From Owenia fusiformis (Eukaryota > Annelida > Polychaeta > Sabellida > Oweniidae): a stretch of 64,000 nt of DNA. Both the position numbers and the translations under genes were made by a program. A model generated the notes under the pieces. It did not search any database, was not told where the DNA came from, and saw only the letters and a list, made by a program, of their open reading frames with translations. The stretch covers positions 20,417,915 to 20,481,914 of the forward strand of contig CAIIXF020000001.1 of NCBI GenBank assembly GCA_903813345.2, in the 5' to 3' direction. Positions 1-64,000 of this stretch are shown in pieces (positions within the stretch are counted from its first letter, which is position 1; every line of letters starts with the position of its first letter).

Positions 1-620
1 ATACAAAAATATGTCATATTCCGCAACGAATATGGCATATTCACTTGCGGTGTATGACAGATTCACCTGCGGTATATGGCATACAAACTAACCAATGAGA
101 ACGTGATACGGAAGTACGCAATTGTCAATTGAATCGACTGAACGAAATAGTAAAACGTTATTAATTATTGTAATGATTACTGAATCAACAGTACTGTGTA
201 TCGAATATATGAACTTAGCAGAAATATCAGTCACCAATCTCGCGTAATAAACTTACTTAATCAATCCAGGATTCATATATTAGTAGTCGACGTACTAACT
301 ATAATGGTAATCCAACGTAGTTTTACTTTTAGAGTCGATTTTCGCAACCAATCAAATCAATGCTTTCTGTATCACGTTTTCACCTGCGGTATATGTCATA
401 TTCACCTGCGGTATATGGCATATTCCGCAAGTGAGTATGACATATTCCGCAGGTGAGTATCGGGTATTCACTGAAATCAATGTATCGCATATTCACTGCG
501 GAATATCGCATACTCACCTGCGGGATATGCCATATACCGCAGGTGAGTATGGCATATTCACCCGTATTTCAAAAACCGCGCAACCATGAATGTATGCCAT
601 ATACCGCGTAACAAACGTTA
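1..620. repeat. Palindromic CACCTGCGG/ATATGGCATA repeat, copy 1
   Basis: Block built from many direct and inverted copies of a short unit of the form CACCTGCGG-TATATGGCATA and its complement TATGCCATA-CCGCAGGTG. It also contains a non-repetitive central stretch (about 225-360) that recurs near 9.2 kb. The alternating orientation would let the DNA fold into hairpins. The open frame at 196-456 is a by-product of this repeat and is not called as a gene. Probably a foldback or satellite-like mobile repeat; the family was not identified. The block may continue left of the window. Confidence 0.6.
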
Positions 621-2864
621 CATGTTTTGACGTGTAGATGAGTGATTACACGGCGGCTCATTACGTGATTGATTTTAGCTGTGTTCTTGGATGGCCCGGG
701 AGCCCATATTTGATACAGACAATCTTGCTTGTTATATTGGTTCAATGGGTAAATGACAACTTCAAATGTGATTGTTTGTTATCCGCACAATATAAATAGG
801 CAGGGCCAATTTGATACCCGGGGCTTAGTACAATATGTATACTAAATGAAATGAAATGACAACCAACCAGGGCCTACGATTTGATTTGCGAACGAGGTAT
901 TTTCTTTGTCTTACGTCCGCCCTTGTGTGGAAACCATCAGATTCCAATGGAGGCCATTGGTTTTTTTCACAAAATACCTAAAATACACTATGACCTGAAT
1001 CGATTGCAAATTAAATAATTTCACAATATGACACAAATGGTATATCACATCAAAAGCAACTTTTACGCTTATGAAATGCCATACAACTTTGTTAATCCAA
1101 AGATTATACTGTTATGTTTCATTAATTATTCATCAATACAGTGCTGAGTATAGGTCAACAAGATACTAGTGTACATATAAATGTAATAATAAAAGCAGTA
1201 TATTCATTTTGAAAAATTAGATAATTCATTTTTGATCATGGGGAGATCATAATGGAGGGCGCACTAGATCCTTTAATTGTGGTTGAATATGAAATAAAGC
1301 ATACAGTAAAAAAACAAAATGTTTTGATGCGACTAGATTCGAACTTAGTAACGGACACGAGTTCGAAGTGCTATTCATTACACCATAGAGACATGACCTT
1401 AAAGACAGAGTCACCACATAAAGAAAAATTTATTAAACGTGTACTTGAGCGTGGACCTACGCGTTCAGGTTCACGGTTTGCATTTATACGTGTAGCTTAA
1501 CCTCTCTATTTACCGTCGGTTGCGTCACTGGTATACATGTCTCCCAGTTTTTCTGTACATTTTATGCCTGCAAGATGAGCGTATTCTGTCCAAAGATGGT
1601 ACTGTAGTATGCCTTTGAACATATATTTGCTGCAAGGGTATTTTATATACGTATATGATTAAGTATAAATGAAGCATAAATAAAGTCCTTTGAAGAAGGA
1701 TGACCATTGGGGTCCCCAAACAGGTTTTTAATACAACTACTTTCCACATACCACGCAATAAACAAACCGAGTAAGGATACGGTTGGACAAGAAACACCCT
1801 TTTTACAGGTAACAATTAAATTTATTTCATCACGTTTCACTGCCATCATTTATTGGTTTACATACACTTACCTTTATAGTGACAAAAAACAAGTTCTACA
1901 ATTAATTATCATTCTCAAGTTAGGATCAAACACTCAAGCTCAAGTTTCAGTTTATACGTTCATTTTACAAGTATATTTACAAGAAACACATTTCATTTTT
2001 ACAGGCTGTCACGAAAGAAAAATACAAAATCATTCCATCCTGAATCATCACATTTTGTCACTACAATCCGGCAATGGAATTCAAGAAGTCTAACGTGGAA
2101 GGTATCCTTTTCTATAAAAATATATACAATTTGGGGGAGGTTTGGAGGACTAAACGTGAGTAAAAATCGAAGCTATTACTTTTTTCAATGTCACTTCTCA
2201 GCTTCACTGGACGTCTGTAGAAGGGGAAATCAAAGTACAGACATTTGACTCGGATCAGTACTTGTTTAAAGGGCTGGTCATGTGTTGATTAGCAAGATAC
2301 TGATCGGCTAAATTGAATGATCACATTGATCACAGGGCCGTTTGACAAGTTTTTCCGGTGTAGAAGTAATTTAGGTCCCCCTAAAAATGTCCCCCGGACC
2401 ATTTTCACCTGGGAAATATTGTCCTATAGCTAGGGGTGGATGGTCCAGATGGGGCAATTTCTAAGCCTTAAAGTCTCCCATGGAAATATTTATCAATGAT
2501 GAACTTTTAATCAAATTAAAATTAAGCATTTATACGGAGATAAATTATTGAATATTATTATATACCTCAAATTTATTCTAGATGCTCATTGGCTTATTCA
2601 TGGTCACATGACATGGAATAGATGAACTAATTCCCTGGAAAGTCCTAAATCCCTGCTTTCAGGGAAGATGAATTGTACTAATCACCAGTTAGGTCATGTG
2701 ACCAGTCAATAGTACGTTTTATCTTCCCCAAAATCTGAGATTATAGGAGTTGAAAGGTAAAATGCCTTTAAATGCCAATAAGAACCTGTGAACATTTGAT
2801 ATTGAAATGAAAAGACTTCTCATTTTGTTTTTGTTTACAGAGTACTTATCAGGTATATAATAAA
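621..2864. other. Gene-free A+T-rich stretch
   Basis: No exon, RNA gene or well-bounded repeat was recognised. Short open frames (1252-1500, 1707-2093 and antisense 1525-1849) have no recognisable motif or convincing splice context and are treated as chance. Confidence 0.4.
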
Positions 2865-3037
2865 ACAAATAGTGACTGCCACATTTTCGGGAAATAGTGT
2901 AAAAATTTTCCTCTCGGGAATATCCTGTCCACTGACTTGTTCCCTCGGCCTGCAGCCTCGGGAACATGTCAGTGGACAGGATATTCCCTTGAGGAAAATA
3001 TTTTGCACTATTTCCCTCAATGGCAGTCACTATTTGT
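2865..3037. repeat. Near-perfect 173-bp palindrome
   Basis: The left arm begins ACAAATAGTGACTGCCA and the right arm ends with its exact complement TGGCAGTCACTATTTGT. Between them the arms stay complementary through the CCTGTCCACTGAC / GTCAGTGGACAGG core with almost no spacer (centre near 2950). The complementarity gives matching open frames on both strands here, and these are not genes. Looks like a small foldback (MITE-like) element, family unknown. Confidence 0.7.
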
Positions 3038-3689
3038 ATAATATACATTCTTATATTCGTCAATATGACATTTAATTAACAATATAAATATAAGCGTACA
3101 TAAGCATTTACCCTTTCGTCCAGGACTCCTAAATGGGGCCATTATTACGTACACTCCCCTCCATAAGTTTGGCAACCTTAGCTCCCCCATTGAACTACGT
3201 GTTAAAGCCTCTTTACGTTTGAATTTGTATTTACTTAACCTGCCATGAAATAACTTATAATATTGATGGAAACGTAACTTGACTTTATTTCAAATACCTC
3301 CGAATTTTCCCAATTTTTTCTTCATTTACAATAGGTCGAAAATTGATGATAAAGATGAATTTTTGAAAATCGTCATTCCCGTGTAATCCAATGGGAAATG
3401 GAGGGTTCGGGGCAAATCAGAAATCAAGATATCCATTCAGTAAAAGATTCAGCAAAAAATATTTTTATATAGAAAATTGAATTGTCTGACTTTTTTGTAC
3501 ATTAAGTGTTTAGTTTACTTGAATACGAAAGTTACAGAGTTTCAAAGTCATTTTTGAAAATCAGTTTCGCCTCCTGTGTTATTTCAATGGGAGAGGTTTT
3601 TTGAAAAACAATTTTGACTTGAAAGACCTATAACTTTGTTGAACCTGAAGAACGTATCAATTTTTGGGTGGATGGATATTCTGTCATAT

Positions 3690-4220
3690 GACATGCGACA
3701 AACGCATGATCAGCGTAGGGCGTCCCTTCGGCGGACGTAGTTTTACTTGACAAAAACCAAAGTAGATGCAAGATGGGTGCAAGGGGCCCTATGGCGACCG
3801 TGCGGTCTATCATTTCTACGCCCAATAGCAATGACACGGCTGCTGTGGTAATTCTTTACATGTTAGCAGTCACATTTGTTGCGGTAGCCGTACGGCGTAT
3901 TTCTCTTGACAAATATAGCAAGGCATACGCAAGGCGACCACAGGGGCCCGTACGTTGATCCTACGGTCGCTTCAATTGTAATATTATTGCAGTTTACAAA
4001 GTTATAAAGTTATAAACTATAAAACTTTAGGGAAACCGCAAGCTGGCCGTACGCCCGCGCCCATGTACGGCCATCGTGGAACCTTCTCGACGTTCGGTTT
4101 GGCTACGGCTTGTTAACTTCTACGGTGACAGAAATGAAAACAGTTGTAACACCGAGTAACCATTTCTACGGCGTTTCTACGCCTGTAAAAACTGAACATG
4201 CCGTACGGAGACCGTAAGCC
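3690..4220. repeat. TACGG/CCGTA-rich island
   Basis: About 0.5 kb with higher G+C than its surroundings and many CCGTACGG, TACGGTCG and GGCGACC words in both orientations, including paired AAGGGGCCC / GGGGCCCG segments at 3781 and 3942. CpG is abundant in an otherwise CpG-poor window. No coding exon was recognised. Best read as part of a dispersed repeat of unknown class. Confidence 0.35.
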
Positions 4221-5195
4221 ATTGATCAAAATGTGACTGGGGTTTAATGGTATAATATTTCCAAAATATCTCACAATCTGTTGATTGAATTTGCTCCAAA
4301 TTTATAACTTTCATACCAGAGATACAAGTAATGGCATTTCCTGAATGTGACAAAGATATGCTGAAGGTCAAAAGTCATTATTTTCAGGTTTGTCAATGCA
4401 TATGACGCCTTCCCTTTCGAATCTACTCGTATATTTCCAAACCTTGGGACATTAGCGTCGTTTGCTTGTCGTTTGTGGTTCTCATAGCATAGAACGAGTT
4501 TTTTTAATGAAAATTTTATTGCAACCGTAAAAACCTAATCCAAATAAAATGGTAAAAAGAAAACTGATATTTCAAACAGGTCTCTCAGATGAAATATATG
4601 TCAGTAAAAATGTATTAAAAATGTGATATTTTGCTCCACCATGGGGCTTTAAAAGCCCATGCCTTCACCCAACAAAATGAATCTATAAAATATGAACTGC
4701 CCGCGGTGCAAGTCAATCGCATAATATTTAATAGTGGGTTTTCCCCTAGGTATCACGAAAAAGAACAATAAGCCCCTGATGTGCAAATTAATTGGTCACA
4801 CGTTTTCAACAAAAACAGTTCATCCAAGCGCACTTTACGCTAATTATGATGTCATGTCGGCTAACCGCCTGTTTTCAACCGCGTCGGCTAGTTGCAAGTG
4901 CACCATAGGAGTTCGATTGCAATAAACCGTGATGTCTTTCAAAAGAATTATGTGAGCGAAAGTGCGCTTGGATGAGCTATTTTTTGCATGCTCCGTCACA
5001 GCGGACAAATCTTTCGATACCAGCCTATGATTTAAAAGATAACAGATTCCAATGGGTCCAACTCCGCAAAACCGAAAGACCGTTAATCTGAATTTTCGAC
5101 CTACCAGATGTTTGAAAATTAATAATGTAGATATTCGATGGAATTTGCTACACATTGACATTGCTGTATCTGGATTAACCTTAACCTTTTCTCAG
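4221..5195. other. Intergenic / possible 5' part of the CHMP1-like gene
   Basis: No convincing exon found. The first CHMP1-like coding exon (a short one in relatives, about six codons beginning Met-Ser) should lie here or further left. It is too short to identify by eye. Confidence 0.3.
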
Positions 5196-5454
5196 AGCAC
5201 CTCTTCAATTTGAACTTTGCAGTAAAACATTATGAACGAAATTCTAAAAAATGTGAGAATGAAGAAGAAACAGAGAAAAACGAACTAAAGGAGGTATTTA
5301 AATGTAGTAGTAGTAGTAGACTCGTAAGATCCTCCCCCCTGATATCTCCAAAAAATGTTGAACTACCTTTTTACTTTCTTGAAGGAAATCCTGATATTCC
5401 CCACATAAACTGGGAAAGATAAAAAACTTGCATTACTGGGCACTGTTTTTTTAA

Positions 5455-5605
5455 TAGCTCACATGGTGAGCTATTGTAATCACTCACTTGTCCGTCTGTC
5501 TGTCTGTTCGTTTGTCCGTCTGTCTGTCTGTCTGTCAACAATTTGCCAGTTTTAAAACCTCTGTCAATAGGATTCCCGTTTTAAGTTATTTTTGTTCAAC
5601 ACAAG
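5455..5605 (-). mobile_element. pearl/Helentron-like terminal fragment with GTCT/GTCC microsatellite
   Basis: Begins with the hairpin TAGCTCACATGGTGAGCTA, followed by a (GTCCGTCTGTCT)n tract and then the complement of the unit AACCTCTGTC-GATAGGATTC. The same parts, in the opposite order and orientation, end the large repeat at 57.3-58.6 kb. ACGG-type microsatellites and such terminal hairpins are known from bivalve pearl and related Helentron elements; assignment to that group is an inference. Lies in the first intron of the CHMP1-like copy. Confidence 0.55.
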
Positions 5606-5799
5606 AACTAGTTCTGAAGTTAAAAGTGAAATACTAAGTGGAATAATAAATTGGTCCTGATTAATAACAAAGAGGTAATAAATCCCGGGTAATAAATAAG
5701 CATCTTTATGGATAATGGGGACATTTACGTAAATGACCACCTAAACGACCTGGGACATTTTTACAGTATTATGATTTTAAGGCAAAATACAACGTACAA

Positions 5800-6460
5800 A
5801 TCAATTTTATTGATTATTATGCTATAATATTAGCTGTACCGAAGGAGTGGAAACGCTTATTGAAGCGAGACTTAACTTCTGTCTTTGAACCGTGCCTACA
5901 GACGGATCTTGTGCATTTAACACTTGTCGAAAAACCAGTGTAATTGAATGGTATAACAGTAAACTGGTAAAGTCAATTAAAAAAATATTAAATAAAAACA
6001 AATATTTGGAACCACTGTATAAAGATAAACATGATCGTGAATTAAAAAGAACAGACTACTTTAAAATGGCTTATAGCTGCACGACAAAACAAAATAAAAT
6101 TCGATAACTCCAATTTAAGATTCTTCATGTATTTGTACCACAAATGCTTACTTAACGCAGATAGCAATTAAACAGGAAGCTAAATGTAGTTACCAGTTAC
6201 TGTCCACTAAGAGACACTTTAAAGCACAAGTTTTGGGAATGTAGGCGGGTTCAGATTTTTTTGAAAGGTATTAAAGAGAATTTAGATGAATTATTTAATG
6301 TAAATCTTGTTTTTAATGCCCATGATATGGTGCTCGGAAGATCTTTAAATAATGAAAACACTTTGCTAAATACATATTATATAAATATATTAAATGTATT
6401 ATTTCATGTTTGATTCAATAAAAAATAAAATAAAAAAACAAAACAAAAACATTTCAGCTG
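5800..6460 (+). mobile_element. 3' end of a degenerate LINE (non-LTR retrotransposon)
   Basis: Frame fragments carry motifs of the C-terminus of LINE ORF2: VPKEWKRLLKRDL near 5835, LQFKILHVFVPQ near 6109, a decayed Cys/His segment (CSYQLLSTKRHF), then LGRSLNNENTLLNTYY near 6330. The sequence ends in an A-rich tail (about 6419-6450) directly upstream of the CHMP1-like exon at 6501. Several stops and frame changes separate the pieces, so it is a dead fragment. The QFKILH...P and Cys-rich layout resembles L1/Tx1-type ORF2 tails; the exact clade is not settled. Confidence 0.55.
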
Positions 6461-8160
6461 GTATTTATATGACAAACATAAGGCATTTTTAATATTTCAG
6501 GCAATACAGGATGGAAACGTGCAGCGTGCAAGAATACGTGCTGAAAATGCTATAAGACAGAAGAATCAAGCATTGCAATATGGATGGTTCAGTGCAAGAA
6601 TTGATGCAGTAGCACAAAGGGTTCAAACTGCGATAACTTCGAAACAAGTGAGTTAACATATAGAAATCCTTAGTGTTAAATGTCTACAGTAAAACCGGTA
6701 TATCCGAACACTTCTCTAATCTCAACAATTCACAATGTGAATATCCTTTTCAGCCCATTTCAAAAACTTCCATAGACTGAAAATTAAAAAAACTGCCAAC
6801 CCAAATTAAATCCTTTTTGTCAGTCCCAGTGGCGTGGAGACAAACTTTATTGTATTTATGGGCCTGTGTAATGCAGACACAGTTCTAAATATTTTGATAC
6901 ATTTAACAATAAGTTTGATACATTTAACACCGAGTTTTGTCTATTTTAACACCAAGTTTTAACACTAAGTTAATGAAGAATGTTTTGATGTTTAGTTGAC
7001 AGGATCGATGGCAAGATTTGTTCAGTCCATGGATACAGAATTGAAGAGTTCAAACTTGGAAAAGGTAAGTTGAAATCGCATTCAAAGCTAAACAGCATCA
7101 CTCTCCTTTTAATGCATAAGTAAGACAAATTTTGGTCAGTCTGCAGTCAAGTACCACCATTATCTTTGTTACAATGGTTATGTCAACTGCATGGACAACG
7201 ACGTTCTTCAGCTACGAAATTTTATATTTCAATTTTACATATCTCTCAAGGCCCCGACTCTAACATGAGCACATTGCTCGCGGGAACTTGCTCGCGATAT
7301 ACGGGGTCTGGATAGTCATCGTGATTTCAGTGTGTGACACAAGTGCAGCCTAGAAACCCACACTGCCAATTAGTTTTGACATGGGTCAACTGATTTTCAA
7401 CATATTTAGGAAAGAACATGGAAACAGATTCATATTTAGTTAGTCTGAAACCCTTTAACCCCCTCTGTATTTTCTATTCGATCTATTTACTTTTAGGTGG
7501 CAGAAATCATGGACAGATTTGAAGAGCAATTTGGGGATTTAGGTGTTCAATCTCAGGTAATGGAATGCACCATCAGTAACACAACTACTCAGACTGTACC
7601 TCAGGCTGAAGTGGACAGTCTCATACAAGAAGTGGCTGATCAACACGGGTAAGTGAAAAGGTACAGCAAGTTGCTACTACAGTCGATATGCTTTAAAACA
7701 CTGCACTAGACCGGCACTTAGACTACAAAAGATTTGCGTAATGATGAGAACCACCTGTAATGGTTTAATTCACAGGGGCTTCAAACTGAAAGATCTCTGA
7801 TGGGTATAAATTACAAGATGTGAAGGTGTTCTTTTAATCATCAATATCTACAGATAACTAGCCATCAAATGGCATTATCCTGTTTTGCACAATTCACCTG
7901 CAACCGACTTCTTCAGTTCATAATGAGCTATATACATGTATTTTATTCTTCATTTAATGCCACTTTCGTTTAATTTAGTAAGCCCTCCAAGTGTACCTTG
8001 TATTGTCAATTAAATGACATATTTTATCTTATTTAGACTTGAGTTGAACATGGTCCTCCCTTCTGCATAATCTGCAACTGTAGCTACGGCCAGGGCAGCC
8101 TCGACAGATCGAGAACAAGATAAACTATCATAAAGACTTACTAAATTAAGAGCCATGTAA

Positions 8161-9180
8161 TATGAGACCAAATCATAAGCACGACATCGACAATATATTG
8201 AGGATATCAACAGGACAACCAACTGTCAGATTTGAATGCAATAAGTCGAAAACAGAATACAATGTTTTTTTGGGGATTTATCTATATTGTAAACCCTTAG
8301 AAGTAATAAATATGGCTTCTCTAAGCCAAAATAATCTGAAGGAAAAAGCCAATCAGACTGGAACAAATTTGAGCGGGCTTTTTAAATTTTTATTTGAATT
8401 TCTATTGATGTAAGTGGAAATTCATGGCTAGGAACAATCATCGATATACTGTTAACGAATTAATTCAAGCCTCAGAATTGATGAGTTGATAAACAAACTA
8501 AAGCAAATGTTAGCTAAGTTTTGTGATGTTTTAAGCAATCTGCAAAGTTTCCCACCCTCCCATCCCCTTTGCTCTTACTTACGTGCATTTGAGGGTAGTT
8601 AATTAGGGTAGGTTTAGCGTAGATTAACAGTAGGTGAACCGTTGGGAAGTATCCCTTTGTATGGAAGTTTTGTTTTCTGATTACTTTGTTATGTAATCTA
8701 ATGTAACTCTATGTAATTTCTTTTGTTATGTAATCTTATGTAACATTACGTGTGATTATACAATATACTTTCTACAGCTCCAAACACTTTTTTGTTGTTT
8801 CATTTATTTAAATCAAATAACACGAAAAATCAGAGGGTTACTCTAATTATTTTTAGGAGACCCGATCTCTTTAAGCGTTCCGTTTTTGTAATAATAGTGA
8901 GGAATAATTATGATCATTCTTGCGCCTTGTGAACTATTCGTTCATAAATTACTGTATTAGATTTTCATAAACATACTCTTTGCGCTAGTATATACATTAC
9001 TGTATTGATTCGTTGGCTTTGCGTTCACGGTTGCGTTGTGAAAGATATCAATTATTACACATAAACAAACGAATTTACGTTCGTGAAGCTTATGAGTGAC
9101 TTTTATAAACAAATCAACAGTTGACAAAGACCTGATAGATATAAAAAATCACGAGTATTTATATATTGTTCTATTGAATC
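8161..9180. other. Gene-free stretch downstream of CHMP1-like copy
   Basis: Nothing coding recognised. A short imperfect direct repeat of the form TTTGTTATGTAATCTAATGTAA occurs twice at about 8681-8745. The rest is unremarkable A+T-rich DNA. Confidence 0.35.
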
Positions 9181-9575
9181 ACGATTTACACATTTCTGAT
9201 ACTTTCAGAAGTATCATTCAGCATAAATCCAGGATTGATATATTAGTACTCGAAGCGCTAACAATATTGGTAATCCAGCGTAGTTTTACATTCAGTATCG
9301 ATTCTTTTGACCAATCAATTCGAGGCTTTCTGTATCGCGTTTCACTTACAGTATATGGCATATTCCGCAGGTGAGTATGCCATATTCCGCAGGAGAGTAT
9401 GACATATTCCGCAGTGAGTATCGGTATTCACTGAAACCAATGTATCGCATAATCCTGCGGAATATGGCATACTCACCTGCGGAATATACCATATTCACCC
9501 GTATATACTATATTCACCCGTATCACAAATACCGCACAACCATGAATATATGCCATATTCCGCGTAACAGGTTTG
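9181..9575. repeat. Palindromic CACCTGCGG/ATATGGCATA repeat, copy 2
   Basis: Second copy of the element at the start of the window. It has the same central stretch (TCCAGGATT-ATATTAGTA, then GGTAATCCA-CGTAGTTTTAC) followed by alternating direct and inverted GTATGGCATATTCCGCAGGTG-type units. It ends with ATGCCATATTCCGCGTAACA, as copy 1 does at about 594. The two copies differ by many substitutions and small indels, so the family is not recent. Open frames here are by-products of the repeat. Confidence 0.6.
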
Positions 9576-10105
9576 ACCAACTCGGGCTTGTATGACTGCC
9601 AAAACTGGATAATCATTACAAAAATGAGTATTATTTTTTGAAAATATAAATATTTTTTCTGAAAGTAGCTTCATGACCTCTTGATCCATTCCTTGTATGC
9701 CATGTATGGAATGAGTTATGTGTAGCTGAAAATAACGATGTAATTCTAATTAGAGTCATTGAAATTTCTGAACTTTACTAAAAATTCAAAATGTCAAATG
9801 GAGTACCATGGTTTTGAAAAATTACCAATATCATGTGATTCGCGTCGTGTAGTCACGTGACTCTCGAAATGCGGAAATAAAACTGTTTGAAAGCTACGAC
9901 CAAAATTACATTGGATTTTCTGAAATCAGTTGTTATTGGATCATGGAAAAAACTACAACAGACGATATCTAGTTGTTTTAAGAATATACAGGTATGTAAT
10001 ATCTATGTCTAAGCTCGCTCATAATTGACTTTAGAGAAGTTTAAAAAGTGAACTTACAAAATAGTGGGCGATAATAAGGTAAAGACAGAATGTTTTGTGA
10101 TTTAC

Positions 10106-10339
10106 AGTTGGGGACAAAAATAAATGACAGGTCGATTTTCGATCACCATTTCCTAATTATGGTGGTCTGAAAGCCCATAATTTCCAATATTGTCTAGATA
10201 TATATCCCTTAAAATTTGTATATTTTACATTTTGTATAATCTCATCCACTGTATGGCCTCTTGTAAATTCTCTTATTTTTAACATGGGAAATCCTCACTT
10301 CAGCAAATCCACCTGTCATTTATTTATGTCCCCAACTGT
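10106..10339. mobile_element. TA-flanked MITE (CAGTTGGGGACA ends)
   Basis: Inverted termini CAGTTGGGGACA-AAATAAATGACAGG on the left and their complement on the right (CCTGTCATTTATTTATGTCCCCAACTG), with one mismatch over about 28 bp and flanked by TA on both sides. TA duplication and short TIRs fit a Tc1/mariner-type non-autonomous element. Similar GTGGGGAC(C/A) termini occur at 48.0-48.6 kb. Confidence 0.65.
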
Positions 10340-10865
10340 AGTGATATCAAAGTTAATTGAAGTTTGATTGGGCTAGCCCAATACTAATAGGGGCTGGATC
10401 TTGCTCCGGATCTGTGGCCCAAATCAACTTGTATCATTATTGAATTCCAATCATTCGAATCTGAATCCCAGTTTCAAATCTTAGATCTGATAACGACAAA
10501 TTGAAAGTCCTTTATAATAGTGGTCCTAATCCAAATTGTCCGAATCCCATTCATCTGTATCCCCATCCGTGACCAAACCTATGCGATTCTCTTTAGTGCA
10601 GATACATGTAGCGCTATGGCAAACACTACAAAGCATTAACATGTAGAAATGTCACCTCCCGCCATTCATTATAGTCTAGATGCCAACTTTTGGTGTCGCA
10701 ATTTGCATATAATCGAATAATCTACCGCTTGGGAGAGTTTGAGACATGAACTTAGAATTTAGCTCATTGTGACAACTTTTGATGGTTGAGGTTTATTAAT
10801 GTCTCTGACTATACCTACGACGTTTTATTCCACATTCACACATTTATATTGATATTGAAGCGATA

Positions 10866-11698
10866 CTACTACTTTTTTCAAGGCCTGACTGCGTCGCTAA
10901 CATGCTAAATATAAGAGTTAGCTGACGTTTGGGAGTCTGACTTACCTTCTAAAGGTTAGAACCCGAATCTTAATGAAACCATATCACCTTTGTTCCGTCA
11001 ACCATGGAGCATTTGCCACAACATCCAAGAGGTAAATCATGGATCGAGAAAATGAATGATTTCCTTGTAAGTTCCGGAAGTTTCAATACGAAAAATTACC
11101 GAACATATGTGAAAACCGAATATTTGTTCGTTGTTTTCACGATTTACAGGTTCGTTTGTTCTTCAATGTTTTGGTCTAAATTATAAAGCATTACCAACAG
11201 GTCTTACTCTATTAATCGACTAATACAGCAGACGGCTCATATTTCTACGTAGCATTTCATTCAGACCAATAGTGGTAGTGTAGATCACGCAGTTTCGTTC
11301 GTTGCGTACTTCACTTGAAATTGGTAATTTTAAATATTGACTACTTCACTTAGCTTGGCGGATGTAGAACATTGCTTAATATTCTTTTAATTTTCACACC
11401 AGACATGCTTGGTTGACACGTCAATAAAGTAAAGTTCAAGGGTCAATGCGTTATTTCGTGATAACTACAACGCCTTCCCGGAAGTCAACATTGATGAAAA
11501 ATGAAAAAGTCGGAAAAGCATTTACGCTAATTTCTATCAAATGCTATGTTTATGCATCATCATCGACGCAACAAAGGTGATATGGTTTCATTAAGATTCG
11601 GGTTCTAACCTTTAGAAGGTAAGTCAGACTCCCAAACGTCAGCTAACTCTTATATTTAGCATGTTAGCGACGCAGTCAGGCCTTGAAAAAAGTAGTAG
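10866..11698. mobile_element. 833-bp element with 129-bp terminal inverted repeats
   Basis: 10866-10994 (starting CTACTACTTTTTTCAAGG) is matched by its reverse complement at 11570-11698, apparently without mismatch by eye. The 575-bp interior has no transposase-like frame. A target duplication is not obvious in the flanks. Arm identity this high suggests recent activity or gene conversion between arms. Part of a right-arm-like sequence (TTTAGCTCATTGTGACAAC) lies just outside at 10755 and belongs to a different repeat shared with 48.05 kb. Confidence 0.7.
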
Positions 11699-11778
11699 AG
11701 TCCATTTCACTGCTTCATTTCGTCAGTAGAACGGCAAAAATAAGAAATTGGGAGACCATTGTGCAATAATATATGGAA

Positions 11779-12004
11779 AAGTATATTCATAATGTACATG
11801 AATGACATTTGTATATTTCAGATTTTTTAGTTTTTTGTACAATAAGCCTGTGCCGTCTTGTAATTTGAAGAATTTCAGCCATGTTAATCTTATTGAAAAT
11901 AACATGGCAGAGAAACATCCAAATATAAGAGTCCGCACACTTTATAAGCCAAACTAGAAGCAATCCAAGATATACAAATGTCATTCATGTACATTATGAA
12001 TATA
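11779..12004. mobile_element. 226-bp MITE with 36-bp perfect TIRs
   Basis: 11779-11814 (GTATATTCATAATGTACATG...) and its exact complement at 11969-12004 bound a 226-bp unit with no coding capacity. The TIRs carry an internal ATGTACAT palindrome. The family was not identified. Confidence 0.6.
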
Positions 12005-12656
12005 CTAAGTAAGGATGGGAAAAACATGCTTTTGGTATGGAACATTTTCAAATGGAAAGGAAGTCACTGAAATGGATAGTAGAACAGTAGTTTTAATTTT
12101 ACACTTCCATAAAAAAACTTCCATATAGTCTTCCAATTGATTCTTTTGAGTACTTTAATCGTGAAAAATAAGACTTGGCTAAAATGATACTGCCACTTAC
12201 CTTCCGGAAGTTAGTAAAACAACCTAACAGCAAATAACACTTTTTGTGCCAACCATTGAGCTAAAGCACAATATCCAAGAGATAAAGAATAGAGAGTGAA
12301 ATAAAGTGTGATTAATGTTAATCCAATGGGGAAACTTACGGGGATGTGAGTGATAGGTAAAGTTGTCAAAAAGATTTGGAAAAATTATCACATCAATTTT
12401 ACCCCAAAGGGAAACCCAATGCATGTCCCGAGCATGACTTTTTCCTAAAATTTGGTAACTATTTTGAGCCATCCTCATGGATCTCTGTTATACATTGCAT
12501 GATATATACACAAATTTTCGCAAAATTCATGCATTTAATTTTTCTAAAAAAGTTATATTATAATAAAATTATGCTCATTTTATAGTTACATATGCTACAT
12601 AAAGACAAGTTGTTTTTGTTTTATAGATGGGGACAAGAGTCCAAAATATCAACTAA

Positions 12657-12691
12657 CAACAGATTATCAACAACAACAACAAACAACAACA
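12657..12691 (+). promoter_or_regulatory. (CAA)n-rich 5' leader of the first esterase-like gene
   Basis: A CAA-repeat run sits about 40-70 bases upstream of the ATG at 12729, within the presumed 5' UTR. CAA repeats are typically unstructured, so the leader is probably easily scanned. The transcription start was not identified. Confidence 0.3.
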
Positions 12692-12728
12692 GTATTATCA
12701 CATACAGGACTTATAGTGGATTACAAAC

Positions 12729-15700
12729 ATGATGAGTGCCAGCCAGGTTCTGTTGTTCCTTGGACTGTGTGTTGTGCTAACTATGGGTCAACAATGGTCC
12801 TGGAGCCCATGGGACCCTAACAATCCATCAAATACAGACTGGCAACAGGCAGGAACAGATCAGAGTAAACCCTTTTATGAGAATGACCCATTTAATCCTT
12901 GGTGGAGGTAAGGGACTTCATTTAAGGATTTAAGCCCTGGACTCTTGTGGACGGATTGTCATTCCTCCAAGGTGGTCTATCAAATTTTGCATGAGATTTG
13001 CAGAATTGAGTGTTAAGTTTAGGAAACAACCCCTCGGTGGAATGAATCAGCCACAATGCATTGAGTCCTAGACTTAAATTCTTTTCAAAGAATATATTTT
13101 CAATGTAACTTTTTGCAAGGATCAAGTTGGCAAAGTCTAGTAGTTGTCACCTTGACAACCATTCTACAAATGACCTTGGGTTGAATGTTGGTTTGGTAAT
13201 GCAATGCGGTTTATGAAATAGCTTGTTAATATTGACTGGAATTGGACACACCTTGCCAATCTATGTGTGACTTTGTCATTAAGCACTTATATTTAAAGAT
13301 AAAGGTACCAGCATTCTAAGGCCCGCTCATTCTATGACCCATGGGCCATTCACCATTCATTAAAGTTCACTGAAAATAATGCACATTATCTCTTATTTCC
13401 AATGTAATCATAGATTTTTCAGTCAAAACGTATGTTTTTTTTCTTTACATGCTTTAAGCATCATGAATCATTATTCCTTAATTCAATATTTTCAGTGTCT
13501 CCAATGGGAAAGATAATTATGAATAAGAATTTTATGATCAACTGTGTACATTGGCTTCTTGATAATTTGAAATTTTAATTCCAGATACAATCCAGAGGTG
13601 AGGGCACGTACACTGTATGGAGACATAGCAGGCTTCAGTATTCCTATAGAGGAGAGAGAAAACCCGACCACTGGAGAAATCTACAAGAAAAGAATGAATT
13701 TATTTCTGGGAGTTCCTTATGCTAAGCCCCCCATTGATAATCTGCGTTTCATGGTAAGTAAAGGCTTTAGTAGCTATACGAGTATGTAAGGTAGATACAC
13801 AGTAGTGGCCTAAAAATTGATTACCAATAACAGGGCTTGCATTAACGGCGTCCCATACATGTTAAGGACTCAAAAATAATTTGGAGGACGCAAAAATTGA
13901 AAATATTTCCGTTTTTTGGACGCAAATTTTTTTAGGTCAATACTACAATGTGTTTACAACGATACCTAACAAAAACAAATAACTATGATCTCTCACCTTT
14001 ATTTGAATCGTAAATAAGGCTCAACATGTTGAATATTTACAAATAATCATGATTCTCTCGAATTTTTCGACTTTGTTTATTTTTAGATTTGAAACCATGA
14101 CACGCCACAGTTTTTCCTATTCAGAAACAAATATTAGGTTATTCATGAAATAAAATGTATTCATTGTCGAATGAATGAACATGCATTTATTCAGTCCGTA
14201 CTTAACGTTTACTTCCGTTTTAAATTCGCGGCAAGAAATCAAAAACTGAAAGGTGTTTTGGTAAAAAATGCTTTTAAAATAAAGTTATACCTCAAAACAG
14301 GCTAGAAATAGGGGACACACTTTTTTTCAAAGGACACACTTTTTTAAAAAAAATTGCGTCCTTGGGACTCACAAATTTTCTAACCTAATGCAAGCGCTGC
14401 CAATAATCTGTTCTTGCTCTTTGAAAAATGAGATCACAAAATTTATATGGCAGATCATTTTATGATGTGTGTATATGACTTTCATAAGTAGGACCTGCCT
14501 GAAGAACTAAGCTTTGGCCACATGATTGTCTTCTCAAGAGAGGAGTTGCTTTCCTTGATGATTACAATATCTCTTCCTACTTTATATTGAGGCCTTTAGT
14601 CCTAATATAAGGGGCAGACCATTAGATCTTTGGGGAGTAATTTTTCTGGGTAAAGAAAGTTCAGTTTTGAAGACAAGTATCACAGGCTTCAACTCTCTTA
14701 TAATATTGAAGATCCTATCTACGGTTGAACATACATGGAAATGGAGTGAATTTGAAACACTCAGTTTGCTCTATAAAGTTCATAATTATGTTTTCACTTT
14801 CAAGCGGCCACAGTCACCAGAGCCTGTAAGTTAAGAATGAAGGACTACAGTTGACGGATTTAGATTGTTTTGGAGTTGTTTCAAAAAAAAGCTATTTTAA
14901 GTGTTAGTATGCCTTTTTGAGAATAATGACATCATGAACAGAACTGCTCTTAAATAAAGATTAATCAAGGTTTCAAATGATAATATTTAGAATTAATGAA
15001 CTTTGGTTAGTTCAAATTGCCACCATTATATTTGGTTGTTTGTTTTATAAACTGTTTGTGGAAATCAATTTGGCACCAGAGATCCTCCAAACCTAAATAT
15101 TGGCATACTGACACTTTAATGGCACAGACAGGTTATTTGTGTACTGGTCTATGTTAGGGTTTACTAGTTTGTGTTACAGGGTATAAGGGACTGGTGTAGG
15201 AATATCCCTGCTACTACTACATGTATACATGTATCTAGTGATATTTGAAACAAACAAAACTTTATAATATAGCGCAGAATAGTTAACCTCGAATTGACAT
15301 TCAATATTCAATCATTGTCTAAGCATACACAATATATACACTGTACTCGTGGTACCATGTACTTTACTTTAATCTTGGCAAGTCATTGTTTTTAATCAGT
15401 GTGCTATTATTTCTATATTTTAGAGACCTGTTAAGCCTGTGTTCCCAACAAGGATCTGGGAGGCCAAGTCATACCCCCCAGCCTGCCCCCAGCCACTCTG
15501 GTACATCAAGAGAGATATACCATCATTCACAAATAGGAACATTAGTGAAGACTGCCTTTATCTCAACATATTCCAACCCAATGTAAGTGTTTCATACACA
15601 ACAGAAGAAGTGAACAATATAATTCAATCATTATGTTGATGATCTTAAGAGCAAGAAATGGAAAAAATATATGAATTTTGATTTGATATATTCAAAAGGA

Positions 15701-18700
15701 TCAACATTTTGTATCTGGTTAAATCAATGTGCAATATTTTTTAATAACTAGGAATTGAAACTACATGTATCTGCATAATAGGTGGTCGGCACTTTCTCAG
15801 CTTAACTAACATTACATTATTTTTCAAATACTCCATTTTGAAAGGTTTTGATGAAGCCATGTTTACACCATATAATAACCATGGATTTGTATTTCAGATA
15901 AGCAGCAATCCTGCGAGCCACAGGTATCCAGTGATGGTCTACATACATGGGGGTGACTTCCTCTATGGGTCTTCAGAACAGGCTCCAGGACTTATCATCG
16001 CACAACACGACATTGTATTTGTGGCGATGAATTACAGATTGGGGGCACTTGGTATGTTATGTAATGATTTTATTAGTGTAGAATGTGTATGCATAAAATA
16101 ATCTGTTTTCTCTAGGACAATCAAAGTACATTATAACAAGTTTTCAATCATTATTTTAATTTTTATTGACAAGGTAAAATTTAGGGTAATATTAGTCTTT
16201 TGCTTGTTGGTAATTGATAAATTTTATGTTACAGGTTTCATGAGTACCCAGGATGCATATTCTTGGGGTAACTATGGGTTATGGGACCAGAAACTTGCCT
16301 TGGAGTTTGTTAAAGATAACATAGAGAACTTTCAGGGTGATCCAGACAGAGTGACTCTAGTAGGTTCAGGGGCAGGGGGTCAGAGTGTGGGGATGCACAT
16401 GGTCAGTCCACGCACCAGGTCTCAAGGTATTGAACCCATAAGATAACATTACACACTATCAGTTTGCCATCATAAAGAGCCATTTTGTTTACCTTTTCAA
16501 ACAGCACATGTAATATATGAAATTGATATTACGACCTTTCATGGGACCTTGTTTTTAGATGTTTTCTCAAATGCGATCTAATATATGATTCCAGGTTATT
16601 TTCACAAAGTGATATTACAAAGTGGGACTGACATTAGTCCACAGGCCTCTGTAGAACCATTCTGGAGACCTGAGACATTTGCTGAAGACCTGGGAAGACT
16701 TGTTAACTGTCCCACAAACAATCATGGACGAATGGTGCGTTGTCTGCAGGAGAGGAACTTTAATGAGATTCTCAGTGCACAGTTTAGGATTGGTCTTCAA
16801 GCTAAGGAAGCATGGAGACCAGAGTCAAAGCATTGTCCTGGTGCAACTACCAGAGTGAGTTTCTTATAGACTAAATCTATATTTTCACTTACTTGTTAGG
16901 GTATCATCTTCAAAATGAAAGTTTCATGGAAAAGTCATGGCACCATTAATCAATAACCCAGATGCGAGTAGAAATAATCTTGATTTACGTCATTAAAAAT
17001 TCAAAATTCAGTCAAAGTAATATCATTTGGTAACTACCTACTCGCATTTGGGTAATTATCAAAGTTCATTTATACTTTTTTGCCTGGCACTGAAATGGCA
17101 GTGAATCTTTCAAAAAGTTTCATTATGACTATGATTTTGTCATGATTATATACTGTTTAACATAGAATCATATGAATACTTAAACTCAAATAAATGCTTA
17201 TGCATCTGTGTTGTTATTGTTTGCTCATTGTATTCCAGCCTGGTACAGTTGAGAACCCCTGGGCTCCTGTACAAGATGGTATATACAACTTCCTGCCTGA
17301 AACACCCATTGATCTCAGGTATTCAGAAACATTTTCCAAAGTGCCAATGATGATAGGTTTCAACAGACACGATGGTGCAGAAAAAGCAAGTATGTATACA
17401 TACAGTGTGAAGGTGATCTCTTCACAATTTAGATAATAAATCTTAAAAAGATGTTGTTTGTGTTGAAATGATTATTATGCTTTGGATAGAGATGGATTTT
17501 ATGTGATGTTATGGTCACCAAGTTTTTTGTGACGGTTGTTGGCATTCTGCATCCGGAGTTCAGCATCTGTAACAAATGGCAGGTGGTGATATTTGGCATG
17601 TTAATGCTTTGTTTTGTGTTGAAAAGATTATGCTGAATGGATTTCATCTGATTTTTCTTTATGTCTATATCACCACAAATGACAAAAATTAACCTCATTT
17701 TTGGAACCATAATGTTGATTCTTTAAGACAACTTCATCCCTGAATGTTATAGTTTAATCAGTTCTACACCTGCATCATAGGATGTCTTTGTTTATTCAGA
17801 TTATACAATCAGGAACCTGGAGAATGGACTGGAGGAGTCAGCGTACCAGCAAGCTATCTGTCAGTACCTAGATGACTATAGGATTTACCATCTAGACAAT
17901 GCATTTGAAGCCATTCACTTCCACTATTCCTGGCATGCTGAACCAAACAATGACACAGCACGTAGGGAAATGTTATATGATGTAAGTTGAAACAAAACAC
18001 CGATGTTTTTAAAAAATTTTAATTTGCTAAAAATCGCCCTTTCTTATCTTATTTTGACGCAAATTGCTTACCTTTTTTCATGTCTTATTTCATTTTCAAA
18101 TGTTTTCTGATATTCTTTCGCTTTAAAACTGTTTTAGCTAGTCGAAATGAACCATTAATCTAAAAAAATTACTTTACTTTCATTTCACCGTTACTATGTT
18201 CTCGGATGTACCAGCGTACTCTTATTAATTTGTTCTGTTCGATATTTTAGTGCATTAGCGTTCGGTATTTCAGTGCACTTTTCTCGAACTTTTTCTCGAT
18301 GTACATCGCGATGTGCATCGATGTTTACTACTGAAAATTGCTGATGCATCGATGTACGATTATGGCACATCGCGACAACACTACTACTTTCTAGACATTC
18401 AACTTAGCCTAGTATATTGATTTTCTTACTGGATCTTCCAATTAGATAATTTGAAGTCAAGCTATTGCTATTAGGGTGTTCATTTTTATCATAACTTTTA
18501 TTTTTCATTTTTATGTCCTCACCAAAAGTGATGACACATTTTTATATTCTCAAACTTTTTATGGACACTCTTCGGTGGCAGTTTGTATGTATAACAAATG
18601 GTGGTGACATTTTGCATGTTAATGCCTTGTTTAACCTATATAATTCACATTTATATACATGTATATATACATTTCAGCTTTATACAGACCACAGGTTTGG

Positions 18701-20203
18701 TTCACCTGCAGACACCCTCATCAGGAAACAGATGGATCATGCAGAGACCTACATGTATATGTTTGGATACAGGTCATACCAGGAGGAGAAAAGTCCATAT
18801 TGGATGGGTAAGCAATAATATGTTGAATTTTTGCAAATTATTTAGCTTCATTCTAATAAACGATCGTAAAGAAGTGTCAATAATGTCGAAAGCTATTTGA
18901 TGATGATTGGACTAAACTGATATATGCATTGAAGGGTTAACTAAAAAAGGCAATGTGTTTCAGGTATAACAAAGGAATCTGAGGTCCAGTACACACTAGG
19001 GTTCCCATTGATCAACATCACCACTGAGAACTACACACGTATAGAAACACCATATTATGACTGGATGGACCAGAATATCTCTGACTTTATGGTCACTCTA
19101 TGGACAAACTATATCAAAGATGGGTAGGTTTAAGTGCAAAATATTAGTTCAAATTATATGAAAGCTTGTATTCATCAACTTAGCCTAGTATATTGATTTT
19201 CTTATTGGATCTTACAATTAGATAATTTGAAGTCAAGCTTTTGCTATTAGGGTGTTCACTTTTATCATAACTTTTTTTTTATTCTTATTATCAAAACTTA
19301 TTGAGGTTACTTAATCGCTTACTCAGTACTTTTTCTATATTGAAACATTGTGTTTACCTCCACCACCAAATTCTACAAGCAATCTAGCTATTTCATCGTG
19401 AAATAGAATATCTAGTACAATTGACCAAAAAAAGAAAAGAAAAATACTCATATCTATAACTGTGAGATTTTTATTTCAGTGTCCCTACACCCTATAGAAT
19501 TCGCAATGTTACATGGGAGCCATATAATATGTACAACTTGACCTATCTGTGGGTAGATGAGTGGCCAGAGAATAGAATTAGATATAGGCAGAAATACTAC
19601 TCTTTTTGGCAGGATTATTTCCCACAGATATCTGAAAGAGTCATAAGTGAGTACTATATTCGCAATGTCCAATATGCAATCATCTCAAAAATAATTTTAA
19701 AAATGTACTTTTGTTAAATGATGATCCATTGGATCATCATTCTGATTGATATATCAAAGCCGCAACATGTGTATGTAATAATTCTATTTTACTATGAAAT
19801 AAATCACATATAAAAAATAAAAAATTAATATATCATTTGCTGGGGATAAAAACATTACAAAATCTTAATACAATTCACTATTTAATGAGGAAACCTCAAT
19901 ACTGTAATAGTTAAAAATATTATTGTATTACAAACATGACAAAGATCAATCATACTTCCAGATATTGTCACAGCTACCCCTACAGCTATAGGTCGGGAGT
20001 ATCGGTACTCAACTTGGGGGATGACAGCCTTCACTGGTTTGCTTCTTATCTTCATTATAGTAATGTCAATACTACTCTGGCGACAACATAGGAAAAATGT
20101 TGAGGCGAGAGACTGGATGACTAGTACAGAATTTAGTTCAGTGACTAGAAATAGAACATTCATGGAGTCACATGACAGTTTCGGGGCTCCGAGATTACGA
20201 TAG
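12729..20203 (+). CDS. Membrane-anchored, catalytically dead cholinesterase/neuroligin-like protein (gene A)
   Basis: Twelve exons with consistent phases encode 714 aa: 12729-12907, 13585-13753, 15424-15582, 15898-16051, 16235-16426, 16595-16854, 17239-17389, 17800-17981, 18678-18807, 18964-19123, 19480-19646 and 19962-20203 (TAG). A signal peptide (about residues 1-20) leads into an alpha/beta-hydrolase fold of the carboxylesterase type B family: FLGVPYAKPP, EDCLYLNIFQPN, HGGDF (186-190), YGLWDQKLALEFVKDNI. The nucleophile elbow is GSGAG (264-268), so Gly266 replaces the catalytic Ser, as in neuroligins. The acid position is Asp416 and the His position is Lys529, so hydrolysis is very unlikely. 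A short Thr-rich stalk, one transmembrane helix (about 653-675) and a 38-residue cytoplasmic tail follow. Probable role: cell-surface adhesion or ligand binding. It is the upstream member of a tandem pair. Whether it is a true neuroligin orthologue is doubtful, since the stalk is short and no PDZ ligand ends the tail. Confidence 0.88.
13831..14399. mobile_element. hAT-like MITE in gene A intron 2
   Basis: Ends CAGGGCTTGCATTA and TAATGCAAGCGCTG form short imperfect TIRs with the CAG..CTG form of hAT elements. CCAATAA flanks both sides, compatible with a degraded 8-bp target duplication. Internally there are GGACGCAAATTTTT-like and GGACACACTTTTTT repeats. No transposase frame. Confidence 0.55.
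16951..17062. mobile_element. Short MITE with ACCCAGATGCGAGTAG ends (deletion derivative)
   Basis: Begins CAATAACCCAGATGCGAGTAG and ends CTACTCGCATTTGGGTAATT, inverted termini. The left 80 bases are nearly identical to the left end of the 443-bp copy at 60841-61283, but most of the interior is missing. Lies in gene A intron 6. Confidence 0.6.
17515..17690 (+). repeat. Dispersed GGCAGGTGGTGACATTTTGC repeat, copy a
   Basis: Diverged member of a family whose core is GTAACAAATGGCAGGTGGTG-ACATTTTGCATGTTAATGCC. Other copies are at 18510-18635, 25325-25430, 37035-37180 (reverse) and 50600-50700. A CACCAC-AA(G/A)TGA word at the distal edge recurs in several copies. In gene A intron 7. Confidence 0.5.
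17995..18393 (-). mobile_element. hAT-like element fragment (CGCGACAACACTA end)
   Basis: Reverse-orientation relative of the element at 43221-45156. It keeps the ACATCGCGATGTGCATCGATG subterminal region and the TCGCGACAACACTA terminus, and joins directly to the opposite subterminal region. It therefore lacks the 1.5-kb insertion present in the 43-kb copy and supplies the empty site. The left end is truncated. In gene A intron 8. Confidence 0.6.
18401..18506 (+). repeat. 105-bp direct repeat, unit 1
   Basis: AACTTAGCCTAGTATATTGA... through TTCATTTTTATCATAAC is repeated with few changes at 19175-19277, on either side of two gene A exons. The spacing suggests a local intronic duplication rather than a mobile element. 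Confidence 0.5.
18510..18635 (+). repeat. Dispersed GGCAGGTGGTGACATTTTGC repeat, copy b
   Basis: Good copy of the core (AACAAATGGTGGTGACATTT then TGCATGTTAATGCC) with the TCACCAAAAGTGATGACA edge. In gene A intron 8. Confidence 0.5.
19175..19277 (+). repeat. 105-bp direct repeat, unit 2
   Basis: Second unit of the repeat described at 18401, in gene A intron 10. Confidence 0.5.
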
Positions 20204-22110
20204 CATAGCGTCGCCTTTGTCATCTTTCATTGCAAATGTAACCACATCAGTTTGGATTTTTATCAGCTACTGCATCAACAAGTATTCCAGAAGGAGCATT
20301 GTGCATATGAGTAGTACTGTGAACTGTGACAGTAATATTGTGAGTTGTGCCAACAGCATTGTGTGCAGGTGTCAAGAGTATTGTGGAGTGTGACAAGACT
20401 ATTGTCACTGAGGCACAAACATATTTTCACCAGAATAGAATGTTCAATAAAGTCTCGTCATGGGAACTTCAGAATTGGAGTTACAATGTACATTGTATTG
20501 TGATTTATCACAGAAATAGAGGGATGTTCTGTACACATTGGAATTTATGCAGGAATGACAACTCAGGACTTCAGTGGAAACCATTTTCAACATCTTCATT
20601 GACTTATAAAATGAATGACAACCGCCATATTTCAGCCTCCATAACTTGAAATCTTGAATGATTGACTGGAGAAATGATAACAATCACTTTACATGTATTT
20701 TAACAAGAGTTATGTGTAATTGTTGTATTCTATTTTTCAATGCAAGATGAATTGTTTTAAGGTAATGCTTAACTTCTATATCCTGATACATGTGAATCCA
20801 TGAGTGTTTTACTTCTAGAATATTGTATTAAATATTTGTATACTGTAAATTTTGAATTTTATTTTTCAATCTCATTAATTCTTATTGTTAGTAATTTTAT
20901 ATTGTAATTTTGTTAAAGATGTTGTCCAATTGCCATAATGGTCATTTTTACAAAACTGATGGACAATTGAATCCCATTTATTCAGACTTCAATCTAAATT
21001 AATCAGGCATTTACATAAAATTAAAATCATACTTCATGCGATTTGTATTATGTATTAGATTTAATGGTAATATTGTTGGTAGTCATTGAATTTGTTGTGG
21101 AGTAAATAAATGTACAAATGCTGAAGTAATCCTGATTGAAATCATATTTTTGAGAAGACATTTCATAACCAGAGTTCTTTTTACTTTTTATTAAACATTT
21201 GAGTAAGTAAGTGTAAATCATTCTTTTGAAAGCAATTGGGTCACTCTTACATAATAAGTCACTATGTTTCATAATCCTGGTTATTGCATAACCAAGCTGG
21301 ATTGAAAAGATGACATGTCCATTTTCTATTTTTGATGAATTTGATTAAACGTCCCAGTTTGTCGCAAAATCCTGTAGTATGAGATACATTGTATCTTTTA
21401 TAAATATAAATCCAAAGAAAGTTTGTGTTACAGTGTCTCAAGAAAATGAAGTGTAGAACATACCTTTAAGTACTGTTCAATCTTGTGATATAACAAAAAT
21501 CACATGTTATTTATTGACATGCCTGTGTTCAACATTCCAGTTGCTGCTCAACCAGATTTCAAAATAAAATTAAGATTAATAAATTTTGTACTTGCTATTT
21601 TAAGAAAGCAATATTTAATGGACTGATTGCAGCATAATATAATGCTTCATGAATTGAAAAAGATGTACATATTTATTTGAATGATTTTAGGATGGAACTT
21701 TTTCTAATGTAGTTTTTATAGAATTGTGATTTACACGATATACAATGGTTTATCTGCTTTTGAAGAAATAATTGTACTGATTATTTTTGTAATTTGTAAA
21801 TGATATAAATCATATGTTGTAAATATATTTTATAAAAAATGAAATTTTTTATTTTGAATTTGTAAAATATTGTGATATCCCCTCATGAGTATGATACATC
21901 TGGTGAGAAATTGCACATTACCTTACTGTGTAAATGTTATGATTGGTTTCATATCAATTTCTTGATAAAATAGTCCAAAGTACAGTTGATAAAATTGTAT
22001 TTTGGTTGTATGTCGGATACTTGTCCAAGTTTGCATATACTGTGATACTGCCTATATTTCATGTTTTTTCAAGAGCATGATTGAATAAAGGTGAACTGAA
22101 AGTGAACAGA
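20204..22110 (+). other. Probable 3' UTR of gene A
   Basis: A+T-rich sequence with no further exon. Candidate poly(A) signals are AATAAA at about 20446 and at 22084-22089. The later one is followed by the intergenic stretch before gene B. Confidence 0.45.
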
Positions 22111-23234
22111 AAATTTGAAAAAAGTGCAACACTGAAATTTTCAAACTCTTCCTGACGAGTCATTTTTTGTTTCATAGGGTTTTATGCAACATTATCATTG
22201 TAAATACTGTATAGTAGAATAACAACTGAAGTTTGATGAAAAATATTCAAATGAAGATTTTGATTTTTTGAAGAATAGTATGTGAAAAAACACCAAAACC
22301 ATCTGAAAATTGCACAAAATACTAGTATTCTTCCAAAATATTTTTGAAAAATCACCTCCAACATATGTGTCATATTTTCAGAGGGCTGAGATTTTTATTT
22401 CAATATGTTTAGAATCTAGTGTTTCTTATTTTTTCTATTACAACAGTGAGCCTGGTCACATTAATGATAGGTGGAACCAACAAAATTGAGAAAAAGTCAA
22501 GACTGAAAGATATAAATTTTGATGGACAAAATACACTAATAAAAAGATATGTGCTTCCTGCCATCTTAGAAAATCTTTGAGAAGTTCAGCTTCACCTTAA
22601 AGGTGCAACAATAAGTGCAGAGGATTCAACGACCATGGACCAGTGTCAAAATAAATTTAAGTTTGGATATTTCATCAAGACTAACATATTTTTTTATTAT
22701 CCAAGGAAACCGCCTGGATGAACATTATTTCAGCGGATATTCCTCTTGAAACATAGTGGTGGATCTTAAAAATCTGTAAGTGCGACTTCCTTTATAGAAG
22801 CTTTGAACTGAATTTACACTTCTTAATGCTGGAATTGATAGTCTATCCATACATTTTAAGAAAATAGGGTATATGGATGTAAAGCCAAATGTTGCCCGGA
22901 CAGCTCAGAAAAAGTAAAAATTTTCGAATTTTTTCTCTACAGGCCTTGTTGCCCCTTTAATTGAATTTCGTATATCTTGCTAAGTGAAATAATTCTATTT
23001 TAGGGGGTTCTTTGATGTTTATATCTCTTTGAGAAGTGCATTTGTAGCAATGAACTGAAGGGTATAGCCATTGATAGCCAATGACCAAACATTATTCAAT
23101 CTGAAAAATTGAAATTGTTAAATGGAGTGCCATCTTTTTTGACTCACCTGTAGGTCACGTGATCTGAAACATCCGCCATTTTTAACAGGTGTCTGTAAAC
23201 AAAATAAAATGTGAGGCCTAAAAGTGGCATTATC
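22111..23234. other. Intergenic region and putative promoter of gene B
   Basis: No exon seen. A GGTCACGTGATC palindromic E-box-like word lies at about 23153-23164, about 70 bases upstream of gene B's ATG. A promoter role is conjecture. Confidence 0.3.
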
Positions 23235-26200
23235 ATGGGTTTTAGGGTGACATTCATCCTTTTAATGAGCGGACTGTTTGGAGGAACAATATCTCAATCG
23301 GACGATGTGTTTAGATCTTACGCCCATGCTGGTGAAGTGAGAGGTTTCACCCAAACGGTATTTAGGAAAAATATTAAAGGATACTCCACAGATTGTAAAG
23401 AGGACCCATGGGACAACATTGATTCTGGAAATGTTGACAATATATGTTACGATCGGTATAAAGTGAACACATTCCTAGGAATTCCTTATGCTGAATATCC
23501 GACTGGAGATCGCCGATTCCGTGTAAGTGGTAGAGTACTAATTTCCATGAAAATAAGTAATCTAACAAAGTGAAAATACCTGTCTTACTCTTGCCCACAT
23601 GTTATTCACTTCCTTGTTAGGATGATTAATGATCGGAAGCCAGAGTTCCAAATCTAGGTCTTCCAACTGTCCTGCAATTGTGTATTTGTCACGCATTTGC
23701 TGGAAAGTTTTTTGCGTGACAGAATATGTCTCGCAAATATGCATTTTACTTGATTATTTTGTCAAGCAAAAATATTTCTCATCTGTAGAAAAACTTCCAT
23801 TAGTGAACGCTGATACATCAAAAAACGAATGCCAAAAAAAATTGCATGCATTTCGTTTGGACCTTTCGTGCGGACACAGTATATGCCAAGCATTTCCTCG
23901 AAATATTTCATTCCCAAAAACTTTTTCCGTCCCAGCGCGGAACTTTTTTTATTGAAATTTGCCCCCCCCCCCTCTTTTTGGTTCCCAGATCCTCCCCTTA
24001 AACCCTACCGCCATCTCGAAAAGAGTTATTGATGAAAAATGAACATTTTCTCATTCTGTTGATAAACCCATACGATTGGAGATTCGACTACTTAAAGAGA
24101 ATCCTAAAATTCTCAGGAATTTATTGAGGTATGTTATTGGAATAAACTATAAACCTCGTGCCAAAAAATATCAGCCTTTGAAAATAAGGTCTTCACGACC
24201 ATACTTCAGGGTGGGTGTGGCACATCAATAAGAGGATCACACATTTCCTATTGGCGCGTTAGTGCATACAGTGTATTGTGCACTTTCATTATAACAGTGG
24301 ATGAATAAGAAGCTGTCCTCAAATTATGTTAAATAGTTGGAAAAATTGTCATTCCAATCCAAGTGTAGGATAATACCCGAAAATGAACTGGCACACCTGC
24401 TTTTACGATAATTTTGTATTGAGTTATAATAGGCTTCTGGCAAATTTCGTGCAGAATTAAGATTGACATTCTCACACCATGTGTTGGTTCATTTTTTTTA
24501 TTTTATAATTGTATGTTATTGAATTACTGTCTGCTATTAGTTCTTCATCAGAGAAGGCTACCTGTTACATAACCATTGTTTCATTGTTCTAGGCACCTGT
24601 TTACCCACCTTCATGGCAGAGATCCATAGATGGGAGGAGATACAAAGATGCTTGCCCCCAGCAGCTGTGGAAGATGGACTACCTCACTAATGTGAATGCA
24701 ACAGAAAACTGCCTGAATCTTAACATATTTATGCCTAATGTAAGTTAGCATGCATAATAAAGCAAAAGTACACTCTCATAATTTCAATAAAGACATATCT
24801 TTTGTTTGGTTTTGGTGAGGCCATGTGATGCCACGTCAATTATGTCCCATTGTGTCCCCCAAAGTAGTCTCATCCAGATTCTTAGTTTACATAGCCTCCC
24901 CTAACTCCAGATCTAATTAATATGTCCTTCACACAGTGCTTATAGTGCATAATTTTTGTTTTTCCTTCTTATTTTCCATTAAAGGCTATTACAGCTTCTC
25001 TGTTATGATTCAAAGCCATTTATCCCAAACTAACATCTGAGGATGTCAATTTCATGGTTGAGTTATATTTTTTATTTATTTCAGGAGACAGATGGCAGGC
25101 CAGAGTACCAGAGGAAATACCCAGTGTTTGTTTGGATACATGGATATAATTACCAATATGGGGCAGCACATCAGTGGCCTGGTCACATGTTGGCAACAGA
25201 GAAAATAGTTGTGGTTACTTTCAACTATAGGATGAATGCTCTAGGTTGGTATTAAGCCAAAGTGGAAAGACATCTTGTACTGACCAGATAGGCTTGAGAG
25301 AGCCATCCTTTAAAATTTAACATCTATTTTTGTGGACAGTGTTCGGTGGTTGGTGTTGGCAGTTGGTGTTTGGTATCTGTATCAACAGGCAGGTGGTGAC
25401 ATTTTGCATGTTAATGCCTTGTTTGTTCAATATTATTTAAGCTATAAAAGCTGGGAAATATAGAATAAAAATAATTGGTGTCAACCCAGCTACAAGCCAT
25501 TTTAAAGATGTTTTATCAAAATTATTATCAGTTAGCAGCTGATGTAACCATTCATGAATATTCTTCCAGGCTTCCTGTCCACCCAGGACAGACATGGCTG
25601 GGGTAACTATGGCATGAGAGACCAGGTTACAGCATTAAAATGGGTGAAAGATAACATCCGATATTTTAATGGGGATGACCGGTGGATCACTGTGGGTGGT
25701 ACAGACTCAGGGGCAGCTGCTGTAGGTTTTCACCTTCTTTCACCATTGACCAATGGTAGGTTAAGAATTATTCACGCCTTTAAGATCAAATTCTATGTGT
25801 GATTTTGAAGATAATGTAAATGATGCTTTCTTTAAATAATCTTTACAAGGCTGTGACAATATATCTGTCATGTTAATGTAATGTATATCTATTTTCAGGT
25901 CTCTTCAGGCAAGCCATCCTGATGTCTGGATCAGATCTTAGTGAGTGGGCATATGTAGATAATACTATGAGACCCAAGGTAAACATCTTACATTAAATTA
26001 TCCCACTAAACAAAGTTTGAGTCAGATTATAGAGAAGCTACATAACCATTACTATCAGTTGTCAGATTAGTATTTGATCCATATTTTTGTGTTGAGCCTT
26101 AAAGGCATAGGACTCTCCTACAGAAAGAATTTTCAAGATGACTGCTTAATTCAAAATGGCCAACAGTTTTCAGAAGAAATATAATTTTGATAACAAATAC

Positions 26201-29200
26201 CAGTTTAAAAATGTTCTTAATGTAATGTGGTAGGCACTGGGCAGAGGGCTTCTTATTAAGAAATTATGAATTGAGTTGATGGCCGACCCACTCAGGAATT
26301 ACATTAAATCTTTATGTTGCTTCCTTATGGGTACCTTTTATGAGGTAGTGTTTTCCCCAAGATTTTTCATGTGTTTGCAAATTGCTCAGTTTTCACATAC
26401 CTGCCTAAAATTCAATTTTTCTAGGTTATGTTCATTTTTATAGAGGTGCATATAGGTTTTCAAATTGGTGCAAGGTTGTTCTAGAAATCTCAAGTTGGTA
26501 CAGCACCAAGTTGCTCCAATCAATAGGTGACTACAGCAGTTTGATCATTCTCTGTACATTGACTTGTTAAGCATATTTTGATTGATTATTTACAACAGGA
26601 GTATGGCAAAGAAATAGCAAGGCAACTCTTATGCCCTGTGGATGACAGTGAGGCAATGATGGAATGTTTGAGACTATATAGGTCTCCAGAAGAAATAGTT
26701 AATGCATCTGCAAATATTTGGCCAAGGGTAAGGGTATTTTATGCTTAGGTTACTAAAAAATTGGGTTACTGTTGATCAATTAATATAACTTTAACATATT
26801 CATTGATATTTAGTCTAATACATGAACTGTCACGATTGGCATCAAAACATTTTCAAACGGCGTGATCTTTGGATCGATAATGATGATTTATTTTCTGTCA
26901 CAACTGCATACAGATTTAAACTTGGTTATTTCATTTTTGTAGGAAAACAAAGATTTCTGGGAGCCCTACTCCACCGTTGCGGGGCCATTTGCGCCAGTCG
27001 TAGATCAAACATCCAATAATGAAAATCCAGAAAGTTTCTTACCTCAAACTCCTCGTGCCATGAGAAATTCTGGCTTGTTTAAAGTAGTTCCCGTCCTTGC
27101 AGGATTGAATAAGGATGATGGTGCCTTTTTATTATGTAAGTTTAGTTCAATTACAGGTTGGCTCAAAAATGAGTGCAGTTTAATATTAAAACTCTCTTGG
27201 TTGTAATAACTGTATTTTTTATTGATACTACCACTTTTATTACCAACAATGATTAGACCTCTCAACCAAAAAGATTCGATATTGCTTTGATTATTTAGAA
27301 TGACCAAAATTACTCATAATAGCCAGCCTTCATACACCATTATCACCCAGATAACAATTTCAAATGAACCTCACAGAACTTGATATGTGATGACATAATT
27401 ACTGTCATTTTTACCTTGACTATAGTTTCAAAATATTTGCATTTTTCAGGGAATCAAACTAAACATATGAGAGGTGTTGACTTCAATCAGGGAATGGACT
27501 ACCAAACATTCCGTGATATCATAGCTCAATTCACATTTGATAGACGCATCAGAGACAGAGACAGTGTAAATAGTGCCATAGAGTTTGAATATGCTTATCA
27601 TCCCAACATCCATAATAAGTCTGCCACCTTACAAGCTGCAAAGGATGTAAGATTTTATCCATCTTGTTTCATGAAGATCTCAGTTGGTAGAACCTGCATT
27701 TTAGAATCTCTAATCAGTGAATCTCATTGGATTGACAGTTTCCTCAGGCCTAAATGCAACAACATTATACTGATGATAAAATATTTAAGTGATATTTAAG
27801 TTACAATACCCTGTGTGAAACCTCTATAGATAATTTTATATTCTTTACATACTTTAGTACTGAACCACTTGGTAGTCATTTATCCAAGACATTCATGTTG
27901 ATGCCTTGCTTTGTAGATGTTTGGTGACTGGTTATACGGTTCAGGGGTAGATGAGGTCCTAAAGCAGCATGCTCAGGCCAATGATGAAGTCAAGTGTTAC
28001 ATGTATGCATTCCACTTCAGGGGACCTTATGATCGTAAACCAAAGTGGTGGGGTATGTATTTAGTTTGATAATAATACCCATGTGACCATTCCAATATTC
28101 ATAAAATTTTTCCTCATATTGAACAAAATTTAGGTTCACAGGTGTAGATTATTCAAGCACTACCTAGCCATTAACTTAGGTCTCAACATGTTAGTCAGCG
28201 TCTTGCTAAAGACATTTTGGGATCACAATTTATGATGTTCAACTTCTGATTGTTACAGGAGCTCCCCATGGCAGAGACGCAGAGTCTCTCTTTGGATTCT
28301 CTCACATGAATGAGACAGTGCAGTTCTTCTGGGATTGGACAGAACTTGAACTCCAGCAGAACTACACAGATCATGATCGCAATATCAGTGACTTTATGAT
28401 GAAGCTTTTTGGCAACTTTATTAGATCCGGGTATATATACTACCGTATTCTCTCCAATAAACGCACAGTGCGTCTACCAAATTCTCCTGAAGGAGATGTC
28501 TAAAATGACAAAATCCCCAGGGATTTGTGAAAAAAAAGTTTGGGCGATAATAGGGTGTTTCATGATTTTCCTCTTTAAAACTAGACTCACTCCAACTAGA
28601 TAACATATTATCATACCTCAATGTTTTCCTCATGCATTTATCAATCTGCTGAATGTGTTTCCATGGGTTAGTTGACATAATATGCATCAATGTTGATGAT
28701 AAACATCCACTCCAATCAATCCGAGCAGACGCCATTTTTAAAATTGATGCCGATACCCGAGTTAAAATCTAAAGGCTTCTTGTACCTAAATGGTCCTCAT
28801 AGTTGGTGAAAATATGTTTTATATCCATATAATGCTACTTAACATTTATAAAGGATTGAATATTTGTTTGTGGGAAAGGGCAGAAGAATATTTAAGATCG
28901 GAACTCCCATGATGCACTGCGAGTTTGAGTAATGGCGACGGGCCCGAATTAACGTTCATTGTAGCTTTTAACTCATCACTATAAGGTTATCATGAACGTA
29001 GTTATAGCTCATAAGGTTCCTTAGACATGTCTGTAACAGCATTATACTCACAAACGGCTCTATCGATAGCGGTAAGTGAATAATTCAATATTACCCTATT
29101 ATCGCCCGCTCGAATAAACTATATTTTTTCTTGATTTTTGTTTTTCAAGTTGCCAGTCTTTCTTGGAAAAGTCGGGTGTGCATTTATTGGAGTTTGTGCG

Positions 29201-32074
29201 TTTATTAGAGATAATACGGTATATTCTAAGAATTTGATATACTTCATGTATACTTTCAAATACTTCATATGTGTGTAGTTATACACCTCGCATACATTTA
29301 GGAACCATACACCCCACATGTACAAACATAAATTCTGTACTTTCAGAGAGCCAACTCGAGAGTATGAATACTTTAGAAATGTAACCTGGTTGCCATTCCG
29401 TCCCCAGATGTCCAACCTCAGCTATCTTCTGGTTGATGAGAGGAGCAACCAGTCAGTCAATTACAAACAAAGTCATTTTGCCTTCTGGAGGGACTACTGG
29501 CCTCGGCTGATTCAACGATACCCCAGTGCGTGCAGTTTGTAGAATACTTCATATTGATCACTTATTTGTGATAGATAAGAATTGCTTACTATCTTTGAAT
29601 TAACTGATTGTATCAACTATAGAGTCTTTGAATACTATTGCAATTAAAGTTAACTTTAGGATATATGCATGGTCAAAGTTAGTCAAGACCAGGGAGTGTC
29701 GGTTTTGAGATTACTATGAATATACATTATATCCAATTTCAGGTGTGATCTAAGTGAACTCTAACTCATGCCAACATTAACATTTGTCAGATTTGATTCA
29801 TATATTTATTAGTCTTTGCCTCTGTGGTGTGAATGTTAGCACATTGGACTTATAATGCCTAGGTCCTGGGTCAGTCCCAGTATGTTGCAAAAGGACTTAG
29901 ATAATGTTAACTGGCACACCTGACAGGTGATTACTAGATGAGCTGCTAACTTGATAAAATATTAGCTCTGACAAGAACTGCCTATGGTCTTAGCCTGGAT
30001 AATGATACCAGGTCCTGTTAGATTAATATGGAAATCTGTTTCTACCTTAAGAGTAGATTAAGATATCAAATTACATTATTCTACCACACATATATGCCAT
30101 ATGGTGTCTCGTGTGAGATAATTGTAACTCATAAATGAAATGCAATGAAAATTGATTTAGAAGGCCAATGGCACAATTCATATTTCAAATATAATATTTA
30201 CAGCTACAACAACTCCAATACCTACACCACCTGCTGCATTAGAGTATGAGGTAGCAACCTGGTTCCTGGTGGCCCTGGCTGTTATATTCCTTATCATTCT
30301 CATCATTATGTCATTGATACTATGGCAACGAAGCAGATGGTGATGACATCTGTTGACAGATCTGAAGGAGAGGCTAAAATGTAATTTTGTATTCATAAAG
30401 GAATGATTTAGTACTAGCATTTACTTTTCTTTACTAACCAATGTTTTCTTCTGTGTTTACTAAAAAATGTTTTCTTTTGTTTTACTAATCGATGTTTTCT
30501 TTTGTCTTTACTAACAGATGATTTCTTTGCTAATCAATGTTTTTTTTTAGTTTTAACTTAGTTTGAATCTGAACAGGTGCCTCATTGCTTATGAAATAAA
30601 GATGGTGCAATGGATACTATATTAACCATGTAGAAGTGGTTTACAACACTAGCAATTTACCCATTCAAAGGGCCTTAAAATGCCAATTACCCAGAGGGCC
30701 TTAAAACGCTAAATACTTAGCTGTTGACCTTGGCCGAGAAATGTTCACCCTGACCTCGGGTCATCTTATCATAGGTTGCCATGAGTCACTGCAGTCCCAA
30801 AAGGCCTTTAAGCATCAAATTCTTAGATATTGACATTGGAATGACCTTGACCTCACAGCAGTCCAAAAATACCTTAAACCGCCAAATACCTAGATATTGA
30901 CCTTGACCCATAAACTTGACCTTGACCTCAGGTTACCTAAAAATGGGCCTTTTTTGGGCATAGTTTGGCCATGGGCCTTAATTTTTAAAATGTTTTGGTT
31001 TAAGGGGCCCAAATTTTTTTCTGAACGCAGACATTTTTTCCAGACTCAACATTTGGCCCCCCCACCTTGTTAATTTCTGGATCCGCCACTGTCTTTTGAC
31101 TCTATTATCTAACATGCATGTAGCACAAATCACATATACATGTATATATTGTATATGTAGTTTGCTTTGGAAATACTGTAAAACATGTTTAATTTTATGA
31201 ATTCTGAATTTCTTTCATACTATTTTGCGTCATAATGATTCTTGTTGCACAAGATTGTTATCAGTGGTAAATTTTTCAATCAGGACTTTAAAAATCATCA
31301 ACAATCAATCATTTTTTGAGGAAATAACATTAAGTATGTGCATAAAAACATGTTTTACAGTATTCTGTCTCTGTGGTATTTTGTGTAATGATTTCTAGAT
31401 ATTTTGGTTCCATTTTTCATGCACATGTATCTTAATTATATTTTATGTTTTTAATGTGTAGTCTTTTGATCTTTTAATGAATCTGTTAGAAGTAGTGTTA
31501 TATTCATTTGGGGCATTTACTATTCAAAATATCATGCGTTAAAGTATGTAAAATTCAGTATTCTTTCTCTGTTTTATGTTGTGTCCTGATTTTTTAATAT
31601 TTTGGTCCCATTTGTATGCATACATACCGTAGTATTACTAGCCAACTATCTATCGAAGGAAAATCACCTTTTACATCAATATATCTAAACAAAATTAATA
31701 TATATTAAAATTAATAGTCTTCTAAAAGAATTATTCCATTGTTTACACAAATAAATGCTTTTGAACTCAATTGAAATATACACTGCGCATGTAAAACGAA
31801 AAATTTAATGTATGATTTCATACGCTTGAATAAGATGCATATTCTACTGATTGTGCTGTGATTAAATCAATTCTCTCTATTTTCAGCTACCACCACACCT
31901 ATCCCCACACCTGTGATGTTGATTGAGTTCCAGGCTGCCACGTTTGGTCTGGTCGGCCTTGCTTTACTATTCATACTTATTATTGTGACCCTTTCTGTCA
32001 CTTGGTGGAAATGGAAACAACTTTACAATAAAGAATATCGCTATGTAACTAAGAGAAGTGAATCAGAGATATGA
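23235..32074 (+). CDS. Membrane-anchored, catalytically dead cholinesterase/neuroligin-like protein (gene B), long-tail form
   Basis: Twelve exons give 684 aa: 23235-23522, 24593-24739, 25085-25244, 25570-25755, 25899-25978, 26599-26727, 26943-27135, 27450-27646, 27917-28052, 28259-28430, 29347-29525 and 31887-32074 (TGA). The start ATG opens a hydrophobic signal peptide (MGFRVTFILLMSGLFGG). The fold is carboxylesterase type B: FLGIPYAEYP, ENCLNLNIFMPN, WGNYGMRDQVTALKWVKDNI. The oxyanion motif HGG is altered to HGY (164-166). The nucleophile elbow is GTDSG (242-246), so Asp244 replaces Ser; the acid position is Asp389, while His509 is kept. The enzyme is therefore almost certainly inactive. 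A Thr/Pro stalk, a transmembrane helix (about 639-663) and a basic tail ending S-E-I follow, the last matching a class I PDZ ligand. It lies 3 kb downstream of gene A and shares ten intron positions with it. Probable role: cell-surface adhesion or receptor. Poly(A) signal AATAAA at 33130-33135. Confidence 0.87.
23590..23800 (+). repeat. Dispersed repeat with GTCACGCATTTGCTG core, copy 1
   Basis: Matches the reverse complement of about 63430-63600 (shared words CAACTGTCC, TTTGTCACGCATTTGCTG, GTGACAGAA, AAATATTT). Located in gene B intron 1. Family unknown; both copies lie near poly-C/poly-G tracts. Confidence 0.4.
25325..25430 (+). repeat. Dispersed GGCAGGTGGTGACATTTTGC repeat, copy c
   Basis: Close match to the core including GGACAGTGTTCGGTGG and GCAGGTGGTGACATTTTGC. 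In gene B intron 3. Confidence 0.5.
28440..29221. mobile_element. TIR element with TACCGTATT ends in gene B intron 10
   Basis: Left end TACCGTATTCTCTCCAATAA (then ACGCACA) and right end TGTGCGTTTATTAGAG-ATAATACGGTA are inverted copies with few mismatches. The terminal TA dinucleotides suggest a TA target. The 0.8-kb interior contains GGGCGATAATAGGGTG and TACCCTATTATCGCCC in inverted orientation, a second pair of subterminal inverted words. Non-coding. Confidence 0.55.
30204..30343 (+). CDS. Alternative last exon of gene B (short-tail form)
   Basis: Same acceptor phase as the exon at 31887 and a paralogous peptide: TTTPIPTP stalk, then AALEYEVATWFLVALAVIF transmembrane helix, ending QRSRW before TGA (30341-30343). 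Splicing from the exon ending 29525 gives a 668-aa protein with only a few cytoplasmic residues and no PDZ-type tail. It has its own poly(A) signal AATAAA at 30595-30600. The two exons evidently arose by exon duplication. Which one is used, and when, cannot be read from sequence. Confidence 0.8.
30640..30950. repeat. Imperfect tandem repeat with AGATATTGACCTTGACC units
   Basis: Three to four degenerate units of roughly 75-80 bp containing GGCCTTAAA, CCAAATACCTAGATATTGAC and GACCTTGACC words, lying between the alternative last exons of gene B. Probably minisatellite-like. Confidence 0.4.
30950..31091. mobile_element. hAT-like terminus (GGATCCGCCACTG)
   Basis: Ends TTTCTGGATCCGCCACTG, the complement of a CAGTGGCGGATCCAG terminus widely seen in hAT elements, and is preceded by TTTGGCCCCCCCAC. 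The opposite end was not located, so this is probably a fragment. Confidence 0.35.
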
Positions 32075-32284
32075 TCTCATCATTTGAAAGGCTGAATTAA
32101 TTACCTGAGAATAATATTTGAAGTGTATTGATTGGAATTCAGTTACCCATCAGTTAAGGAGCTAGAAAGGATAGAGATGAGTTGTAAGAAATACCATAAG
32201 GAAACCATTGGCTGGAGTTTTGAAAAGATTGGTTGCAACATTTTACGCTTTCTATACCTTCTCATTAATTAAATGCGTGTGTAG

Positions 32285-32370
32285 CTCTAAACATAGTCTG
32301 AAACAGAAATTAGACTACATAGTCTGAAACAGAAATTAGACTACATATACAAAGTCTGAAGCAGAAATTA
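32285..32370 (+). repeat. Triplicated 25-35-bp unit in gene B 3' UTR
   Basis: Three tandem copies of AGTCTGAAACAGAAATTAGA-CTA with minor changes, within the 3' UTR of the long-tail form. Each unit has AGTCT at its start and its complement AGACT near its end, so each could form a hairpin. Confidence 0.55.
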
Positions 32371-33573
32371 GACTATTAACCAAGAGGCAGGTGTTTAATT
32401 TTCTAAAAAGAAATATGTACATCTTCATGTATGTTCTTGCCACTATGTATATTATAGCTAAATTATTTGCTAGACATATCAGCATATGAAATCACATACT
32501 AGAATTCAAACAGCTTGTATGTTTGTTTTGAGAAAATCCAGTTTTCATGTATGAAGAATAAGGTTTACTAACTACCTGTTCATGCTAACATCTCCCTAGT
32601 AATGAAGAAATAGGGGTCAAGTATTCAGGATTGTGAAGTATTCTTTGAGTCCATGGAAATTTTGTGAGATAATAGATGTCACTTACCACTCTTAGCAATC
32701 AATGTACTTTTACAATTTACATGTAACTTGTAATTACCATTCCAACATAATAGTGTAAATATTTCGTACATTCCATTTATAAATGAATATGTATTTTAAT
32801 ACAATGAATTGTACATAAGTAGTTAATTTTTATACTTTTTGATTTTTCTGTTGTATTATACTTTTTTAAAATAATGGTGTTGTCCAGTAGTAACTTGTCA
32901 TGTTAGTTGACTGTAGAAATACTATGTAGACTGTGCATACTGAGAAAATGCATATTTTTAATAATGAAATGTATTACATGATCACCTTTAAATATTTGCA
33001 GTACAAAACCATTGTATTCCTGATCATCTACAATAATGTTTGTATATTTTGTAATTTATATATGTATTTTAGATAACGTACATTTATTTGGACATACACA
33101 CAACTTTTTTAAATCATGATTGTTGAATGAATAAAGTAAAATGAAACATTTTTGTAAATTCTTTTTTTTTGTTCATATGTGCATGTTTTAAAAACGCTTT
33201 AAAATGCCACAACTCTATCTCTCCACATTATGTACATTACATACAAACTTTTGTAGTTGCATAATATCAGTGGGACTAAGTAAAACAAAAATAATGTTAT
33301 TGAGCCTTAACTCTTGGTTGCCATGCGGATATGGTACTGTCGGTGAAATGTTGGCTTAGTTTTTTTTTTAGTTAGTTATCAATCCCATGGAAACAACATC
33401 ACTATAATGATGAATTTCATTTTCTAATTTATTAACTTATTGGAATCATTGGATAGTGGGTATTTTCATTCGAAGATAGATTAGATAACTCGACATGAGA
33501 TAACACCATTTGCAAACGACTAAGTGAATACGAAAGGACCTTGGTTGAATATTTTGTCAGTAGAGGTGGAAGA

Positions 33574-36500
33574 ATGGGTATGTTGGGTGTTGCATTGGCT
33601 AGTATGTTGTTAGGCCTAGTGGCTGGACATGGTCGTCTCATAGATCCTGCTGCAAGAAATTCTATGTGGAGATATGGTTTCAGCAACCCACCAAACTATA
33701 ATGACAATGAGTTATTTTGCGGAGGCTTCCAGGTGAGATATTGTACCTGATATAAAGAAATCCAAATACTGATTTGATTGATTTTCAATTATTTCGATAT
33801 TCTTTATTATTTCCATACTCTTTAAGGTCGACAGAGTTTCAATTTAACTTTGATATCATAATAGTACAAGTATGTGAAATCATAAATCACAAGAAAAAAT
33901 CACTCAGAAAGTTTTCTCAAAAGGGGCTCATGGATAATGCGTATCACAGTTAGCTAAAATTTTTCTGAAGGAAAGACTGAGAGAGACGTAATAAATGAAA
34001 GATGTATTTTTTAGTGCACCAAAAATTGAAATCTTCCAAAATATATGTCCCCGGTCATGGTATACATACGCAATCTTTCGTAATATATAGGGGTTATGCA
34101 CTGGGAGGTTTTGGATACAGGGAATATCCCGAGGGATATACAATATATCTTCCCGAGGGAAGATGTATTGTATATCCCAAGGGATATTCCATGTATCCAA
34201 ACCGACCGTGCATAACTGGTGTATCTCATACTTGAGTGGGTTTAGGGTAGATATAACCTTTTCCACCTTTTTCAAATGACAAGATATTTATATTTAACAT
34301 TTTCGTAATATTCTTTTTGTTCAATACAATAAAATTGTAACATTTAAACTTAAAAAAATAAATTTTAAAATTAAAAAATTAAAACTTTTGATATTTAAAC
34401 TTTTTTAAACTTTTGAAAAATTCCCGGGAGCGGGATGGATATATTATATCTGTCCGCATTTGGCCTGGAGCGGGACATATACAATATATCCTGCCCGCTC
34501 CTCAGATACGATATATATATTGCAAGTATGAGATACTACTGAATAGACAGGTTTGTCAATCCTTGTGATACCAAAAAACTGAGACTAACGTACATGGACG
34601 AATTTACAGTCTGTCTGGGACATGATATAATATTGTGGTTCAATTCAATCAAAAAGAAAACAATTGTGATGAATAAATATAGAACCAGAAAACCTTAGGA
34701 GGAAAATGTGGAGTATGCGGCGACCCCTACCAAGGTCCAAGACCACACGAGGCAGGGGGCAAGTATGCAAATGGGATCAGTGCTAAGACCTACAAACAAG
34801 GACAGGTTGCAGAGGTCAAGGTTGAACTAACAACTGGCCACTTGGGTTGGATGGAATTTAGGTAATATAGGCGATTAATTTAGAAAGACGAATTACATTA
34901 AAATAATAATAACTTAAGTTCATTTACTTCAGAATAAAATGTTTTTTTTTAAATAGTCCATTATCATTATTGACTAATATATTTTTCGACCATAGAATTG
35001 TTCACTTAAATTGTTTCCTAAACTTTGTTAAAGTGCATGCTCCTCCCATAGTGAAATAGCCAATTTTTGTACAAATGGAAAATATAAGTTGTAGGTGAAA
35101 TTCAAATAATGAGATACAATCACCTTTATATCAAATATTACCAAAAGGTTATGCAAATGGGACAATCCCACTAAAGTAATCACTAAGGATTGTCTTGATA
35201 AGAATGTACTACAGCTAGCCGATGGTTCAGGCACCAGGGTCCCTATCGATAACACAAAGAGGTTCATCACTGCCAGGTTGCAACTTCCCAAACATATCAC
35301 ATGTACACAATGTGTTATGCAATGGTACTATCATGCAGGTATTGTTGACATATATCGCCGTTTCATTAAAGTGTGGGTAGTGTAGTGTTTCGTACAAGTA
35401 CATGTACCCTCTGTAAAGAAAAAAAGGTGCATGGTCCTTTATCAGTCATAACATTTTCATAATTTTGTATGATATTACTTAATTCTTGGAGGAACGTGGC
35501 ATTAATTAAATTTGAAAAGATTAGATGAAAATTTAAAAACGTTAGCGATGGTTAAATACATTGTCTCACAAACTCACTAGTGTGACTTTTTCCATTTTTC
35601 CTCTAAGCCAAGGATATCATTTTCTATATGTTATATTCTTCATACCATTGTAAAGCCTGTCCCAAACTGGTCATAACTGACAGGTTTAAAATAAACATTG
35701 ACACACTGACAGAAAATCATAGAAGTGCCAAAACCCGCCTAAAACATGGTTTTTAGACAATTTTACGCCTCAAATAGCATTGAAATTAGGGATAGGATGT
35801 AACCATTTGCTCAATAAACACATATATACATGTATATCACATCTGACATAAATTTGGGTATGTTAAGTATAGGATGTATAATATATATATGGATCATTGA
35901 GAAAGATTAAGGGTTATAATTATCTGACAATTTCCAGTTTATTGTAATATATGTTACCCCTACCCTAACTTTGAACTGAGAAGAGGCCTCTGAATCTGAA
36001 GGATATTACCTCAGATTTAATAACAAAATGGTTGTAATAAATCGGACTTTCATGATATAACTGATATTTTTCACAAAGTTTTATTGGATTGAAAACGTTT
36101 TAAAATGATGTATTCCTCTAAATATAACTAACAATTTAACTTCATGTCTCAGAAGATCCCCTTCCTGAGCACATTGCTGGGTATAGGATTTCTCAAATTT
36201 ATGACGTCGATTTATGGTAAAAACACATACTCACGATTTTGGGAGTTGTTCTATTCAACCCTTTTTTACTTTTTACCATATTTAAGAAGTTCTTTGAAAT
36301 TTTATACATTTGGCCAAAATATACATACATTATACCTCTGAATGTTTGGTCTGATAATAACGAAAAATAACGAAAAGATATGATTGGTAAAAGCATGGGC
36401 TTTCAATTATCTAGTTGAAAGCCCATGGTAAAAGACATTGCACCCTTTTTTCTTTGCAGAGGGTAGATATTTAAAGTCAAAATTTGTTAGATTTCTAGTT

Positions 36501-37774
36501 ATAACTAAAAATTTTTAAAGTACACTCAAAGTGAAATCGGTCGCGAGAAAGAGAGTTATGCCATACCGATATCTTGCATTTTAGTTTTGATTTATGTTTG
36601 TTCTTGCTATTGTTGACATTTTCACCAGATTTCATTTTTCAATGTTCAAAAAACAGAAAAGATTTTGAAAATCGTTCAGTTTCTTAGTTTATTTGTAATA
36701 TTTCATTTCTTGGAGCTTCTTGCCTATTTTTACAACGTACAATCACCCATTTTTGCAGTGTGCTACCCCCAGGTGGTCAAACTTGGCTTTTCATTTCATG
36801 TTATTAGATCTTATTAGTAATTAAATGTATATTTTCCGTCCAGGGAACAATTGGGGCTGTGAGAGTAATGGTCGGTGTTGTAAAGGATGTGGGCCACAAG
36901 AGGAGTTCAAAAACTGTGCCGATATAGCCATTGTGGGGGACAGCTCAGTAACACAGGTATTAGAAGAAGAATGTCATCAACACATGAAGCAAAATGATCT
37001 AGTGTTAATAAAACTAGGGTATATGAAAATGTAGTTGAAAAGTAGCAAGGCATTAACAGACAAAATGTCACCACCTGCCATTTGTTACAGACACCGAACG
37101 CTAGACGCAGACCTCCGAACACTGTCCACAAAAAGGTTCAAGACTATAACAATGACATCACTTGTGGTGGTGCCATAATAAATGATCTTTCTCCATGTAC
37201 ATTTTTCCCAAAAGTGCAAAATTTGTTTTATGTTATACTCACTATCGGTAAATCAGAAGCTTGGAAACAATTTAGCTACAAAATTAGTCTCTGATAATGA
37301 GTAAAAACATTTGCTTGTGTTATTTTTAACCTTACTCCTGTTATTTCTCTAGGACCCCGAGGTGGCCACTAGAACAGAAAGTAGCACAACTGCAAAAGCG
37401 AGCACAAAGGCGAAAGTGAGCACAACTACCCCACCTACAGCTAAGCCAACTAGGCCTACACCAATAGTGAGGTACAAAATTGAAAGTACAGCAAAAATAC
37501 TAATCTAGTACTGTGAGGTCAATATGATGAACTTTTGAATGAAGCAATTCATAAGTAACGATAGGTTCAGATAAAACCACCACTTTGTTATAGACCATAC
37601 ATTTTATTAGTAATTTCACGTGTGTGTTTCAGCACTACCCCCATAGTAAGACCATCACCCCGTACTGGGTGTAGGGCAGCTGAGGGGCCCTTCAGGAACC
37701 AACCAGGTCTAGATAAGTATTGTGAGATAAACTGTGCCAGAGGACACTGCCCTGCAACTCACTGTGTTTGCTAG
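33574..37774 (+). CDS. AA15-type lytic polysaccharide monooxygenase with Cys-rich C-terminal module
   Basis: Six exons give 300 aa: 33574-33732, 34683-34861, 35148-35338, 36844-36956, 37353-37471 and 37633-37774 (TAG). An 18-residue signal peptide precedes His19 of HGRLIDPAARNSMWRYGF, the mature N-terminal histidine of the copper brace. The second brace histidine is His106 in ELTTGHLGWMEF. Paired cysteines, WGCESNGRCCKGCGPQEEF and CADIAIV complete the catalytic domain (to about 205). Such secreted copper enzymes oxidatively cleave chitin or cellulose. A Ser/Thr/Pro-rich linker (about 216-264) leads to a Cys-rich module (about 266-300, GCRAAEGPF...YCEINCARGHCP...CVC) resembling modules on other lophotrochozoan secreted proteins. 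The intron 2 acceptor (before 35148) has a weak pyrimidine tract, but the reading frame and the RLCKWDNP continuation support it. Poly(A) signal AATAAA at 37997-38002. The substrate cannot be told from sequence. Confidence 0.9.
34093..34216. repeat. 124-bp palindrome (GTTATGCACTGGGAGG ends)
   Basis: GTTATGCACTGGGAGGTTTT at the left is answered by AAACCGACCGTGCATAAC at the right, with complementary GGATACAGGGAATATCCC-type segments between and almost no loop. Its ends resemble those of the palindrome at 61442-61628. In intron 1 of the monooxygenase gene. The overlapping two-strand open frames are by-products. Confidence 0.65.
34219..34541. mobile_element. Possible TIR element with GTATCTCATACTTG ends
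   Basis: GTATCTCATACTTGAG at about 34222 and CAAGTATGAGATAC at about 34523 are inverted. The interior has a second dyad of GGAGCGGG / CCCGCTCC with ATATAC-ATATATCC between. It abuts the palindrome at 34093. Confidence 0.4.
37035..37180 (-). repeat. Dispersed GGCAGGTGGTGACATTTTGC repeat, copy d
   Basis: Reverse-orientation copy (AGCAAGGCATTAACAGAC..., TGTCACCACCTGCCATTTG, then TCCACAAAAAGG and CACTTGTGGTGGTGCC at the far edge). In intron 4 of the monooxygenase gene. Confidence 0.5.
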
Positions 37775-39348
37775 AGGACACTTTATTTGAGGATATTAAG
37801 CTGATTTAAGGTGAACAGAGGGGGATCAGAGTCCCCATAAATTACCACATAAATTGAAATATTGATGCCAGTTAAGAAAATTACATGAAGGCATTGGTCG
37901 TTAACAATGTTTTGTCTTCAGATGTGCTGACAGAACACCATGAAATAAGTACACCTTTGATGTTACTACTATTATAATTTTTGATTATTTTTGAACAATA
38001 AAACATAATAGCAAATTCTGTACTATACATGTATTTGTTGTATACGTAAACAATAACATTTTCGATATTATCTCTTGATACATGAATTACATGTACACCA
38101 AACACATAGAGGATTTGAAAAGGCAAAACTAAAGGTCTAATATGAAAATATCAATTTTGAACAGTCTCAAAACAAAGCATTCAAGTTTAAAACTACATGT
38201 AATTGTATCTTTGTAGTCAAAAACATTTCGATAGATTTTACCTGTGATCTGGCACTTAACATAAAATACTGAGGCAATTTGCCTCTATTTAAACTAATGC
38301 TTGAAAATCATCGTGAATTTAGCATCATGTTTCAATCCAGCCATGATGTGAGTAGAAGTTTTGTATTTAATCGTATATATATTAATCAAAATGTTCCTCT
38401 GGAGGGCTAGTCAGAATTCAATCTAAAATGCGAATGCACATGAAATGTTTCTCTTGAAAGTTTACTGTTATAAAATAATACTAACTAGTGCCTTAATTAA
38501 TAGATTTTCATACCTACAATATAATGAAAATTACATTTATTGTCAATAGTAAGCTATTATTGCAATGATCCCTTGGACACTATATACATGCATAATAATA
38601 TATATGTAAAACACATGAATTGGGATGACCCAAATACATCATATCAAAACTACTATGTAAAATATACATGGAAAACTATACAAATCTCACTTTGTCAAAA
38701 CAACAGAGTCGAGATGATAACAAAAACAGCATATTTAAGACAATCTAAATCTACATTCTTGATGCAGGCCATTTGTCAAAGAATGGCCAAACTGTTATTA
38801 AACCACCTTCATTGAAATAATCTTTCAATGATAATACTAATCATATAATAATAATATAATAGTAATATGTATCAAACACGACCTTTAAACTAGCCTAGAG
38901 GTGTTCATTTTATATCATGTAACTTTTTGAATTTGTGTTATTTTTTCAATGACCTCCGATTAACTTTTGATTGATAGGTCAATTTTGATATCATATTGAT
39001 TATTTATGCACAGTGAATCCTGTCATATAGTGAACATCTCACTGCAACACAACTTGTTTACACCAAATGTGTTCACTGAACACAGGTTTCACTGTATACA
39101 CTATACACCATCCTGTTGTCAATACCAGATTCAATTAATATCTTATTCACCTCTTAAAATGGAAGCTACAACATCAGTATTCTGATATTCCACTCATGGT
39201 GTAACATATCAAAGTTCCAGCTCAATCAGATGGTTTTTACATCATCTATAAGGAAATCACACCAACAAGTCCATATTTCAATAGTGACAAGTAGCCCTGG
39301 AATCGATAAGATGGACACACCCTGATTCCAATGTTGGATCCATATTGA
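37775..39348. other. 3' UTR of the monooxygenase gene and convergent intergenic region
   Basis: No exon recognised. The convergent neighbour's stop codon is at 39349-39351. A TTTATT at 38536-38541 could be its poly(A) signal on the minus strand, but that is weak evidence. Confidence 0.35.
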
Positions 39349-41791
39349 CTATGACTGAATCCACGATGTTATAATTAGCAGCGTCAATGTACTTATAAGT
39401 ATTGCTATTGGATTGTGTGTAAGTTCTATTGCTGTGCCAAACACATTTTCGTCAAAGTCAAAGCAGGGTCGACTACCATCTGCTATAGCAAAGTTCTGAC
39501 CCTCACAGAAAGCCTCGCCATTGGAATATGCCTCACCTGAAAAGAATCACAGGATTGATCAATATGACTAATATCACACGATTTCTAGTTCAGTTTCGAA
39601 ATACATGTACTGTAATAACAATTTTACTAGATTTCCAAGAAAATCTCCATGCCTTCACTATTACAACTGGCAATTCTCGAAATCGTTGTTCCCTCTTCAA
39701 AAGAGGAGATGCGAAAATCTCTCCGTAAAAGGTCAAAATATTTTTCATGATGCAGTTCGCGGAGGAACAAATTTATACTTCCTTGTTTTCCCTCATAGGT
39801 TTAACATGGGGATATTCACACCTATTTTTCAAACGATATATTCGTTCATATTCCTGTATGAGAGTACAGAAAAAATTATTAGAAACGATTGATCTCTTAT
39901 TTTATCTAATATAACAGCTATTATTATCATTGTATTGATTCATAGCGAGGTGAAAACGATGATTGAAAAGTGAGAAAATATTCGCCATATTGTAAAAAAC
40001 AATTCCATTCGACTTTCAATATGTTCATGCCAATCTTACAGCGCTACAAACTGCAGCATCGATGCAACAACTGAATAAAAAATATTCATCTTCAAATTAC
40101 ACTATAGAGTTACGTTGAAAACCCACAACTGTGCAGTAGACCAAACAAGATGCGTCGCTATTATCTAGGTCAATCTGTTCAGTGGTCTGAAAGCAAATCT
40201 ATAGTACTCGTTTCCGAACTTTGTTGTTCATTGTACAATCTTTTATTGATTAAACTCGGTATACTGACTATTAAAGCAATGACAAATAAGAATACTTCCG
40301 ATGGTGTTATTGTTTTATTTAGCGTGCGGGTGTAAAAACAAAATTGCGTAATTAGATTGATTTAGAACTTTCGGGTCACGCAAATAGCTACGCGAAATGC
40401 ATAGTGGGAAAATATTGACCAATCAAACTTTGTCCTTTTTGAGTGCTTTTTGAGTACATATTTGCCAACGTTCTGATTCATAGCGAACCGCGAAGGGGAG
40501 AATTACAGATAAATATTCCTATAGAATGCTGTTATTCAAAGACATACAGGGAAATTCATCAAAGAATTAAAAAAATTTCCAAAAACACAAAGGGAGACAA
40601 AGGGATGTTTTGTATGTTTGCAATAATTTGATTTTAAATCTATTAATATGACAGTCAGATCAGTAATAATTAAATAACTTATCCCAAGTGTCAAAATATT
40701 TGTGTTTATTGTTTTTTTGTAATCAAATAGCATCTCCAGTCTCCACTGTGCTAATTTTGGTGCCCATAATATAAATTGCATGAACTTGCAAGGAAACAAG
40801 GAAAATTATTGGGTAAAGATTTACGTGAGTATCTCAAGTCATGTTGAGTCATACCTCTTGTAAAGTAAAGGGGACCATAATAATAGGTGTTCAACCTAAG
40901 TAGACAAATACTAATACAAATCTTTACCTATCTTCTTTCCTTTGTAATCTGCTGTTCTACATGATTCAAATAGATCTGTGCAGTAGGACGAACAGAGATA
41001 AGCTTTCCTGAAAGAAAATATGAACCTATTTTACATTACGCAACATGTGAGCTGATTTAAATAGGTACTTGAAATAACTCAAGAAATTTGAAAGAGGGTA
41101 TATCTATTTCAAGGGCATTTCTCAAAAACATTTTTTTTGCTTTAAATCTTATTTTGCTAAAACATTTATGGGAAATCTTAAGACCCATGAGGGACTTCCT
41201 ATGGTTGATTTAAGGTTAGTGCCATATTTTTAAGCTATCTTGTTGAACATATCATCACATGAACGCATAAACTTAAGCAAAATACATATCATCAATACAT
41301 TTACTTATACTTGGCATGTAAATAATACTTAAAGGTACCCCCCCACGAACCCCGTCTGCCACGGGCCTGACTTACTTACTTAAAGTTACATGTACTTGTC
41401 ATCGCATCAATATATCCACTTGTCAAACCATGTGCATACTTGTCATACTATTGATACACGTAATGTACTATATGTACTAACTAGTCATACCATGAGTAAA
41501 TAATACTTGTTTTGCTATATGTATTTACTTACTGCAATTGTCATGCCATTCAATGTAATTGCCATAGATACCATCAATATATTACTTACTTGTCATACCA
41601 TCTATGTTGCTCAGGGCTACAGAAGTAGCACATCATGTAATTGATTTTATTACGGCAATCAACTGTAGCATCATGTAGGGGCAACATCCCTCCAAACACA
41701 GACGTCACCTCTGTACGCTTGCAGCATGCCTTCTCAGAGTACCATGAACAATTCACTAAGCCAGACTCGGGGGATGCATATCTCGATGATT
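39349..41791 (-). CDS. Folate-receptor-like Cys-rich protein, GPI-anchored (partial: last three exons)
   Basis: Minus-strand exons at about 41590-41791, 40928-41007 and 39349-39536 join with phases 2 and 1. They read PESGLVNCSWYSEKACCKRT, NKINYMMCYFCSPEQHRWYD, KAYLCSSYCTDLFESCRTAD, then NGEAFCEGQNFAIADG and PCFDFDENVF. The many paired cysteines and the CxxxC...FESCR and FCEGxxF...PCFDF pattern match the folate-receptor-like domain family (vertebrate folate and riboflavin-binding proteins and uncharacterised invertebrate relatives). The C-terminus is a hydrophobic run (NPIAILISTLTLLIITSW) close to the stop TAG (39349-39351), typical of a GPI-attachment signal, so the protein is probably on the outer cell surface. 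The ligand is unknown. The upper edge of the 41.6-kb exon is uncertain (41781 or 41791). The upstream exon(s) with signal peptide were not found, and the adjacent region is packed with transposons. Confidence 0.65.
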
Positions 41792-41977
41792 CTTCAAGCA
41801 AGAATGAAAGATGTAAATAGGAGTAACACATAGCTACACAAAAATGACACTAAGCCTTTATCAATCACCAGTTTAGTCCTATGGATTATGAAAGTGATTT
41901 TACATGTAATTTCTACTCCCACCATAATAATAGCTTATTCAATTATGTGACCAGCTGACTGATAATACAGTAGTGAT

Positions 41978-42480
41978 TTACTCACTTCGAGAGCCATGTT
42001 AGATTTTGAAACTTATGGCTCTTCAATGGAGAAATGGACAGTGACCTTTGAAACACGAATTAAGGTGATCAGCGGCTTACTTTTGTTCTCTAACTATGTC
42101 ATACATCATTATCATCCTTCCGTGCAAGTATTGAAGTGCTGAAGTACTTTCTTTTCAATCAAGACTTGGAATTGTTAGCTGAGTGATAGTTTTTTCTGCC
42201 AAATTCCAATATGGCGTTTTCTGCTCGGACATTTCCATAAATCTCCGGAGGTTGTTCGAACCTCTAACTCATTCTCAAAATTCAATTCGTTTGTTGCATC
42301 ATGGGCTTTCAACGAAGCCCATGGTTGCGTATCTCACTCCTAGCAAACCGCCATATTGGAAATGGGTCGAAAAAACATTCACTCGATGAACAATTTACAA
42401 GTCTTGATCGAAAAAGAAGTATTTCAGCGCTCCAATACTTGCACGGATGGATGATACTGAAGTAAGACACAGTTAGATAC
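41978..42480. mobile_element. Relative of the 560-bp TTACTCACGTCGAGAG element
   Basis: Begins TTACTCACTTCGAGAGCCAT (then GTTAGATTTTGAAA), the same terminus as the nested element at 46514. Inside, 42105-42175 and 42385-42455 form a stem (TCCGTGCAAGTATTG / CAATACTTGCACGGA). CCAATATGGCG and CGCCATATTGG also face each other, as in the other copy. The right terminus was not delimited. Confidence 0.5.
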
Positions 42481-43220
42481 CAAAGGTAAGCTGCTGATAT
42501 TATTCATGTTTAAAGGTCACTATTATTCAGCTGTCCAGTGCACCGTGGGAAAGCTTTTGTATTGTATTGTATTTTGTTTACCACCAATGAAGGTGAGCAA
42601 TACCTCTTGGGTATATCCCGCATATAACTGTCGTGATCTACGTAATTAACCTGGAAGATAGACCCGGAAACCCCTCCTTGAAGGAGGGTTTGTAGAAAAA
42701 ACCGGGTACCAGGTAGTAAATCCTCAATGCTGGGTTCAAACTTGGTACCCGGTCGAAAAAACCGGGTACCCAAAAAACAAAGTGTAAAACGTGTAAGATT
42801 TGTTTTGAATTTACAAAAATGTATGTAACTTCCTTCAAAATTGAGCTAGAAGCTTCAAATAAAAAGCATATTTTGGGACAACTTAAATTATGATTAATAA
42901 TTAAAATCTTACACGTTGCATCATGTAAATTAATACACGTCACCTCTCTGCTAAAGTAACGATAGCTATTTACAGAATTAAATCATAATCAAAACAATTC
43001 ACGTACCAACATAGGAACTATTGAAAATAGAGTAAGATTGATTTGTCTTGTTTTTCAAATCATATTACAATGTCACAAGCGTAGCCAGGAGGTGCGATGG
43101 TGAGATCGCACCCCTCCCCCCATAACCAATGAAAATATGAACATGATGATAGAGGAAGAAGAGAGCCTTAAAATGCTTTTTATTTGAAGCTTCTACAGTA
43201 AAATTTTAAATGTTAGTAAC

Positions 43221-45156
43221 TAGTGTTGTCGCGATGTGCCATAATCGTACATCGACGCATCGGCAATTTTCAGTAGTAAACATTGATGCACATCGCGATG
43301 TACATCGAGAAAAAGTCCGAGAAAAGTGCACTGAAATACCGAACGCTAATGCACTAAAATACCGAACAGAACAAATTAATAAGAGTACGCTGGTACATCC
43401 GGGGACTTCTAGTAAAGGAGAAATGAAACTAAAAGTAAATCTTTTTTAGATTAATGGTTCATTTCGAAAGAAACCCAATTGAAAAATAAAACTAATTACC
43501 AACTTATTACCAACTAATTTACAACTAATTATCAACAAATCTGCTGGCAATTGGAATTAAAGTTAAGCGTTAATTAAATCAATGATAATTATGGCCTAAT
43601 TATCAGTAGCAAGTTCAACGTAAATTAACTTACAATAATGCTGATTTATGATTTTTAGTTGATAATTAAGATATGAAATGTTTGAGGGTGATAGTTAGTG
43701 GTAAATTAAAACGTTTTTGTTCTGAAGTAGATTATTGGGTGATAGTTAACATATAGGATGATTATAATGATAATTAGTTGTAAATTAGGCCCATGATTTA
43801 GAAATACAAACCCCCTAAATTTAATTTCAAGATGGTGGAAAAAGAAAACATGTGAGAGATATTTCTCTCATAAAATTGAGAATTACAATGTGAATGGTGC
43901 GTATACTACCATGAAATTTGGTCAACATTATTATAAGGGTATGTAGAACATGAATACAATGTATGTTAAATCTTATTCACACTTCTGTCTGAAATGTTTA
44001 TGAATTTGAAAATCTTTTTGAATCAGATCATATAATATTAATCCTAGAATGCAATTTAGGTACTAACATGGGTTACCTATATTTCACAAGTAATCCAAAT
44101 GTGCTCTTCTAAATAATGATTGTTAGATCAAAGACATTTCAAAACATATTTTTGATTATATCTGTTACGTCCTTATTATGTAACATTATAGTCTAATGTT
44201 TGTGTTCTGATTTTAGTTGTTGATGGCAATAATGATGTTTTCACATGCTTTTCATGAATCTTAAAAGTTTGCAAAATAGAATAGCTTTAAAAAAGAGGGG
44301 GAGAAACCCCAGGGTTCAAAGATGACATACGCTTATAATGTTAATCTGTATTGAGATGACATCGTCGCTGATTGGTTTAGCGAGTCGATCGTTGATTGGT
44401 TTAAAACTAGGTCAATTTGAAAACTTTGAAAACCAAGATGGAGGGTACGTTTTTGACAAAAGGAGATGTGCGAAGGAGGAAATCGTATGTCATCAACTGA
44501 ATCATGGGGGTTTCCCTCCCCTTGCTGTGAAATTTCAATAGTTCAAGTTCAATGTTGTCTGTTCTGAAAGATCCTAATTAAGATGAATATTCCGTCACAA
44601 AATAGTTCAAGATGAAGCAAAAATCTCCGAGTGAAGGGAAACAAAAAAGAAGCAAGTCATTTTTGAGAAGTCACAAATCTGACTTAAACCTAACTTTCAA
44701 CTAATTATCAATAGTAAGTTAGGTGATAATTAGAGATTAACTTACATCAAACTTACAACTAACTTTCAACTAATTTACGTAAATAGCTCATTTGCATATT
44801 GATGGTAGTTAATCGTTAATTAAGTTGCAAATTAAGCGTTAATTAAGTTGATAATTAGCTCATTTGCATGTGAATTTTTACACCTAACTTTCAACTAATT
44901 ATCAATAGTTAGTTAGGTGATAATTGGAGATGATTTTCCATAGGCTTTTTTCAATTGGGAAATCAGAAAACATTAGAAAATGAAATAAGACATAAGAAAG
45001 GTAAGCGATTTGCGTCAAAATAAGATAAGAAAGGGTGATTTTTAGCAAATTAAATTTTTTTTAAAACATCGATGTTTTGTTTCAGACATCGATGCATCGC
45101 CAGAATCAGCTTTGGTGATGTATATCGCGATGTATCGATTAATCGCGACAACACTA
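43221..45156. mobile_element. hAT-like non-autonomous element with 8-bp TSD
   Basis: Starts TAGTGTTGTCGCGAT and ends ATCGCGACAACACTA, with TTAGTAAC duplicated on both sides (43213-43220 and 45157-45164). An 8-bp duplication and TAG..CTA-type TIRs fit hAT. CATCGATG and ATCGCGATGTACATCG palindromes fill the subterminal regions. A later insertion occupies 43474-44959. The uninterrupted target is preserved in the opposite arm of the host foldback at about 46338. Confidence 0.75.
43474..44959. mobile_element. 1.49-kb insertion with CCCAATTGAAAAA ends
   Basis: Terminal inverted CCCAATTGAAAAA / TTTTTTCAATTGGG bound a unit absent from the related hAT copy at 18 kb. Both ends are rich in subterminal ACTAATTATCAAC / GTTGATAATTAG words in both orientations (43490-43800 and 44680-44930). 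AAA flanks both sides, possibly a 3-bp target duplication. No transposase-like frame; family unknown. Confidence 0.6.
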
Positions 45157-45430
45157 TTAGTAACTACTTTGAATTTAAAAAATAAGCAATCAAAGGACCA
45201 TATTGAAGCAGTATATGTAAAAATAGATACATGTCCTAACTTTTGTATATTTTGGTTTGTTTTGTAGTTTAGCTATCATAGCTGTGCCCTCATATATTTT
45301 GATGCTTCTCCGCCATGTTATTTTCGGAAAAATTAACATGGCTGAAACTCCCTAAATTACAAAAGGTCACAGCTTTACTGCACATTATACATAACTATCT
45401 GAAATATACAAAAGTTAGGACAAGTACATA

Positions 45431-46266
45431 CTGTACGCCCGGTATTATTCGCGAGCTTTAATTTCGCGAATTTTGCGAAAACACGGTTTCGCGGCTATTA
45501 AATTTCGCGAATTCTCAAGCTAAATTACTAGTAGATGTACAGTAATTGCACTTACCTGATGTCATAGTTGGATCAGATTTACAATAACTTGGATCTTTAT
45601 GATCGGCAAGCTGCATATCAACTTCTATTATCGCATCGTTAATTTCGGTCTTATTTTAAAACGAAAAAGCAGTTTGAATTCGTATTTTGTATTACATGTT
45701 GGTGCAAGGAGGATTGGCTCCCAGAGTGCAACATCGATATTCTGTCCCATATATGAGCATGTCGTGATACAAAATTCGAATTCAAGCATCCGCCATTTTG
45801 TTCACTTCAACATTTGAATCGTGAATTTTGATCTTATTTCCTCACGAAAAATTCCAAAACTCACAAGAAATGATCGAGATATTAGTTCGAATCTTTTGGA
45901 CCGTTTATTTTGAATTTATAGTCGGTTATAATTTCCGAAAATAACGACATTTCGACGTTTTCATTGTTGGAAAATATCGAGTGTCGATCCTGGGAGCCAA
46001 TCCTCCTTGATGTTGGTGGAAATCATCCAATTATCGCCCAATAACACTAGACGAAACGTTTTACACAAAAAGAAATGCATGTTGTAGTTCTTCTTACAGA
46101 TGTAGGAATGGAGGGATCAGAAGTTGACGAAATGCATCAGAGCCCCGGGTAAAAACAAATTCCCGGGGATTTAATTGGCAATTTCGCGACTATAATTTTT
46201 CGCGATTTTAACACCATCGCGAAAAGCGCGAAAGTTAATCGCACGCGAATAATACCGGGCGTACAG
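45431..46266. mobile_element. TA-flanked MITE with CTGTACGCCCGGTATTATTC ends, copy 1
   Basis: Inverted termini CTGTACGCCCGGTATTATTC (then GCG) with TA on each side (45429-45430 and 46267-46268). The subterminal region is full of TTCGCGA words. Contains a 305-bp insertion at 45705-46009; without it the copy matches the one at 53634-54177 almost throughout. TA target and TIRs suggest a Tc1/mariner-like origin. Confidence 0.75.
45705..46009. mobile_element. 305-bp element with 20-bp TIRs and 9-bp TSD
   Basis: Starts CAAGGAGGATTGGCTCCCAG and ends with its perfect complement. ATGTTGGTG is duplicated at 45696-45704 and 46010-46018. The related MITE at 53.6 kb has a single ATGTTGGTG at this position, i.e. 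the empty site. A 9-bp duplication is typical of Mutator-like elements but is not exclusive to them. A shorter relative lies at 48233-48361. Confidence 0.8.
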
Positions 46267-46513
46267 TATGTTTCTATTTTATATACTGTTGCAATATAGT
46301 CATTTGATTGCTTATTTTTTAAATTCAAAGTAGTTCCTAACATTTAAAATTTTACTGTAGCTCAATTTTGAAGGAAGTTACATACATTTTTGTAAATTCA
46401 AAACAAATCTTACACATTTTCTAATGATAAATGTTATATATTCGTATTTTTTCGTTTTTTTGGGGACTGGGTACCAATTTTGAACCCAGCATGGAGGATT
46501 TACTACCCGGTAC

Positions 46514-47073
46514 TTACTCACGTCGAGAGCTACCATGTTAGATTTTGAAAGTATAGCTCTCCATCGTGAGGATCTCCCAGCTGAAGAATTGTGACAGCTA
46601 AATTTGATCAGCGCCAGTCAGCGGCTTGCTGTTTGTCTCAAACTGTAGCCTACATATGGGCTCATATGTGTCTACTTTCCCCGTGCATGTAGGATCGCGG
46701 ATGTGCTTCTATGGCGATCAGGAGTTCTAATCGTTTTTTGTTCGATACCCATTTCCAATATGGCGGTTAAACGGAAATACTATCGACGCATGCGCAACTT
46801 GGGAAACGTCAAGCCGCCATATTGAATATACCTGGCCAAAACTTTTGACACGACCAATAAAATGAAGTCCTGATCGATACATAGGGCAGTGAGACGTTCT
46901 ATAGTTGAGCTGAATGAAAGATGGCGATGTAGGATACATTTTCAGGTATATAATGTGCAACATGAGTCCGCTGAATTCCCTGAAATTTTCTTTGAAGTCA
47001 GGATTCTTAAGCTGTTGATTCTAGCGATAGAGAGCTATACTTTCAAAATCTAAGTAGCTCTCGACGGGAGTAA
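46514..47073. mobile_element. 560-bp element with TTACTC(A/C)CGTCGAGAGC ends and 8-bp TSD
   Basis: Termini TTACTCACGTCGAGAGCTAC and the complement of TTACTCCCGTCGAGAGCTAC, with CCCGGTAC duplicated on both sides (46506-46513 and 47074-47081). The inverted similarity continues into GATTTTGAAAGTATAGCTCT. Internal CCAATATGGCGG / GCCGCCATATTG form another dyad. The 8-bp duplication suggests hAT-like integration. Also related to 41978-42480. Confidence 0.75.
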
Positions 47074-47644
47074 CCCGGTACCTGTTTTTTTCTACAAACT
47101 TCCCTGAAGTAGCCCTGTGTTCTTTTATGTGCACTAACTTATACATAGACATACAAGTACACACAACAGCCTTTTGTACGAGTTGTGGACTATTATTAAA
47201 ACGCACATGGAATTTCATGCGCTGCCAGAGGCCACCATTAATTTTTTTTGCATCAAGGGCCGAATAGACACGGACGTTAAACCTAGGGCGGGCCATAAGA
47301 TATGTCAGATAAGAAATAAGGCCCAGACTACGTTTAACTTGTTGAACTAGGTCTAATGTTGTTGAACTATGATCTCAGCCAGATCTGTGAGTTTTTATTT
47401 TCTTTACTGTAGATCATATGTCTGTAGTTTTCAATTATTCGACCATATGTTGGAATCAAAACTGGTTCCAATCAAACATTCAACATACCAAAATATGTGC
47501 ACGGCCTCTTATCATCCTCAAAGTACTCAATAGTCTCCGCTAGACAGCTTGAAAGTAAACTTGCAAAAAATATCCACAAAGCCATTTTATTGACATCTCG
47601 TAAAATCTCGAATAAAATCTTGCTAAGATCACGTGCCGTTCAAA

Positions 47645-50600
47645 ATGGCGTCTACTTGGAAAAAAATTCGTGGTCTGCGACCTCAAAGATTTTGGCAGTT
47701 TGTCGTTGATCCACAAGTGCCGAGTGTTGTTATGATCCTTCTTCTAGTAGCGGAATGTGTAGTGAATATTTCGGTCATACACAAAATAAAATGTAGGCTA
47801 TAATAATTTTTGTAGCAGTTGTACTCTTATATTTTAGATTTCTTTCAAATTCAATTATTTCAATAATAGGACATTCAGTCATCAATGATTAATACAGTTC
47901 ACAGGAACCTGTATCAACACCTGACAGTGACATCTATTGGTGAAGAGATAAAATGCTTAAGTGGTCGTAGAATTCGATAAATTCCTTCATGGTTTATTTT
48001 GTACCAGAAGATAACATAAAGTGGGGACCAAAAATAAACCTCAACCATCAAAAGTTGTCACAATGAGCTAAATTCTAAGTTTCGTGTCTCAAACTCTCCC
48101 ATGAGGTAGGAAAATAATTCCTGTTCACTTTAAGTAGCACAATAAATGAATCCAAAGCTTCATACTTGCAAATGATGGATAAATCCCTACCAAATCGAAC
48201 GAATGTTTTCATGAATCACCACGTTTGTGATTCAAGGAGGATTGACTCCCAGAATGCCGCATCAGTTAACCTTATTTACTTGTGACAGATTCCAAAATGG
48301 GGGAACGGCATTTTGAAAGGTGACATGTGTCATGTTGCATTCTGGGAGCCAATCCACATTGTGGCGTAATAATCGGGCTCCAAAATCACCTCAACATTTG
48401 AAGAGTCGACATTAACTTAACAATGTCCACTTCAAATTTTTAAGTTCCTATTTGTCATTATGGACACAAATTCCACTATATCTGGACTTACTAGGACAGA
48501 GAAAATAGAGCACCAAATACACTGAGGTAAGAATTTATTTCATGTGCGACAGCATGTAATTTTCATAGCTTTTGTAATTCTTTATGTTCCCCACTGTACA
48601 TAATACAGTGGGGAACATAATGACAAATAAGAACTTTAAAAAAATTTGAAGTTGATATTCACATGTTAATGCAGAAAAAACAAAAGACCACGGGCAGTAT
48701 AGCAAGTGATTTTAGACGGTCATATCTTTCACCATGAGTAAATACAGTGGTTTTTATTAAAACAATATGTTTTCCTCTCAAATGAATTACCCATGATGAT
48801 AAAAATATCAATCGAACAATTCGAAAAATTAAGAATAGGGACCCCATGTCAACATTTTTTTCAAAATATTGAACTTATTTACTCAAAAGAGGATCTCCCT
48901 TTTCTGATTTTTATTGCATGAAAATATTATTCAACAAAGGGTCTAAAACATCTTCAAAATTATAATTGTATTGAATGTCTAGTTTTGATTATATCCATTT
49001 TCGATGACCAAAATGATGCTGAAAACAATGGATAGCACGAATTTTCCCTATGGGAAAATAAGATATGTGGTTTTTAACTTTTATGCATTTCAATACACAT
49101 CCCCTTTTCAGAAATTGTTCATATAGTGTAGAAGAAACTGTTGATATGTTTAAATTGAGAAAAGGAAGATCCTATTTTTAGAAAAAAGCCTAACATTTTT
49201 AAAAAAGTGCCAGGGTGGGGCCCTAATCCATAATTTTTCAGAGAGTTGAACTGATATTTTAATATCATGGGGACTTCACTTGAAAAAGAACATATTGTTT
49301 TAATATAAACCATTGTTTTTATGGCCACAAAGTACTCATGGTGAAAGATATCAATGTCTAAAATCACTTGCCATACTGCACATGGACCTTTTAGGGGATA
49401 TGTATCAAGACAATACTGGAACCACCATGGGCTTTCGAACCACCATGTTTTTAAAATTGTGATAGAAAATCTACTACTCATTTATTTATGGTCCAAACTG
49501 TAAGATAAAACAGTTATCTGACCCTAGTCAGGCACATGGTTTACTGAACACACCTGTCTAAAGCCAAAAAAGACTTCTGTCAGCTCGATAAAGTAACACC
49601 AGGTTGTAGAAATGGTAAATACTGGCACGATTATTTTTATTGATCATTTATTTTTTCATTTGTTGATCTGTTTTAGATACCGAGATTGACTGGGTCGCGT
49701 ATATGCAGGAAGTTGAAGGTGTTGTAAATGGAACTTACGATTACATGGAACTCAAGGGGGATACTGGACCTTTAGTGTAAGTCCCTTTGACTTTTATTAT
49801 AGGTGTCACACTGACCCGAAGTCGACCCAAATATCGGGTCGGAGAGCTTGGGTCTGGTCACAAACAACTTCTTACCAATTTCAGGTTGCGTCAGAACACT
49901 CAGAACTTTCATAAAATCTTTATTTTTCCTGCAAAATTTTTGGCTTACCTATTTCTTGAATATGTATAAATCATGAATGAGTATACTGTACGCCCGGTAT
50001 TATTCGCGTGCGATTAACTTTCGCGCTTTTCGCGAGGGTGTTAAAATCGCGAAAAATTATCGTCGCGAAATTGCAAATTAAATCCCCGGGAATTTGTTTT
50101 TACCCGGGGCTCTGATGCATTTCGTTTTATCTACTAGTTTGGATCGAGTTATAGTACTTCAATAGTACTGTGCAACTCCATGACTTTACTATGCGCATGC
50201 GCGGCAATGAAAGCGCACGTGCGCACGATTGTTCACGTGATCGTAGCCTGCAATTTGATTGGACATCATATACTGGGGAATCCCCGAATACGATAAAATA
50301 CAGTATTCGCGAAATTTAATAGCCGCGAAACCGTGTTTTCGCAAAATTCGCGAAATTAAAGCTCGCGAATAATACCGGGCGTACAGTAGTTTGCGGTTGT
50401 TCCTAATGATTTAATTCTAAGTTTCTATCATTTTCCTTTTATCAAAGCATTATATGCAATAATGCAGACTTAAGCAGCAAGTCAAATTGATTTTTGTGTT
50501 TTCTTCTCACTGACCTGAAATTACCCGACCCGCATATTATTTTTCTGGCCCGACCCAACCCGAAAGATATCTGGCCCGTGACACCTCTAATTTTTTATAT

Positions 50601-50988
50601 CTCCACCACAAGTGGTATATATTTACAGTCAAGTTACTACTTTTGGCGTCTAACAAATGGCCGGAGATGACAGTTTGCATGTTAATGCCTTGTTTAATAA
50701 ATACAATATAAACTCATACTCATGCATTGGCAACTACATATGTTCATTTATGTTGTGTAATTTTTTTTAGCTCTTATTTACAATATTTTATTGCTTATGA
50801 TGTACGCAAAATAATAATTACAATGAATTTGTTATTTTAGGTATCCAGCTGGGTTTGTGTATATATACCTTGGCTTATACTACATCACTGGTTATGGACA
50901 GAATATCCGACTAGCCCAGTACTTATTTGCTGGACTTTACATTGTGAATCTTCTACTAGTGTTCAGGATTTATAGAAAAGTGCAAAAG
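47645..50988 (+). CDS. ALG3: ALG3, dolichyl-P-Man:Man5GlcNAc2-PP-dolichol alpha-1,3-mannosyltransferase (first three exons only)
   Basis: Exons 47645-47792, 49677-49776 and 50841-50988 (phases 1, 2, 0) read [19 protein letters not shown], then a hydrophobic segment ending [47 protein letters not shown] and [20 protein letters not shown]. This is the N-terminal part of ALG3, the ER enzyme that adds the sixth mannose to the lipid-linked oligosaccharide on the lumenal side. The EIDW acidic motif and YPAGFVY are family hallmarks. The ATG lies in the favourable context CAAAATGG. The family is normally about 400-450 aa; only about 132 are present. The donor after exon 3 is a good GTAAGT, but no exon matching the remainder (for example the HSIFVLRLFNDP region) was recognised from 50989 to 64000. 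Either the rest lies beyond very long introns containing the antisense MS4A-like gene, or the locus is a partial copy. Confidence 0.8.
48021..48665. mobile_element. Cluster of GTGGGGAC-ended inverted repeats in ALG3 intron 1
   Basis: AGTGGGGACCAAAAATAAACC at about 48020 and TTTATGTTCCCCACTGTA at about 48582 are inverted. ACTTCAAATTTTTAAGTTCC at about 48430 is answered by AGAACTTTAAAAAAATTTGAAGT at about 48630. CCTCAACCATCAAAAGTTGT (then CACAATGAGC) also occurs reversed at about 10755-10795. Probably overlapping TA-type MITEs related to 10106-10339. Confidence 0.45.
48233..48361. mobile_element. 129-bp relative of the 305-bp 9-bp-TSD element
   Basis: Begins CAAGGAGGATTGACTCCCAG and ends CTGGGAGCCAATCCACATTG, the same family as 45705-46009. 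The interior is shortened and no clear target duplication was found. Confidence 0.6.
48690..49390. repeat. Foldback repeat with about 170-bp arms
   Basis: 48690-48850 (AGCAAGTGATTTTAGACGG, ATCTTTCACCATGAGTA, TTAAAACAATATGTT, TAGGGACCCC) is matched in reverse complement by about 49210-49385 (GGGGCCCTAATCC, AACATATTGTTTTAA, TACTCATGGTGAAAGAT, AATCACTTGCC). Arms are perhaps 80% alike. In ALG3 intron 1. Confidence 0.55.
49796..50590. mobile_element. hAT-like element with TAGGTGTCAC / GTGACACCTCTA ends
   Basis: Left TAGGTGTCACACTGACCCGA and right GGCCCGTGACACCTCTA are inverted. Both are followed inward by CCCGACCC / GGGTCGG words. It contains the TA-flanked MITE at 49986-50386. No exact target duplication was identified. 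In ALG3 intron 2. Confidence 0.5.
49986..50386. mobile_element. TA-flanked MITE with CTGTACGCCCGGTATTATTC ends, copy 2
   Basis: Same family as 45431-46266 but in the opposite relative orientation and with a different central stretch (includes GTGCGCACGATTG). TA on each side (49984-49985 and 50387-50388). Confidence 0.75.
50600..50700 (+). repeat. Dispersed GGCAGGTGGTGACATTTTGC repeat, copy e
   Basis: Diverged copy (CCACCACAAGTGGTATAT edge; AACAAATGGCCGGAGATGAC then GCATGTTAATGCC). In ALG3 intron 2. Confidence 0.45.
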
Positions 50989-51297
50989 GTAAGTTAACCC
51001 AATGTATATAATTATGAAACCAAAAAAAGCTCATCAGACAGTGACACATACTTGCCTTTTTTGGCAGATTTTTGTCCTCGAAATAAGGAATAACTAGCTG
51101 TATCAGAATTGATTAGTACAAGCAGTGCATGGGCAATTGAACTGGATTAAAGTGTACAACTCTTCATGAATAATATGAATTTGAAACTCTGCTTTCAACA
51201 TTACTTGAAAGAATTCTCATTGTGGCTTTTTGTTACCTCATGATTTGTGCATTATAAAGTTGGTGAAAACTTCTTATTTTCAGAGTGTGATTTTATT

Positions 51298-51480
51298 TCA
51301 GTTAGATTCAAGTGACCAAACCTTTGAAATCACATTCCGATATATCAGTTTCTCTAAAGCTTGTGAGAGCCAGTATATTCCAAGAGATGGTACTGGCTGT
51401 GGATTTCTCAATGCTGAACTTAGATCGTTCCAAAACTTCATCTTAGTGTAAAACATATCAGCCATGTCTGTCATAACCTG
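51298..51480 (-). mobile_element. Possible LINE ORF2 C-terminal scrap
   Basis: On the minus strand KFWNDLSSALRNPQPVPSLG, then a segment ending ALEKLIYRN, resembles the W-N-x-L-x-x-x-L-R ... K-x-x-L motif near the C-terminus of CR1/L2-type LINE ORF2. The plus strand of the same stretch is also open after a good acceptor (LDSSDQTFEITFRYISFSK..., stop at 51449-51451). That reading would be an unrecognised last exon, and neither reading is firm. Confidence 0.3.
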
Positions 51481-51516
51481 AATTGAATAATTACAACAAA
51501 GATAATTTTGAAGCAT

Positions 51517-52730
51517 TTATTATATTAAAGATTTATTTCAAAAGCAGATCAACAAACATGAACAAGAACAAGATCATTTTTGTAAGATGTCATCACTCTC
51601 TTATATAAATATGCAAAGTCACACAAATCATTTTGACATGTTTTCTTGGGATATGCACTAGCCTGCACTTGGTTTGTGTAGTATATCACACCTTGAGTAT
51701 GCCTTCTTGTAATCAGTGTAAACTTATGTGACCTATAATACAGTAGTAATAACCACCAAAAAAACACTGCTTTAACATGATGAATTGATTATTAAACATT
51801 ATGATCTACAGGGGCAGAGGCTTGCACAGCTGCTATACATCAGTAACTACATTTGGTTCAATAACCTGGTGTAATATCACATTATCTCCATTTCTTTCTC
51901 ACAGTCCATATGATAAATTATAATACCAAGACTTCACAAGGTCATGTAGTTGTGACTTATCTGATCATGTAATGACATAATATGTTGGTGAAAGTACATA
52001 TATCACATTATTTAGCATTAACTAAAACAGGCATTGAGGTTCCAAGCAGTTTTCTTAAAGTTCAGTAGTGAATTTTACATTATAAAACAGTAACTATACT
52101 CTGGTGCTATAACTTTTTTTTCCTATTCTTATGAAGTTCTATTTTTATTGGTCATTGGGGATATCAAAATCTAGCAGGTTTAACTGGTTAAAGATATCAG
52201 ATGTTTAGAGCAAATTTTCCTTTATTTTAATCAGTGCACTTGTGTCATATCATTCCTTGTCGTGCATCTTTTCTAAAAGTCAAAAACTATATTAATATAA
52301 TGTTTCTATATACAGCTCTATTTATTTTGTTCTCATAAAATATGCCCATTTATATTATTATTTTGGCCTAGCCGCTATAAGGTTTAACCAATCATTGTAT
52401 ATCTTATTAAGACCTACCATCACTGTACATTACTTTCAAGTTTACAATCTGTACATATTCAATCTTGAATAACTTTTCCATTCGGTAAAACATCATGGTT
52501 CTTTTTTACCTCTTATATTTGAAGAACTAAATGACACATTGGTTGATGATTTTTTGTCAGATCTAATTGTGTCAACCCCTGATAAAGTATTTCTGATTCT
52601 ACCAATGTGTCATCAGTCATGCATTTAGTGCTTAAATATAATTTTCTGCAATATAGTATGTAGAAAATATATATCACCTTTAGATATTGTGTTATTAAGC
52701 CACATACTACATTTGTGATAAATATATCAA
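51517..52730. other. Gene-free A+T-rich stretch
   Basis: No ALG3 continuation or other exon was recognised; no bounded repeat seen. Confidence 0.35.
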
Positions 52731-53020
52731 GGGGAGATTTGTCGAATTTCGACATATGGGGTTACTTCATCATGGGGCTACTTCGACCAAGGGGTTATTT
52801 CGAGAATTGCTGATAATTCATACTTCCGGGGTCAGCCATCTTGGATTAAGATCTATCTCGCCTGTTGGAGACTTCAAATTTATTTTTTAAATTTTTCAAA
52901 AACAAACATGGCAGACTTCATGAATCGGAAATATAAGCCAATGTCGAAATAGCCCCATGATCGAAATAGCCCCATGACAAAGTAACCCCATACGTTGAAG
53001 TTCGACGGATCTTCCCTAAT
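52731..53020. mobile_element. 290-bp element with about 65-bp inverted termini
   Basis: AGGGGAGATTTGTCGAATTT...GGGGTTACTTCATCATGGGG at the left is matched by GCCCCATGACAAAGTAACCC...GACGGATCTTCCCT at the right, with repeated ATGGGGCTA(C/T)TTCGA words within each arm. Non-coding; family not identified. Confidence 0.6.
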
Positions 53021-53633
53021 CTGCAAGATTTATTATAAGTTGTACCTTACTCATAACTTCATAGTGTACACATAGAATGATTCCTCATAAAAAATCGTGA
53101 AACTTGACATTTAACCATTTATCAAGGTCATTCATTTGCTCTACATTTTGGAGTTAATTTGATTTGAAAAACACAACAAAATTATGTGTTAGGTACAATG
53201 CATTTAACAATATACATAAGTATCTTGGATAGTGTAATATGTACAAAGCATTTGGAAATTATGATGGATTTCAGTTTTTAGGATATTTCTTACCATCCAT
53301 GTCCATTTAATACAGCTCAGTTTGCTGTAAGAACTAATTGTGCATTGTACATGTGTGTAATTATATATATATAATACATATACAGTACGTGAAAATATCA
53401 CAAAGTATTTTTTGTTTCAAAAAAGTTACAAATGGGATAACAGATCAAACAATCTTACTAAACATCAATATAAGTACTGCATTTTGAAGTCAGATCTTGA
53501 GTCTATTTTTTTCATTGACTTATAAAACTGGAGTGAAGAATTTTACACAGATTGTTTCATGTAATAATACTGCACTTTAAATAAATACTCCAGTGAGTCT
53601 TAATTTCAAACAGATCTTTTTAGGGATGGTATA

Positions 53634-54177
53634 CTGTACGCCCGGTATTATTCGCGAGCTTTAATTTCGCGAATTTTGCGAAAACATGGTTTCGCGGCTA
53701 TTAAATTTCGCGAATTTCACAAGTTTGAAATTCATTATTCTCGGAATTCTCAAGCTAAATTACTAGTAGATGTACAGTAATTGCACTTACCTGATGTCAT
53801 AGTTGGATCAGATTTACAATAACTGGGATCTTTATCATCGGCAAGCTGCATATCAACTTCTATTATCGCATCGTTAATTTCGGTCTTATTTTAAAATGAA
53901 AAAGCAGTTTGAATTCGTATTTTGTATTACATGTTGGTGGAAATCATCCAATTATCGCCCAATAACACTAGACGAAACGTTTTACACAAAACGAAATGCA
54001 TGTTGTAGTTCTTCTTACAGATGTAGGAATGGAGGGATCAGAAGTTGACGAAATGCATCAGAGCCCCGGGTAAAAACAAATTTAATTGGCAATCTCGCGA
54101 CGATATTTTTTCGCAATTTTAACACCATCGCGAAAAGCGCGAAAGTTAATCGCACGCGAATAATACCGGGCGTACAG
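53634..54177. mobile_element. TA-flanked MITE with CTGTACGCCCGGTATTATTC ends, copy 3
   Basis: Same orientation as copy 1 and highly similar to it, but without the 305-bp insertion. It has a single ATGTTGGTG at the corresponding site and about 25 extra bases near 53720. TA at 53632-53633 and 54178-54179. Confidence 0.75.
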
Positions 54178-54397
54178 TACACATTAAAAGCTCTTATAAT
54201 AACAAATATCAAGCTAAATATTTTTATCAAGCATTTTCTCGATCAAGTCACATACCTTATTTTCTTGTAAAAGTGGGGATACACTTTTTTCTTGTAAAAG
54301 TGGGGATACACTTCGTGTTGTTTTCCTTTAGAAGAACTATGGGCCTGAAGCTCAACTCAAAGTGCTTCCTATAAAAGGCTTACTGGGTGTTTGAGAA

Positions 54398-54403
54398 TTT
54401 ATT
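54398..54403 (-). terminator. Candidate poly(A) signal of the MS4A-like gene
   Basis: AATAAA on the minus strand, about 250 bases beyond the stop codon at 54649-54651. Confidence 0.35.
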
Positions 54404-54648
54404 TTGTATATCTCCTTGAATATTTTTTCTAAATAGCACTTTATATAGCTAGCGATCATATATAGCTAGCCATCATAGAAGAATAGGGCCAGAATTCTTT
54501 TTGAACTGTAAACAACACACTTGTTTACTGGAAAATTTATAATATTTCTTAGAATAAAGTCAGTAGGCATCATTTCGAAATTCAATAAATTTGCCAGACA
54601 CAAGTATCTTACAAAGTTGCCTTATTACAAGAAAACAAGCAAAGAGCC

Positions 54649-57600
54649 CTAGTAGTTGTAAGAAGGTGGAGGCCCATTCGGGTTTTTCTCATCAGGTTTC
54701 ACATCTGGGTTGTATGGCGGGGGTTGGGGTCCACCTGTTGCTTGAGGCTGACCATATTGTGGCTGTTGACCATATTGTTGCTGTTGACCATATTGTGGCT
54801 GAGGCTGGCCATATTGTGGCTGAGGTTGGCCGTATTGTGGCTGAGGCTGGCCATATTGTGGCTGTCCATATTGTTGGGGTTGTGCCTGTTGTCCTGTAAG
54901 AATGTTAATATATAATGAATGTCATGTACAGGCTGTGCCAAAAAACTTTTTTAGAAGGCTAGAAAAGTATTACAACATTATGGTTGAAGTTGAAGTCAGT
55001 ATTAGCTTAAGTATTTGAATGGTAAAATATGCCTATTTCTCATGTCAATACCATAATGTTATGATACTTTTTTCGCCATCTAAAAAAGTTGCAAATTTTT
55101 TGGGCACACCCTGTACTTATGTCCTGTAGCTATTGTTGGAACTGTTCTCCGATATCACTCCTTGTTGGATCTGTTCAGAAAGCACCTCCCATATTTTCAA
55201 AAAGTGTGGCAAAACTGATTTACTCTTTACTTGGCACTTAATTGTATTTATGGTGATACATTGCTATTTAAAGGAATACCCAAAAATCACTTATACTTAA
55301 ACTTTATCCTTAATTTTACAAATACTAACATAAGAATGCCATTCAATAATCACACAGATGTACAATTAAGTGAGTTTACCTGGTGGTGGGATAACTGTAG
55401 TCGTTTGACCCTGTGGGTAGTATGCGGCCTGCGTGGCAGGCTGGCCTTGGGTTATAACTGTGGTCTGCCTACCTTGAACAACATATCCCGGGGATGACTG
55501 GAAGTCAAACAGAGAATACATAACTACAGAATGATATAAAAATATTAATATGAGTTATTATAACAAGATTGATTCGGTAACAATTTAAATTGTGATTTAA
55601 CCAAGGTCATCTAAATCTGTTTTTTGTGTAAGTATTTAAATGATGAGGTACCGTTATAAAATACTACTGTGCATGCATCATTACTTTGCAGTACAAAAAA
55701 GATAATAAGGCCATTTAAATATCAAACAATGACGGAATGTGCATATAAATGTTGTCGTAAATTACTTAATCAGTAAGATGCATTTGCATTTAAAAACCTC
55801 TACCTCTGGGATGCATTATTATGTCAAAATCCCACCCCTCTGGAGAAACTGTGTCAAAGTCCTGACCCTTTGCTTTTAAGGGTTCAGCTTTAAATGGTGC
55901 ATAACAAGGTACCGTATTACCATAAGTTTCACTATTGCTGTTGCAAATTGCTATCAGAAATACTCCAGTAAAACTATGAAACAGGACAATTTGGTACAAT
56001 GAGGATATTACGCAACCATGTTAAAATAAACTCTTCTAATCTCACACTACCCTACCTCGATCACGCATGCGCGAATTTTTTGGCTTTCAATCAGGTCGCT
56101 TTTGAGTATATCGACTGCTTATACTCAAAAGGTTAATACGTTTGGTGCTCGGAGTGAGTCAATATTGCTATTTGCTACACTTCAGTGGTGCAATAGTGAA
56201 GTCGATGTTCCAAGTTATATGATAGTTATAGAAAGAATGAAAATAATATCGTTTTAAATTTTAAAATATTTGATATGTCATAGTACACGGTACACAGTTG
56301 CAAGTTGATCAATACAGGGTACAAGGAATGTAAATTGTTCAATAGTACAGGGAGCGAGAAAGTAAGCTGATTATACAGACATACTATGTCCTGACCTCGT
56401 GTACATTTACGTTGCAAACAGTGAAAGTAATGCTAAAAAGGCCGCCTGTTGATGCATTGGGGTGTCATCAATTGTTATTTAATCCAAAAAGGAAACATTA
56501 TTTTGTAGATTTAGACACAAGCTTTCAGGTCGTATGCATTTTAGTCATAAAATTAACAAGAACGCTAGATTATACGTGTTACTAGGATATCAAATTGAAA
56601 TAAAATAATGAAATTAAATATTAAGACGTTAATGATAAATGACTATCCGCTACTCAGAATAATTAAAATTGCCTGAACTACATGTGAAGAATCTTTCTAT
56701 ATAACCCCTTGAATGGTATAATTCACTACCGTCCTCAAAAACCGATCATTTAAAATGTTTTGTTCAAATTCACAAAAATACAGTTGAATAACATACTAGA
56801 AAACATATCCACATATAACATGATGACACGAAGTTTAAATAATAGTTAACTGTTTTTTTGTTACATATCAATTATCAATGTAACATTTTCGAAGGGAAAC
56901 TTACATGCTCCCTGTACGTTGACAGATTTACTGAAATGTATCGTGTATTGCATTCGAGTTTTGCTTCACTGCGCCCACTATTATCTATCTTTGCCTATAG
57001 TGGTTTTTAGCCAACAATATTCTACAAACTGCTTGATGAATCAATTCTATGTCTGGTAGAACACTAGAAATAAATGTAAAATGTATTTTACGTTCAGAAA
57101 TATGAAATTAAACCCACGTCCTCCATTTGCAACTTAGCTGTACCCTGTTTCCATTTTAAACGTGGTCACGTGGTAGGGTAGTGTGAATCTACCAGTGTTA
57201 ACTGCTGCATATAGCCAGTATTATCGGACACTTTGGTAAGAAAATTTCAAAAATTAGTACCGTGGGTACTGGGCTCACATGGTGACAGAAAAAAACGGAT
57301 ATAATTTTTTGCTGATTTTTTGTAACAAGATTATTTCAAGCCACTTGCCACTATTTTGGACTGACGGAGAGACAGATGGACAAATCGATGTTAAGTAAAA
57401 TTGCTGAAAAAAAACGGATATAATTTTTTTCAATTATTTGGAACAAAATTATTGCAAGTGCAAGACACCTGAAATTATTTGTAAAGCTAGGAAATGGGTC
57501 AAAAGTGAATTTCAAGAATGGCGACCATTTTGAAAATAGGCGAGCTTTTGAACCAAGAGTCATAGGAGAGTTTTTTGTATTGATGTTGAACAAAATTAAC

Positions 57601-60426
57601 TTAAAACGGGAATCCTATCGACAGAGGTTTTAAGGTAAATGGTCAAAAAGTGGATTTTGCGAGACAGATGGACAAATCAATGTTAACTAAAATGGCTGAA
57701 AATAAAAAAAATGGATATAATTTTTCGCTGATTTCTCGTAACAAAATTATTTCATACATCTTCTCTTTACATTGACATGGATTTTTACAATGTATGACAC
57801 TTGAAATTATTTGTAAAGCTAGGAAATGGGTCAAAAGTGAATTTCGCGAGACAAAAATGGCGGCCATTTTGAAAATAGGCGAGCTTTTGAACCAGGAGTC
57901 ATAGGGGAGTTTTCTGTATTGATGTTGAACAGAAATAACTTAAAACAGGAATCCTATCGACAGAGGTTTTAAAACGTGCCACTGTTATTGACGAAAAGTG
58001 GATTTCGCGAGTCAGATAGACAAATCAATGTTAACTAAAATGGCTGAAAATAAAAAAATATTATAACATATATCTACCCTTTACATTGACATGGATTATT
58101 ACAGTGTAGGATACCTGAAATTATTTGTAAAGCTAGGAAATGGGTCAAAAGTGAATTTCGCGAGACAAAAGTGACAGCCATTTTGAAAATAGGCGAGCTT
58201 TTGAACCAGGAGTCATAGGGGAGTTTTCTGTATTGATCTTGAACAGAAATAACTTAAAACAGGAATCCTATCGACAGAGTTTTAAAGGAAATGGGTCAAA
58301 AGTGAATTTCGCGAGACAAAAGTGACGGCCATTTTGAAAATAGGCAAGCTTTTGAACCAGGAGTCATAGGGGAGTTTTCTGTATTGATCTTGAACAGAAA
58401 TAACTTAAAACAGGAATCATATCGACAGAGGTTTTAAAACGCGCCACTATTGTTGACGGACAGACAGACGGACGGACGGACGGACGGACAGACGGACGGA
58501 CGGACAGACAGACGGACAAGTGAGTGATTGCAAAAGCTCACCATGTGAGCTAAAAACAACTACTCACTGATATATTGAAATAACTGTTACCTTCTAGGCT
58601 AAATAAGTGACTAAAGCAAATGAACAAACGTGTGAATCAGATATAAACTTAATGAATCCTGCCTAGTTTTGCATTAATCACACAATGTTATACTCACTGT
58701 ATAACAGCACACGGCAGCACATCCAAATGATGATCCAATGATGCAGAGAATCCCCTCGGCTAATGTGATAGCAAGTAACAAGGCATTCACTGCCAGCTGA
58801 GGATCCTGAAAAAGTAATAAACTACAAATTACAAATTGTGGAAGAAATACCACTTAACTTACAGATGATGTACTGTAAGACATACATAGCCACCAACATG
58901 TGGTGGTGACATAAAAATGGAAATCTCAACAAACAAATTCATGAATCTGAAAAATGTCACAATATAATATTACTAAAGTTAATTTAAGGTTTGGGTGGCC
59001 ATTTTGAATTTTCAAGTGCACAAACAGAAAGAGAAAACATAAAGATCTACTTTTAGATCAAAATATTTATATGAAAATGTGTCCATTAATATTTCAATTA
59101 TTTTCTGGATGGGGATGGATCCCAAGCTTAGCTATATCTTTATCAAACTTTGTTCCCCGGGAAAAGGAAAAATTCTTAATGAATAATAATCATGCCTAAT
59201 ATTTAAAATATTCAAACATTCTTACTATGGATGTGTAATTTTAAAACAGAAAATTCTGTTATTACCCTTGATATCCTCGTAAAAATGGAATTCCTTTCCC
59301 ATATCTCAGGATTCAATCTGTAGCTTCTGCCATAATAGTTGTCATCCATGCCAACTCCTGCTGCTGTTATTCCAAGCATGACAAGGCAGGCGAATGAAAC
59401 AGTTATTATGCACATCACCATAAAGCCAGTAATCTAGAAAAAAAGGAAATATAGACTATAGACAAGGTTCTTTTCTGTGATGATACAACATTTTCAAAAT
59501 ATGTTGTTACCACAGTTTCCAAAAATCAGAATTATTTTTGGGAAAGGTTTATACTATAATCTGATAATATCCCCTTTATTTATTTTTAAGTAATAGTATC
59601 ATTTTTATGAACATTAAAATGAAGCTTGATTTTATTGTGTACCTAAATGTAAATATGAATTACTTACGTAACCATTCTGCCCATTTCTGGTTGGTTTAGA
59701 GGCCAGTATACCAAGAACACCAGTAATACCATAGAACTAGAATAAAATGGATGATTAATAAACTTGGTGATTAGGAAAAGTCTCTTTCTTTTTAACTTAG
59801 TTGCAAAGTTTGTTTATACAGCAGGCCCAACCTTTTTAAAACAGCTATCCTTACACATTCATGATACTGTACTTCTATTTAATTTGACATGAGCTATTTT
59901 GGCTGATTTGCTGTTTTGAACATTTGGTGGTTACTTAATTTGGCGGACTTGCAATATTACAATGTAATAATGGTACTAATTTACATGGTACTAATATTAC
60001 CGGGGAGTTTGGCGAGTACTAAATTTGGCGGACTTTAACTAACAATTTGGCAGATTCACCAAATTAAAATGGCTGTAAAATTAAGTAGAAGTACAGTAAT
60101 ATATAAACCTTGTTCCTGATTTGCTGGCTGTCCAAACCTAATTTTTCAGGACAATTCAAAGTATCATTAATCTTATGTGTACATACCAGTACTCCACACC
60201 AAAGGCCAACACCACTCTGGTATAGGCTGGCCTTGATTCCTATTGCCACACAGCCCAATATAAAACTCAATACACCCCCCATCAGGATGAGGATTCCTAC
60301 GACATTAGAGGCTTTTTTGTTGTAGCGATCACTAACACTTCTCCCTGGAACTTGACTCTGGTTGTACACCACAACATTGGGCTGTGCAACCACTGGCTGA
60401 GTGGTGGTTATGTATTGTGTCGTCAT
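54649..60426 (-). CDS. MS4A/CD20-like four-transmembrane protein with Q/P/Y-rich tail
   Basis: Six minus-strand exons in perfect phase give 315 aa: 60426-60187, 59736-59668, 59433-59266, 58805-58698, 55497-55380 and 54893-54649 (TAG). Four hydrophobic helices: NVVGILILMGGVLSFILGCV (about 41-64), GVGLWCGVLFYGITGVLGIL (about 72-92), ITGFMVMCIITVSFACLVML (about 104-128) and VNALLLAITLAEGILCIIG (about 165-190). The LWCGVLFYGITGVLGILA segment spanning TM2 is characteristic of MS4A/CD20-type proteins. MS4A proteins act as plasma-membrane or vesicular adaptors and modulators of signalling and cation flux; the role of invertebrate members is unknown. The cytoplasmic tail has tandem QPQYGQ units (about 240-285) and two PPxY motifs, PPPY (292-295) and PPSY (310-313), which bind WW domains such as those of NEDD4-family ligases. 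The ATG at 60426 is preceded by a good acceptor at 60435, so a 5' UTR intron is likely. Confidence 0.82.
57270..58554 (+). mobile_element. pearl/Helentron-like element with tandem units and ACGG/ACAG microsatellite
   Basis: At least four units of irregular length (roughly 130-320 bp) share GAAATTATTTGTAAAGCTAG, GTGAATTTCGCGAGACAAAA, GGCCATTTTGAAAATAGGCG and AGGAATCCTATCGACAGAGG. The array ends in a (GACGGACGGACA)n tract and the hairpin AGCTCACCATGTGAGCT. The reverse of these last parts is at 5455-5605. This layout (core tandem repeats, ACGG microsatellite, terminal hairpin) is that described for bivalve pearl elements and related Helentrons. In intron 4 of the MS4A-like gene. Confidence 0.65.
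59867..60096. mobile_element. TA-flanked 230-bp MITE (CTGTACTTCTA ends)
   Basis: CTGTACTTCTATTTAATTT and its near-perfect inverted partner AATTAAGTAGAAGTACAG, flanked by TA on both sides. Interior with ATTTGGCGGACTT direct repeats. Shares only CTGTAC with the 45/50/54-kb family. In intron 1 of the MS4A-like gene. Confidence 0.65.
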
Positions 60427-60840
60427 TATCAGATCTTAAAAAAATGAATACCAATATAAATTGTTATTGGATGAGAAGAATGTGGTACTCACAGTTCTCC
60501 TAAGGTCAGGGTGCACTTTGATGAAATTTCATGACCATGTGCTATTTTCAGATAACATAACTCATTCCACACATCATCTACATCTTTCATTCTTGCACAA
60601 AAGATGCATTAGTGTACCTAGGCTATTAATTGAGGGTTGATAATTCTTCAGAATGTTTGAATACTGTGAAATGGGTAATTTTGACACCGGGAAATTTTAG
60701 CGATTTTTTAATTTTAGGGGGTTTTAGCGCGTGAAATTTTAGCGAAATTAAGATTCTATAGACCTTGATTTTGAAAATGATCCTTTGCTCACTTATGGTA
60801 CGGGAGAATTTAAGCAATATCATTGGTTGTTGAACCGTGT

Positions 60841-61283
60841 TCAATAACCCAGATGCGAGTAGAAATAATCTTGATTTACGTCATTAAAAATTCAAAATTC
60901 AGTCAAAGTAATATCATATTTGAAATCTACATGTAAAATTACATCTAGAAATGTGGTTTTAAAAAGTGTTTATCAACTTTGAAAAATTACTTTTCTTCGA
61001 AAATGTGACTTCTAGCTCGGGGAGATTCCCCATAGACCCCATGCTATAAAATCACAAAAAATGAAATATCTTTTCTTTTAGTGGACAGATAATATTTTGC
61101 TTTACTGGACATATTTTCATTAGTATAAGTATCAGACACATAAGGGTTATATGAAAATTGAGCCACTTAAATTGATAATATTCAAGTTTAAGGGAACTTT
61201 CTTATATACCTGCCATGTTAATTGACCCGAATCAGCCACCTGGTGGTGAAACTGGTAACTACCTACTCGCATTTGGGTAATTA
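60841..61283. mobile_element. 443-bp MITE with ACCCAGATGCGAGTAG ends
   Basis: Full-length relative of 16951-17062: the same left 80 bases, a longer interior, and the same right terminus CTACTCGCATTTGGGTAATT. Lies upstream of the MS4A-like ATG, within its presumed 5' UTR intron. Confidence 0.65.
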
Positions 61284-61441
61284 ACACCTTTTATCTTTAT
61301 ATTTACTACTAATACTATTTCACTGATGGATGGCTATTTATCCTTCAGATATTGAAAGAAACATACGATTTAAAAATATTTACCTTTTTCAAATTACAAA
61401 CCGGAAGTTGAGCACTGAACGAAAAGCTCCTTAAATACATA

Positions 61442-61628
61442 TAGGTTATTTACTGGGAGGGATTGAATATGGGTTTTATTCCGAGGGACAATATGATATT
61501 GACCGAAGGGTAATATGATATTGACCGAGGGAGCGCAGCGACCGTGTGTCAATATCATATTTCCCAAGGTCAATATCATATTTTCCGAGGAATGAAACCC
61601 ATATTTAATCCCGACCAGAAATAACCTA
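61442..61628. repeat. 187-bp palindrome (TAGGTTATTTACTGGGAGGG ends)
   Basis: Left TAGGTTATTTACTGGGAGGG and right CCCGACCAGAAATAACCTA, with ATTCCGAGG / CCGAGGAAT, ACAATATGATATTGACCG-type repeats and their complements between. The loop contains GGGAGCGCAGCGACCG. Its ends resemble those of the palindrome at 34093-34216. Confidence 0.6.
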
Positions 61629-61736
61629 TTTATTCCATAATACATTCCTCTAAAATGTTACATTTTGAAAATGCTTTTATCAATTAGCTAAGGTTAAAAA
61701 TAACAGGAAAACCAAAAAAAATAGGTTAATACGTTC

Positions 61737-61850
61737 CAATACGATTTTTTTCCCGGGGACAATACGATTTTTTCATGTAATACGCTCCAATACGATTTTT
61801 TCCCGGGGACAATACGATTTTTTCATGTAATACGATTCAATACGATTTTT
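61737..61850 (+). repeat. Short tandem repeat, about 57-bp unit, two copies plus a partial
   Basis: CCAATACGATTTTTT-CCCGGGGAC-AATACGATTTTTTCATG-TAATACG units at 61737 and about 61789, then a partial unit. The source element is unknown. Confidence 0.55.
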
Positions 61851-62198
61851 ATTCCTTCATATTTCCCTGGGAAAACAGTAGTATTATTGAATAAGTTGTG
61901 CTATATTATAGTAAAACCAGTGGGATGGAACACCTCTCTGTAGACCTATGAACAAAGAATCCTTTTCAAAAGAATCTAATATTTTTCCATTGACTTAGAT
62001 GTTAACAGACCAAAGAACACAATTTTGAGGCAAATTATGATAATTCACCTGTGAACAAGGAATATTGGTGACATTGTATACAATGTATATATAGAATAGA
62101 ATAAGTCCTGCTTAACATTTAAATTGTTCTGATTTAAATATATGTTTTAGTACTACATAAAATAAAAGTTAAAGTGACACGGGTTCTATTCAACATAC

Positions 62199-62240
62199 CT
62201 CGTATACTGCTGGATAACATGAAAGGCAAATTATTCTGAC
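62199..62240 (-). other. Possible 5' UTR exon end of the MS4A-like gene
   Basis: On the minus strand CAGTATACGAG is followed by a GTATGT donor at 62198-62193. This could splice to the acceptor TTTTTTTAAG just upstream of the MS4A-like ATG (exon start 60434). Only splice-signal evidence supports it. Confidence 0.3.
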
Positions 62241-62519
62241 TAAAAGATTCTAGCCAGTTCTAACCAGCATTCTGGTTTTATCAGATCATACATGTACATC
62301 AGTTGCTAGGACTGGAATCAGTTTGCCATAATGTTTGCCTGTTGCCTCTTTACTTAATATTAGCATTGCAAATATCCTGTATCATTTCAAGCCATTTTAC
62401 AAAAATTTGGTGATCAAATACTGCAAGGTTTTATTTACTGCAACTTTGGATCTCATAAAACTGGTCATCAAATATGACTACATGTGTACATGTATGTCAT
62501 TATGTTCTGATGTCACTGG

Positions 62520-63250
62520 CTGATCTGGGGGGGGGGGGGCAGGGACTCTAGAAAGGCGTGAAAGCCCCAAAAATTGGGCTTTTTGGTCATTACTGGGCCT
62601 GATAAGGCCTTTATTTTAATTTTAGGCTAAATTTTGAAGAAAATCGGCCTCAATTTCAAAAGCCCCCCCCCCAGGGGCGTAGGAAGGTGTAAATTCAACA
62701 CTACACAAATAAATGGGAGAAAATTGTGTCATATCTGGCCTATATCAAAACACCTAGTACTATTTTATGCTTGTAAAAGGTCATTTTTATTATAATCTAT
62801 TTCTAATAATGTTCTTAAAATGTTCAAATGTTTTTCATTATTTATAATCATGATGGTAAGCTGATCTTTGATATGATTTAAAGAAAATTACAAATATGTA
62901 ACACAATATAACGCAGGTTTGCGAAATGAAATTCAGGTAACAGCTTTCATTTGGAACGGTAGGGTGTCTTAAAATTCATAAGAATTGTTTGGGAGAGGCA
63001 TAAGGGATGGGTGATTTCCGGTGCACTATTAAATTAAACATACATGTGGAGTAGCTGACATGAATTCCAGCAATAGTTGTTAGATATCCGAATTTATTGA
63101 CATTAGAATTCTCAGGGCTGTCAACTTGGGACCACCTAATATGAGTGACTTCAAAATGTTGGACACCTAAGTCCAAATCTGAACACTTTTGTCCAAATTT
63201 TGAACACCTTTGGCCAACTTTTAAACACCTTTGGCCAAAGTTTGAGCACC
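62520..63250. other. Low-complexity and repeat debris
   Basis: A run of about 13 G (62527), a C-run (62664), GGGCCTGATAAGGCC and CCAGGGGCGTAGGA words reminiscent of hAT ends, and imperfect repeats of TGAACACCTTTGGCCAA at 63180-63255. No exon recognised. Confidence 0.35.
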
Positions 63251-63429
63251 TTTGCCAAACTATGATCACCTCAAATTTTTCGCGCTCGCTACGCTAGCAA
63301 TATCGTCAACGGGGGGGGGGGGAGGTACGAAAATTTCCAATGAACATGCGTGACATATACGGGATTCGCGTGACAAATCCGAACAAATTGCGTTCGGTTT
63401 TTTTCCGACGTTCGTATTTTTACCGTATC

Positions 63430-63600
63430 GTAAACATATTTCGAAAAATTTTCTACAGAAATATTTTTGCTTGACAATTACCAGGTAAAATGCGTATTTG
63501 CGTGACATTTTCTGTCACGCAAAAAAAACTGGCGTGACTTCAAATTCTTCAGCAAATGCGTGACAAATACGCAAATTGCGGGACAGTTGACAGGCCTGAA
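63430..63600 (-). repeat. Dispersed repeat with CAGCAAATGCGTGACAAA core, copy 2
   Basis: Reverse-complement relative of 23590-23800, ending TGCGGGACAGTTGACAGGCC. Preceded by a G-run at about 63311-63322. Confidence 0.4.
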
Positions 63601-64000
63601 TTCTACATCCCCACAGACCTCGGAGTAGTCAGAAAAATACAACAATTTATGTAACATTTTGATAATATTTACACAAGTTCTCTACTTTAATAGCATTGTT
63701 ATTATTGAATTATTTCAGCATTTTTGGTATATTAGATGATACAATCCATCATAAACATTCAGTTAACATTTTTAGGTGATGTAGAATTCTAATGTCAACA
63801 AATTCGGAAATATAAAAACTATGGCCTTTTAATTAGTGCACTAAAAAGAAGTAAAATCAACCAAGCCTTATCTCTCTAATAAGATTCATCATGAATTAAA
63901 AATATGACTGAAGAATGTTGGGAAATTAAGGCTGCATTTTTGTACATGCTTTTTGACCGCGAGGATGATTTTAATCCTAAAAATTAGCTAGATTGTGTTT

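Follow-up and report, generated by a model that had tools for sequence, protein, structure and literature searches.

We found that a COesterase-family gene (gene B) in the window, by which we mean the whole 64-kb stretch of DNA that was analysed, carries two candidate last coding exons, 12a and 12b, and it is likely that these are alternative last exons which toggle the cytoplasmic tail of the encoded protein (Table 1). According to the sequence, an old tandem duplication of the last coding exon would have left gene B with these two alternatives. Splicing of exon 11 to 12a, with cleavage after 30600, would give an anchored protein with almost no cytoplasmic tail; skipping of 12a and splicing of exon 11 to 12b would give an unchanged ectodomain and stalk, followed by another helix and a ~21-residue tail ending in ESEI. 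We infer that both exons are in use, that the weaker 12a acceptor and its poly(A) site may compete with the stronger 12b acceptor to set the choice, and that PDZ domains or other cytoplasmic partners may bind the 12b tail.

Table 1 Positions in the window of gene B, its tandem paralogue and the features surrounding the two candidate last exons.
Feature	Position	Strand	Description
Gene A, tandem paralogue	13585..20203 (exons before 13585 not settled)	+	~3 kb upstream of gene B
Gene A last exon	19962-20203	+	Entry phase as in gene B, one predicted transmembrane helix, tail ends APRLR
Gene B (COesterase family)	23235-32074	+	11 shared exons, then a putative alternative last exon
Gene B exons 1-5	23235-23522, 24593-24739, 25085-25244, 25570-25755, 25899-25978	+	GT-AG boundaries, continuous frame
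Gene B exons 6-10	26599-26727, 26943-27135, 27450-27646, 27917-28052, 28259-28430	+	GT-AG boundaries, continuous frame
Gene B exon 11, last shared exon	29347-29525	+	Ends in phase 1 (after codon base 1)
Exon 12a, proximal last exon	30204-30343	+	Thr/Pro stalk, predicted transmembrane helix, tail QRSRW, stop
U-rich stretch, 12a 3'UTR	30410-30559	+	Upstream of the 12a AATAAA
Tandem array, 26-nt unit, 3.9 copies	30428-30528	+	Inside the U-rich stretch
Candidate poly(A) signal (AATAAA) for the 12a form	30595-30600	+	
Exon 12b, distal last exon	31887-32074	+	Stalk as in 12a, predicted transmembrane helix, then a basic tail rich in Tyr that ends ESEI, stop
Candidate poly(A) signal (AATAAA) for the 12b form	33130-33135	+	T-rich stretch follows
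AA15-like gene, next on the + strand	starts 33574	+	

The gene B model consists of GT-AG exons joined in a single uninterrupted frame and gives proteins of 668 amino acids with exon 12a and 684 amino acids with exon 12b, both in frame and stop-free, with a signal peptide called by eye within exons 1-10. The window is part of contig C1, where the many introns in genes of this family suggest animal DNA. Residues 65-610 matched the Pfam COesterase profile PF00135 over the whole domain (E = 1e-120). The top matches in the PDB were acetylcholinesterases (AChEs; 2.7e-61), with neuroligin-4 near to these (2.6e-57). In the alignment, gene B reads GTDSG at the position of the AChE motif GESAG and thus has no serine nucleophile and no G-x-S-x-G motif; because of this, esterase activity is improbable and the ectodomain is probably non-catalytic. 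The catalytic serine was kept at 15 of the 15 distinct paralogue places with a readable motif, a count which is limited to the 19 loci examined, of which 16 gave a motif (L064 and L070 being one place) and three (L069, L079 and L081) yielded none. Judging by its predicted features, the gene B product is best explained as a type I membrane protein whose ectodomain is cholinesterase-like. The start of the AA15-like gene leaves only a small space for exons beyond 12b.

A sequence-only reading of this DNA had described 12a and 12b as duplicated terminal exons with the same acceptor phase, a shared TTTPIPTP start, a transmembrane helix in each and an AATAAA behind each, and we found its exon coordinates, acceptor phase, sequences and both AATAAA positions to be correct. 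Both acceptors lie after an AG and are entered in phase 1 from exon 11, and the split codon (A/CT) adds one Thr to the shared start, so that both exons begin TTTTPIPTP. Each exon encodes one hydrophobic stretch, with best 19-residue Kyte-Doolittle means of 3.46 (12a) and 2.84 (12b), in agreement with the helices that had been proposed. The C-terminal ends are LWQRSRW-stop for 12a and TKRSESEI-stop for 12b, giving post-helix tails of QRSRW vs ~21 residues; the short tail of 12a and the longer tail of 12b, with its final SEI fitting a class I PDZ ligand, had both been read correctly. Due to the stop inside 12a, the two exons cannot both be translated. Each has the sequence features expected of an alternative last exon, namely its own stop, its own AATAAA and an equal entry phase. 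It should be noted that AATAAA motifs are weak evidence alone, with 81 on the + strand of the 64-kb window (1.27 per kb).

The + strand was also scanned at 3,219 AGs for phase-1 open frames of at least 30 codons with a hydrophobic stretch. Eight distinct frames qualified, with 12a and 12b holding the first and second ranks, and between 29526 and 33500 these were the only qualifying frames. A stricter scan, which also needed at least 11/18 pyrimidines before the AG, missed 12a.

The duplication itself was well borne out by comparison of the two exons. Local alignment of 12a and 12b gave a score of 118, which was reached by 0/2,000 segment-wise shuffles. In six-frame searches of the whole 498-Mb genome, with 6 candidates scored per search, the two exons were each other's top non-self match: for 12a this was 12b (1e-5), then the gene A last exon (0.003), then matches with E values of 1.8 or worse, and for 12b this was 12a (4e-6), then a match with an E value of 2.4. 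Of the 42 codons in the gapless alignment, 8 were identical, 12 differed synonymously and 22 nonsynonymously; dN was 0.44 and no value was returned for dS, as occurs when synonymous sites are saturated. Within the stalk TTTTPIPTP 7 of the 9 codons differ while all 9 residues are kept, and the chance of 7 one-base stalk changes all being synonymous is ~3e-4. When neutral evolution was simulated (20,000 simulations per setting, assumed indel rate of 0.1 per substitution), an open frame, the absence of indels and an intact stalk were found jointly in 0.01% of cases at 0.3 changes per site, and frame, length and stalk were jointly retained in none at 0.5, 1.0 and 1.5 changes per site. The retention of the stalk residues despite the codon differences, together with these simulations, indicates that translation of both last exons has probably gone on for most of the time that they have existed, under protein-level constraint. 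Some convergence is possible in the likeness of the stalks, this being a short sample of simple Thr/Pro sequence.

Gene A, which was pieced together by eye, also matched COesterase PF00135 (E = 9.3e-121) and shares 221 identical residues out of 550 aligned with the gene B ectodomain. It reads GSGAG at the catalytic serine position. We found one last exon of the 12a/12b type in gene A; its tail is ~40 residues in length, without a class I PDZ ending, and the exon is nearer to 12a (score 83, 0/2,000 shuffles) than to 12b (score 53, 17/2,000 shuffles). On these similarities, the simplest history would have the last exon duplicated in the gene B line with 12b changing faster, and an earlier duplication followed by loss in gene A is possible. 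The tblastn matches in two paralogue regions of C12 (60 kb) cover the ectodomain only, where GESSGG is kept, and so say nothing about last exons. We considered whether the short tail of 12a arose by a frameshift and dropped this reading: past the 12a stop the other frame encodes RSEGE, similar to RSESE of 12b, and MTS, similar to gene A, and this likeness was not significant, being matched by 258/1,000 and 540/1,000 dinucleotide shuffles.

The signals which would govern the choice of last exon differ in strength. The exon 11 donor (CCA/gtgcgt) has the lowest score of 19 donors (11 of gene B and 8 of gene A). Acceptor scores were 4.8 for 12a and 7.3 for 12b, with 16 other acceptors (10 of gene B and 6 of gene A, other gene A sites being left out) spanning -2.5 to 13.1. 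The pyrimidine tract of the 12a acceptor is poor, and nine other AGs in 29526-31900, including that of 12b, have an equal or higher score. The T fraction in the 50 nt past the AATAAA is 0.30 for 12a vs 0.54 for 12b, and the predicted 3'UTR lengths are ~0.25 kb vs ~1.06 kb. A weak proximal and a strong distal last exon is a common layout of regulated choice. Retention of intron 11 would append SACSL and then a stop, making a candidate soluble third form; within intron 11 AATAAA is absent and ATTAAA occurs once, at 29643.

No other 150-nt segment on the + strand of the window is as rich in T as the U-rich stretch, whose value was reached by only 2 of the 6,385 segments scanned, both being the stretch itself. 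The array inside it contains three TTTTCTT[CT] motifs which are 25-26 nt apart, with spacers of 16-17 nt, and neither strand of the window has another triple of this motif at a spacing of 22-29 nt. Since the array is itself a tandem repeat, the number of TTTTCTT[CT] motifs is not independent evidence. Three of seven published site strings considered for ELAV-type control, as given in the available part of PMC4132933, occur in 29526-33140: TTTTTTTT within one run at 30540 (18 in the whole window), AATTTTTT at 31012 (13 in the whole window) and CATTTTTT at 31032 and 31310 (6 in the whole window). The same interval contains 2 of the 22 TGCATG, 4 of the 44 ACTAAY and 3 of the 8 TACTAAC motifs of the window, the last with two inside the array; these counts were made post hoc. 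In flies, ELAV sites which suppress proximal last exons sit downstream of the cleavage site, according to the portions available of PMC8055025 and PMC11551757, and the latter describes ELAV as binding best with 25-nt spacers. We found no such U-rich sites just downstream of the 12a cleavage site, the array being upstream and the T fraction downstream being 0.30. An ELAV-type bypass of the 12a poly(A) site is disfavoured, as the position of the array is the reverse of the fly rule and its spacers are 16-17 rather than 25 nt. Because the array lies upstream of the AATAAA, its regulation of the last-exon choice is only a lead. A U-rich stretch ahead of an AATAAA could equally simply aid cleavage. 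We regard as unlikely a two-state switch between tailless and PDZ-tethered forms which arose from duplication of a stalk-helix-tail exon and is run by this array.

The ending ESEI, which is found in the 12b form only, fits the class I PDZ ligand pattern [ST]x[VIL], as do 90 of 2,092 ORF ends (4.3%) when ORFs of at least 20 codons are taken from the six frames of the window. There is about one chance in three that the end of the 12b tail binds a PDZ domain. In the synapse tests found in the available text of PMC3627646, deletion of the PDZ ending of the Drosophila Neuroglian isoform Nrg180 was without effect, so that even a real ligand in 12b may matter little. The sequence-only reading had proposed that the choice of last exon would switch scaffold binding on or off, analogous to neuroligin-PDZ coupling. 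What stands of the switch is a pair of coding last exons which exclude one another, differ in their tails and each have a candidate poly(A) signal; the scaffold-binding part is weakened by the frequency with which ORF ends fit the motif. The neuroligin parallel survives as an analogy, set against GTDSG in place of GESAG, the lack of a long tail and the rank of gene B exon 4: a neuroligin-4 fragment gave 86 matches in the genome, of which that to exon 4 (E = 1.2e-9, 41%) came 80th, in a search where 82 of 281 candidates were scored and intronless genes, having longer matches, rank higher. The top exon-level neuroligin-4 match for exon 4 (65%) was at C8:5655234, with GESAG. This one-way search speaks against gene B being a neuroligin orthologue and, as far as tested, neuroligin would be a functional analogy for gene B rather than a family to which it belongs.

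Other explanations of the twin exons differ in what they take the choice to change. Both exons may be real alternatives of which the 3'UTR (through stability, localisation or translation) or the helix is what matters, with ESEI being no PDZ ligand. This is plausible, if short of probable, and is compatible with the tail-toggling explanation. The different lengths of the 3'UTRs, one of which includes the 150 nt with the highest T content on the + strand, and the commonness of the class I motif by chance are in its favour, but it has to account for a large change of tail and for a 12b tail which is open to its stop.

It is improbable that 12b is the sole working last exon and that 12a is a relic with a shortened tail, skipped or used in traces. 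The poor pyrimidine tract and lower score of the 12a acceptor, the low T content past its AATAAA and a tail of five residues compared with ~40 in gene A, which could mean decay, would fit a relic, but 12a has kept its stalk and frame free of indels despite differences at 7 of the 9 stalk codons, and its greater closeness to the gene A last exon is unlike decay. Less probable still is that 12a makes a GPI-anchored form, in the manner of the vertebrate AChE H exon, so that the choice is one of membrane anchor and not of tail. Arginines after a hydrophobic stretch favour a stop-transfer helix over a GPI signal, and the two which follow that of 12a suit such a helix better, even though the stretch lies almost at the C-terminus. 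The homologous gene A exon also has a long tail, which argues against a GPI-anchored form, although AChE can be GPI-anchored through an alternative C-terminal H peptide (PMC5943944, accessible part).

If both forms are made, gene B would be a compact natural test of the effect of a cytoplasmic tail on a fixed cholinesterase-like ectodomain, and its protein family would join the L1-type proteins and neurexins in having a last-exon choice which alters a possible scaffold-binding end. A switch in gene B would change no general idea; this type is familiar from Neuroglian 167/180, honeybee neurexin I and AChE T/H. Among the titles and abstract openings listed for the full-text literature matches, none pointed to twin last exons, or to duplication of an exon for stalk, helix and tail, in a cholinesterase-like gene that is non-catalytic.

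Vertebrate AChE has the same fold family as gene B and also a choice of C-terminal exon (T or H) which alters attachment, as described in the available part of PMC5943944; unlike gene B it is catalytic, and in that text its exons switch the tetramer partner or GPI anchor and not a cytoplasmic tail. Neuroligins resemble the predicted product of gene B in their non-catalytic cholinesterase-like ectodomain, single helix and C-terminal PDZ motif (honeybee and worm, in the portions of the sources available), and the chain end of neuroligin-4 has a Thr/Pro-rich stalk as in gene B. However, gene B has a tail of only ~21 amino acids and is not the best match in the one-way search, and all five isoforms of honeybee neuroligin-3 retain the PDZ end in the available part of PMC2570956. 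The same part of that paper describes two alternate 3' exons of honeybee neurexin I, giving different C-termini with PDZ-type endings, so that alternative last exons change the C-terminus as they would in gene B; neurexin I is not cholinesterase-like, and the transmembrane segment of its B form is reported inconsistently there. The closest analogy to the gene B switch is Drosophila Neuroglian, in which one adhesion protein has two cytoplasmic ends: the Nrg167 and Nrg180 isoforms differ in this end, with a PDZ-binding motif marked on one only (PMC3627646, available part), and the switching of last exons requires ELAV (PMC8055025, available part). Neuroglian differs in being L1-type and in that both of its tails carry FIGQY, according to the same partial sources, whereas in gene B the duplicated unit also holds the stalk and the helix.

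Continuing the frame of gene B, the COesterase-family gene, beyond exon 11, the last of its shared exons, adds SACSL and then a stop (29526-29542), and judged from this sequence, retention of intron 11 could possibly give a soluble form of the gene B product. Around 12a, the first of its two candidate last exons, we found a U-rich tandem array within the 3'UTR (see table). A second very T-rich stretch lies between 12a and 12b, the other candidate last exon, at 31331-31590 and ranks among the 25 most T-rich windows.

Features near gene B in the window
Feature	Position	Strand	Remarks
Gene A, tandem paralogue of gene B	13585-20203	+	GSGAG at nucleophile
U-rich tandem array	30428-30528	+	26-nt unit, ~3.9 copies; within 12a 3'UTR
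Start of next gene (AA15-like)	33574-33732	+ (same as gene B)	signal peptide judged by eye, then HGRLIDP

Gene A has its own tail of ~40 residues. Elsewhere in the genome, two closely alike COesterase genes, L032 (C12:8668135, +) and L037 (C12:8565038, -), lie in opposite orientation with ~103 kb between them, and GESSGG is present in both.

Also in the window, an open frame carries a degenerate HIVAV repeat at 54567-54899. The 53-aa piece from the start of the AA15-like gene had no Pfam match and matches the Thermobia AA15 protein (5msz, E 1.3e-7).
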